64,000 nucleotides of DNA from contig JASANE010016297.1 in NCBI GenBank assembly GCA_030248225.1, positions 1 through 64,000 on the forward strand, given 5' to 3'. Of this stretch, positions 1-64,000 are shown piece after piece (the stretch's first letter is position 1; every line of letters begins with the position of its first letter). Source of the stretch: Trileptium ribeirensis (taxonomy: Eukaryota > Nematoda > Enoplea > Enoplida > Thoracostomopsidae). The translations under genes and the position numbers were made by a program. The notes beneath the pieces were generated by a model, which did no database searches, had not been told where the DNA came from, and worked only from the letters and a program-made list of their open reading frames with translations.

Positions 1-434
1 TTTTAAACCGAAATTCCGGATCCGGTACGTTTTTGCCTATTCCCAGAATCGCAACCGGACACGATTTCATCCGAAAGGGAAATTCGATTTCTATGCGCTG
101 GAGCACCAGTTAAGTATATCAATCACCTAAATGATTAACAGGCAGCCGAATTAAAATGACCTGTCTATGTACGTGACGGCAGATTAAATACTCAACTACT
201 CGTGAATCTTATTCTTAAAAAATACACGGTTTTGACAGAGCTGCGGCTCACGTCCTTAATAGAAAAGACATGGTAGTGTATTGTATTTTGAGAAATGAAG
301 TTCGGTTATCAAGATGCCTATTTAGACTTTCCGAGCCCTACTACACATTTATACATTTATAGTTTAGACAGCAGTAAAAACAAACTCTATAAATGGCTAA
401 GAAAGTCCATATTCTAGACAATTTATTACCAAAG

Positions 435-611
435 TTAATGTAAAGCTAGTACTATTCGTTTCATGTTAACACCAAAGGATGAACTTACTAAGCCAGAAAT
501 TGATGAATTATCTTCGGCAGAAGGCAGCTCCGAATCTGAAAACACGTCACCGTAAACGCCAACCCTTGCGCCTGGTGCTATTTCACCCTGCTGTGCAGCA
601 ATCTGGTCCGC
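435..611 (-). CDS. POU-like gene copy 1, exon 4 (acidic tail or linker)
   Basis: A TTTTTAG acceptor at 612 opens on GCG GAC CAG in phase 0. The peptide ADQIAAQQGEIAPGARVGVY leads into an acidic Ser-rich stretch ending SSISGL. A perfect GTAAGT donor follows at 488. If it is unused, 18 more codons lead to TAA at 435, with an AATAAA-like sequence just beyond. In classical POU proteins a linker of this sort precedes the homeodomain. I cannot decide from sequence whether this exon is terminal. Confidence 0.5.
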   Translation of the reverse strand, partial: ADQIAAQQGEIAPGARVGVYGDVFSDSELPSAEDNSSISGLVSSSFGVNMKRIVLALH

Positions 612-3600
612 CTAAAAATTATAACTATACGTAGGATGTTTTGGTCAAACCAGTTTCAACATTTTACAAAACACAGACAAACTAAGCTAAATGCATTGTC
701 ATGATGTGCGACTAAACGTAAAAAGACACCACTGACCATCTTATTTTATTTTATAAAAATAAATTTATGTTGCTGTGCAGTTTCTAATCAGTCGAAAAGC
801 ACATTTTCTGTACATGAAAATAGTTTTTTGGTCGTGATGAAAGATGATTCCTAAATAATAAAGCTAGGAAATGTCGATGAGTTGTCGTTACCTGACAAAA
901 TTGCTAAGTCTGAGCTAGCAATGAACCAAATCGAATTTTCAATTTGTCCGTAACAATGAATGTGGATTCCATATCGGGTATAGTTTAGCTAGTGGGGTAT
1001 CTTAAGGTTAGCCACACATGACAACAAACAAAATGCAAATCATACCGCATCAGTGATTGTGTATTGTTAATATAGTAGGTTTAGCGGCTGATTTTAATAC
1101 AAAAATATGAAACATTTTAAATTATCCTTAATCGAAAAACGATCTTTAGTTTATTCGTTGGAAAATGGACATGATGAATCTTTAGCTTGTGGGCATGGAT
1201 TAGGATGTATATCTTGTGTTTCTGCAGCTATGCATCGCCTATTTAATATTTTTTAATTTTCAAGGCAGCAGCACTTACTTAGGCTCCAGATGTTAGCGCT
1301 GTCTCGAGCGCGTAGAACAATTATGGATCCGTTGCATGTCTATTATGCATAAAAAAAGAACCAGACATAAAAATCAGCAATTCTACATTTCGGTGTGTAC
1401 ACACAGATGCGTATAACATAATTCAGCAGCCCACAGACAATTTTACACCAGCTGAATAATTAGACTGTTAGGATTTGTCTACGTTTTAGCATCCCAGATG
1501 ATGAAAACATAGAAGCAGCCATTTTTCAACCTTTTCAGATCAGAGATAATAAGGACATACTAAAGGAAGCCATTTTTCAATCTCAAGATTCAATAAGATC
1601 ATAGGTGATCATGAAATGGCATGGGAGGCTTTTGCTGGCCTTTTACTGAGGTTGCATAGGGAAAAATATATAGTGAAACAAGATACACGCACTTATTATG
1701 TAAAGTTTGTCACCATCAATAGGTAATTTCGCTTCCGTCAATATCATGCTTTTAGTGCCACGTAATAATGCATACAAAATTATAGACCTGTATGACTAGT
1801 AATGTGTAAGAAACAAAGCCTATTCCAGTATAGATTTGAGTGCATGACGGGTTAACATACACTTTGGGACAATTCTTGCTAATATTGTAACTAGAAAACA
1901 AAATTCAAGTTTCATTACAGCGTTTAAATATTGCAACTCGCTGCGTCTAAGACGTTTATATATAATTACATATAGATCAACAGCCGCCATTCTAGATAAC
2001 TTCGGGTCTTTAATATATATTCGCTAACTTTTCGCAGCATGGCCGCGAGCCAAATCTCCAGGATTTCTTGTACTGGGCGCCATTCTTCAACACGAGTTCT
2101 CAGCGCTTCGAACTGCATAACTGTTGCTTCGCTGAAATCCGGGTATTCACTGTTTTGCGCAATCATGTTGCTGACATCGCTAGTTGTGTAACCTAAAAAA
2201 TTAAGACAAAGAGCTCTGAGTGAGAAACTACAAATTTTTTATTAACACGTCAATTGCAACTCTTTACTCAGTCATGACTTATCAAAACAGGTGTATATTT
2301 TGATGATAGAAATTGTCTTAGCAATAATCGCAAGCGAAATTTGCTGGAAATCTGGACCAGCAACCACATCAGTAAATTTCAACGAAGCTACAATCTATAT
2401 ATAATACAAAAAATGGAGGTAGATATATATTTATATTTATAGGTAGATATAGATTTATATCTATATTTGGATCCTGTGAATTTATATTATTAGCTTTGAG
2501 CAACCCTGCTGAGGCTGAAGAAGCTACAGATTTTTAGTTCGCGATCGGCAGGTGTGTTTTAACTCTCGACAGCGCAATAAGAATGCCTTTCATTGTGCAA
2601 TATTGAGTGAATTGCATCATATATGCAATATAGCCTAAAGAATTTCGCTTCGTTTCCAATTGCCTCGAGCAAAAAATGCGAAGCATGTAAACCTAAGTTT
2701 TTACAAGTTATTTCGTAAGATTCTTAAAATTACTGGTTTATCTGGCACTAAGAAAATTATTTACATTTTGCTCGAACAAATGTGATATAACGGCGAGAAA
2801 CTAGTATAATACTCAGCATATTTATCAACAAAACGCTGTTTACTGCCGTTCGTGATTATGTTGCACAAATGATACTTAATCTCATTATATACTCATTCAT
2901 ATTTGAGGCAATTTAAATTCACCGTTGGTGCAGTAATATCAAGCACTCAGAATTGCTTATGTTGTGATGCTATGTTCGAGTTCGAAAGTTTCGGATTTAG
3001 TACTTCCATGGAATCCAACTCTACAATACATACCGGGCCAAACAGGTTAATTTGAAAATACACCGCAGATCATTGAATAGCAGCATCGACTGCAACAAAC
3101 ATCCAGTGAGCGGAGTTCCTTCAAATAGCGATCAACTGGGAACATCCTTTTTTCCACCTGTTGGTCGCATAACTTTTTACAGGATGGATTTTCGCAATTT
3201 TATATTATTCGACGCGTTATGAAATGCAGTAATGTACCTTGCTTCGTATTGGCGCTCCTCACATGATTTGTTACTAAATTTTCACAAAACTGACACGAAT
3301 TGGAGGGACGATTTCGGCCATTATGGCTGACCCAACATTTTAGCTTACAAGTATTGCTAGAGACATCGGATCGAAAATTTTCTCATGCTATCATGAATAG
3401 CAACGGGACTTGTGTTAAGTATGTTTTGTCATACCATCAGTTTTCGAGGTATGAGCGACAGTTTATGAAATTCCCCTTAAAAACTTATATTACCCGACTA
3501 TTACTGCTATAGTGAGACTTTAATTACGCTCAGGGACACGAAATTGGAACGTCAAAATATTCATTATTTGTTTAATAAACATTTCGGCGTAGATTTGCAT

Positions 3601-6600
3601 TTTGCCGGAACCGCAGCCGCAACATAATTTTCGCCCGTATAGGGATTACTGTTACACCCCTAGATACAATATAAATATTTATTGCTGCAACTGCAAGAAA
3701 CCTGACGAACAAGAACGAGGGATTATATTGCTCGCAGATTTTTGTGCTACCACATTGCTTATGAGTTCATCACAAAACTGCTGATACAGCACAGAGGAAC
3801 AAAATTACATTGTAATAATACACAGATTTCTGAGCGGTGCAGAGATAAACTCTAATGTAGAGCAAATCCACAAATCACATACTGTAATTATAGCTCCCTA
3901 TTTTTGACGTTAGCCGCAGTCCAACACTATTAAAATCCGAAAACCTTTAAATCGACAGCTGTACAATCCGATGTAATCAGCAGACTAGTGAAAAGTTGCC
4001 GCAAAAATAATTATCGATTTGCTAAATCCCACGCAAACGAAATCATTATTTAGGATTGCTGCACCGAACCAACTTTAGACCCACCCGACAGAGAGGGACT
4101 CTTTAAATGAAAGTCCGACAGTTTTCACGTGTTGATACATCCAGACAAAATGCACCCTTACAGTAGTGCACATAATCAAGACTATGTATGTACCATAAGC
4201 AAAATATTAAGGTAATACATCGCGCCCAATCTAACTTCGTATTGCCATTGCAACTTAAGCCATTCATACAAACGCCATTTGTAAATACATATCCATACTA
4301 ATAAAATAATAACTGCATGACAATAATGCGTCAGTCAGTTTAGTTGTCCACAAATGTGGTTAGTCGAAACAGAATAGCGCAAATATTCGCCTTCAAATTT
4401 CTGTTCGTGTAAAAATTCGCCGTCATATTCCGGCAATAAACCATTCATAGTTTAGTCAGCGCGAATAGACGCACAGTGATTTAGGCGTAGGCATGCAGTT
4501 TCCGCTTCAGACTATTGAGTTTATAAAATGACTCCCTGAATGTGAGCGTGCTTTGAGATGCACAATTATGGAATAAAGAAACGCAAACAAACTCAGTTAA
4601 AAATTTTGAATTATCCCGTGAAACAGCATTCAAAAACAGCACCATCACATTCCTTCACTTGTCTAGATAAATAAAACCATGATTTATGTGTGGTAATCAG
4701 TTTTAAAATCGTTAAATGACTTCTTAAACGACAGAACAAGTATACGGATTTATAGCTGACTGATACAAAATTAAAAGTTTACACATACTTCTTTTAACAT
4801 CGATATTTTGTCCATTTTAATTGAAATTGTCACGCAATGTTGTTTATCTATCTGTGCACACAGCCCTACATGTTAGACTATCAAAAATTAATCGTGGTCG
4901 AAATTATCATACACGTGCTGTCACGTGTAGATGTGTCAAAACAATAAAATTATAATTAGAGCTGTATAATTGTAAAATACTTAGCAGACTGACCCAGTCT
5001 CATACGATGTCTTTTAAAGTGTTTGGCGAACGCAATGTATTGATCCGTCTCATTGTCACTGTCTTCAGTTTCACTATCGGCTTCACTTTCCAATACATTG
5101 TCGGCATAGCTCTGTTATAAACAGTACTTCAAAAATAAACAATTCAGTCTGTACATTTGGTGTAATATATATGGCAGTTACATATTTACAGAACAATTCA
5201 GTATCAATATGTAGACTAACCGTACCAAATATGTATGTGCATGTGCTGTATAACATATCCATTAATATTAAGCTACAAAAATTTATATCTATGTTACGCA
5301 GATCTCAGACGTTTTATTTACGACGGTTAAGTTTAGATGTATCTGTGCAATATACTTCAGAATTATTTGGAAAAGATAAGTCATCGAATCATGAATAAAC
5401 TTAAGATCAGGCCATGAGCGGAAGAAATATTGAATTTGGTTTGATTTTTAGCTAACTTCAAATCGGGAAAATCGAACATAGGTGTCGGAAAATCCACCGG
5501 TGCGTGGAGAGATCTTTGTTGGTTTCCGATTTACAGGGAAAGTCTGTCTGATGATTATCAACTTTGTTCTGAATTTTTCTCTATTTGCAAACAAAATTAA
5601 CATAATCATATCGGCGCAAACAAATCGGTACACCTGTAAGTAAAAAGTTGGCACATGGTTTTGGATCACGCAGCGCAAAATTTTTCACGGATTCATAAAT
5701 TGGTACCGCCATGTGGTAAAATCGAGGCTTCTAAATCGAAAAATAATATAAACGTAGCGCAATTCCGAGAATTCGTTGGAAGACGCTTTTACATCATGAC
5801 TATACGTAATGAGTGCAATTTATGATAAGATTGTACGTCAGGTTGATACCTAAAAGTAGACCAGATATATATTTCACTTTGTTACCACTCGATAATTGAG
5901 ATAGCAGATGTGACTTTCTTAGAATTCGAAGGGGATCGAGAGGCTCAATTTCGGACTGTTATGAACAGTAATGTATGCCAGAGATCTTAGGCTTCCTCTC
6001 ACACCTCTTTTCACTTTGAAGACTCTAACTAGGATCTGAGAATAAGCGAATATATTTGGAGCAAATTTTACGTTGAGCCGGACTCATTTTATGAGTGTAA
6101 TCTCCATTTGGCTGACTATACTAAGGTGTTACTAATTTCAATTTGTAACAGCGTGAAATGTAAAAAAAATTTAACTCCCGATCAGGGAATAACCGGAACC
6201 GAAATTTACCGGAACCGGAACCAGCAACCGGAACCGTCCATTTAAACCGGATCCGGAACCGGAACCGGAACCGGAACCTGGTCTTCGACATTTATATATA
6301 GTAAAAGATATGAAGGAAGAAATTAAGGTATAGTCGACTTAAAATGCATTAAAAATAACTTACATTAAACTTAATATATTGCCATGACATTATTGCCGTT
6401 CTGAAACTTTAAAGAGACTGAGGAAACTAATAATGTTTATTTATCGATCAATATGTCGTTTTATTGGACACCCAGAGCAAAAAATGCCTTCTACTATACA
6501 CCCTTGCGTATACTGCGTCAAATTGAATGTGCTTACAACGCATAGAGCGAAGAATAAACGCTTTCGCTCTGTCCCAATTCGCCTCCCTTTACTACACATA

Positions 6601-7537
6601 CGTTTGTTAGATGTTGTTCTGTAGGAAACTTGAAATTATTGGTTTATATGATTCAGGGAAAATTGATAAAAAATAATTTTCTGATCAGTGGTAAGAGACA
6701 CTGTTTAGGCTAGCGTTGGACAAACAGTGCCCGTCAGTTAGATGATAATGATGATAACTTTCTAATCATAATGCTATAAATGAGACAAACTGTTATACTG
6801 CTCGCACAGTTTCAATAAATCCAGTTCATTGCAAAGAAAGCTGTGTTTGGCTGCGTTGTAGATAACGTTACTTCACTTTAATTTCGCCTGATTTACAAAG
6901 TTTACAAGCGCACTGGCTGGCGCTTGGCGCAATTTATATTAGCCAAGCATAGGCTAAGTACTTCTATGTAAGCCATACTCTGTTACCCAGTTGGACTGGT
7001 TTAATTCGAACGTAATCCAGAGACTTCTGAATGTGTAAAATAGTTACTACAAGCATCGACTTGATTTTGATCTGTTAACAAACTGTTGCAGGTTATTTTA
7101 AAAAATTTCTACTGAAATTATGTGTCCTACTTACGTTTCACACGGCAAATTGCTTAGTTAATCTTTTCTTTTGCTTGGTTGTATTGGAGCTTGATCATTG
7201 TATAATATATATTACATATTTTTGGATCAGGGATGAAGCAAAAATGTGGAAAATTTCAAACAAATTTTTAAACCGGAATTCCGGTTCCGGTATGGTTTTT
7301 GCCCTTTGCCGGAACCGCAACCGGAACACGATTTTCGCCGGAACCGGAACCGGAATTCCGGTTACTCCCTGCTCCCGATCAAACTGTACACAGTAGGTAT
7401 ATCTTCCACCATAAATTTCTATCCGTAATGTGGCTTTTAGAAGATTCCAAGTGCCAATAGACATTCACAGCTTTCACATAAGGTGAATCATCTCGAAAAT
7501 AGTTGGTTAAAACAATTATATATATATATATATATAT

Positions 7538-7581
<44 letters not shown>

Positions 7582-7872
7582 GTTAATAAAACGAACCATG
7601 GGACCCGTCGACGATTCAGCTACGTTAGATTCTGCAACTGGAGAAACATCGCCACTTTTATCAGCAGTCCCACTGGTTGTATATATTCTGCTATCGCCCT
7701 GCGCATCGCTGCCGAATCTACTCGTTGTCGCTATAGCAACATCGGCTGAACTTCGCGATCGTGACTCCAAATATACATCATCGCTTAGAAGCTGTTGCTG
7801 CTGCGCCCTATCAGAGCTACCTAGTAGCTGATCCTGGCAATCCTGACTTTGCTCCATAGTATTTTCTTCATC
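435..7872 (-). CDS. POU-specific-domain gene, copy 1 (four recognised exons, no homeodomain seen)
   Basis: I infer a nuclear DNA-binding protein from its domain. Exons in transcript order are 7872-7597 (start codon at 7857), 5111-4994, 2192-2029 and 611-435. Phases agree throughout: exon 1 ends in phase 0, exon 2 starts AGC and ends after one base of a Gly codon, exon 3 supplies the other two bases, and exons 3 and 4 meet in phase 0. Exons 2 and 3 join to an animal POU-specific domain: FAKHFKRHRMRLGYT, then FEAL, then a Trp-Leu in the final helix, with the same spacing as in Oct-1 after FEAL. Flanks are Ser/Asp/Glu-rich. The exon 3 donor (GTTAGC) is weak. Exon 4 either runs to TAA at 435 or splices at a GTAAGT at 488; in the second case a homeodomain could lie outside the window. 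The identity of the domain is firm, the full gene structure is not. Confidence 0.72.
2029..2192 (-). CDS. POU-like gene copy 1, exon 3 (second half of POU-specific domain)
   Basis: A TTTTTTAG acceptor at 2193 opens on GT TAC, completing Gly-Tyr. The frame reads GYTTSDVSNMIAQ, then FSEATVMQFEALRT, then VQEILEIWLAAML. It aligns to POU-specific helices 2 to 4 without a gap after FEAL. The Oct-1 base-contact positions Gln27, Gln44, Thr45 and Arg49 correspond here to Thr, Glu, Ala and Gln. The frame stays open to a stop at 1966, but reading on to a GTTAGC donor after 2029 puts the next exon in phase. Confidence 0.75.
4994..5111 (-). CDS. POU-like gene copy 1, exon 2 (acidic stretch plus first half of POU-specific domain)
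   Basis: The acceptor ATAACAG at 5112 opens on AGC TAT, and the donor GG|GTCAGT closes at 4994. The 118 bases code 39 residues plus one base. The first 20 or so are acidic (LESEADSETEDSDNE). The rest, FAKHFKRHRMRLG, matches POU-specific helix 1 and the start of helix 2. The intron falls inside the Gly codon of LGYT, and the paralogous exon at 55415 begins at exactly the same point. Confidence 0.75.
6183..7371 (+). mobile_element. Non-autonomous hAT-like transposon, intact ends, 8-bp target duplication
   Basis: The left end reads CAGGGAATAACCGG and the right end CCGGTTACTCCCTG, an inverted pair. CTCCCGAT is duplicated at 6175-6182 and 7372-7379. Unit 2 of the duplication has a single CTCCCGAT at the same point, so this is a dated insertion with a preserved empty site. 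Termini starting CAGGG and 8-bp duplications are hallmarks of hAT elements. About 150 bases at each end are packed with GGAACC/CCGGAA repeats. The interior has no transposase frame; the short open frames there merely cross the end repeats. Confidence 0.92.
7516..7577. repeat. (AT)n microsatellite with a short (AC)n core
   Basis: This is a run of alternating TA with a CACACACA interruption in intron 1 of copy 1. Unit 2 has only a short, differently arranged version at about 17558-17590, so the tract expanded or contracted after duplication. Confidence 0.95.
7597..7872 (-). CDS. POU-like gene copy 1, exon 1 (acidic, Ser/Gln-rich N terminus)
   Basis: Coding starts at ATG 7857 and runs 87 codons to a donor after ATG at 7597 (GTTCGT; the same site in copy 2 reads the stronger GTACGT). 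Upstream, a pyrimidine-rich TTCTAG acceptor at 7873 leaves a 15-base leader, so an untranslated first exon is likely. The peptide begins MEQSQDCQDQLL, has a Gln run (QQQQ) and many Ser, Asp and Glu residues, as in a disordered activation region. It differs from copy 2 at only four residues. An (AT)n tract follows in the intron. Confidence 0.65.
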
Positions 7873-7906
7873 CTAGAATAAAAAATAAGGCACACGTAGT
7901 CCTGAA

Positions 7907-7967
7907 AAATAATAAAATCAATCCAAACAATTCTTTAAAATAATAAAATCAATCCAAACAATTCTTT
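7907..7967. repeat. Two tandem copies of a 30-bp sequence upstream of exon 1
   Basis: AATAATAAAATCAATCCAAA followed by CAATTCTTT occurs twice, about 30 bp apart. The same pair is present at about 17917-17977 in unit 2, so the duplication predates the split of the two units. Confidence 0.85.
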
Positions 7968-7997
7968 CACTTTTTATGCAGTTCAATATGATATATA

Positions 7998-8790
7998 CAG
8001 AGAATAATCGGAACCGTCGAGTTAAACTGGATCCTTAATCAGAAACTGGTCTTCAAAAGTTGTATAGAGTAAACAAATTATTGTGGAAGAATTGGAGGTA
8101 CTGTGAATTTAAAATGTATTAAAAATAAATTTTAAAATAAATTTAATATTTAACGGTGACATTATTGCCTCTCTGAAACTTCGAAGAGGCTGAGAAAACA
8201 AATTATGTTTATTTATCGGTCAAGATGTTGGTTTTTGGTCCGTCAGTGCAAAAAATGCCTTCCATGTGTCACTCTGAGTGAGTTTGTAAGCGGGGCAATT
8301 CTGCTATGTTCTATCGCCTTCCTTTAGTAGACGTAAGCGTATTCATGTTATTCTGTAGGAAACTTGAAATTATCGATTTATCCAGTTCTAGAACAAATTC
8401 AACTGAATTTGAACTACAATTTTCTAAACAGAATTCCATCTATGAGACAAAGTGGGTTACAGCGTTTTAATAAATACACTTCGTCTCCAAGAGCGCAGTT
8501 TCTGACGACGTTTAAGATATGGTTCGTCACTACAATGCATAGGTACGGATTTACAAAATTTACTAACGCACAGGCCGGTGCATGAGACAATTTATGCTCG
8601 CTATACTTACAGCGTTGTAAAATACTCACAAATGTTTATATTCAAGTTAAAGATTTCAGCCTAAGTCTTCAAAACAATCCATATTGTTAGGCATATCATT
8701 TTGGACCGGTTAAATTGGAATAAATATACAAAGCAGATTTTTAAAACACTTGCTACAAGCATTCACCTGTCTTTATTTTGTTAATATAGG
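7998..8790 (+). mobile_element. Degenerate hAT-like relic (subtype shared with 10300-11345)
   Basis: The start CAGAGAATAATCGGAACC is a mutated version of the CAGGGAATAACCGGAACC terminus. The interior from about 8295 on (TATCGCC-TTCCTTTAGTAGACGTAAG) is shared with 10585-10980 rather than with the younger copy at 6183. The right terminus is not recognisable. Unit 2 homology ends inside this relic. Confidence 0.75.
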
Positions 8791-8799
8791 ATGAGCATG

Positions 8800-9990
8800 A
8801 ACAGCTATGAGAATTTAAATTATGCAGCGACACAATTTTTTTTCAGATATCGTCACTAGATATTCTGCTACACTATTTATTATAATAACTATTAATATCT
8901 TGCATTATGTCAAAGAAAAAATAAACAATGGTATCAAAATTATCTCGTCTACTTATATCATAAATCAAGTGCTATTTTTTAGCGGAAGTAGCTAACCAAT
9001 CAACCGACCTATCGACATAATTTTAATGACCGACACCACGAAACCTAATATATGAAAATAAAACTTTATCTGAAAACGGTATTAATTCGGTAGCCAAATT
9101 GACATGCCAGCACAAAAATGATAGAAACCCTTTTGAAATGTAGACAGCAATTTCTACAAATCGCGTTTAGTCGCGTAAAACGTTTTCTCCACCTATGTAA
9201 CTCATTCATCACTGGATTTGTGTACTTTTAAATGTAATCATTGGGCTCATTATGACATGTGCTTTGCTTTGAAACGCGCATTAAGACACTTTGCTGTGAG
9301 TTTATTCTGCAATAAGTTTGCTGACAATCGCTTTCGTGTCAAGCCATTATTTAAAGTATGAGCCAAAATGATAAAAAAATGAAATTGTGAATACTTGACA
9401 GATTACGTGGAGTTAAACGGCGTTGACTCGTTAGCAGTAGCCGATAAGGCTAAAATGTTTGGTTATATAGTTAACAAATTGATTTCGATAGTTGATTTAA
9501 TCCCACCGGCCACTGCTAAATACAGTGAGCTTAAAACAAGCAAGAAATTTTGGTTACACAAAACTGTCAAAATTTTCTATTTTTTCAATTAATTTATACA
9601 AAAATTATTGTAGAGTAGCAAACGTTTTCGGGGACGCGAAATTGAACGCAGTAAAATATCAACTTTAGACACACAAAATGAAGTATTTTTGATTCAGAAC
9701 GCGTACTTATCAGACATATAATCGAACAGTGCCAAATATTAAATTATGTAATACAAGAATATGTAAATATATATAAACTTCATTCTATAGATAATTTTGC
9801 TCTTTGCGTAGCAAATCTAAAATTTAAACAGTCACTGGCATCAATTTAAACACTCACAGATGTAGAACATCAAACATTTGTGCAGTCTGGAAAAAACGCT
9901 AAAAACGGTTCAGCAAAACCATAAATTAGAAAATTCTGAAAAAATGATACCATATGTCCAATATGCCAAGCTGAATCATGCAAAATCTAA
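8800..9990. other. Unit-1-specific stretch with no recognised gene
   Basis: AT-rich sequence between two hAT-like relics and absent from the part of unit 2 that is visible. A 66-codon plus-strand frame near 9395 has no domain or splice support. I see nothing else to name. Confidence 0.5.
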
Positions 9991-10022
9991 ACATTTTATT
10001 GACAAAAATAAACTAACCGAAA

Positions 10023-10191
10023 TGGAAATGGACATATCTGCAGTACCAGAAGATAGTGCATGTGCGGGCGCATCGTCGCCTCTACCAGACACACTAACTG
10101 GTGTACCCGTAGCATTATCGTCGCGGCTTTCAAGTTCACTTCTGGCTTCGCTTTCAAATACATCGTCGGGATAGCTCTGCGACGAAGTCAT
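10023..10191 (-). pseudogene. Orphan acidic exon paralogous to POU-like exons 1 and 2
   Basis: A TTTTGTAG acceptor lies directly before ATG at 10191. The frame starts MTSSQSYPDDVFESEARSEL, and its SQSYPDDVFESEA part matches the opening of exon 2 (SYADNVLESEAD), including a CAG just before the AGC codon that mirrors the exon 2 acceptor. Further on, SSGTADMS resembles TSGTADKS of exon 1. It therefore mixes pieces of two exons. A TCG|GTTAGT donor lies near 10022. No POU half-domain was found next to it, so it is either a relic or a diverged exon of another gene. Confidence 0.45.
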
Positions 10192-10299
10192 CTACAAAAC
10201 AAAGGTATCAAGACTATACGTTTGGTATAGCTCATATTTAAACGCTTAAACAATTATCGGTGTGCGAACGGCCGTTACATAAATTTTAAATAAATTGTA

Positions 10300-11345
10300 A
10301 TATATAGTCCACCGGCTGAAGGCCAAAGGAAAAAATGGAGATACTATAGATTTGACATGTGTTAAAAATATATTTTACAGTGGAATTTAATGTATTGCAA
10401 TGATACTACTTTATCTCCGGGACTTTAAACATACTCAGAAAACTAGTAATCTGTATTTATCGATCACGGTGCGGTTTCACGTGAATTTGGCCCTTCAGCA
10501 GAAAAAATACCTTCCAAAATGTACAATCCTAAGTAAAATTAGCCACATTTAATGTGATTACAAGCAGTGTATGCGCAGCAATTTCGCTATGTTCTATCGC
10601 CTGCCTTCAGTAGACGTAAGCGTATTCATGTTATTCTGTAGGAAACTTGAAATTATGGGTTTATCCAGTTCTAGAACAAATTCAACTGAATTTGAACTAC
10701 AGTTTTCTAAACAAAATGCTATAAATAAGACAAACTGAGCTAGTGCGTTTTAATAAATACAGTTCATGTCCAAGAGCGCAGTTTCTGACGACACTTAAGA
10801 TATGGTTCTTCACTCCAATGCATACGTACTGATTTACAAAATTTTCAAATGCGCCGGCGTTTGAGACAATTTATGCTGGCTATACTTATAGCGATGTAAA
10901 AGACTCACAAATGCGTATATTGAAGTTAAGGGTTTCAGCCTAAGTCTTTAAAACAATCCAAATTGTTAGGCATATCAAATTGGACCGGTTCAATTAGAAT
11001 AAATATACAAAAGCAGAATTTTCAAAACAGTTGGTGCAAGCATTCACCTGGCTTTGGTTTGTTAATATAGGATGATTATGAACAGTGCCTAGGTCAATAT
11101 GAAAAACGCTACTGAAATTATTTGTCCTACACGTTTTGCAGGACACTTTGCTAAGATATTTTATTTTATTTGGTTGAACTGGAACTTGATCGCTATGAGT
11201 ATATAAGATATGTTTGGAACACATTGAAACACAAAAACCGGAATATTTTAAACAATTTTTAAACCGAAATTCCGGACCGGTACGGTTTTTGCCTAGTCCC
11301 GGAATCGCAACCGGACACGATTTTAGCCGAAACCGGAAATTCTAT
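10300..11345 (+). mobile_element. Degenerate hAT-like relic at the junction between duplication units
   Basis: The segment shares long matches with 7998-8790 and ends in a CCGGAA-rich right end (11250-11345) that also opens unit 2 and, at 1-105, unit 1. The left terminus is truncated. A piece near its left end (CCGGCTGAAGGCCAAA) is repeated at about 55475 beside the third POU-like exon. It is probably one side of the recombination that made the duplication. Confidence 0.75.
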
Positions 11346-11688
11346 TTTTATGCGCAAGAACCCCAGTTAAGCATATCAATTACCTAAATGATTTGCAGGC
11401 AGCCGAACTAAAATGACCTGTCTATGTACATAAGGGCATATTAAATACTCAACTGCTGATGAATCTTATTCTTAAAAATACACAGTTTTGACAGAGCTTC
11501 GGTTCACGTCCTTAATAGAACAGTCATGGTAGTGTATTGCATTTTGAGAAATGAAGTTCGGTTATCAAGATGCCTATTTAAACTTTCCGAGCGCTACTAC
11601 ACATTTATAGTTTAGACCGCAGTAAAAACAAACTATAAATGGCTAAGAAAGTCCATATTCTAGACAATTACCAAAACTATAACATAAG

Positions 11689-14600
11689 TTAATGTAAAGC
11701 TAGTACTATTCGTTTCATGTTAACACCAAAGGATGAACTTACTAAGCCAGAAATTGATGAAGTATCTTCGGCAGAATGCAGCTCCGAATCTGAAAACACG
11801 TCACCGTAAACGCCAACCCTTGCGCCTGGTGCTATTTCACCCTGCTGTGCAGCAATCTGGTCCGCCTAAAAATTATAACTATACGTAGGATGTTTTGGTC
11901 AAACCAGTTTCAACATTTTACAAAACACAGACAAACTAAGCTAAATGCATTGTCATGATGTGCGACTAAACGTAAAAAGACACCACTGACCATCTTATTT
12001 TATTTTATAAAAATAAATTTATGTTGCTGTGCAGTTTCTAATCAGTCGAAAAGCACATTTTCTGTACATGAAAATAGTTTTTTGGTCGTGATGAAAGATG
12101 ATTCCTAAATAAAAAAGCTAGGAAATGTCGATGAGTTGTCGTTACCTGACAAAATTGCTAAGTCTGAGCTAGCAATGAAACAAATCGAATTTTCAATTTG
12201 TCCGTAACAATGAATGTGGATTCCATATCGGGTATAGTTTAGTTAGTGGGTTATCTTAAGGTTAGCCACACATGACAACAAACAAAATGCAAATCATACC
12301 GCATCAGTGATTATGTATTGTTAATATAGTAGGTTTAGCGGCTGATTTTAATACAAAAATATGAAACATTTTAAATTATCCTTAATCGAAAAACGATCTT
12401 TAGTTTATTCGTTGGAAAATGGACATGATGAATCTTTAGCTTGTGGGCATGGATTAGGATGTATATCTTGTGTTTCTGCAGCTATGCATCGCCTATTTAA
12501 TATTTTTTAATTTTCAAGGCAGCAGCACTTACTTAGGCTCCAGATGTTAGCGCTGTCTCGAGCGCGTAGAACAATTATGGATCCGTTGCATGTCTATTAT
12601 GCATAAAAAAGAACCAGACATAAAAATCAGCAATTCTACATTTCGGTGTGTACACACAGATGCGTATAACATAATTCAGCAGCCCACAGACAATTTTACA
12701 CCAGCTGAATAATTAGACTGTTAGGATTTGTCTACGTTTTAGCATCCCAGATGATGAAAACATAGAAGCAGCCATTTTTCAACCTTTTCAGATCAGAGAT
12801 AATAAGGACATACTAAAGGAAGCCATTTTTCAATCTCAAGATTCAATAAGATCATAGGTGATCATGAAATGGCATGGGAGGCTTTTGCTGGCCTTTTACT
12901 GAGGTTGCATAGGGAAAAATATATAGTGAAACAAGATATACGCACTTATTATGTAAAGTTTGTCACCATCAATAGGTAATTTCGCTTCCGTCAATATCAT
13001 GCTTTTAGTGCCACGTAATAATGCATACAAAATTATAGACCTGTATGACTAGTAATGTGTGAGAAACAAAGCCTATTATATATAGTATAGATTTGAGTGC
13101 TCGACGGGTTAACATATACTTTGGGACAATTCTTGCTAATATTGCAACTAGAAAACAAAATTCAAGTTTCATTACAGCGTTTAAGTATTGCAACTCGCTG
13201 CGTCTAAGAAGCGTATATATATAATTACATAAAGATCAACAGCCGCCATTCTAGATAACTTCGGGTCTTTAATATATATTCGCTAACTTTTCGCAGCATG
13301 GCCGCGAGCCAAATCTCCAGGATTTCTTGTACTGGGCGCCATTCTTCAACACGAGTTCTCAGCGCTTCGAACTGCATAACTGTTGCTTCGCTGAAATCCG
13401 GGTATTCACTGTTTTGCGCAATCATGTTGCTGACATCGCTAGCTGTGTAACCTAAAAATTTAAGACAAAGAGCTCTGAATGAGAAACTAGAAATTTTTTA
13501 TTAACACACCAATTGCAACTCTTTACTCAGTCATGACTTATCAAAACAGGTTATATTTTGATGATAGAAATTGTCTTAGCAATAATCGGAATAATCGGAA
13601 GCGAAATTTGCTGGAAATCTGGACCAGCAACCACATCAGTAAATTTCAACGAAGCTACAATCTATATATAATACAATAAATGGAGGTAGATATATATTTA
13701 TATTTATAGGTAGATATAGATTTATATCTATATTTGGATCCTGTGAATTTATATTATTAGCTTTGAGTAACCCTGCTGATGCTGGAGAAGCTACAGATTT
13801 TTATTTCGCGATCGGCAGGTGTGTTTTAACTCTCGACAGCGCAATAAAAATGCCTTTAATTGTGCAATATTGGGTGAATTGCATCATATATGCAATATAG
13901 CCTAAAGAATTTCGCTTCGTTTCCCATTGCCTCGCGCTACTAAACCTAAGCTTTTACAAGTTATTCCGTAAGATTCTTAAAATTACTGGTTTATCTGGCA
14001 CTAAGAAAATTATTTACATTTTGCTCGAACAAATGTCATATAACGGCGAGAAACCAGTATAATACTCCGCATATTTATCAACAAAACACTGTTTACTGCC
14101 GCTCGTGATTATGTTGCACAAATGATACTTAATCTCATTATATACTCATTCATATTTGAGGCAATTTATATTCACCGTTGGTGCAGTAATATCAAGCACT
14201 CAGAATTGCTTATGTTGTGATGCTATGTTCGAGTTCGAAAGTTTCGGATTTAGTACTTCCATGGAATCCAACTCTACAATACATACCGGGCCAAACAGGT
14301 TAATTTGAAAATACACCGCAGATCATTGAATAGCAGCATCGACTGCAACAAACATCCAGTGAGCGGAGTTCCTTCAAATAGCGATCAACTGGGAACATCC
14401 TTTTTTCCACCTGTTGGTCGCATAACTTTTTACAGGATGGATTTTCGCAATTTTATATTATTCGACGCGGTATGAAATGCAGTAATGTACCTTGCTTCGT
14501 ATTGGCGCTCCTTACATGATTTGTTACTAAATTTTCACAAAACTGACACGAATTGGAGGGACGATTTCGGCCATTATGGCTGACCCAACATTTTAGCTTA

Positions 14601-17600
14601 CAAGTATTGCTAGACACATCGGATCGAAAATTTTCTCATGCTATCATCAATAGCAACGGAACTTGTGTTAAGTATGTTTTGTCATACCATCAGTTTTCGA
14701 GGTATGAGCGACAGTTTATGAAATTCCCCTTAAAAACTTATATTACCCGACTATTATTGCTATAGTGAGACTTTAATTACGCTCAGGGAGACGAAATTAG
14801 AACGTCGAAATATTCATTATTTGTTTAATAAACATTTCGGCGTAGATTTGCCTATTGCCGGAACCGCAGCCGGAACATAATTTTCGCCCGTATAGGGATT
14901 ACTGTTACTCCCCTAGATACAATAGAAATATTTATTGCTGCAACTGCAAGAAACCTGACGAACAAGAACGAGGGATTATATTGCTCGCAGATCTTTGTGC
15001 TACCACATTGCTTATGAGTGCATCACAAAACTGCTGATACAGCACAGAGGAACAAAATTACATTGTAATAATACACAGATTTCTGAACAGTGAAGAGATA
15101 AACTCTAATGTAGAGCAAAGCCACAAATCACATACTGTAATTATAGCTCCCTATTTTTGACGTTAGCCGCAGTCCAACGCTATTAAAATCCGAAAACCTT
15201 TAAATCGACAGCTGTACAATCCAATGTAATCAGCAGACTAGTGAAAAGTTGCCGCAAAAATAATCATCGATTTGCTAAATCCCACGCAAACAAAATCATT
15301 ATTTAGGATTGCTGCACCGAACCAACTTTAGATCAATCCGACAGACAGGAACTCTTCAAATGAAAGTCCGACAGTTTTCACGTGTTGATACATCCAGACA
15401 AAATGCACCCTTACAGTAGTGCACATAATCAAGACTATGTATGTACCATAAGCAAAGTATTAAGGTAATACATCGCGCCCAATCTAACTTCGTATTGCCA
15501 TTGCAACTTAAGCCATTCATACAAACGCAATTTGTAAATACATATCCATACTAATAAAATAATAACTGCATGACAATAATGCGTCAGTCAGTTTAGTTGT
15601 CCACAAATGTGGTTAGTCGAAACAGAATAGCGCAAAAATTCGCCTTCAAATTTCTGTTCGTGTAAAAATTCGCCGTCATATTCCGGCTATAAACCATTCA
15701 TAGTTTAGTCAGCGCGAATAGACGCACAGTGACTTAGGCGTAGGCATGCAGTTTCCGTTTCAGACTATTGAGTTTATAAAATGACTCCCTGAATGTGAGC
15801 GTGCTTTGAGATGCACAATTATGGAATAAAGAAACGCAAACAAACTCAGTTAAAAATTTTGAATTATCTCGTGAAACAGCATTCAACAACAGCACCATCA
15901 CATTCCTTCACTAGTCTAGATAAATAAAACCATGATTTATGTTTGGTAATCAGTTTTAAAATCGTTAAAGACTTCTTAAAAGACAGAACAAGTATACGGA
16001 TTTATAGCTGACTGATACAAAATTAAAAGTTTACACATACTTCTTTTAACATCGACATTTACTCCATTTTAATTGAAATGTTGATAGCGTTTATCTATCT
16101 GTGCACACAGCCCTACATGTTAGACTATCAAAAATTAATCGTGGTCGAATTTATCATACACGTGCTGTCACGTGTAGATGTGTCAAAACAATAAAATTAT
16201 AATTAGAGCTATATAATTGTAAAATACTTAGCAGACTGACCCAGTCTCATACGATGTCTTTTAAAGTGTTTGGCGAACGCAATGTATTGATCCGTCTCAT
16301 TATCACTGTCGCTTTCAGCTTCACTTTCCAATACATTGTCGGCATAGCTCTGTTATAAACAGTACTTCAAAAATAAACAATTCAGTCTGTACATTTGGTG
16401 TAATATATGACAGTTACATATTTACAGAACAATTCAGTATCAATATATAGAATAACCGTACCAAATATGTATGTGCATGTGCTGTATAACATATCCATCA
16501 ATATTAAGCTACAAAAATTTATATCTATGTTACGCAGATCTCAGACGTTTTATTTACGACGGTAAAGTTTAGATGTATCTGTGCAATATACTTCAGAATT
16601 TTTTGGAAAAGATAAGTCATCGAATCATGAATAAACTTAAGATCAGGCCATGAGCGGAAGAAATATTGAATTTGGTTTGATTTTTAGCTAAATTTAAATC
16701 GGGAAAATCGAACATAGGTGTCGGAAAATCCACCGGTGCGTGGAGAGATCTTTGTTGGTTTCAGATTTACAGGGAAAGTCTGTCTGATGATTATCAACTT
16801 TGTTCTGAATTTTTCTCTATTTGCGAACAAAATTAACATAATGATATCGGCGCAAACAAATCGGTACACTTGTAAAAAGTTGGCACCCGGTTTTGGATGA
16901 GGCAGCGCAAAATTTTTCACGGATTCATAAAATGGTACCGCCATGTGGTAAAATCGAGGCTTCTAAATCGAAAAATAACCAAAACTTAGCGCAATTCCGA
17001 GAATTCGTTGGAAGACACTTTTACATCATGACTATACGTAATGAGTGCAATTTATGATAAGATTGTACGTCAGGTTGATACCTAAGAGTAGACCAGATAT
17101 ATACTTTCACTTTGTTACCATTCGATAATGGAGATACCAGATGCGGTTTTATTACAATTCGAACGGGATCGAGAGGCTCAATTTCGGACTGTTATGAACG
17201 GTAATGTATGCCAGAGATCTTAGGCTTCCTCTCACACCTCTTTTCACTCTGAAGACTCTAACTAGGATCTGAAAATAAGCGAATATATTTGGAGCAACTT
17301 TTACGTTGAGCCGGACTCATTTTATGAGTGTAATCTCCATTTGGCTGACTATACTAAGGTGTTACCAAAATTTCAATTTGTACCAGCGTGAAATGTAAAA
17401 AAAAATTAACTCCCGATCAAACTGTACACTGTGCGGTATATCTTCCACCATAAATTTCTATCAGTAATGTGGCTTTTAGAAGATCCCAAGTGCCAATAGA
17501 CATCCACAGCTTTGACATGAGGTGAATCATCTCGAAAATAGTTGGTTAAAACAATTATATATATTAATTATATATATATGTGTGTGTGTTGGTTAATAAA

Positions 17601-17882
17601 ACGTACCATGGCACCCGTCGACGATTCAGCTACGTTAGATTCTGCAACTGGAGAAACATCGCCACTTTTATCAGCAGTCCCACTGGTTGTATATATTCTG
17701 CTATCGCCCTGCGCATCGCTGCCGAATCTACTCGTTGTCGATATAGCAACATCGGCTGAACTTCGCGATCGTGACTCTAAATATACATCGTCGCTTGGAA
17801 GCTGTTGCTGCTGCGCCCTATCAGAGCTAACTAGCAGCTGATCCTGGCAATCCTGACTTTGCTCCATAGTATTTTCTTCAAC
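11689..17882 (-). CDS. POU-specific-domain gene, copy 2 (four recognised exons, no homeodomain seen)
   Basis: This is the duplicate of the gene at 435-7872. Exons in transcript order are 17882-17607 (ATG at 17867), 16349-16241, 13451-13288 and 11865-11689. All splice phases are kept. Exon 2 is nine bases shorter, an in-frame loss inside the acidic run, and exon 3 has GYTASDV where copy 1 has GYTTSDV. Exon 1 differs by four residues. No frameshift or stop separates the copies within the proposed coding parts, whereas a nearby intronic open frame (about 16684-16944 against 5448-5692) is broken by indels. That contrast supports the exons. Its 3' flank is visible for several kilobases and holds no homeodomain. 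Confidence 0.72.
13288..13451 (-). CDS. POU-like gene copy 2, exon 3
   Basis: The acceptor TTTTTAG opens on GT TAC, and the exon keeps its 164-base length and frame. GYTASDVSNMIAQ and MQFEALRT are visible. The DNA-contact substitutions are the same as in copy 1. Confidence 0.72.
16241..16349 (-). CDS. POU-like gene copy 2, exon 2
   Basis: It opens on AGC TAT after ATAACAG and closes at GG|GTCAGT. The acidic run is three codons shorter than in copy 1 (VLESEAESDSDNETDQ), and FAKHFKRHRMRLG is unchanged. The in-frame deletion is what one expects of a coding exon. Confidence 0.72.
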
Positions 17883-18007
17883 CTAGAATAAAAAATAAGG
17901 CACACGTAGTCCTGAAAAATAATAAAATCAATCCAAACAATTCTTTAAAATAATAAAATCAATCCAAACAATTCTTTCACTTTTTATGCAGTTCAATATG
18001 ATATATA

Positions 18008-19080
18008 CAGAGAATAATCGGAACCTTCCAGTTAAACTGGATCCTTAATCAGAAACTGGTCTTCAAAAGTTGTATAGAGTAAAAAAATTATTGTGGAAGA
18101 ATTGGAGGTACTGTGAATTTAAAATGTATTAAAAATAAATTTTACAATAAATTTAATATTTAACGGTGACATTATTGCCTCTCTGAAACTTCGAAGAGGC
18201 TGAGAAAACTAATTATGTTTATTTATCGGTCAAGATGTTGGTTTTTGGTCCGTCAGTGCAAAAAAATGCCTTCCATGTGTCACTCTGAGTGAGTTTGTAA
18301 CACATGGACCGTAGCCTAGACAATTTCACTGTCACCAATAGCATTAGAAATGCATCTGTATATACATGTATTCCTAGGAAACTTGAAATTGTTGATCTAT
18401 ATGGTTCTAAAAGAAAATAAAAGAAGTATACTATAACATTGTGATCAGTGGTAGACGTATTGTTCAAGCTAGCGTTGGGCAACCACTGCCCGTCAACAAG
18501 ACTATGATGATGATGTTTTTCTGACCACAACGCTTTAAAACAAACTGATACTGCTCGCACAGTTTCAATAAATACTGCTCATTACTAAGAATACAGCTTC
18601 TGGCTCCGTTGCAGATCTGTTAACTTACTATAATATAGCCTGACTTACAAAATTTAAAAGCGCGCTGGTTAGCGCTTGGCACAATCTATGTTAGCTAATC
18701 TAACGGCATAGTATTTCTAAACATTAGATACATTGTTATGTATATGTATATCAATTTGGACCGATTCAATTCTAAAATATACCGTAGCCCTCTGAAAGGG
18801 CAAAACAGCTGCTACAAGCATTTCCCCGGCTTTGTTTCGTTAAACTCCTGCAGGGTGAAGCTGAAAAATTCCTACTGAACTTATGTGCCGTACTTACTTT
18901 TCCCAAGGCAGTTTGCTGAACTAATATTTTCTTTTATTTGGACGTATTTGGAACACTATATATAACCTATTTTTAGACAACAGATGAGACAAAAAACAAA
19001 ATTTTCAAAATAAGATTTCGGTTCGGGTATGGTTTTACCTTTTGCCGGAAACCGGCACCGGAATTGCGATTATTCCCAGG
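18008..19080 (+). mobile_element. Degenerate hAT-like relic at the right end of unit 2
   Basis: It begins CAGAGAATAATCGGAACC and is identical in kind to the relic at 7998 up to 18303, then switches to an interior like that of 6183-7371 (for example CTGCTCGCACAGTTTCAATAA near 18550). It ends near TTATTCCCAG. The switch of subtype at the end of homology suggests recombination within the element. Confidence 0.75.
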
Positions 19081-19089
19081 GTTACACCA

Positions 19090-20140
19090 CAGTAGTGAAA
19101 ATACCACTTATGCTCTAACTAAACTAAAAGCCACGGTGCTATCCATGAAAAACATCAAATCCCTGTCTTAGCTGGGGGCGAGCCAGACGCAACATGACTG
19201 ACCAAATAGCAAACAACCAGCAGCCACCTCACTAAGCGATGCCCTGAAGGGTCCTGAGAAATACCGCATTAATAAGTAGTTTCGCCAAGCCCAAGCAGTA
19301 TTAGGTAATGGCAGTTTTAAAATGTTAAGCATAGGGTTCTGGATTCCCCGGCCAGGTTTTACGAAGTGCAGGACCAAATAAATGCACTGGTGTAGATCAT
19401 CGAATCTATGCAAACCAAATGAAGGCTTTAACGCAAAAATCAATAAAGTAGTAAAACTGAAATCCAAGATGTTTAGCTTTATGTTTCAACCTAGATCTGA
19501 CTTTGCTAGGTTGAATTATGCGGATTTGATTCTAGCAACAAATGCAGTGGAAAAATTCTGCTACTAACATTAAAGTAAATATAAAACCAACTACTTTTGC
19601 TTAGTTACTCTATTTACTTTAGTTCTAGCAGTCATTTTTACTATCTTGGCACATCAGCTTTGCTCGTGTAAGTAACATAAGTACCACATTCGGTATAAAT
19701 TTGATTTGAGAAAGTGTGATTAACTGATATTGTTTATAGATAGCTATTTATGTTAACTTTATAATAATATAATAGGTTGGCAGACTCTTCCAACTTGACC
19801 AGCTTGGCCATCTGTCAACTTAAATTTTTACCTTGCTGCAAGCCATTTATTGAACAAAATGATAAGCACATATATATGCTATTTTCCCAAGAAATGCTGA
19901 GGCATAAGAATGCAGCTTAGTGTTTAATACCTGGTTTTTAACAGAAATAAATTATTTACTACTTACCATTTGTTGTTGACGATTATTTTCATAATTCATT
20001 TCCTTTTGACTTGTAGACATATTTAGCTTAATGCTAGATATTACTGAAATTATATATACAGATTTAAACAGTTTTATAATCCACATTGAGCGCACTACTG
20101 AGACGTTACTCGTTTATACCATATATGCTCGAGTTCCCTG
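19090..20140. other. No gene recognised
   Basis: A 99-codon minus-strand frame (19168-19467) and a 61-codon plus-strand frame overlap it. Neither shows a domain, conserved motif or splice context. The sequence at 19180-19380 is less AT-rich than its surroundings and could be the remnant of a retroelement, but I see no reverse-transcriptase motif. Confidence 0.4.
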
Positions 20141-20285
20141 ATGGGGTAGCCGGATTCTCGGAGGAGGGGGTGGCCTTCGGCCTCAAAGAGCGAAGTTAGG
20201 CGGGTGCCAAAGATTGAGGCACCTGTCGGGTGAAGAGGAGGGAAGGGGTACGCCCACGTCTCAGTGGCGTCAACCCTTATGGTTT
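20130..20285. other. Short G+C-rich island of unknown nature
   Basis: About 150 bases of G-rich sequence (GGAGGAGGGGGTGGCCTTCGG and following) sit in otherwise AT-rich DNA. No frame, tRNA fold or known RNA is evident. It may be part of a short interspersed element or a structured RNA, but I have no direct support for either. Confidence 0.4.
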
Positions 20286-21554
20286 AGACTAAATTTACAA
20301 ATGTATAAATGACCATATATTCTATCTGCAACGGCATTTTGATTCATTGTTGCATATGCCATAATGCGAGGACATGCAGAAGGTAACAATTTAAATTCGT
20401 TCAATTTCGGATGTCAAATATAAGTTATTGCTTGTTATATAAATTTAATTTCATGCTCACATAGACGTCATTATAATTCAATTCTATTCTATTTGATGTG
20501 GTTGAAATAGGTTCAGCGCAAAGTAATGTAATTTTAAACAATATTCCTGGTGTTGCCAGATGTATATGATGCAGTCTACGAATGAAAATCAGTAAGATCA
20601 AAAACGCAGTCAAGCAACATGCCGTGTACTACTAAAATGTTCTGTTGAATAGTCAAGTTGAGTAATTATTGGACGGTTTAAATTAACACCCCAGTTTGTC
20701 TTATAGTGGTTCTCGTAACAAAATTTAATACTACCTCAATTCAGGATTATGTATATACACTTAATAATATATAATTTCAATTACACTCGTAATTCAGTGG
20801 TCACGTTTTTATATATCTACCACTGCTCAAATATCGGGTATATGAAAGCCAAATTCCACAATAAATACGTGTTACATTATGCACTTTAGTAGTGAAAAAA
20901 TGCTCTTTGTTAGGTTACCGCTGAATCAGTAATTACTGAAATTACTGGAATAGACCAAAGTGATATGCTCAAATTTGTTTAACTAATTTGTCTCTCTAAA
21001 CTCAATTACCAAATATGAGCAAACTGGTAATTGATGGGCAAACCAGTAAAAGATGATCTGCGATACTTGAGGGCGATATTATATTAAGTGTCAACGAAAT
21101 ATACATAAAGTGTTGTCGTTTTTTCCGGATTTCAGTCAATTATTAAACGTTCTTCCCTGACCATATTGTCCACCTCCCATCTCAATTATGCCATCATAGC
21201 GTATTATGGAGTGCCAGTGTAATATATGTACTATACCATGGAGCCACTCAAACAATGGAAGTATTTGCAGATGCTAATACATAGCACCAAACCTGGGTTA
21301 ACTGAAATAGACTAAAAGCTTACTGCTGTTGTGATATTCACACCGGCAACCTATTGAATAGCCAATAGAATATACAATACATATTTCATATATACCACTG
21401 ATGCCACTAACTGGATGGAAGTGTCGTGTCTCCTGCGGTACGCAGTCTTGATAGCAACTTCTTTTACTGGATAGCAGCAAATTTCCAGCTGAAGCGAAGA
21501 CATCTTATGTCATCTCATTATTTTGTAGGGAAACGAAGTCCTTATACCACTGTA

Positions 21555-23103
21555 AATTCCGGTTCCGGCGAAAATCGCGTTCCGGTTGCGGTTCCGGCAG
21601 CGGGCAAAAACCATACCGGAACCGGAATTCCGGTTTAAAAATTTTGTATGAAATTTTCCACATTTTTGCTTCATCTCTGATCCAAACATATGTAATATAT
21701 ACTATACAATGATCAAGCTCCAATACAACCAAGCAAAAAAAGATGAACTAGGCCATTTGCCGTGTGAAACGTAAGTACGGCACACAATTTCAGTAGGAAT
21801 TTTACATAAAACGTGCAGGAGTTTGTTAACAAATCAAAGCCAGGTAGATGCTTGTAGCAGGTATTTTACACATTCAAAAGTCTCCAGGTTACGTTCGAAT
21901 TAAAAAGGTCCAATTGGGTAACAGAGTATGGCTTACGTAGAAGTACTTAGCGTTGCCACTGTAAATTCCGGTTCCGGAGAAAATCGCGTTACGGTTGCGG
22001 TTCCGGCAACGGGCAAAAACCATACCGGAACCGGAATTTCGGTTTAAAAATTTTATATGAAATTTTCCACATTTTTGCTTCATCTCTGATCCAAACATAT
22101 GTAATATATATTATACAATGATCAAGCCCCCATACAACCAAGCAAAAAATAGGATGAACTAGGCTATTTGCCGTGTGAAACGTATGTAGGGCACATAATT
22201 TAAGGAGGTTTTTTCATAGAAATGTGCAGGAGTTTGTTAACAAGTCAAAGTCAGGTAGATGCTTGTAGCAGGTATTTTACACATTCAGAAGTCTCCGGGT
22301 TACGTTCGAATTAAACAGGTCCAATTGGGTAACAGAGTATGGCTTACGTAGAAGTACTTAGCACATGCTTGGCTAAGAAACTGTGTCAAGCACCAGCCAG
22401 TGCGCTTGTAAACTTTGTAAATCAGGCTAAATTGAAGTAAGGTAACGTTATCTGCAACGCAGCCAGAAACTGCTTTCTTGACAATGAACTGTATTTATTG
22501 AAACTGTCCGAGCAGCATCACAGTTTGCCTCATTTATAGCATTCTGATTAGAAAGTTATCATCATTATCATTTAACTGACGGGCAATGTTTGTCCAACGC
22601 TTGCCTAGACTGTGTCTCTTACCACTGGTCAGAAAATTACTTTCTATCAATTAATTTCTCTTAGAATCATATAAACCAATAATTTCAAGTTTCATACAGA
22701 ACAACATGTAACAAACGCATGTGTAGTAAAGGGAGGCGACTGGGGACAGAGTGAAAGTATTTATTCTACGCTTCATGCGTTGTAAGCACATTCAACTTGA
22801 CGCAGTATATGCAAGGGTGTATAGTGGAAGGCATTTTTTGCTCTGGGTATCCAAAAACCGACATATTTGATCGATAAATAAACATTATTAACTTCCTCAG
22901 TCTCTTTAAAGTTTCAGAAAGGCAATAATGTCATCGCAATACATTAAATTTAATGTAGAAGTTATTTTTAATGCCTTTTAAATCCACTATAAATTAGTTT
23001 CTTTCTTCATCTGTTTTATTATATATAAATTTCGAAGACCAGGTTCCGGTTCCGGTTTAAATGGACGGTTGCGGGTGCTGGTTCCGGTTCCGGTTATTCC
23101 CTG
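21555..23103 (-). mobile_element. hAT-like transposon, inverted, with internal 410-bp tandem duplication
   Basis: The high-coordinate end reads GGTTCCGGTTATTCCCTG, the terminus of the family in reverse. CACTGTAT follows, and CACTGTAA precedes the low-coordinate end, giving a probable 7-8 bp target duplication with one mismatch. About 15 terminal bases are missing at the low end. A block of about 410 bp (21547-21956) is repeated at 21957-22366, so the copy is longer than the 1.19-kb intact one. Confidence 0.85.
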
Positions 23104-23459
23104 CACTGTATATAATGGTTTTTCACAAGACACTTTAGGGTCCAAAGGGTTTTTAAAAGAATCCCTCAGGTCCAAAACACAAGAAAACCGTTTTATGTTT
23201 ATCGTTTTGTAGAGCGATTTAAGCTGTATGTTGATGCGAGTTGTTACGGTGATCACTGATCTGCTATGTTTGCATCTATATAGTATTACAACGGACCCCA
23301 AACCGAAAATACATGAAAGTGGCATATCTTAACGGATGGGCTTATGGGTGATATTGAGCACATTTAGTAAAGCGATTGAACATGTAACAGTGCAAAATAT
23401 GTTGTTACCGCAGTTATGTTAGGTTGGCCACAGAGCAATGCTTTCGCCAGACAGGGCAG

Positions 23460-23590
23460 TTCCATCTCTGTTGGGCATGCATGCTAACAGGGGATGACCC
23501 ACGTCGCAAAGTGCTGGCTCCCCACTCCGGCGACCGGCTTACCTCCCCAAGCCCCGCCTATCCCACGTGGGACCTCGGATCGTGAGCATT
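23460..23590. other. G+C-rich island
   Basis: This short stretch (CTCCCCACTCCGGCGACCGG and flanks) stands out from the AT-rich background. It contains no convincing frame and no recognisable RNA. Confidence 0.35.
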
Positions 23591-23825
23591 TATTATATTG
23601 CGTATATATCAGAAAATGTTCTGCGTGAAGCAAACTAGTTAAATTATATATTGATACTCTCGAAATCCAAAAACATGGACACGGCAAGCCGCAAATAATA
23701 TATCCGTTAGTTGACTCATCACATATTTATTGAAGCTTTAGCCCTTTCCAGCATAGTGCCACACATTTGATACAGAGTACATTGTGAAGCGATAAGCTGG
23801 TCGTATTTGTACTGGGGCATGCATT

Positions 23826-23995
23826 ATTCGCTAGCTTTGTGAGGTTCTATAAAGAACCGAGCAACAACTCAATGATAGCGCAGTGGACAGCGTACGAGGC
23901 TCGCACATAAACGATCAAGGTTCAATCCACCGCTGCTGCAAGTTTACCTAACATTACACGAAATACACACTAATGCGAGCGGCAAAGTATTAATG
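23826..23995 (+). repeat. tRNA-derived short interspersed repeat, A and B boxes present
   Basis: TAGCGCAGTGG (A-box-like) is followed 43 bases later by GGTTCAATCC (B-box-like), the spacing found in tRNA genes. No clean cloverleaf forms, so this is a tRNA-derived SINE head or tRNA pseudogene. The flanks GAGGTTC... before and ...ACACGAAATACACACTAATG after recur in a second copy near 25495, which shows that it is dispersed. Confidence 0.6.
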
Positions 23996-24159
23996 AAAAC
24001 TTCGACAATCGCATGATTACATAAAATACCCCTATGGCTCGGTTTGTTTTGCCACATTTGCTATACCGTATATATTGTATAGCCATTAATGTTGGCATAA
24101 TTAAATATGGACATATTAAAACTATGCATATTAAATAACTATTAAATTACATAAAGGCA

Positions 24160-25400
24160 TCCAAGTGAAGGCTGTCGGCGGGTCGAACGGCCGAAGATTG
24201 TTCCGGGTGTCGGTGGAAGCTGCCCGACGGCCGGCCATAAACAATTTTTCGACCGACCTTTAACGGCCTCAAATCCGTACACCGGTCGTTAATAACTTTT
24301 TGCCGATGTCAATCGTCAAAGCCGGCCAGCCGTGGTATAAACGTTTACTACTCTGCTACAAGTGAATTGAACCATCCACACTACCGGAACATTCTGATAT
24401 ATATTTGCCTATAGGAAGCATTCAAGGAGTTTGTACCGTCCAGTGCATAAGTGTCGAAGGTCCATCGGCTTGGAGGGGAGTGTAGACGGTCTCAGTGATA
24501 AGTCGTCAGGGGGAGGTAGTGTTGGACAACGGCCCTGAAAGCTGTCTACGCCGAAGATTGGTTGCCCCGGCCATTGACAACTTTTCGGCTGCTGCCGGCC
24601 TCAAAGCCTGCCGTCCCCTAATGGCCGTGGGCCGGCCGTTAACTATTTTCTGCCGTGAACAGTTGCCAAAGTCGTTGGTCAGCAATTATAGCCCCGCTGG
24701 CTGTGGCCTATGCGTCTACTACTGTATAGTAAGTGAATTATAAATCACACTACTGGTACTTCTTGATACATATATATAATCTTGTATAAGCAGAGTGAGG
24801 ACTTTTACCGAGCTAGTACAATACTGTCATATTTACGTATATATATGTGTTTATTATTAAACAATTAATATGCGTCAACGTTTAATGATAGATCTCAAAG
24901 CCGGCCGTCGTCCACCACCAAATATAGTACAGAGTTGCAATGGAAAACCGAGGCGCGAAATTCGACACTTGCTTTAGTACCTTGTTTAAGACTTTCAGAT
25001 ACGAACTGATTATTGAACAAACGCAAGTATTTACGAATATTAAATATATGTTTATCATTAAACTTATATGCGTCAACATTTAATGATAGACGTCAAAGCT
25101 GGCCGTCATTCAGCCACTAAACCATATAGTCGTGATAGTCTATATAGGCGTAGGATTCGGCGCGTTATCCGTTTCATTGCACGCCTTACAAAACCTTTAT
25201 ATACTTTATCGATCTTTGAACAAATAGAAGCATTCACGAATGTTAAATTCGTATCGTAGTTACAGTAGCATTTTGCCAATCAGCAGTTTATTTGCCGTCG
25301 CCCAATCGTTGAGCTGTAGGCCCGCTGTTAGGCCATAGACAGGCCGGTCGACGGAATGCCGACAATCCTCCATAATACAAAATTTCAATCATCACTCTGT
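24160..25400. repeat. Duplicated GGCCGGCC-rich segments
   Basis: Segment 24300-24420 (GTCAAAGCCGGCCAGCCGTGG, then TTTACTACTCTGCTACAAGTG) recurs in degenerate form at 24650-24770. Segment 24865-24960 (ATGCGTCAACGTTTAATGATAG) recurs at 25065-25160. Similar GCCGGCT pieces appear again near 32300-32890. These look like old tandem or nested copies of one repeat family. The open frames here are not conserved between copies. Confidence 0.6.
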
Positions 25401-25494
25401 TTGCCGCTGTAAGATATTTGACACAACTTGCATTCTGGAAATGATACGCTGGCGGACTTTGTCGTTAGGCGAGCGTTTGCATACGCGGTCACTC

Positions 25495-25640
25495 GATCAT
25501 TATGCGAGGTTACTTAAGGAACTAGGAACAACTCACACCCAAGCGATCCAGGTTCAATTCGCCGCTTTCCCAAACGTTTGTTCAATATTGTACGGAATAT
25601 AAGTTAATCTATGCGATAAAGGGTTAAGTAGTTTCGGAGA
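25495..25640 (+). repeat. Second copy of the tRNA-derived repeat, A box deleted
   Basis: GAGGTTACTTAAGGAACTAG and AGGTTCAATTCGCCGC match the copy at 23826, but the block holding the A box is missing. The 3' tail (ACGGAATATAAGTTAATCTATG) is also related. It could not be transcribed by RNA polymerase III from an internal promoter. Confidence 0.55.
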
Positions 25641-26289
25641 AAAGAATATTCTGTCCATCACGACAACCGCTTTGACATTGGTAAACGAGCTAAGTCTTGT
25701 AGAAATTTTTCAAAACCCCTGGTCTAATTTGTTACGGAAAACGACAACATATCTTGTGTGTCTTCATAAATGAAATTATTTCACTACGTTTCCCTTTAGT
25801 GGGGCGAAAAACGCTGGAAATAGCGTAATCTTTCAAATTTTCATCATGGAAATAGATACTAAGTCGTAAAAGCTTCACGCTGAATCGAACGGTCGAGAAA
25901 ATTTGTGAAATGTTATCTCAACATAACACTAAATGTGCACTGTTCATAACACGAATGCTACAATAAAAACCAGTGCTTCAGTAAACCAATGCCGGTATAG
26001 AAACTAATGCTAATATATAAAAACAGCTAGCGGAATAACATGACCCATTACCTCGATAACCTACTTAATAACGGGAATCAGGGGATTTTAACGATGATAT
26101 TCCCTGATTACACTGACAAAACGTTAAAACTTGACCCAGTTTACTTGATGATATAGCTCCTGTTTCAAAAGATTTTCAGCACCATATTTTAATATTTAAA
26201 TTAAGAACAAATGAATTTCTTCGTTAGCTTCCGTCAAAACACTGCAAAAAATGGTTATAAATTTTTAACAACACTACACATATCTTAGG

Positions 26290-26560
26290 TGTCGAAGGTC
26301 CATCGGCTCAGGGGGTGGTCAGAGGAGAGGGATAACCCGAGGGGGTAAATGTTTGATATTTTTGCAATTTAGACCATATTTTTGCAAAATATTCCGCACG
26401 CAGCCAAAACGGATGGCAAGGGTAGAGTCTGGGTGGAGAGGTGTGGAAAGAGATGGAGAGGAGAGAGCGGGGAGATGCAGAGGGAGGCCGAGGAATAGTG
26501 AGGAGCGGATGATGAGAAAGAGAAGGTCCTACCCGCATATCCACACCTATGATTTATACC
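26290..26560. other. G/purine-rich tract beginning with a thrice-used 20-base motif
   Basis: It opens with GTGTCGAAGGTCCATCGGCT, which also occurs at 24451-24470 and, mutated, at about 30252. GAGAGG-type purine runs follow. Frames of 118 codons (plus) and 139 codons (minus) overlap here. Both are explained by the lack of A+T-rich stop codons in a G-rich tract, and neither has a recognisable domain. Confidence 0.45.
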
Positions 26561-27654
26561 CTTTACATCACCTTTCGGTCGAAGGGCGATCCCATGGAGA
26601 CATGACGTCGCCACACACCACTGCTTTATGCTGTTATTATGATATCTGCTATGAGACCTTAGCAATAGTTTATACGGGACATGGTAGTAGAGAGGTTCGC
26701 AACCTTTAATAACTTTGCGTCGGCATGGTTCAACCGCTTGGTTTGAAAAATCATTGGCATTTGCGATTTTCCGAGTGCTTACCGACACTCAACCTCGTTG
26801 CATTTTGAGGTATAAATGAAAACTATGAACCTTATTTAATCTTAAGAAGGAACGAAGGCCCTTAACCCTAATTTTATTTCTAACTTGAAGCACACAGACC
26901 GTCAACACAGTTTAATCACGGTAACTCCGGAGACGCTTAACTTTGAAGGTAATGGAGATTTAAGTATGGCAAAATTAGCTCAAATTTTATTTCTTCAGCT
27001 ATAACATGGCAGATATGTTGACATACTTGGGTCAAATGTGGATAATGTATACAATATTACCTTACATATAAAAATTCCACAACTAACAACACTTTTATTA
27101 CAGTTCACTGTGAACCCTTGCAGAAGGGCATAACACTCATGGTGTACTGCATTACATACCTTGTAGGCTGATTTTTGCCCGATTTTTGTCACTTATCTCA
27201 CTTTCAGGGGTCAAGTTCTTCCCAGCTTTTCTTCCAAATTAAAACCTCATATTTTGGTCAAATTCGGAACAAAAGTGAGGGGCTATGGAAAACAACAGAA
27301 CAGGACGACAACTAATGAAAAAATCAACCATGACTATAGTGTGGCACAAGTTGTACCTACTTCAATGATTCATCATGAACTCATATTACCTAATGCGAAG
27401 GCCTGACTAAATTAGCATGTATAGTCTGAAAAGGTTTAATAAAGTTTAATATCTTCAGAGTCCTTGTCCAAGGCTGCACGCTGACAATGAAATAGGCCAG
27501 ATATATCCCTTCAACAAAGGAACAACGAAAAAAAACAGTTACCATGAAATATCGAAATAGAGTGGTTGTTTCCAATTCGCGGTCATATATGGGCAAGCAA
27601 TATATTTATTGCATGCAATCGTGTCTCGAGCACCTTTGCGCAATAAAATGTTTT

Positions 27655-28480
27655 GTTTATAGCTAACGATTACAGCGAATCTGGCTGACGGAATCGGTAA
27701 AAACGACCCTTCAAATTCGCACCAAATACAGTCATATATATATGTAGTTGCTCATGACACATAAAGACCGACTCACGACAAGAAGCAAATGTGTAGTTGC
27801 ACTTTAAAAACGTTGGTAACATAGTTAACCACAAATATGATCAAAGATGGAACATGATAAACTTCATCAAAAACAATACTAAAGTTTTTGGCTTTACCAC
27901 CTAAAATATGCCAGTTACGGTAAGCTGTGATAGATTGTGGTTAAAAAACTGCTAAACAACCAATGAAATTGAATTACATCATAGTTAAACCGGGTACAAT
28001 AATTGCATGAATACAGACAAGGTAAAAAATTGCGAAAACTCTACGGATGACAATAGCTGGTAGTTAAGTGACAAAGTAATGCATAACCAAACAAAATAAT
28101 TCAAAGTGGTCAAATTTTATTCATCGTAAACAAATGCAATCCACAAACAAGAGTTTAATAATTTACCATTGTAATAGCAAAAATTTTGTTGTGAAAAACT
28201 GTTCAAAAAGCCACAAAAACCAATGCGTTGAGCAAAATATACTTTTCCACATTAGCATGAATATATAAGATAAGCATGAATTTTTAGCGGTCGTCAATAA
28301 TTGTTCGAAAAATAGAGCTGTTATGCATTTGAGCACTACAATTTAGACGACTCGTGGAACATATCAAAGCGAAACTGTACCTCAATTCGGCGCGTGCCGT
28401 AAATGCGTTCTTAATCGCCAGACGATATTTAAGAACGCTTAAAATTGTTTGTAGAAATAGTGCTAAAATGGCTCAGATCA
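27655..28480. repeat. Dispersed repeat, copy 1 (hAT-like element inserted at its end)
   Basis: Long blocks match 33987-34655 in order and orientation, for example CTGACGGAATCGG, AAAAACTGCTAAACAACCAATGAAA, AGTTAAACCGGGT, AATGCATAACCAAAC and AATTGTTCG...ATAGAG. The copy ends in AAATGGCTCAG, a tRNA A-box-like sequence, 20 bases before the hAT-like insertion at 28489. Confidence 0.75.
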
Positions 28481-28488
28481 CAAGAGCT

Positions 28489-29664
28489 CATGGAGTAACC
28501 GGAATTCCGGTTCCTGCGAAAATCGTGTTCCGGTTGCGGTTCCGGCAAAGGGCAAAAACCATACCGGAACCGGAATTCCGGTTTAAAAATTTTGTTTGAA
28601 ATTTTCCACGTTTTTTGCTTCATCCTGTAATCCAAACATATGTAATATATATTATGCAATGATCAAGCTCCAATACAACCAAGCAAAAGAAAAGATTAAC
28701 TAACCAATTTGCCGTGTGAAATGTAAGTAGGGCACATAATTTGAGCAGGAATTTTTCATAATAACCTGCAGGAGTTTGTTAAATCAAAGCCAGGTCGATG
28801 CTTGCAGCAGCTATTTTACACATCCAGAAGTCTGTGGGATACGTTTTCATTAAACCGGTCCAACTCGGTAACAGAGTATGGCTTACGCAGAAGTACTTAG
28901 GGTATGCTTGGCTAACATAAATTGCGTCAAGCACCCGCCAGTGCGCTTGTAAACTTGGTAAACCAGTCTAAATTGAAGTAAACTAACGTTATCTGCAACG
29001 CAGCTAGAAACCGCTTTCTTGGCAATGAACTGTATTTATTTAAACTGTGCGAGCAGCATCACCGTGTGTCTCATTTAAAGCATTCTGATTAGAAAGTTAT
29101 CATCGTTATGATCTAACTGACGGATACTGTTTGTCCAACGCTAGCCTAAACAGTGTCTCTGACCACTGACCAGAAAATTACCTTCTATCTGTTATTTTCT
29201 CTTAGAATCATATAAACCAATAATTTTAAGTTTCCTACAGAGGAACATGCGACAAACGTATGGGTAGTAAATGGAGGCGACTGGAGACAGAGCGAAAGTG
29301 TGTATTCTACGCTCCCAGCTTTGTAAGCACATTCTATTTGACGCAGTATACGCAATGGTGTATAGTGGAAGACTTTTTTGCTCTGAATGTCCAAAACCGA
29401 CATATTTGATCGATAAATAAACATTATTAGCTTCCTCAGTCTCTTTAAAGTTTCAGAAAGGCAATAATACCATCGCAATACATTAAGTTTAATGTAAACG
29501 TAATTTTTAATGCATTTTAAATCCACTATACCTTCATTTCTTCCATCATCTGTTTTACTATATATAAATTTCGAAGACCAGGTTCCGGTTCCGGATCCGG
29601 TTTAAATGGACGGTTGCGGTTGCTGGTTCCGGTTCCGGTAAATTTCGGTTCCGGTTATTCCCTG
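28489..29664 (-). mobile_element. Non-autonomous hAT-like transposon, inverted, perfect 8-bp target duplication
   Basis: The low end reads CATGGAGTAACCGGAATTCC (one change from CAGGGAGTAACC), and the high end GGTTCCGGTTATTCCCTG. CAAGAGCT is duplicated at 28481-28488 and 29665-29672. Its length, 1176 bp, and interior match the copy at 6183-7371. No transposase is encoded. Confidence 0.9.
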
Positions 29665-29767
29665 CAAGAGCTATATTCAGGCTAAGTTTATGGGTGTGTT
29701 TGCGTATACGAGTACCAGCAAGAAAAAATTTAACGATAATGACGGACTTTGAAAAGTTTCGATCACC

Positions 29768-29971
29768 ATGATGAAACTGCTAACAAACCAGGTTAGCATG
29801 GCAGGTAAAAGAGCAACAATCACTGGGAGGCTAACGGTACAGCAATACGCGCAAACCAGCCATTTTATTCCATACAATGATTATTTAGTACTGAAAACCC
29901 TCCTAGAAAACTCCAATGGATCTGTTCCTGTTTTTAAAGATGTAACTGGTAAAATTACTCGGTTTCCTTGA
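29768..29971 (+). CDS. Unrecognised 67-codon frame
   Basis: The frame starts with two Met codons and reads MMKLLTNQVSMAGKRATITG, then VPVFKDVTGKITRFP. Its composition is protein-like, but I recognise no family and see no splice sites that extend it. It lies immediately after a hAT-like copy. It may be a decayed fragment or chance. Confidence 0.2.
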   Translation: MMKLLTNQVSMAGKRATITGRLTVQQYAQTSHFIPYNDYLVLKTLLENSNGSVPVFKDVTGKITRFP

Positions 29972-29974
29972 TTG

Positions 29975-31700
29975 GCGGGAGCCCCGAGTAGATCTAGCAA
30001 GCCTAGCTCATGTTCTTATGGGAAATATACACTGATCCCAATTCTGGAGGGGTTTTCGAAACGAACAACCCAGTAATTGCTAAATTGTTTAATTTGCTGA
30101 ATTTTCGACAGGCTCAATGAAAACAACCATCTCCTTTGACAAACACCAAACATAAACTGTAGCGTCAGCCTGCACAGATTACCGCACAAAAACCAACCAA
30201 AATAGCTAATTTAAATAAATCCTCGCAACAGTAGGATTGCAGAACACATAAGGCGTCCAATGTCCATCCGCTCAGCGGGGCATGACAATCTAGAGACTAA
30301 GAATTTCCCCTATTTAGATAATATGTCATTAGTTTGTTGAAATTTCTCAATAGATTGTACCGATTTTCCACCAATTCCTCCAAAAATATATAAAGACGCG
30401 ACATTTTCAGTAACTCATCCACACAATGATCCTAACTTTTTGCCTAATTTTCCCGTATTTTTGACAATTTTTCTTATTTGTTTTCCGAAAGTTCCCAAGA
30501 TTGCCTGAGTAAGTTGTGTTGAGCATTTGAGCAGGGTAAAGTTAATGTAGTTTGTGGTCCAACCCATGGGAATCAATGCAATATATATACGAATACCGTT
30601 ATAAAAAGGAACTGCCGTGCCTCAAGTATTCAATGAATATATAGCAGCTCATTACCGATAAAATCATTGCATAACAATCGTAGTAGCTGTTGTTATTAAC
30701 AAAATTGTGAAACTTTACTCACCATAGTAACTACATTGTTCACAGGCAAGTTTCATTACAATTTAAAATTGGGATCAATTTAAGCTTCCCTCTCGAATAT
30801 CTTTTCAAGTTTTCCTCTAAAATATCTTTCAAAGTCCCCCAGAATATCTTTTCAAGTCCGCCCAGAATATCTTTTCAACTTTCGCCTCACAAAATCTCAG
30901 TGCGTTTAAAGTAATAAAAGCGTTTTTACCGCTACGTGGGGGGGTGTTCCTGTGGCGATGAAGTAGTCTGGCACTGCTGGGTTGAGAAGCATCCCCCGTG
31001 GAACATTGTAGAAGTAAGGTTATATAAGATTGGAACACTTAAATTTATTTAATTCACCATTTCAAGTAAGTCTCCCCATCTGTTATATATCGGGGAAAAT
31101 TTTAATTGTTCCTAAAATTGTATATAATATTAACATTCTGAACATTATTATCACTATATTTTCGTGTTATTGTGTACACAATAAATAAAACATAAAATTG
31201 CGTTCAAAACAAAATGCAGGCTTTAACAGTTTTACACGAACATCACAGCTCCAATCAATGAATGTGATGCATGCTAAATTATAACACTGCTAAACTTTAT
31301 ACCATCAGCAACTTGCTGTAGAACAAAATAGCGATGGGGTGTTTGACTGTATGGCTGAATATTTCAATTCTGATGTCACTGAAATTAAATTGAAAACGTT
31401 AGAATACATTACAAATTAACGGTATTCACATATTCAGTACTCATTGCGTAAATTTTTTTGCTCTTCAGATCTGTCTTACAATGCTTTTTACCTTTTAAAT
31501 AACAATTCACGGAAGAGCGAAACGTTTGACATGCCGTTTGGCGATATATTATATTTTAACGGGCCGTTTTAAACTCTTGTTTAATAAACACTTAAGCATT
31601 GCAGCAACAGATCCGAAATAGCGAGATATTTTAGTACGATAGAAAATCGTTTGCGTTAGCACATATCGTCATAGTATATATGCCTTCAAAAAAGCCAATC
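29975..31700. other. No gene recognised
   Basis: AT-rich sequence with a degenerate copy of the GTCGAAGGTCCATCGGCT motif near 30252. Around 30790-30890 the phrase AATATCTTTTCAAGT(C/T)(C/T) recurs four or five times about 25-30 bases apart, a small degenerate tandem repeat. Confidence 0.5.
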
Positions 31701-33259
31701 AAAACACGTTGGTACTATGGGGTAGTGATGGGCAACGACCGGTTTTGAGTCAAAAAACCGGCTGGGCGATGCCAAATGGTCGGCTAACTAAAAATAAGCT
31801 TCTCTTACTACAATACCAATTCAGTATCCGTAAATACTTCTTCAGTTTTGCACGGCGCACAATACAAGGGCTAGAGTGCCGAATTCTACGCCTTGGCAGA
31901 CCATAGCAAGATTGGAAGGACCCCTTGGGAACCCGAAAAAAATAGAAAAAATCTAAACTTTTAAAAATTAAATTTTTGGTCGAAATGATCAGGGGAGGTC
32001 TCAAGGATCTCAAAAATACCAAAATTTCCAGAATCTGACCATTTTTGGGCAAATACGGGCTGGCGGGGAGATAATGGAAAAGAACCCAATATTGTACCTA
32101 CGATATTTAATGCTGCGCGGCGGGCTGCTTTGATGACCTCAACATTGACGAATATAGTTTAATGATGACCATACATGCTCAAATGGCACATGATGTTTAC
32201 TAGATGGTACAAAATTGTTACAGGATGGTTATAGGCGATAATATATACAGCAAACGGTTCCAATTGTGTAGGCTTCTCATTTGCTATATAGAAGTGAACG
32301 ATTCTATCACGACCAGCTGTGCAACGGCCAACAACTGCTTATCAATGGCTTTCGCGACCGCCAATAGCTACTGGCAATATGTGATCATATTCAGCCAGCC
32401 GACCGTTTGACGGCTTTCGTGGCAGTTGCCCAGTACTGTTATGGGGCGGCGGTCAGCCGAATAAGGCTTATATATTCAAGGAGTGAACAAATGCCGATAC
32501 TGACGCTAAATCGCTAAGGATACAATGTTCTTCGCTAAATCGCTAAGGATATTTACAGGCTATTACATTGCGATATCTTGCTTAACACACATAGTTGCAT
32601 AACAGGCTATGAACAATAGTGGTAGGCAATGGCCGGCTTTGAAGTCCGTCATTTGACGGTTATTACTTTAATAATAAACATATATAATATATGTAATGAC
32701 TAGATGGAACAAAGTCCTTGCATGTTGGTATTGCCGAACACATCACAAAGTCCCGGGAGTCTGACTGAACCCACTTCGCTACGGCAGCAAACGCAAAGTA
32801 GAGTACGGTAGTTCGAGCGGCCGGTAACGTCCGGACGACGGCTGCTAATTGGCGACCGCGATAATCTTCAGCCGGACGTTACTCCTATTTTCAAACACTT
32901 TAAAACAATATTTCGTAATTGACAATTTAAGCAATACACGACCACGGAATGTGGTCACAAAAAAGAGTACTTTTCAAGCGTTAAGACAATATTCAGAACA
33001 TCACTATGCAGAGAAACTTCGGAAGTGATCTATATATGATACACAACCTGCATCATAACGTGTTTTTGTACAATACAGAAATGTACGCAAACTTTAAAAT
33101 AACAAATCGCATTTGACCCTAAAATCAAAGTATCAGAACAAAAATTTAGAGACAATAAACATTGGTATTATACAAATGCTTTTGGATAGTTGTAACATCC
33201 TCCGGCCGAAAACAGGATTGCCGTCCGTGTATTCAATTTAAATAATTAATGCAATCAAT

Positions 33260-33660
33260 ACTAATCCAGAAGCAAACGAAGCATGACAAAGTCAATATCT
33301 ATATAAAATGTCTTTAAACTTTCGGTTTAACGATGTTTCGCGTACAAAAAGGTTCTTTTCAAAATTTGAATTGAAACCCTTTGTAAACGAACCCCAAATA
33401 GTCTCTTCACCAACCGCGTTCAAAAAAATTTACCATTTATTAAATATATGATATGTTCATACTAATCCAGAAGCAAACGAAGCATGACAAAGTCAATATC
33501 TATATAAAATGTCTTTAAACTTTCGGTTTAACGATGTTTCACGTACAAAAAGATTCTTTTCAAAATTTGAATTGAAACCCTTTGTAAACGAACCCCAAAT
33601 AGTCTTTTCACCAACCGCGTTCAAAAAATTTTACCATTTATTAAATATATGATATGTTCA
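33260..33660. repeat. 201-bp tandem duplication
   Basis: 33260-33460 and 33461-33660 are nearly identical, beginning ACTAATCCAGAAGCAAACGA and ending GATATGTTCAT. Only a few substitutions and one A-run difference separate them, so the event is recent. No frame is preserved. Confidence 0.95.
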
Positions 33661-33890
33661 TAGTATATTACAGAAGCGTTTAGCGTTGCCATCAATGTAC
33701 TTCTGGTGTATTGTTTGCTGTGGAACTACAAGGAATGATCTGTTAGTCTCATGCTCAAGTTTTTATGAATGCTGTCATTGACAAATTCGTTTAAATTTTT
33801 CTGATTTTCAGTCGTTTGTTTCTTGACCGGTCGCTAGCGCACTTTGCGAAAAGCCTTAAGGCTAGGTGCAACTCCGAGACAGCTGAATTG

Positions 33891-33983
33891 CATGGAATAG
33901 TCGGAATTCGGGTTCCATTGAAAATCGTCTTCCGTTGGCTGTTCCGGCAAAAGGCAAAAACCATACCGGAACCGGTAAAACAG
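33891..33983 (-). mobile_element. Solo terminus of a hAT-like element
   Basis: CATGGAATAGTCGGAATTCG through CCATACCGGAACCGG is the low end of the inverted family with no interior and no opposite end. It abuts the second copy of the dispersed repeat at 33987. Confidence 0.65.
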
Positions 33984-33986
33984 TTT

Positions 33987-34655
33987 GTTTATAGCCAATT
34001 ACAGCAATTCATCTGGTTGACGGAATCGGCAAAAACGAAACTTCAAATTCCTACCAAATACAGTCATATACATAACAATACTAAAATTTCTTGCTTTATC
34101 ACCAAAAATATAACAGGGTAAGATAGCATAGATTAAAAACTGCTAAACAACCAATGAAATCGAAGTGATTACATCTCAGTTAAACCGGGTGCAACAATGA
34201 TTAAAATGCATGAATATATACAATGTATAAAATGACAAAACTCTCCGAATGAAAATAGCTGCTCATTAAGTGACAAAACAATGCATAACCAAACACAATA
34301 ACTGCAAAGGTGTGAAAGTTTATTCGTTGTAAATAAGTGCAATAAGTCACTGAAATTATATACGTCAAAAATTTAAGGTATACTCAACATATATAGCGTA
34401 ACTTCTTGACCGACTGTTAGTCGTTGGTATAGAGTAATCTGTACACCATTATGTAATTTAGCAATGTCGTCAATAATTGTTCGCGCAATAGAGTTGTTAT
34501 GCATTAGAGCACTGCAATTCGGACTCACAGAACATATCGAAGCGTTACTGCACATCAGTTCCGCGCTCACTGTAGGCGCGCTTTTAAGCGCCAGATGGAT
34601 TTTGAGAATGTTAAAAATCGCATGTAGAAACAGTGCCTAAATGGCTCAGTGGTAG
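33987..34655. repeat. Dispersed repeat, copy 2
   Basis: This is the counterpart of 27655-28480. It ends in AAATGGCTCAGTGGTAGTAC, a good tRNA A-box match, followed by about 50 bases of degenerate tRNA-like sequence (GGATTACGAAGCATCCC). The tRNA-like part is at the 3' end, which is unusual for a SINE, so the two parts may be separate insertions or the element may read from the other strand. Confidence 0.7.
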
Positions 34656-34699
34656 TACTTGAGGCCTGGATTACGAAGCATCCCAGTACATTACTATTA

Positions 34700-37200
34700 C
34701 GCACAATTGGCTTCAGTCACAAAAATTTAAAATTTCTTAAGGAGAATGAAAATATTAGAGTTTTGTCCTAATTTGAGATATTAATCAGCATGGTAGACGC
34801 TATAACAAGCATTATATGGTAAACTTGGTGTAAAATTTTCACATCATAGACAAAACTATTTGCAAACTTTATGCTGAATTATTATGGACATATAGCACGA
34901 AAACAAAAACACAAGCAACAAAGCGCGTCGCAGGGTAACAATCTGTTCAATAGCAACATGATCTTCACAGTATATATCTCGAAAATTAATAATGTCTGAA
35001 GCAGATAGATTTAGAGTTCACAAGCATATGGTCGTTTTAGTATTGACATGAAATAAAACATCAAATAGTCAAGTTTTTTTCTTGTAGCGGCTTAGCTACA
35101 CCACTTACACCCGCGATACGACAATGATTCAAAACATGTCATAAAAGAAGGGCTGTAAATAATATTAAGAACTTGGATACGGAGTGTCCATATTAAATAC
35201 AATGCGATTTAAACTAGAATAGTAATTTACCATCATCACCAGCTGCACGTGTTCCTGCATCTCTTACTAATACACACTTTACGTTTCGCACGATTGTCCG
35301 TGTTCATGAAATGGAACAGTAAATAGGAAAATTGAAAATCACGTCTGAACCAAAATGTCAGTGCACGAATTTAGAAATAACATTAATATCAGTCTCGGGT
35401 AACCAAATCCAATGTATAGGTATAACGCCCTCCAACTGAGCTATGGATTTTCTTCAAACAAGATTATCTATATATACAGCAAAAGCAGGTGCCATGAATC
35501 TTAGTCGAGAAGGAAATAAAGTCAACGTCATATTGCAACTCTGAGTTAACGATTGTTTTAAGTATAAAGAGACCATGCAAAATTTGTGCACCAGGATTCG
35601 ATACTTCCAAAAGTACTCCGTATTTCGTAATTTTCTGACCTTTCAGTATAAATAAAATATATACATCCACATATGCCAGAGAATAACGAGAACCTAGCCC
35701 CATAAATTTAAAGCAAGTGAATAAAGGCACTGTAGGTTTGAAATATGTTGAACACCGGCTCATAGCCCTAGCATGTTATTGTCTCTGGGAACTGAGGAAG
35801 CTAGAAACTTTCGACTATATCTTTTTGTATCGATTACCAAGGCGTATTCACGCACTACGCAGTCTACAAGCACGAGAAAATGCCTTCCATTAAGGGTCCC
35901 TGTGTCACACTGGCTGTGTACTCTACGTATTGAGTGTAACGCAGACAATTTTTCCCCGTTTCCCATCTTTTCCAGTTTACTATACATGCGATCATATGTT
36001 GTTTCATTAGGACGGGGAAATTAAAAAAGAAATAATGTCTCAAAACAAAATAACTAACATGCTTCTACTTTCTGAACAGATATGCTGTACAAGGAGTTGT
36101 GTTTCTTATTTTTGCCATTATTAACCCGTATAATTTTGCATGAAGTTTTCAATATTTGAAGCCAATTTCTATATTGCATTTTTTTGGTACTAATATTTTT
36201 AAGCATTACACGTCTGACACTTGAAGTTACATTTATTTTCCAGACAAGAGCCACACATGCTTAGCAGCAAGAATATATCCACTTGGCAAATTAAACACGT
36301 TATGTTGATTATAGAACTGTTAATAACAAACATTCACGCAAAAGCTAAGACCTTTGTACCACTGTTTGGATGTATGTATTTGGAATAAAATTTACTTCGA
36401 ATCATAACGGTTTAGTAAAAACGTCCACGAAATTAGAGCAACATAAAATCTGCCCATTACTACAGATTGAAACATATTTAGGGATTACTTTACTTGTTAC
36501 TGTTCTACTGTTATTTTGAAATCATTATGTATAAAATCCTCAAGTGTAAAGCACGAATTTTTGGGAGACTTTCCATCCGGATAGCATTAAAATGAAAGAC
36601 ATATTATACAACCGAACTGCATGCATAAACGTTCATATTATTCTAAATACATCGAACATTTTAACATTAACATTACGTCAAGCGTTTTATTCAGGTTATC
36701 GTTCTACTTGTCACTGTCACTCTGGAAGCTGGCAAGCGTACTTTGGTGCGCAACATCTATTGCATCAAAAAAATTGCCCAGTGCTACCGGTTACCGCAGC
36801 CTTGTTCGTTCGGATTACTTAGTCGTCTGAGGTACTAGCAGGACATGATCAATTGCCAAGGTTGTAGATTGCCCAACTAAAATGCACGTGATAAAGTATC
36901 GATCATCATAGAAACCGATTTCACTCTCGTATCGCCCGAATAAACAAGCTTTTGATGAATTTTATAGTACGACCAAACTTTGCATGATATCAAGACATTA
37001 ACTAGCGATGCGTTGAATATGCAGCCAAATAACAGGGTAGAGGAAGTATGCCAAAGTCGAGAATGATCCATGAACTTATTTGACATTCTTCGATTCCTAA
37101 TTCGTGAACTTGGTCCCTAACTTGAGACATAGATTCCTAACTTAAGAACTAGACAATCTGAGAAATTCCAAAACTGACGTGGTTCCAAATGGGAAACAAA
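34700..37200. other. No gene recognised
   Basis: AT-rich sequence with only short open frames (up to about 100 codons) on either strand, and no domain, splice pattern or tandem repeat that I can support. Confidence 0.45.
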
Positions 37201-37864
37201 CCAGAACATTAGAAGGTTAGTGGGCGGGGGGCTACACTTCAGGTCGGGGGCTACACCTTCCTACAACATATGTACATTGCTTGAAACTTTAGCTACTTTT
37301 AGAGATTCTAGATTTATTTTAACACGCTGCTGCTGTAAAACAAAAACAATTGATCTATGATGAGCTTACATTTAGGTGATGATACCAAGGACAATGCGAA
37401 AAATAGATGTGCTGGCTGAAAGAAGGGTTCCCTAGCTACCCACTTAACAGCACGGCCTCATATCATGGTGCAATGATGATGAACTTATATACTAATATGG
37501 TTCATGCGACCTTCGGTTTCTTTTATTATACATGCGGTCAGGGGGCTACATTTTCATTAAAAAATTTTTAATACATGTGTCGATTTTAGTGGGCGTTACT
37601 GTTTCTAACCGGACTATTGTAAGACTGTATATGTTAAGTTTGGCTTACTTAAATTTCATTTTCATCAGGTCGGGGGAGGGGCTACATTTTGCATACCCCA
37701 TTTTTGGCACTAAATAACCTTCGACCTCATAATCAAACAACACATGAAAGACGCTGATATTCTTTTTCTCAATACCACCTGTACTGATTACGATTACCGT
37801 TATAGCATTTTTGGCGCTAGTGCAGTTTGATGTTATTTATCAGCGTATGCAAGCTGCCAGATTT

Positions 37865-37901
37865 CTGCCGTGCCGGGGAAGAACAGCGCATGTCCACTTT
37901 T
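37865..37901 (+). repeat. Left terminal inverted repeat of the DUF7869-like transposon
   Basis: It begins CTGCCGTGCCGGGGAAGAAC and ends ATGTCCACTTTT. It pairs with 39851-39887 in reverse, with a C/T difference in the GCGCATG/GCGTATG portion. Confidence 0.92.
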
Positions 37902-38076
37902 CAAGTTTACGAGAAAATCGACTTTTTAGTTTGCAAAGCTACTACTGGATGCACAAGCGTCTGACATGCATGAGTTTTTCAGTGATCAAAGAGCTAAGTA
38001 TCTTCTTAGCACGCACAAACTTGTGGGGACGTACGCATCATATGGACCCCACGGCGGGCACCAAAACTGACCCACC

Positions 38077-38262
38077 TGGACATACGCTATTTTATCCAGT
38101 AGTTTTTTTGTTAGAATAAGCACGTATGTCCACTCAGTTTTATGGAGATACGCGTTTATGTAGCTGTACTGTGTAAAAATAGCGTATCTCCACATGAAAA
38201 AAAACGTATGTCCGGACATATGTGTTTCACAAACCGAACGACTCTGAAACATGGACATACGC
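38077..38262. repeat. Subterminal repeat block, left side
   Basis: About seven copies of TGGACATACGC in either orientation, two with GAGATACG in place of GACATACG. One pair is fused back to back around 38204-38222 as a palindrome (CGTATGTCCGGACATATG). Each copy resembles the inner half of the terminal repeat, including the CTGTTTT that often follows. Such clusters serve as transposase binding sites in several superfamilies; that role here is inference. Confidence 0.85.
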
Positions 38263-38381
38263 TGTTTTGATAGTTAGAATTTCTTTGTATTTTAAAAAAT
38301 TCGGCCACAATTCTGCCAGTTTACTTAAATTCAATTTATGTTAACATTCACCTTTGGCACTTTAATCCGCAATATCGATAG

Positions 38382-39371
38382 TCATAAGGTATCGTCATCT
38401 TCAGAACCATCGTCGTCACGCAAAGGCAGTTCGTTCCAAAATCGTTTGGCTTCTTCTTCCATAAATCGTGTTAGGTTCTTCAGTATCATCGTTTTCCTGT
38501 GTTTGGCTATGCCTTGAGGTTTTTCTCTTGCCTCCGGCAATGATTTAGGCGCTTTAGTGGACATAAATGTATACTCTTCGAAGTTCGCTTCTTTTTGTTG
38601 CATCTGTTTGGCATAGTACAGCTGAAATTTTCTACCACGGCGGAATTGCACGCATACCATATCTTTCAGAAGAGGTCGATCTGCAGCGTTCATTTGCTTC
38701 TTAGTGCAGTTATTTTTGAATATGAAGCATTCCGATACTTTTAGACAGTGCGTTTTGATATTACCGCTGACGGCACTACTCACCGCTTGCACAAGCTGCT
38801 GGAAATCTTGAACTTTGTTCATTTGTTTCATCCGCAGCTCTACTCCGTGGTGAACGGCATCCGCGGACATAAAAGTATGTCCGGGTTCTAGGTAATTCAG
38901 TGTTATTTTCTCCGCAGCAATTTCGGAAGTGTTAACGGCCCAAGCCATCATGGAAAACAAAACCCAGTTTTTGTTTTGGGCACTACAATTATCCAACCAG
39001 AAAACTAGTTGCTTTGCCTTATTGTTACATACCATAAATTGCCAGAAAGCACTGGCTATATCGGACGCTGACCGCCCTGTAATAGCTTCGTGCCACAGTA
39101 CAGCTAAAGTTTGATGGCCAATTTCAGAATGTTGTGATCCAAGAAGAGCAAAAGTTTCGTTGTATGCAATCAAACGGGGAGTGAATAAACAGCTTTTAAT
39201 TCCGGGAAGCCTAGGTAACATAACTATTTTCTGAAGATCCGCTGAAACGCGAATGATTTTTGGATCCTGTTCGGCGTTTTTGTCAACGGTATATGCTTCA
39301 CGAGCAATACGAGAACGTAGTACGTGGTCATTGTTAGCAACACATAAATCACAATCAATGTTGTTAAATTG
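38382..39371 (-). CDS. DUF7869-like protein, probable transposase, N-terminally incomplete
   Basis: The frame is open for 329 codons from just below a stop at 39372-39374; the first ATG is at 39221, 50 codons in. Upstream of that ATG the frame already reads family-like sequence: a Cys-x2-Cys (DCDLC) and RVSADLQKIVMLPRLPG. Further on are WLDNCSAQNKNW and LEPGHTFMSADAVHHGVE, whose two Asp residues sit where an RNase H-like fold would place catalytic acids. These motifs are typical of the DUF7869 proteins that occur in many copies in invertebrate genomes. The C terminus is Lys-rich and ends DDDGSEDDDTL. Another frame near 39460-39490 reads KRPSEQC, which resembles the Cys-rich start of the family, so the true start has been lost by frameshift or lies across an intron. 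Activity is doubtful; family assignment is from memory of motifs. Confidence 0.75.
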   Translation of the reverse strand, partial: QFNNIDCDLCVANNDHVLRSRIAREAYTVDKNAEQDPKIIRVSADLQKIVMLPRLPGIKSCLFTPRLIAYNETFALLGSQHSEIGHQTLAVLWHEAITGRSASDIASAFWQFMVCNNKAKQLVFWLDNCSAQNKNWVLFSMMAWAVNTSEIAAEKITLNYLEPGHTFMSADAVHHGVELRMKQMNKVQDFQQLVQAVSSAVSGNIKTHCLKVSECFIFKNNCTKKQMNAADRPLLKDMVCVQFRRGRKFQLYYAKQMQQKEANFEEYTFMSTKAPKSLPEAREKPQGIAKHRKTMILKNLTRFMEEEAKRFWNELPLRDDDGSEDDDTL

Positions 39372-39537
39372 TTAAAAAATCAAGCAATAATTGATATAAA
39401 TGCTTGTCGTATTGTAGCTAAACATATTGGACTACGATGCGTTCAACTTGTATTTATATTGCAGCACTGTTCGGAAGGTCTTTTTCTTGCAATTATTTAG
39501 CCCTAAAACAGGGAATAACTAGGAAGTTAAGCAGCGA

Positions 39538-39790
39538 ATGTCCATAGCGTATGTCCGTGGACATACACTGTTTCTAGTGTTACCGAGTGAAAATGACGTA
39601 TGTCCACGGACATACGCCGATTTTGATACTTACCGAGAAAGAACTGTGTATGTCCATTGCAAAATAGCGTATGTCCACAATTTTTGGACATACGTTGTTT
39701 TTGTCTCCTGGGACGATGGACATACGTGCTTTCTACCAAAATTTAGCCGCATATATCTCTTTACTGGTTGGACATACGTAAAAACGGACT
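39538..39790. repeat. Subterminal repeat block, right side
   Basis: About ten copies of the same motif, with three head-to-head or near palindromic pairs: GTATGTCCGTGGACATAC (39550), GTATGTCCACGGACATAC (39599) and a wider one near 39668-39694. Density is higher than on the left. Confidence 0.88.
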
Positions 39791-39850
39791 GCACTACGCG
39801 ATTCTACGTGAAATTCTGGTCCAGATAGTGCTAATAACTCGATTTCGTCA

Positions 39851-39887
39851 AAAAGTGGACATACGCTGTTCTTCCCCGGCACGGCAG
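39851..39887 (-). repeat. Right terminal inverted repeat of the DUF7869-like transposon
   Basis: On the plus strand it reads AAAAGTGGACATACGCTGTT and ends CCCCGGCACGGCAG. ATTT follows at once and matches the four bases before the left repeat. Confidence 0.92.
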
Positions 39888-40269
39888 ATTTGACCTTGGT
39901 CGGGGGGCTATATCACGAAAAAAAATTTCACAAGCTTGACGTCAGTTTCAGTATCGATGCTTACTCCCAATTTTATCTAATTTTAAAAAAAATTAGCAAA
40001 TACCAAAGGATCACACTGAAAGAAAACACATATATGTATCACGTGCTAGAGATACGGCGAACGTTTATAGTGGGACATGTGTTTTGACTTCATTTGGCCA
40101 ACCCGGTTTGAAGGCCTCTGGCTCCAGCTATGTTAGAGGTACAGAGGTCGACACCTTATTATGACCGTGGGACATACTATTACTACATCTCACAGCGATA
40201 TTAAATTTCCTTCCAAAATACTGGTGGGATGGGCCAAAAAGTGCCGCTGTAGCCCCCCCCCCCGACTAA

Positions 40270-43130
40270 AATGGCATGGTTTCGTGAAATGACCCAGATA
40301 TATCGTATAATCAGGACATGCAATACGAACAACCATATCATAAAATTTTAAACATTTATTTAAATTTCAAAAACTAATAACGATTTGAGACATATGCAAA
40401 CATTTGTTCTTTAATGAGGTGCTTTTTGCACCAATATTTGATGGTATAATAATTCACTATGCGTTTTTAGTATCAGTATTTAATTCATAGTGAACGTGAA
40501 CGCCGTTGTAGTAGTTTCATGTTAGAGTTAACACTAATTTATCCTGAATAAAGCGGCAATTCGGATATTTTCCGGTATCTCGCGGATCTTCATGGGTACC
40601 AGGGAACTGCTAGTACCCAACTGTAAACCAGAGAAGGGGAGTAGCAAAGGTTGCCAGCTTGCAAGCTAGGCCCCAACTAGGGTTAAATATCTAATATCGT
40701 ACAGAAAGTGGAAGTTTATGGCATCCGAAATTGGTTATTTGAATTTAAAAAAATTTCAGAGAAACAGCTACGTAACCGGATACCATTTGTAAAATCTATC
40801 TAATCCCTGAGTTCTAAAGTATAAGATAATTTTTTGTTCAAACTACAACATATTGCTCATAACATCGCGCTGCAGATTTTGAAATATTTACTGGTATGCA
40901 AGATTAACTGCAAAGTACAGAAATGTATGTATTCCTTTAACAGATGTAGTTGCTTTTGTGCAACTTAATACTACTTACTACAGTAATTTAGTTCGTTGCG
41001 TAGCGTATCTGCTGCTGCTATTGTTATTAACTCGCGTTGTGAGGAGCATTAAGAATCCGAGCTGCAGTGTCGCCGTAGCTCAGTGGTTGGTTAGTCAGTG
41101 CTACTATAAGGCTCGAGTCCCGCAACAGTTTGGGCGCAATGCAAATTAATTATTAAAGCAATGAGTTAAACCGATCAAAATTAACAGGTCCAGTGTGATT
41201 ACAAAGTTGGTTATGTTGACACAGACGCCAAGACCACATTTTATCACCGCGGCACGTGCACTGAAGGCTTTACTTATTTAAATTTAGACCACACTAAATT
41301 AGAACGTTCAGTACCAAAGGTCGGCTTCAGAAATATGGATCCTCCATAAATTAACTGAAAATTAAACAAGCAACAATAAATAAAGAGCGTACGTCCGAAA
41401 AATACTAAATTTCGACAGATTTTTCAGTTATAACCGACTTCAATAAAAAAATTCATTAACCTTAACTCGCACCCGTTGCTTCTCTAGCTACAATCCTGCT
41501 GCTATCGCTATCGCGCACGCTGATGTTGAATAAGGCTTTTTTAAAAACAGGATAAATATTTCCTAGATCAATGTGACAAGCAATGCGGTACAAGTTTAGC
41601 TTTTGTGGTTGCGTGATCAAAAGCCACTGTACAATAGCTACCTTAACAGTCTCTAATTTCTTGTTTCGTGAACAGTCTTAACGTTCACTGAACTTCGGTT
41701 AAGTTATCATCCTTGTCATGCTATACCTGCCTGGTCTTAGAAACACACTAGATATTAAAGACACATTCTAAAATAAAAATGTTCACATATTTATCCAAAC
41801 CTAACTATCCCTGTGCCCGAAAGATAATCACGCTTACCTTAGAAAACAGGCGTAACTTTTGTGAGAACCGCTGGTAGACCGACATACGTATTTATTGGCG
41901 GCTCCGTACTTTGCTTACTTACGAACTTGCAATGTATTTTAACACCGAACTAGCATCTAGATCTAAGTATTTTCAACGTTACGGTGGTTCCTACCTATCC
42001 AATACCTACCGACAACCATGTGATGGTCAGCCATATCCTGGTTGAACAAATGAAATGTATTCGTCTCTTTGGTCTGCGGTAAATACAGCATAAACAAAAT
42101 TTCACCCCCTAAAGCCAAAACATATAAATATGACGGCAAAAACCTGTACGGAAAACTGTATGAAAATATATTTGTAAACAGTGTTATTTCGGTATTCTCG
42201 AATCAGGGTTTTATATTTCTCAAACCGTAAAATTTTGTACCTGGTGACGAAATACCATGTTAGGATATCCAGATTCTCCCGATGCCGCGAATAATATCCG
42301 GATATGAAATCGTACACGAATATCCATGCCCATCACCAATATCTATCTTTAAGACGTACAGCTAGAAGCGAAGTTCGTGTTAAAACATGATTTCAAGCGC
42401 GCAACCTCTGTTCGGTATGGGCGGGATCGTAATTTTCAAATTCACTGATATTAGTCAAATTTTCCTATACACCCAAAACCCAATAGTACACTATGTATAT
42501 CCAACTCACGTTTTGTGTTTATTTTTAAAATCAATTACTATTCCAATATTAAAACAGAATGAATTAATGCCTGAAAACATTACGCACGACATTTCATAAG
42601 CATAATGTCATATTGTAAAAATCTATTATGTCCCTTTAAAATTTTAGAAAATGAAAATACATTCCTGATGGCTGTAAACAGAAGAGATGATTGATAATGT
42701 TGTGTTATCACATAATAAATTTAAGCAGATTAACAATTCCACAGGGATCAACTAGCAACAGATCACATTGTGATGAGTTATACAACTGAAATTGTCGCGA
42801 GGCGTGTGTTTGCACGTCGTTCGTAGCTCGCATCTCGTTAAGAAATAAAGCAAAAGCTTTACTCGGTTTCCGCGCATTTTCTAAAACAGTTTATTAAAGC
42901 TTTCCCGGTTTTTGATAAGAGAGGATCATTACAATGAAATATTGAAAAAAAATTATTTTCAGGGCTCTAATATGCAGGACCAATGAGAAAATTAATTTTC
43001 CCAGTGTATGCTCTAAAAACATTACTCGGCTTGCTTCAGATCCTCATGTTCACGACGCAGTTGGCTCGTAGTCAACTGAAATTGACCAGTGATACAGATC
43101 AAGAAGGTCATAATGGAAAGGCAATCATAC
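40270..43130. other. No gene recognised apart from a tRNA-like sequence
   Basis: AT-rich DNA with short open frames only. A moderately G-rich patch at 40567-40690 contains GGTACCAGGGAACTGCTAGT and GCTTGCAAGCTAGGCCCC, nature unknown. Confidence 0.45.
41068..41125 (+). repeat. tRNA-like sequence with A and B boxes, probable pseudogene or SINE head
   Basis: GTAGCTCAGTGGTTGG is a strong A-box match and GGCTCGAGTCCCGC a good B-box match. The interval between them is about ten bases shorter than in a real tRNA and no acceptor stem pairs, so it is not a functional tRNA gene. Confidence 0.55.
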
Positions 43131-43134
43131 TTAC

Positions 43135-43222
43135 GTGAAGTATCAAAACTCGCAAGCAATGATGAAACCGTCCAGGCAACACATAGCGACATGATCCTTT
43201 GTCCTTTCAATATTGCGATTTT
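43135..43222 (-). CDS. Candidate exon with a hydrophobic run
   Basis: A GTTCTTAG acceptor at 43223 and a perfect GTAAGTATG donor at 43134 bracket an open frame reading KIAILKGQRIMSLCVAWTVS and on to FDTS. The MSLCVAWTVSSLLASF part would suit a membrane or signal segment. The family is unrecognised. It could belong to the same minus-strand gene as the exons at 45.6-45.9 kb. Confidence 0.3.
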
Positions 43223-45055
43223 CTAAGAACAGTTTATATTTGTCGTAATAAAAACAAATCCTGATAAACCAAAGAATTATCCATGAAAAATGAACCGCTG
43301 TCAGGTGCTTCGGAAATTGAGATTTGCCATATTATGATCAGGCACCTGGCTGCATGGTCACAGATGGGGCCGAGAAACTCAGCTACTACCCGAGGCGTGA
43401 CCAAACATGAGCGACCGTCGGCCAATACTCAGTATTAAGGCGTAGCCGAAATATAGTTTAGAAAGACAAAAGTTTGTGCTTTACATGTTTTCTATTTTTT
43501 TCGTAAAATTGGTATATTCTCGGCTATCCCAGATTTTTCCCAGTTCTCCAGTGATTCCCGGTCTAAGGTACCAAGACTCTAGATAGTGCAGCTGTTTGCT
43601 TGTGTCTGTTTCAATAACATGACCCAGCCTTGATTACTGGCTCCAGCGTGAGTTGATCTGTTATTGCATGAAACACAAGTTAGTTTATTATGAAAGGTAA
43701 ATATACTTCTAAACTGCTTAACAGCTAAAAATTGATTTCACAGTAGTCTGACGTAATTTAATATTACTGAATACATAATGTTTACATGCGGTCAAAAGAT
43801 CATTTGCAAATAGATGACGCATCCATTAGTGTCAACACCAACACAAGGTATTAATTAAATACAATATATAAGCAAAATCGGTTGCTTGGCATGTCAGATG
43901 ACGCGCCGTTACTAAGACCATCAATTTCGCTGACTGCAGCGTGCATCAACAACTTCCTTAATTAAAAGAGAGCGATTTTTATGAGGCAGCCTCAGTACTT
44001 GTATCCCAGTACTCACGGCATAACATTTCAAAGAAAACGAGTATACGAGTTCGTGGAACATTTCCATTTCCACGAGAATAGGAAAAGGCGGTTTCTCGAG
44101 GATAATTTTTTAACATTTAATAGCATTGGAGATAAACATTTCAGTTTTAATAGTTAAAAGTTAGGCACACGTCACCGTTACGGATAGAACCTTGTACTGT
44201 TAGAAAAAGTTTCGTTTTGTAAAATGTTTTCACAACAATTTCTTATAAACCCATGAACTTCTGTGTTGCTTTGTTGTTGCGCTGACATCAGCAGACTATT
44301 CGTGATAACGGCATTGGTGATAGGCACTTAGGATAACGTCATATGGAACATGGGACATCTACATATCAATACTTACAATAGCATAATAATAATAATCATA
44401 CAACACACGGTGTCTTACATCTTAATGGTTAGAAATCCCGGGACTTTGTCAAAATAAACACTTCAAATTTCGGAGTCTGCTTACTTTATATGCTTACAAG
44501 CGGTAGCAAGAAGTTTTACAATGTTTTCCCATTTGCTTCTGACAATGACTTTCGCCTGAAATTAATAAATAAACTACTTTAATAATACAATCCGTGATAA
44601 TATTGTACGTTGAACAACAAAAACACCAAAATAGTAAAAAGGAAAGTTGTGGTCGAAAATAGAATATTATCAATTTTGCACCATCAGTATTTTACATGCT
44701 TAAATGAATTAACATTCCACAGAACTGGTTATCCTCAAACTTAGCGAATCCGGTGTAAGTGGTTCGCGCAACGCTTCTGAAACTAATAACATCAACACTT
44801 AGTGCAGAACCCATTGCTTTAGGACAAGTAGCAAGCGTGTTTCGTGCGAGCTGCGAATGACCTTAGAGAGAGCAACAATTTTAGGTGAGGGCACGCCAGA
44901 AATCACCGCTAATATTTCGATGTTCGATACATTGTTATAACACTGTTTGCTCGAGGTTCGCTCGCTGACCTTGGTCGCTCGAAATGACATTTCGGGCACG
45001 TATTCTATATCATTGATTATTGACATCTTTAACATTGATTACAAACGCATCCGGC

Positions 45056-45241
45056 CTAGTTCAGACCACACGAAATAACACGCACGTAATACCTCGTATT
45101 AAACGGCTGACCCATAGACACGGATCGTCTGTTGCATTTCATCCACGTTGTTTGTGCGAACGTTTGCAAATCTTCTCTTAATTTGTTACAAAATTCTCTG
45201 GTACCTCCCAAGTATTTAGACATTCCCATTTCACTCACCAA
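45056..45241 (-). CDS. Unassigned open frame, possible exon
   Basis: The frame reads MGMSKYLGGTREFCNKLRED, then LQTFAQTTWMKCNRRS, with protein-like composition. A GTGAGTG donor-like site lies at its upstream edge, and a second frame over the same bases reads NNVDEMQQTIRVYGSAV. I cannot tell which frame, if either, is used. It lies downstream of the HEAT-like exons on the same strand. Confidence 0.25.
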   Translation of the reverse strand: MVSEMGMSKYLGGTREFCNKLREDLQTFAQTTWMKCNRRSVSMGQPFNTRYYVRVISCGLN

Positions 45242-45561
45242 AACCTTCCTGCACTAACACCATACGATGCAATATTTCCAAATATAAAAAGAAGTCAATA
45301 ATGTGCTACAAACTACAGCTATAGTTGCATTGCTAGTCTATTTCTAGTTTTCTGTGTTCTTGACAATTGATCAACATCATTTCGAAACCTCAAAATAGGC
45401 GCAGAACGGAGAGCCACCACACTTTCTACGTTTTGTCCAGATATGCGAAATACTTACTCGAAATGCGAATGCATATGCGATTATCACGTAATGATATATT
45501 GTGGCAGCAACATTAGCACATGAAAAAGAAAAATGTTAGATAAATCAATAGTGAGACATAC

Positions 45562-45906
45562 CACATGAACAGATGCGGCTAAATCTGTTGAAGAAATTGG
45601 TATCTTGGAGTATCGTATCTGTGCGAAGATTACTACATTGAAAATAGAGGTCCAGTTATGCAATCATATACCACCTAATAAGTACATACGCCGCACGGCG
45701 GCCATGGAAAAGTGTTTTCGGTACTTTGATGCAATTTCTAGTCACTAAAACCGTACATACTTGTTTGTCCGCCAGCCAAATACTTGCCGCATCCAATAGC
45801 GGTTTCCGAACAGAATTTATCGAATCTTTGGCAATTTCGATAACACGACAAAATGCTTCACCCCGAACATCTTGCTGACTGTCGTCCAAACGTTCCAGTA
45901 ATGCCG
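45562..45906 (-). CDS. Two adjacent exons of a HEAT/ARM-repeat-like protein
   Basis: The first exon (45906-45761) follows CGTTTTAG and ends CAA|GTATGT. It reads ALLERLDDSQQDVRGEAF, then CRVIEIA, then PLLDAASIWLADKQ, a helix-turn-helix pattern like a HEAT repeat (LLxRLDDxxxDVR also occurs in the axonemal dynein assembly factor DNAAF5). The second (45618-45562) follows TTCGCACAG, is exactly 19 codons in phase 0 and ends GTG|GTATGT. Phases agree (0 to 0). More exons are needed and I could not chain them with confidence. HEAT character is an inference from pattern. Confidence 0.5.
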
Positions 45907-46139
45907 CTAAAACGAAAATTTCACTATAATTAGCAAAATGTACTTTTAATGCAAGGGAGAACAATGCATATGATCGAGCGAGGTAGGTCAGTGATCAAAC
46001 ATCGTGGAACAATGAATATATTGCTCATTTTCCAAACCTGTCCAATCACTGACAGTTTACAGAAATTTAATTTCTACAATATATAAGAACAGGTGCCCGA
46101 CAACAAATTCTTACTTTTCTATTTTGTGTTATATCTTGG

Positions 46140-46480
46140 CTCCCCATTCGCTGAAAATTTTCCCAGGGGGCATGAACCGGCGCCCTTCTGATTCGGAACC
46201 AGGGGTGCCAGATTTTGCCAGGGGGGCATTTTAACAAAACAAAAGTGAAAAGAGTTACAATCATATCAGAAACCCTGCCAAAATGGAGAGAAAAAGCTAT
46301 TTTGAAGGAAATTTTGGAATTTTAATACAAATTTTTAACGAATTATAATTTGTGGGTGTTTTAACCAAGTAAAACAAAAAAAATTTGCCAAAGGCGATGA
46401 ACCGGGAGGAGCCAAATTTTAGCAGAAAGCACGACGCGGGACTCCGTTTTTGTCAGGGGGCACTTGAAAATGCCAGCCCC
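46140..46480. repeat. Degenerate direct repeats with GCCAGGGGGCA motifs
   Basis: CCCAGGGGGCATGAACCGGC, TTGCCAGGGGGGCATTTT and TTGTCAGGGGGCACTTGAAA recur over 340 bases, with partial copies (GGCGATGAACCGGGAGG) between them. They resemble, but are not identical to, the GGGGGCTACA family at 37-40 kb. Confidence 0.5.
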
Positions 46481-47370
46481 AATCCCAACTTCGACAGCCC
46501 AATATATACTATTAGCTAGTAGACACTGCGAACAATTATCCAATGAATATAAATTCATATGCTTAAGACGTAGACACCACATTTTCATAGATATAACCCA
46601 AATTATTATAAATCGCATTTTTGAGCACGAAATGAAATTTAAAAGTCCGGGCACTCAGCGGTATCAGCCGATTAACGCTAGACGAGGTGAAGAGTACAAA
46701 TGACTTTTGACAATCTTGGTATGTAAGCCGTCACTACATAAGGTCACCAGCTGCCTACATCCAAAAATATTATTTTCAATATAAAAAGTTTATAAATACA
46801 ATGTTTCAGCTACTTTACACATTTCGCAAAAAGTGTGGCAGGAGATTCGTGGTTTGTAGTTTGTAGCCGAAGTAAACCTGACCATCGGGTAAGGTTTTTG
46901 GTGGTCCGACCCGACACTATCCAACCAACACTCAACCCGACTCCACTTTATTAAACGTTGTGACGTTGAAACTGCTCGAAAGCACATAAGCAGAAACCAA
47001 TGTGTATTAAAAAGTTCTAGCATCATTCAAACGCTGAATTTATTTTATTAGAATTTGCCAGAAACCAGTCGATTTCTGCTGTCACTGTTTGCTGGTTGAC
47101 CTCAATTCGCAGCTTCAACATAAACGATCTGCTGTCTTGATCATCCATGCTGTTAAAACCTGGAGGGTTTCTGTTCTGGAAGTGTGATGGTCTTTTAAGA
47201 CACCAACCAACGTAACCGGTGTACACCACTCTTCCTTGTACCGCACTACGACGATACATTTTTGGAATGCGAAGGTTTTGCGTTTTGGTTAAAGAATAAA
47301 GATTACATGCTGATGAGTTGCATCATATTTTGCAACTGATTAATACAACAGCATTACGTGTTAGTAAAGC

Positions 47371-47865
47371 TTAAGGTGACCTCACCAACAATTTTGTAAT
47401 TTTGCATAAACATTGTTAAGGAACGGTTTTTGGTCAATTGAAATTCGGGGTAAAACTGTTCGCGAACACAGCGCTCGCGACGGAAATCTAATCATTTTCT
47501 GATCGCAAAAATTCAAGTAAAATTACTCAAATTTTTGAGAACGAAAATTTGCCAAATATGAATGAAGCCGTTTTGCTCGCGAACACCGAGAGCTTAACTA
47601 TAGGATCGATTTGATTGTGACGTTACTTTTGCATTAAATTTATCCTCGAATACTGAATAATCCAAGTTGATATGATTAGGCATTAGGGAACCGAATTTCT
47701 ACAAACTGAAACGCCAAAATTCAGTTCGAACACAAGGTATAATTTCTGCACTTGAATTTGATTTGCCAATTTTCGGTAGCCTGAAATTCAGCCTTTTTCC
47801 GTAACAAGGGTTTGGCATTCGATATCGGTTTTTACAAAATAGGATGGTTGGCGAGGTCACCTTAA
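47371..47865. mobile_element. TTAA-flanked miniature transposon, copy 1
   Basis: The ends read TTAAGGTGACCTCACCAAC and, inverted, TTAAGGTGACCTCGCCAACC. Length is 495 bp and no frame is present. TTAA at both outer edges is the target duplication of the piggyBac superfamily, though the terminal bases are not classical piggyBac. It is homologous, in inverse orientation, to 49688-50200. Confidence 0.85.
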
Positions 47866-48606
47866 CCTTATGCGGGATTCGCGTTATAATGTCCTCACCA
47901 CTTGGAACTTATGTACCCCACACAGTAGCAGGCATACCCTAAAATACGTAGGTGTGTAAAAAGTAAAAACATAGTAAAAGGCTGTGCTTTTAAATAAAGT
48001 TTCAAATAAATTTCAAACAAAACTAGCCAATAGTTTGGCTTATTTCAGACGGTGTCAATGAACCGTCGTTGCTTTTTCGTTTTGATGAGGGTTTCCGCCA
48101 CCCTGTGGGGTCATTTTACATAGGGCCTACCCTGGAAACACCGCATTGGCAAGCATAAAACACCGAAATACTATATTGCCAAAATGAGGTATCTAGGGGT
48201 GTGCCCGACACCCTCATATTTTGTTATATGGTGTGGGTGTCACTGTCACCGTCTTTACGGTATAGTCTACACTACACAGGGACAAAAGTTCCAACTGTTG
48301 GGGAGATTATAACATGAATCCCGCATTACTCACACATTATTGTTAAGTATCGTATACATCAAAATCATTCAGTTTCAGCGGCTCGGTGTACAAATCCCGT
48401 TGCCGCTAGCGCTGCCGAAACCACAACCATTGCTTGCGACGAATGTGGCAGCTGAATCCATTACGGTTTTGCAAACATATTTATCGAGAATACAGGCATA
48501 TTCAGCGGAATATGACCCCGTCCTCGTCCTTAAGCGAGAAATGACTAGCAGCCTATCGCAAATGCCAGATAATTCGCTTTTCCACCCATACAACTCAGAG
48601 GACTAC

Positions 48607-48741
48607 CTGACGTCATCAAATAAATCAATTCAACAATATTCCTAGTCTTGAGCTCATCCCCAAAATACAGAACAATGTTCCCGCTCTTTCCAGAGTCGTA
48701 AAGGCTGTCTAAACCGCCGTAAAGCATTTTTAATGCCTCGA
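48607..48741 (-). CDS. Candidate exon, family unrecognised
   Basis: A CTAAGCAG acceptor at 48742 opens on TC GAG GCA. The frame reads EALKMLYGGLDSLYDSGKSG, then NIVLYFGDELKTRN, up to a possible CAG|GTAGTC donor. The sequence is protein-like and free of stops. Phase does not join directly to the exon at 51870-51985, so at least one exon between them would be needed. Confidence 0.35.
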
Positions 48742-49687
48742 CTGCTTAGCTTCAAGAGACAAGGTAGCCAACCAACGTAAAGAGACAAGGTTGTCAACCA
48801 AAGTACTCTACCGTCTTTGCGATCACAAATGCCAGTTCCGAACGACTAATTGTATATACAGTAAAATTGGACTATGCTGCTAAACGACATTAATATCTTG
48901 CACTCAGCGGTATATAACAAACGTGAAACAGCCTTGAGGCAGCGACAAAGATCATGAAACTGCATGCCATAGCAACTATTTGAAATGTGGAATATGATAT
49001 TTTGATAATAAACCATGTGTTAACAATACGCCAAACATCCCCAGTACAAACGACAGAGATTTAGCACCAAATTAACTTGGGCCAAACTCATTTGGCATTG
49101 GTCGATTTAAAGCGACTTCTCTCTCACAAAGCTGATCAAATGCGTGAGTACACTTTAGGCTGAGCTGTCCGTTTGTCAAATCAGTTCGCATCGCCAATAA
49201 CGCTGATTATCGCATCGCTAATAATATTGTATTACGTAGACGTTGTACATTTATTTAGGCGCAGTTCCATAATCAAATTCGAAGAACAATGATAGGTTTA
49301 TTTTGACAACGAATGTATAGCCAAGTTGAATAGCGTAGAATAATTTGCTATAAACATGTCGCTCTCATAGGATACATAACGGCAACTGTATGTCTCATCA
49401 ACTTATAGAGCAGTTCGGCAAAGGCATTAACATGTATACATTGACTGAAAAGTATTGCTATACAACAGTGCTTCGGTCATATATCTGTGATGTAACACTT
49501 CACTAAGTAACACACCTTACTGTGCTGTCAATTCTACAAACGACGTTAGAATAAATGTTCTAAATACATTGAAAAACAATTGAATGGTTTTTGTATTTCT
49601 AGACTTTTTGCACAACGAGATTCCCGATCCCATAAAAGCACTAAATAAATTTTACAGCAACTTCGGAATACTAATGCATCAGTAGAC

Positions 49688-50200
49688 TTAAGATGACCCC
49701 ACCAACAATCCTATTTAGCAACAACCGATATTGAATCGAAAAGACGAGTTTCAGAAACAACGCTGAATTTCATGTGGTTTTTCGCTAACGTAAAATTGGC
49801 AAAATCGAATCCAAATGCCAAAATAATACCTTCTGTTCGACCAGAATTTCAGCGTTTTCAATTTGCAGAAATTCGGTTCCTAATGCCTCATCATTTAAAT
49901 TTGTATTCAGTGTTTGCCAACAAAATTACTACAAAAGTGACGTCACAAGCATATCGATCTTATAGTAAAGCTTTTGATGTTCGCGAAGAAAACCGGTTAA
50001 ACTTAAATTCAACAAATTGTCGTTGTCAAAAGTTTGGGGTCAATTTTACTTACATTTTCGCGAACATAAAATGGCTAAATTACAATCGCGAACAGTGTAT
50101 TCCTGAACAGGTTTACCCCGAATTTTAATTGACCAAACAGCGTTCTGTAATAATTTTCATGCAAAATTACAAAATAGGATGATTGATGGGGTCAACTTAA
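49688..50200. mobile_element. TTAA-flanked miniature transposon, copy 2 (opposite orientation)
   Basis: It begins TTAAGATGACCCCACCAAC and ends with the inverted equivalent GTTGACCCC preceded by TTAA on the other strand. The interior (for example GAAATTCGGTTCCTAATGCC) matches the reverse complement of 47371-47865. A 118-codon frame at 49772-50128 merely crosses the element and has no domain. Confidence 0.85.
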
Positions 50201-50854
50201 GTTTACTAGCCTATAGTTACTCATCCAATGTTGTGTACACATCTCAAAACACAAAAACACCAAACCTATATTCATCTCCACCGGCTAAACACACTTTTGT
50301 TAAAGCTTACCTAATACACTAAAGGCGAAATGCGAGTGTAACCGCAATCCATACGTTTTTTGAATGCAAGCCAATCGGACCTCATGCGACTTGTCTGAAT
50401 ACCTAAAATACGCCACCTGCATAAAACCTGAGGCATTCCTAAATCCGTAAGGTCGGTTCGGATCTACATTAAAATTCAGACAAAGTCTAGTACAATTCGA
50501 AAACGATTTTTCGATACGTCATAGTAAATTTATATCCATGAAGATAAACACATGTAAAATACATTTTTGGCTGATGCAAGCACAGATCCGTACAAGTGGT
50601 TTCAGCACGTTTAATTACCATATGTCAGAATAGGTACACCCGCAGGAATCCCTCAGGGTAGAAGCCGCGTCCTTATCTAAGCATATCTCGGATTTGCGAG
50701 AAGTTACACTGTGGCTGCATATACATATTTAAGATAATATACGTAACGTGTTTTGTTTCGTTTTATGTATTAGTGTGACCTTTGTTTGGAGTCAGAGTAT
50801 ATACTGCGGGGTATGTAGCTCGTATATATAAAGCAATGGTTTACTGCGACGTGT

Positions 50855-50875
50855 TTTGGTTTCTACATATACGTA
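50855..50875 (+). promoter_or_regulatory. TATA-like box upstream of the 50.9-kb frame
   Basis: CGTATATATAAAGCAATGG lies about 80 bases before the ATG at 50907. In AT-rich DNA this can occur by chance; its position upstream of an unusual small frame is the only support. Confidence 0.2.
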
Positions 50876-50906
50876 AAATATCAAGTAGTCATAATAGGCA
50901 ACTATA

Positions 50907-51149
50907 ATGGAAGAAGTTCGCGAACTATTGCACCTCCAGCACATTCTCCAAGCGTCCAGACGGCCAAATCAGTTACGTAGTACCGGAAATCAAGATACAG
51001 ATGACCAGGAAAAAGAGGATCTTTGAAGACCAGTATTAATGGCTCTGTTACTACGGTGCAAGCAAAAGCCGGTAATATTCAATGTAGCAGAAAACTATAT
51101 TCGTAAGCAATATTCCGCACTACTAAAATACTGTTGTATACGACGATGA
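50907..51149 (+). pseudogene. 80-codon frame interrupted by one in-frame TGA
   Basis: From ATG 50907 the frame codes 39 residues (MEEVRELLHLQHILQASRRP and on to TDDQEKEDL), meets TGA at 51024, then continues in the same frame for 40 more codons (RPVLMALLLRCKQKPVIFNV, then ENYIRKQYSALLKY) to a second TGA. Charged, Arg- and Leu-rich composition on both sides of the stop suggests one former protein. The family is unknown; an N-terminal piece of a transposon-encoded protein is one possibility. A stop-codon readthrough explanation has no support here. Confidence 0.35.
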
Positions 51150-51869
51150 CAAAGTTCTTTTGGCAATTTCAAATTGCATTCAAATCGGCAATCTTTACAT
51201 AGCGGTCGATAAACATTTGTACTCGTGTAAAGTTCAGAAAGCATACGAAAATTCACGAATATATATTAGGCTTGAGAGATAATGCTTTGTGCAAGAACAA
51301 TGTAAAATTGATGCATAGCTAATTGTAAATTTTCAGTTTACATGTATCTTGCACCACTATGGAAGACGGTATTTTCAAGCAACTACAGATTTAGCAGTCT
51401 CAAAAATACGTTTCTCGACGGTGTTAGAAAAAATACAGTCTCGAGAGACCCTAAAGAGTGTAAAGACAATTAACTATTGGATTTACCTTGAAAAATAAGT
51501 TAAATTTGAAATTTTATTGGTTTAATTTGTAAGCTGCATTCATCATGAAATTTTCTATACATACACAAGACATAAATTTTTGACTTTAAATTATAATTTA
51601 CACTAAACAATCAAAATTGTCCGAATATGTTGTTCTGGAATTTGTTCGAATATAACTATTTATAACTTAACATCATTTTTGAAAATATAATGTAAAATCC
51701 AGAATGGTAAAAGTGTTTGATTACTGAGTACTTATTAAAGTAATAAGTTGACGCAATGCTATTCAAAAGGACTGTTACAGATAAGGATAGCACTACTAAG
51801 AATCAAGGAACTAATTTTATTAGTTGATATCTAGCAAATGGGTGTGGAAAAACATATATCAATACTTAC

Positions 51870-51985
51870 CCTTTACAAAACCACGACCATAAATCAAGGT
51901 TGGTTTCTGCAAACTCTTTATCCTGGTCCATGAAAAGATTTGCCATCAGCTGGAAACAGAGACTGCGATCAGCACTGGATGAACT
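51870..51985 (-). CDS. Candidate exon 2 of a minus-strand gene, family unrecognised
   Basis: TACTTTTAG at 51986 opens on AGT TCA in phase 0 and a perfect GG|GTAAGTATTG donor closes it. The peptide reads SSSSADRSLCFQLMANLFMD, then EFAETNLDLWSWFCKG, an alpha-helical look with no stop. It follows in phase from the exon at 52628-52732, 0.6 kb upstream. Confidence 0.5.
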
Positions 51986-52627
51986 CTAAAAGTATACCAT
52001 AATGGTGTAGGATGGTTTTTCGTGTACGAATATTTTACACATTAGCAAATGTCTCAATCCTTGATTTTAGTATAATCATCAGACACAGCAAAACTTTTGG
52101 GTATGCTAACCCACCGTCTACTGGCCAATGCATATCTATCCCAAGCCGACAACCTATAGAACGCGGAATAATACCCAATCCCAAATTTAATGCAAGTTGC
52201 AACAAAACACCTCTATATGTCTTAACTAACTAGTAAATTTTGTACTTGCTGTCGGAGGTACTAGTGAAGTTCAAATGAAATTTGGTGATTTGCGAGCGAT
52301 CGAAATTTAAGCTATTCCGAGACACGCCTCAAAAGCATATACAGACGGGTTACGTTAGCTAAAGACTAAACCATATGTCATTGGCCTTAACTGAACCCAC
52401 TTTACTCTGCACTTTAAAGAGTAAGTCTTCAGTTTTAGTTCACCTTATGTTATTCGGCATGTGTAGCTAACGCAACCATACAAATAGTAACTGATACATA
52501 TCCTCACAGAGCAAGCAAAACACCTTGTTCAAGATTGCTCAGACTGCTTAATGTAATGTCCCTACTTACTGTTCTTCTCTCATATTGCTTCCACAAAATC
52601 ATCTATAGCTAATCCAAGCTGACATAC

Positions 52628-52732
52628 ATTAAGTGTCTCCTTGATTTGCTGCTTTAGCGAGCGCATCATCTCTGGAGACATCTGCTTCCACTGTTCCGCT
52701 GATTCGAACGTGTAACGACCAGGAAAAAGAAG
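52628..52732 (-). CDS. Candidate exon 1 of a minus-strand gene, family unrecognised
   Basis: TTATTTTAG at 52733 opens on CTT CTT; AAT|GTATGT closes it after exactly 35 codons. The peptide reads LLFPGRYTFESAEQWKQMSP, then EMMRSLKQQIKETLN. Joined to the next exon it gives 73 uninterrupted codons. The amphipathic helices would suit an alpha-solenoid protein such as the HEAT-like piece at 45.8 kb, and one gene spanning 43-53 kb is possible but unproved. If unspliced, the frame runs 15 more codons to a TGA. Confidence 0.5.
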
Positions 52733-52999
52733 CTAAAATAATACAAAATATTAGCAAGAGTACAATTATTTGCAATTTACTGTTACATGTTAACATCACC
52801 GTAACGGTTAACGAGATTAGGGTAGAGTTATAACAGGGGAGAAGAGTTGTCAGACACTAATCAAACCCACAGTGAGCCGCGCCTTAACAAAACTCGTCTA
52901 AGTCGTCTCGCAATTACCTTGGTTCCATCCGCTCAAAGTCTCAATAGCGCTTAGTTCAACCAAAATGGATACTATATAAGTGTATTACTTTTGAGTGTA

Positions 53000-55080
53000 T
53001 GGCGTGCAAAAATAAAACAGAATGTACAAAACTTTGCCAGTAGAAGCCTCATGCTGTGAGACAGCCTGTTCAGAAATCGAATTTACAAATTTCCCACGAT
53101 CACAACTTCTGAAGTTGGAACGCAACAGTAAGCACCGAGCTCCCGAATTTTCTAATACCTTCATGCATTTTTCATAGACTAGGGTACATTTTCGAAATAT
53201 TTAGAGCCATTATGTATCGCGAAAAAGAACGCCCAATTATCTTCACACATGACTAACTTTCCGTTTAACAATATTAGACAACCGAATAAATGTTATTTCG
53301 ATTTCATTCTTGCGTGTATATAGAAATAACACAGAATGTGTAACAAGGTTCACTGCTTCACGACAAAACAATTATATTGCCTGGAAAAAATAGTCGCACA
53401 ACATTTGATATTGTGCTGTCATACTTAAAAGATTAAATTGGTTAAGGTTGCTGTCTCACTTGGTCTTTATCCAAAACCCAGAATAATAAAATTTTCAATG
53501 TGTACAATCTTACTATGCACTTCAGCACCAGTAAGCTATTCCTAATCAAACCAATTAATTTATAAAAAACATTCTACCTTACATCTTGCAGCATTAATGG
53601 CCTGCATATTTTCACTTGCTAACGTAAAACATTTTTTCAACAAAATCAATCACCTACCAGTTATCTAACTACACTCACATAAACAGAGCATTATTCCCAT
53701 ATATACATATATATGTTAATATGTAAACAGTATTTTGGTTCCAGCTGACAAAAACTGAGAGAAACCGGAATTCCGTTGATTAGTTGAATGTTTTGAACTG
53801 TTCGCTTCTTTTGTGGTCCAGACGCATCGTTATATGTAAGTGGTCCAATTGTTTCCTAACCAAAATTTAATATCAACATCTTGCTTGTAATAAAAATAAT
53901 AAGTAGACAAATACTTCCCGTATATATGTTCCTTGTAATCCGGTGGGGCTTGTTAATCCTTTATTTTAAAATCAAGGATAATTATGATAGGTATGTCCGA
54001 AATTGAACTTTATTCACCCCATATGAATAACACGGCATTGCGTGCTTAGAAATATATAATTCGAAAGCTTTAGCTTAAAAATGGCACCTGCCGATAAGTA
54101 GTCTAAATTATTCCTCATTGCTGAAAGCTTTTCTAAAATAAGATGCATGAAGCACCACCCATGTGCTTGTAATTCTGGTAAAGCAGGATATGTTGAAATT
54201 TCTGTGCGCTCTAGAAACGACCGTCGCAATTTGAGCGAGTCGCAAGCGAGTGGCTCACTCGAGATTTCGAAACTAATATATTCTATTTTTAGACCAAATA
54301 TATTTCGCGTGAGTCTCGAGAGTCACTAGCAAATCCGGAGCAAGTCACGAGTGAGGGATAATCATTTTTGGCGGATACTGTAGAAATAGTATCTACAGTG
54401 CGCCTGGAACTCGTTTTTCTGGTGAGGTAACAAGATAAGTTATGTTTATTGTTCAACGTGTAGTATTATTACATCTCAATCACATCCATACAGCAGTAGA
54501 CTTTGAGCAATATATTTCGGAACCAGATAATCAATATTTTCAAAAGTCATCAATAATATTATAACAGTAAGTTTAGCAATTCGTAGTGAGGGGTGAGCGA
54601 AATTTCCTGCTCCCCGCTCTACGCATGGTGTGCCCATTTAGTGTGAAATAGTTTACACAGCTATATATAGCAGAAGTAATTTACACTTTCCTGATGGACC
54701 ATTTAATCCCTAGAACACCACGTCACGAGCAGTAAAGAAGCAATCTTCGAATTTTTATGCTTCCTAAAATTTTTCATGCACCCAAAAAGGCAATAGTTAT
54801 TGCGCAACTCCAGCTAAGAGGATGATTGGGTCCTCTGCGGACTGTCTTCGGATTCAATTTCTTGCGTGTCCGGGTTACTTAAAAACCACTATCATAGGTT
54901 GTTGTCGACGTTGACCTTAGCTTCATGAAAAACGTGTGTAATTTAAAGAAAAAGCAAAAGAACGTATGTTTAACCATTAAATTATTTTTGATTTATTCAG
55001 ATTCTGTTAAATTAAAAGTTGACCTGTCCGGACCAACGAAATAGCGATCTGTTTGCATCACTAACACTAATAATACGATA
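53000..55080. other. No gene recognised
   Basis: AT-rich sequence downstream (on the minus strand) of the third POU-like exon. Checked specifically for a homeodomain; the only Trp-Phe-x-Asn (WFRN near 54540, minus) follows an in-frame stop and lacks the basic residues. Confidence 0.45.
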
Positions 55081-55203
55081 ATTACATTAAAGTAATGTAA
55101 TGGTGATTTTCAGCAATTTCAGAGCCAGAGAATATTTAATATTATATAGCGATATATGCAATACATTTATTGATTGTCTTATTGTGATTATTGATAGTCT
55201 TAC

Positions 55204-55415
55204 ATTTAGCAAAAGCGGCACTCCTTGCTCCATTCGAGAGATGCATTCGAGCAGAATCGGTTTTAGTTCACGGCAAACGCTTTGTGACAAAATCGGCCTT
55301 TGTTCACCATAAACCTTGCCACCTGATTTAAGCGCCTCGAATAGCGAAACTGTTGTGTGATCGAAATCGGGCTTCTCCCTCATAATCGCGTTTGCGACGT
55401 CGCGTGTACTATAAC
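55204..55415 (-). CDS. Third POU-specific-domain exon, diverged paralog with an insertion
   Basis: A GATTTTTAG acceptor at 55416 opens on GT TAT, completing Gly-Tyr exactly as in exon 3 of the duplicated gene. The frame reads GYSTRDVANAIMREKPDFDH, then TTVSLFEAL, then LSQSVCRELKPILLECI, with the Cys and LKP-Leu-Leu typical of the last POU-specific helices. About 12 extra residues (KSGGKVYGEQRP) separate FEAL from that helix. A good AAT|GTAAGA donor ends it in phase 0. Oct-1 contact positions Gln27, Gln44 and Arg49 are Thr, His and Leu, while Thr45 is kept. The upstream half-domain exon was not found between here and the window end. Confidence 0.72.
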
Positions 55416-55464
55416 CTAAAAATCGAATACAAAAATAAACATATATACAAATGTTTATATATAT

Positions 55465-55722
55465 ATATATGGTCCTCCGGCTGAAGGCCAAACAAAAAAT
55501 TGAGATACTATAGATTTGACATGTGTTAAAAATAAACTTTACAATGGAACTCAATGTATTGCAATGATACTACTTTCTCTCTGGGACTTTTAACAGGCTA
55601 AAAAAAACTTTATTTTACTATATACATTTTTCTAAGACCATATTCCGGTCCCAGTTCCGTTTTAAAATTACAGGGCCAGTTGCCAGTTTCGTTCAATTAC
55701 GGTCCCAGTAATCCCATGACAT
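55465..55722 (-). mobile_element. Degenerate hAT-like terminus
   Basis: CCGGCTGAAGGCCAAA to GGGACTTTTAACA matches the relic at 10300, and the outer part (TATTCCGGTCCCAGTTCCG through CCCAGTAATCCC) is a decayed family end in inverse orientation. It lies directly upstream of the third POU-like exon. Confidence 0.65.
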
Positions 55723-55749
55723 TTAGACCAAACAGTCGGCTCACTCAAA

Positions 55750-57010
55750 TACATAAGTTATGCCCGGAGGTGTACCTTTGAGACTTGTTCAGGGGTCCTT
55801 GGGAAATCGAGTTAGTGCCAACGAGCCGGTGTAACCAACTCAGTGTTGTTCGAACAGTTGCAATAGTAAAACGGAGGTGGCTCTTCGAGACTCGTTAACG
55901 CGTCCTTGGGAAGTCGAGTTAGTGCCAGCGAGCCGGTATAACCAACCCAGTGTTGTTCGAACAATTGCAATAATGTGGCCCTTTGAGACTCGTTAACGCG
56001 TCCTTGGGAAGTCGAGTTAGTGCCAACGAGCCGGTGTAACCAACCCAATGTTGTTCAAACAGTTACAATGGTAAAACGGAGGTGGCCCTGCGAGACTCAT
56101 TAACGCGTCCTTAAGAAGTCGAGTTAGTGCCAACGAGCCGGTGTAACCAACCCAATGTTTTCGAACAGTTGCAATAGTAAAACAGAGGAGGACCGTTGAG
56201 ACTCGCTAAGGCAACCTAGGGAAGTCGAGTTAGTGCCGACAAGCCGGTGTAACCAACCCAGTGCTGTTCAAACAGTTGCACTAGTAAAACGAGGGTGGTT
56301 CTTTGAGACTCACTAACGCGTCCTTAAAAATCGAGTTAGCGCCAACGAGCCGGTGTAACCAACCCAGTGTTCGAACAGTTGGAATAATGTGGCCCTTTGA
56401 GACTCGTTAGCGCGTCCTTGGGAAGTCGAGTTAGTGCCAGCGAGCCGGTGTAACCAACCCAATGTTGTTCAAACAGTTGCAATAGTAAAACGGAGGTGGC
56501 CCTGCGAGACTCATTAACGCGTCCTTAAGAAGTCGAGTTAGTGCCAACGAACCGGTGTAACCAACCCAATGTTTTCGAACAGTTGCAATAGTAAAACAGA
56601 GGAGGACCGTTGAGACTCGCTAAGGCAACCTTGGGAAGTCGAGTTAGTGCCGACAAGCCGGTGTAACCAACCCAGTGTTGTTCAAACAGTTGCACTAGTA
56701 AAACGAGGGTGGTTCTTTGAGACTCACTAACGCGTCCTTAAAAAGTCGAGTTAGCGCCAACGAGCCGGTGTAACCAACCCAGTGTTCGAACAGTTGGAAT
56801 AATGTGGCCCTTTGAGACTCGTTAACGCATCCTTGGGAAGTCGAGTTAGTGCCAACGAGCCGGTGTAACCAACTCAGTGTTGTTCAAACAGTTGCACTAG
56901 TAAAACGAAGGTGGTTCTTTGAGACTTATTAACGCGTCCTTGAAAAGTCGAATTAGTGACAACGAGCCGGTGTAACCAACCCAGTGTTGTTCGAACAGTT
57001 GCAATAGTAA
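55750..57010. repeat. Satellite of 12 monomers (95-115 bp) with a four-monomer higher-order period
   Basis: GAGCCGGTGTAACCAAC recurs at about 55823, 55931, 56029, 56138, 56233, 56348, 56443, 56548, 56655, 56763, 56858 and 56965, with GAGACTCGTTAACGCGTCC and GGAAGTCGAGTTAGTGCC in each monomer. Length variants (for example AGTGTTCGAACAGTTGGAAT) recur every fourth monomer: 56029 pairs with 56443, 56138 with 56548, 56233 with 56655 and 56348 with 56763, a period near 415 bp. The minus-strand open frames here only translate the repeat. Confidence 0.95.
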
Positions 57011-57179
57011 TAGTAAAAGAAAAGTAACGAAGATGAGTAAGTTGAAAAATTGACGAAATTAGAACTAAATGTGAAACAACACAGTGCGTCACATAAATGA
57101 GGTATTAGGAAATTTGGGTGATACAACGATGATGTCGTCACTACTAGTAGAACTAGAAAGGCTGTTTAGCTTGCCGCAT

Positions 57180-58960
57180 TAAACGGAGGTAATTGATCTA
57201 ACTTATTTAGAAAAATGGCAATAAAACTGCGAGTATAAATCATAATTATCTCAATTTGTCCCTAAGTTGTTCCATAAAACATTAAAGGGAAAAAGTGGTA
57301 ATAAAACTGCGACTTGTCAATAATAGTTATCTCAATTTTTCCCTTAAGTTGTTCCATGAAACATTAAAGGGAAAAAGTGCGCAAAAATTATAATCATGCT
57401 AATTTTTATACTGGATCAGCTATAGCTTTTACAAAGACTATAGTTTGCGATAGTGGAAAGGTATAATGCTAAACAGTAGTATACCGGATAAGGTAATAAA
57501 ACATATCAAAATATAAACAGCATCAAATGTAATCATACAACGAAAAATATAGCTTTCTTGCATCAATATCTGTAAGTTTAACACAAGAGCGACGTCACTC
57601 TACAATACCTTGTACCTAGAACAATATAATTTCAGCACATACCGCTTTCGCCTCTAAGAAAAGCCGCATCCATTGGCAAAACCCTTCCTTCTGAGGAATG
57701 TCAATAAAACTGTGATTTATCATTCAGAAACATTACTGTTTGTCCCTAAATTGTCTCGTGAAACACTGTAGAGAAAAAGACGATAAAGTTACAATAATGA
57801 CAATATGAATACTAGAACGGTTGTAGCATATTGTATAGTGCAACTGAATACAAGTAAACCATATATGTTACTAATTCAACGCCAAATACAACTATATAAA
57901 AATACTGCAAGTTTTTTTATGCAATATCCACAAAGTCAACAAAAAGTTACCATGACACTATATATACCTTGGAACTAGAATAATGTTTCATCTCGCCGCG
58001 GCTTAGCCTGAAGTACATCGAACTTATTGACCAGACTTCTCTTTCACAGCTAATAAAACGACGATATATCATTCGATAACGTTTCAACATGTCCTTAATA
58101 ACTTTTCATAAAGCACTATACAGAAAAAATGTGCAAAATCATAATCAGCACATTGTTAACGCTAAAACAGCTATGGTTTACAATAATAGCGTATATACTT
58201 GAAAAAAATTCACAGTGCCGTCATACCAGATCAGTTACTACCGCCAAATCGTAATCAGCACAATATTAACGCTAAAACGGCTATGGCTTACAATAATAGC
58301 GAACTTGATAAAATTCACAGTACCGTCATACCAGATCAGTCATTACCGCCAAATATAGTCACACACCAAAAATGTAGGTATATTTCATGTAAAATCCGCA
58401 AAGTAAACACAAGAATGCAACCACAACAGCATTCCCTGTTATTTCAAGCAATATACTTTCATTGCTCCTTTCGCATTTCTATGTAAATCAACATTATTAA
58501 TGTAATTAATCAGTAGATAATAAAATTTTGATAATCGGTAATAAAATTTTGATGTATCATTAAAAACATCTTAGTTTCCCAATATGCTGTTTCGTTTATA
58601 AAATACTACTGTGAAAAAGTGAACACAATAATTATAACGACAACAATAATAGTGTTTATATTTCGTCGGTTATAGATTACAAGAGCATAACTGAAAAACA
58701 TGTACATTACCGGTAAACTAGTTATTACCACAAAATATATTCACATGTCGAAAAATGTAACTATCTTTCATGTAATAGCAATTTTGAAACAAAAATACCA
58801 CCAAAATATACCTACTATATTCAACATTATAGTTCAACTCGCTCCGGTTTCTCCTCAAATTGTATCAAAATTCGACTCAAGGACTTAGATCACCGCTAAA
58901 TATAGTCATACGCAGAAAAATGTAGCTATCCGGTATATAATATCTACAACTTTAAAACAA
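57180..58960. repeat. Degenerate tandem array, period about 0.4 kb
   Basis: Blocks such as TTGTCCCTAAGTTGTTCC(A)TAAAACATTAAAGGGAAAAAG recur in decayed form near 57255, 57335, 57740, 58095 and 58575. A partner block (CCGCCAAATATAGTCA...AAAAATGTAGGTATATTTCATG) recurs near 57525, 57885, 58350, 58735 and 58890. Order within each unit is kept. No coding potential is evident. Confidence 0.75.
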
Positions 58961-59142
58961 GATGTTATTATATAGTAACACCAATAATGAGCAATACGTA
59001 ACTGAACGAAGTACGACAAATGGTTATACCTTTGGTCGAACGCATAGCCTGTGCCATTCTGTCTGTAGAGCTGTCTGTTTTAAAGCTACATTGTCACTTG
59101 ATATCACTTAATGCATCAGCAACATGTGATTTCTGTTCCAGC

Positions 59143-59206
59143 CGTCTGGGACGAATATTATACCAAGGACATTATAAAATGGGTAGAAAATGATGCGTGT
59201 CATTAA
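59143..59206 (+). CDS. Possible short terminal exon
   Basis: A strong acceptor (GATTTCTGTTCCAG) opens a frame reading VWDEYYTKDIIKWVENDACH and a TAA, with ATTAAA a few bases beyond as a possible polyadenylation signal. Upstream exons were not identified, so chance is a fair alternative. Confidence 0.25.
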
Positions 59207-59219
59207 ATATAACATTTTT

Positions 59220-61250
59220 CAGACAAAATATAAAAATCTTGTTCTGCTTCATGCCTTGATTTTCAACTTTTCAAATTCTGCAAACAATAGAAACGTAGAT
59301 AGTCCGTACAACACGTCCAGCATGCTAATTTGTGTATAATTCTATACTGATTGCCCTACATTTACACACCTGCTTTATGTTATATTTTGTTAAATTTTAG
59401 TGTCTACAAAAATCAAAACTGTTTGAAAGTCAACAAAAATCAAATATTTCGCCGTTTATCAATAAGGAATGGCTCGTTATTTTTCTTTTTTAAAATTTCT
59501 GCTCCGGTTAACGTAGAACTAGAACCCTGCGATAGCCTTAAATCTTAAAGTATCGAAGTTGTAATTAATTAAAATTTAAGATATCAGAAAAGAATCTACT
59601 CATAACGCTTTTCATAGCAAAAAAAATAAAAGTATCCATCAGTCATCAGTGCCGTATTTACTGATTAAAAATAACGTGATTGCAGTGCTTTGGTAGCAAC
59701 CGTTTAGAGATTTTAAATGAACAACTATTTCGGTACAATACACGTCAAGTCGCTTGAACAACACCTACTTCTATACCTTTTGTTTCGGCTTCGACCACGG
59801 CAAACATTGTTTTGGTATTAATAATAAAATCGGTTTCACACAATCTAAAATGCCAGTCATAAATAGTTTCCTAGGAAAAGGAAACCTATTTTCGTATGGT
59901 TATTCCTTAACTTACGTATGTATCTAGCATTAACAGAATAATTTTTCTGAGATTGAAACTCAGTTTTTATGTCATCTGACTTTGAACAGCTAAAATTTAT
60001 GGTATAGTTCAACTTCAGTCAGTCAGAGTGTGTTGATATATTCAGTGTAAATGTTTTTTCTCAAATTTATCAAATTATAGATTGTATCAGTTGGGCATGC
60101 AGAAGAACAAAAGAATGGAGCGACTCAATAAAATAATATTTATTGCATATGATTTCAATAACCTTTCAATCAAAAAATATTTCTGCTTCTGCGACCTATA
60201 TTTTAAATCAAACTTTACAGTGCATTCCCTCGGTGTATATCTGAAATTTCTATCAAAACGAGCAGATATATTGTACAGTACATCAAACGGCTCTGCTTAC
60301 CCAATACATACCGATTTACAACGGATAATTTTACCTAGCTATTATGAAAATACCAAACATATTTGAAGGAAAGTGTGTTAAAATTGCAAAAAATATGATT
60401 TCGGCCTCTACTAGCACATTATTCGCAATTATGATACAAAAGTGGCAGCAGATTCTAGAAGTCATGTGCAAATTTTCTTTCTCACTAACCGCACCTATTC
60501 TCCAGCATCCACTGTTCTAGCTCAGAGCATCAACGTGCGTTTCGTCGCTTTATCTGCTTAAATTCTTTTATATTTTAAGGAATCCATTCCACAGATGCTG
60601 TTTTTATTTTACGTAAATACACAATTTATACCGAAATTAAAAATGATGGGATTAGTATGGTTGAGCTAATCTTATTTCTAAAATTCGTGAACACAGTCCC
60701 GGAATTCCGGAATAGGGAGTCGGAAAGGGTCGGAGCAACCCTTGTTTTGTTTACTGCGACCTCTTTTGGCCACGTCCAACTCCGAGGTTTTTTGCTCACT
60801 TTCTGCTAATTATACGGCCGGTTCTGAATTTCAGAGGTACCACCGGAATTCGTACAAAATAGCTTTAAATGTGCAAGTGTTTATTTTCTCAGTAAATATT
60901 AGAAATACCTAACATGGCCAAAAAGACATGTCTCTCACCACTGCTTTTCAAAAACATTTTATCGTTTATCATTATGATCTTAAATGCGCATGTCTCAAGA
61001 CAATTTGTGTGTTCTCATAATTGTGTAATATATATATCTATATACAATAAAGTAGTCATGAGCTTTCTCATATACATATATGTATACATATATGTATATT
61101 TATATTATACGTATACATATATACGTATAACATATATACATAGATGTATAATATGAATGTATATATTTGCATTCTACAAAACTTTAAGCATTTTCCATGT
61201 ATTCGCAACCAGTAAAAGTTTTCAGGCCAACATCAGTTTTTAATTAAACT
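59220..61250. other. No gene recognised
   Basis: AT-rich, with frames up to 94 codons that lack domains. A G-richer patch at 60690-60860 carries GGAATTCCGG and GGTCGGAGCAACCC. A dyad-rich ATACATATATGTAT microsatellite lies at about 61067-61155. Confidence 0.45.
61067..61155. repeat. Palindromic TATACATATATG microsatellite
   Basis: Repeats of ATACATATATGTAT with short variants. The sequence is its own reverse complement over many windows and could extrude a cruciform. The 80-codon frame at 60914 ends in it and is probably spurious. Confidence 0.85.
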
Positions 61251-61256
61251 CTGCAG

Positions 61257-63538
61257 GTCAACTTGGATCACGGTTCAATAGCCGTGGCGGCAGTCTTGGT
61301 GATAATTCGGCAACGCCAGTGTCATGTTTATCGTTTACACACAATCCGGCGCGTGCAACGTGCACCTACTTCAGCTCGTCTGAGCCTGCAAGCTCAGCAG
61401 TCAAAGTGCCAAAGAATTCTACGGTGGCAGCCTTAGATGTCCAGTCACAACCGGAATTTTACTACCGCGCAGTTTGCTTTACAAGTATACAATACAATGT
61501 TTTAGTTTGACTTGTGTGATACGTTTAAAATCTGTGTCAAAATATAAACTAGTGTATGCTTTGTATAAATGGAAAAACTCTGGTGCTTGTGGTCGATACA
61601 CAGGCCCTAGCTGCTGAATCATGGCGGGGCTGCATTGTTTCGATTCTTCACCATCTAATACATGAATTAATGTGTATTTCGTACAAGGGAGAACACGCTT
61701 TTGAAGCAAATAGTGTTTGCGGTTTGTAACAAACCTTTTCTCTGCGTGACGCGCAATTATTAAAGAAAATGCCCAACAGGGCTCAGAAATATCTCGGGAC
61801 TTGACATTCAATTGTTTACTATTGGCTTTGTGTTGTTTCGGTGTATTGAAGTGTTGAACATAGAAAGCTGCGCTAACGTCAAACAAACACAAATATATCA
61901 TGTTTGATGCAGAACTCAGACCCGATTTGCGCTGAAATTTTACGTGCGGAATGGGGTAATGGTGTTTTCCCACATTTTAAGTCGCAGTTGAAAAGTTAAT
62001 TTACATTTTCAATGCACTGCGAAGCTATACGTAACATTTGATTCAAAGGATGCCCTCAAAAGCTCACCACATATAAAAATATGTCTATTAATACTGTCCA
62101 AGGTTTTTAACCTAGCCGCATGTTAACACTACTAGAAATTGTAAATACATAGGGAATTCACCAGCATCATTGTTTAGATATTCACCGAGACGATGTTTGC
62201 ATCGGTCGTGCATATTCGTTTGAGCGCTTTCAATTTATGCGACTGGATTCAAAATTGTCCGCACGGACTATTCCACATGTTTCGTCGACGCAATGCCTGA
62301 CCCATTGTCTCAGCGAAAAGGTGTGTGAGTTAAACTGTTTTACTTTTAAGTTTTTGTATAATACAATTTATGAAGATTCGAATATTCGAAAAGGCTTATA
62401 TCAAAAGTGATTGTGTGCAGTTTTGCAAAGATATATTCTATGTACTTATAGTTCGTGTATTATAGCCATATATACCATGCCATATGTAATGTACTAAGGT
62501 TTATATGCAAATATATTTCACATCATATATTATTTAATGTATTTTACGTTTTATATTCTATTATACTAGAGGGTAATGCCACCTGACACCGATGGGGCCT
62601 GATCATAAACATGATTCTATACTATATAAAAGGATCAACATAAAAATTGTATACTAGATAAAAGGTAAAACGATACATTTTAAAAATGTTTTGTGTTTTG
62701 CTACTGGTGACTGGTTCCGATTATACTGTACAGACAGAAGCCTTGTGACATCTTACTGCTTTGAGGGCTAGGAAGGTGATGATATACTAAACCTCGTTTT
62801 ACAAAGACTTGCTTTAAGAAAATGGCCACTGCAGTGCGATCGAAATGTCATTCAGTGGTAATGTAATCGAGAATCAAGTTACTTTTCGTGTATGGTAAGC
62901 GAGAACGCCTGGTTGCGTTCGTTGTTTCTCGAAAGTTTCTTACCGTATTATTATCATCGTTCTGCTATACATGTTTACGCCAGATACATTCAAAGCATAA
63001 ATTTATTTCGAATTGCATATGGTTACAAGCTGTGCCAAGAGCAATTTTTTAATAATTTTTCTTGATATAGTAAGTAGTCTATTTGACAACATCGGAGCAA
63101 GCAGGAAAAATCAACGCCACAAATTCTGCATCTTGAACTCTGATTCCAAGTGCAGTTTGATATCTCACTAGTAGTAACAAACATGCACAAATTGTTCTTG
63201 AATTCAAAACTTTCTTATAATTATGTTCACATTATTTTATAGAGTATCAAAAAATAATTGTATAGCAATGGGATAAACTGCAATTTGTATGGTTTTCTGC
63301 TATTATAGGAGAAATGTGGCTATGGATAAAAGTATTTGATTTTAGTCGTTCGTTTGTCGCTCAGTCAACTACAATCATCAAACACGCGAATGCAGTTTGA
63401 ATCAAGATGACCAGCGTAGCAAGCCATTGTTTATGCGACACCTGTCGACAACGACTAATCTGAATAGCACCAGTACTTCGGAGATGGATCACGAACACTT
63501 GGCCGATATGGAATATTACGACAACAATTGTCTTACCC
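61257..63538 (+). CDS. PAN/apple-domain-like gene (three recognised exons, partial)
   Basis: Exon a (61257-61484) follows AAACTCTGCAG and ends A|GTATAC; it is Ser-rich, QLGSRFNSRGGSLGDNS and on to FYYRAVCFT. Exon b (62178-62320) follows TTGTTTAG and ends AAG|GTGTGT. Exon a leaves one base and exon b supplies two, so they join in phase. Exon b reads DDVCIGRAYSFERFQFMRLD, then SSTQCLTHCLSEK: an early Cys, a hydrophobic core, then CLxxCL, the pattern of PAN/apple domains in extracellular proteins. Exon c (63415-63538) is phase-compatible after a CCAG acceptor, reads RSKPLFMRHLSTTTN, then MDHEHLADMEYYDNNCLT, and ends C|GTAAGT. The domain's later Cys residues should lie in unseen exons between b and c. 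No signal peptide is visible; the 5' end is missing. Confidence 0.55.
61479..61973 (-). CDS. Unrecognised 164-codon open frame
   Basis: This is the second-longest open frame in the window after the transposon gene. It has no ATG near its start (a GTG at 61973 follows a stop by two codons) and the first Met lies about 25 codons in. Pieces such as HVLDGEESKQCSPAMIQQLG and FSLIIARHAEKRFVTNRKHY look protein-like, but I recognise no family. It lies in the opposite direction within an intron of the PAN-like gene and overlaps exon a by six bases. It could be a nested exon, a transposon fragment or chance. Confidence 0.3.
   Translation of the reverse strand: MGKHHYPIPHVKFQRKSGLSSASNMIYLCLFDVSAAFYVQHFNTPKQHKANSKQLNVKSRDISEPCWAFSLIIARHAEKRFVTNRKHYLLQKRVLPCTKYTLIHVLDGEESKQCSPAMIQQLGPVYRPQAPEFFHLYKAYTSLYFDTDFKRITQVKLKHCIVYL
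62178..62320 (+). CDS. PAN/apple-like exon b
   Basis: The 143 bases code 47 residues plus the end of a split Asn codon. CIGRAYSFERF and VSSTQCLTHCLSEK are the diagnostic pieces. If the GTGTGT donor is not used the frame stays open for 29 more codons, adding two Cys residues (VCELNCFTFKF), before TGA; that longer form is a plausible alternative. Confidence 0.55.
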
Positions 63539-63735
63539 GTAAGTTTAAATGTTCAATATGAGTCAATTCGGGTATGGATATGGAATAAGTCGCCGACATG
63601 TGATACTACGACAAGGATTGTCTTACACGTAAGTCTAAATGTTGAATTTAGCCGCTTCTGATAAGGATCCAATACACGTGACCGACAAGGAATATTACAG
63701 TAACAATTGTATTATGAAAGAGTAAACTTAAAATG
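63470..63735 (+). repeat. Three tandem degenerate copies of an exon end with its donor site
   Basis: GATATGGAATATTACGACAACAATTG...CGTAAGTTTAAATGTTCAA (copy 1, the end of exon c) is followed by GACATGTGATACTACGACAA...ACACGTAAGTCTAAATGTTGAA and then by GACAAGGAATATTACAGTAACAATTG, about 85-95 bases apart. Copy 2 has a stop in the exon part (TGA for TGG) but an intact GTAAGT; copy 3 has lost the donor. Confidence 0.8.
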
Positions 63736-63739
63736 CGCC

Positions 63740-64000
63740 GCCAACCATTCCCTTACGACACCATGTACAAAACGTTGTTAGAGAACAAAACTCCGCTTTC
63801 AGTAGCCGTATCCAATTTCGACAGTTTTTGTTCCATGACGCCATTAGCAAATACAATTCGGCCCCTGTACTTTAACACCAATGTGTTCGCGAACAACATT
63901 TTCAAATTATAATGTATGAAATATGAAACGGACTGATTTCTGTTCTTTTAAACAAAAATGGAATTTGCGTTCAGTGAAAAACGTAATCGCATTTGCTTTT
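63740..64000. other. No feature recognised
   Basis: AT-rich sequence to the window edge, possibly intron of the PAN-like gene. A GTTCGCGAACA near 63885 is the only notable dyad. Confidence 0.4.

Follow-up and report, generated by a model that had tools for sequence, protein, structure and literature searches.

The Sola superfamily has been described as having a DDD transposase, 4-bp duplications, a length of mostly 2-9 kb, inverted repeats of 11-1124 bp and a distribution across bacteria and metazoans (PMC10741241). Sola2 is described as having AT-rich AWWT duplications (PMC3627910), and Sola has been placed in an RNase H1-containing clade E (PMC3985635). Here we compare these descriptions with a 2,023-bp transposon copy located at positions 37865-39887 of the window, by which we mean the whole 64,000-nucleotide stretch of Trileptium ribeirensis DNA that was analysed. 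In our view this is, with high probability, an internally deleted copy of a DUF7869 transposon whose insertion into an interspersed repeat duplicated ATTT; it was likely mobilised in trans by the DDD transposase of longer relatives, and its most likely affiliation is Sola.

The element is bounded by a left terminal inverted repeat of 37 bp (37865..37901, forward strand) and a right one of the same length (39851..39887, reverse strand), which agree at 36 of 37 positions (97%). ATTT immediately adjoins both ends (37861..37864 and 39888..39891); the probability that two random 4-mers of the window's composition agree by chance is 0.0055. Inside the ends lie subterminal GTATGTCC/GGACATAC repeats, with four exact copies on the left (38077..38265) and an array of nine on the right (39535..39780), while the right terminal repeat itself contains an extra GTATGTCC. 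Across the whole window this octamer or its complement occurs 19 times where 1.17 occurrences are expected, and 15 of these fall inside the element, leaving four in the remainder of the 64 kb. A search of the window against Rfam gave no matches. The first-pass annotation, made from the letters alone, had reported terminal repeats with a single mismatch, ATTT on both outer sides and clustered subterminal repeats, and all three descriptions hold.

To compare occupied with unoccupied sites, a probe was made for the window copy and for each of ten other copies by joining the two flanks around one remaining ATTT, and the probes were searched against the host genome. Of the 41 matches listed, 40 are to the window probe and cross its junction, at 88-91% identity, and in all ten uninterrupted repeats that were fetched the junction is intact and ATTT is single. 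These matching sites are copies of the interspersed repeat that received the window element. Insertion is thereby shown directly, since the joined flanks match uninterrupted repeat copies with a single ATTT, and the earlier proposal of a bounded mobile unit with a 4-bp target duplication is borne out. The scored list comprised the best 40 of 3,247 candidates and was nearly all filled by the abundant repeat that matches the window probe; among the matches listed, probe C14730 had one across its junction (73% identity) and the other nine probes had none. The repeat flanking the element (see also L076-L086) is itself abundant, with at least 40 further copies at about 90% identity, and carries GTAGCCCCCCGACC-like motifs.

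Between the ends, a stop-to-stop frame of 329 codons (P0121; 38385..39371, reverse strand) had been read as the element's one long frame. The open frame stands, but it is the end of a gene and incomplete: from 39360 downwards it is homologous to the end part of a 1,142-codon frame in L017, a 5,263-bp relative on contig C18548 that shares the ends of the window copy and is likewise flanked by ATTT. BLAST aligns the window copy with L017 in blocks of 522 bp (98.1%), 935 bp (99.5%) and 94 bp (100%), and about 3.7 kb of L017 between the 522-bp and 935-bp blocks is absent from the window copy, with the internal deletion junction at 39360..39366 by BLAST. Conversely, about 466 bp and the final codons, retained in the window copy, are missing from L017. 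By this alignment the window frame is what is left of the 3' part of a longer gene, and the window copy is an internally deleted derivative of a longer transposon. Six other loci (L009-L013 and L015) have in common by BLAST a deletion junction different from that of the window copy, with the junction sequence seen in five of them; this common junction suggests that a non-autonomous deleted form itself multiplied as a subfamily comprising L009, L010, L011, L012, L013 and L015.

The single L017 frame encodes, in order, a PWWP domain, a 29-residue tandem repeat, a cysteine motif and DUF7869. Two tandem arrays lie within this locus. One, with a 236-bp unit in 4.8 copies (L017:1278-2398), extends into the beginning of the long frame, and its units repeat the first PWWP codons; the other, with an in-frame 87-bp unit in 8.6 copies (L017:2854-3604), encodes the 29-residue repeat between PWWP and DUF7869.

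A non-autonomous copy that retains a 329-codon open frame could be taken for a host or domesticated gene with incidental inverted repeats. For the window copy we rejected this reading, which we hold to be extremely improbable, on the grounds that the 5' part of the gene is missing and that unoccupied sites exist; copies with the same ends are, moreover, dispersed in the genome.

What the remnant encodes is recognisable at the level of the domain. The frame matches Pfam PF25273 (DUF7869) with 36.9 bits (E 3.7e-9) against a curated cut-off of 26 bits, and no unrelated non-mobile family passed its own cut-off, so that the profile search proposed for this frame came out in favour of DUF7869. The 279-residue product that starts at an ATG (38382..39221, reverse strand) contains the DUF7869 domain and represents the surviving 3' part of a transposase-type gene. 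In the predicted fold (pLDDT 93), DUF7869 is like the Mos1 and SETMAR transposases and retroviral integrase, a modelled RNase H-like transposase fold that agrees with the RNase H-like look named in the first reading. Three aspartates form the predicted catalytic site, all encoded on the reverse strand: D45 (39237..39239), in model strand 39-46; D127 (38991..38993), after model strand 121-126; and D171 (38859..38861), close to the start of a helix. The first ATG of the 329-codon frame is residue 51, downstream of D45, and the ATG-started product therefore does not include this first conserved aspartate. D127 and D171 are invariant in alignments of 96 and 11 rows, and D45 is kept in at least 90% of the 96 rows and invariant in the 11, an alignment that spans bacteria to animals and in which the three aspartates give a DD43D signature while E178 is not invariant. 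The third acidic residue that the first-pass annotation recommended looking for is thus present, as D171. Foldseek against the PDB and the search of BFVD gave no match below E 0.001, a PDB sequence search gave no transposase match at E up to 1, and five proteins compared with NCBIfam came nowhere near a cut-off.

We then asked how other DUF7869 elements in the host assembly (687 Mb in 20,229 contigs) are delimited. This assembly contains at least 148 DUF7869 matches, of which bounded copies are a minority. Comparison of copies bounded two further families: A, with four copies, three measuring 4,191-4,193 bp and the fourth 3,382 bp, flanked by AATT in three cases and ATAT in the other, and B, with copies of 4,413, 4,448 and 2,782 bp, flanked by AATT twice and AGTT once. 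The 4-bp flanks match in all seven copies of the two families; AATT is palindromic, and the boundary was fixed by the ATAT and AGTT copies. At a further locus, L049, the first placement of the boundary gave no duplication, and moving it to GAAG, the start it has in common with family A, gave AATT flanks. In the window family, four of the six two-ended copies are duplicated (ATTT, ATTT, TGTT and TATG) and L011 and L013 are not. Counting two-ended copies only (among L009-L028 these are L009, L011, L013, L015 and L017), a 4-bp duplication is found in 12 of 14 in this genome and is lacking in two; a binomial figure for such a count presupposes independence and is rough. Left out of the count were L031/L033, whose ends were unresolved, and L029/L030, L037 and other families, with at most one end. 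The first-pass annotation had named, as counting against its reading, copies with the gene but not the terminal repeats. Copies within a family do have the same ends; the inverted repeats of other DUF7869 families are different, with ends of CTGCCG in the window family and GAAG in families A and B.

Database homologs of the domain come from beetles, butterflies and moths, aphids, Hydra and Astyanax. Scanning a genome collection gave 55 pattern matches, of which two were confirmed as relatives, both bacterial and both above the DUF7869 cut-off; they were rare, with one in 395 and one in 398 genomes of the two phyla, each time the seed itself. In Desulfocicer vacuolatum (L066:3692-5815), one gene of 657 aa is flanked by perfect 43-bp inverted repeats, and a 4-bp duplication was looked for at this locus and not found. 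In Candidatus Thiomargarita nelsonii (L067:1623-3686), the gene is split into two frames lying between 45-bp repeats (91%), and with the boundary placed inside this repeat pair ATTT flanks both inner GGGACTGG ends. Viral carriage was assessed in viral contigs, where none of five pattern matches was a relative. The compact Desulfocicer locus might serve as a minimal bacterial model of the DUF7869 family. Taken together, the predicted fold, the DD43D signature, the further families and bacterial loci with inverted repeats, and the duplications at 12 of 14 copies make it very likely that DUF7869 is a transposase domain; it is likely that the DUF7869 gene encodes the transposase of these elements.

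How, then, should the elements be classified? Like Sola and Sola2 as described, they generate 4-bp duplications (at 12 of the 14 two-ended copies). Like Sola, they have a DDD triad (D45, D127 and D171, as judged by conservation and predicted fold), fall within the described range of sizes and repeats (the window copy and L017 have 37-bp inverted repeats and lengths of 2.0-5.3 kb; full-length members of families A and B measure 4.2-4.4 kb, and shorter ones 3.4 and 2.8 kb) and are found in both bacteria and animals. The AWWT pattern of Sola2 fits nine of the 12 duplications overall and two of the four in the window family, where TGTT and TATG depart from it. The N-terminal PWWP domain, the subterminal octamer arrays and these non-AWWT duplications are unlike the Sola descriptions. 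In contrast to Tc1/mariner elements, including Mos1 and SETMAR, the duplication is of 4 bp and not TA, with ATTT single in unoccupied sites and double at the element, the spacing is DD43D with cysteine/histidine motifs ahead of the core, and no mariner family passed its Pfam cut-off. None of the 12 duplications is the TTAA of piggyBac and Kolobok, and unlike those of retroviral elements the ends are inverted rather than direct repeats; the likeness to integrase is one of fold only.

Judged by these hallmarks, not by sequence comparison, the DUF7869 family likely belongs to the Sola superfamily, most likely near Sola2. Alternatively, the elements could form a superfamily of their own, one whose likeness to Sola goes no further than the DDD triad and the 4-bp duplications. 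In favour of this, the match to Sola is one of described features, the ends vary between families (CTGCCG as against GAAG), TGTT and TATG lie outside AWWT, and the term DUF7869 was not found in the literature searched. The absence of the name from print may, however, simply follow from the Pfam entry's age, and the AT-rich 4-bp duplications, DDD triad, size and presence in bacteria and animals all fit published Sola features, leaving a separate superfamily rather unlikely. Because the features agree with the published Sola and Sola2 descriptions, the first reading's suggestion of a poorly described superfamily is unlikely to be right, and the DUF7869 elements are probably not a new superfamily.

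The fusion of PWWP to DUF7869 is the less expected feature, one that is not visible in the window: PWWP is absent from the window copy and is seen only in longer relatives. The L017 frame starts with this domain (Pfam E 3.2e-6, 28.0 bits, against a cut-off of 25.6 bits); scores in family A (34.3 bits), C9325 (34.6), family B (31.2) and L070 (27.2) are likewise above the cut-off, and that of L071 (20.5 bits) is below it. Searching the genome with the L017 PWWP gave matches at the starts of other DUF7869 elements. With 139 of this search's 140 rows taken into account, 39 of the 148 DUF7869 hits have a PWWP-like match on their own strand no more than 6 kb upstream, two have one downstream and none has one on the opposite strand. 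This orientation bias, and the fact that a single uninterrupted frame holds both domains in three families (L017, 1,142 codons; A, 879; C9325, 922), argue against the idea that PWWP lies nearby by chance or belongs to a separate host gene outside the transposase. Such an explanation, although it could draw on the separate 152-aa PWWP frame of family B, on the 96 of 139 PWWP-like rows that are not within 6 kb upstream of any listed DUF7869 hit and on the lack of PWWP among 345 database homologs, is very improbable. Of those 96 rows, some may be host genes, and other PWWP-like rows away from DUF7869 may be elements with an unscored DUF7869 part.

A profile built from six of these PWWP segments had its best PDB matches in the PWWP domains of DNMT3B and NSD2/NSD3 (best E 1.2e-10). 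The loop ahead of the WP motif has one residue fewer than that of DNMT3B, which makes a complete aromatic cage and methyl-lysine binding by these domains, as read from sequence, uncertain. The same profile had no match at E up to 1 in 346 proteins (the 345 database homologs and the window frame), and Pfam detected the domain in none of ten long homologs; as many of the 345 homologs are partial or single-frame predictions, this does not prove that PWWP is absent elsewhere. Among the titles listed in the literature search, none is about a PWWP transposase.

From the anatomy of the element, and from what is known of DDE transposases, a route for its movement can be proposed. A transposase supplied by longer relatives would act on the window copy in trans, binding the GTATGTCC subterminal array and the inverted repeats and then pairing the ends. 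It would cut the element out and join its 3' ends to the two target strands 4 bp apart, and gap repair of this stagger would yield the target duplication. Incomplete repair after excision could give rise to internal deletions like that of the window copy. The N-terminal PWWP domain of many relatives in this genome may in turn tether the transposase to nucleosomes, by analogy with LEDGF/p75, whose PWWP domain is described as tethering HIV to nucleosomes (PMC4176367). There the PWWP domain comes from a host protein acting with HIV integrase, whereas here it lies inside the transposase frame and its role is a predicted one. Only tentatively, then, do we raise the possibility that an animal transposon lineage, related to the bacterial DUF7869 transposons, built a PWWP reader into its DDD transposase and so steers insertion to H3K36-methylated chromatin.

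DUF7869 proteins, present in many copies in invertebrate genomes under a label of unknown function, are now tied to transposition. The link is drawn through element ends, duplicated target sites and unoccupied sites, and it allows annotated DUF7869 'genes' to be recognised as parts of transposons. PWWP is a chromatin-reading module and would be an unusual means of target choice for a transposase; if it does steer integration, these elements would offer a natural case in which a single chain carries out chromatin-guided DNA transposition.
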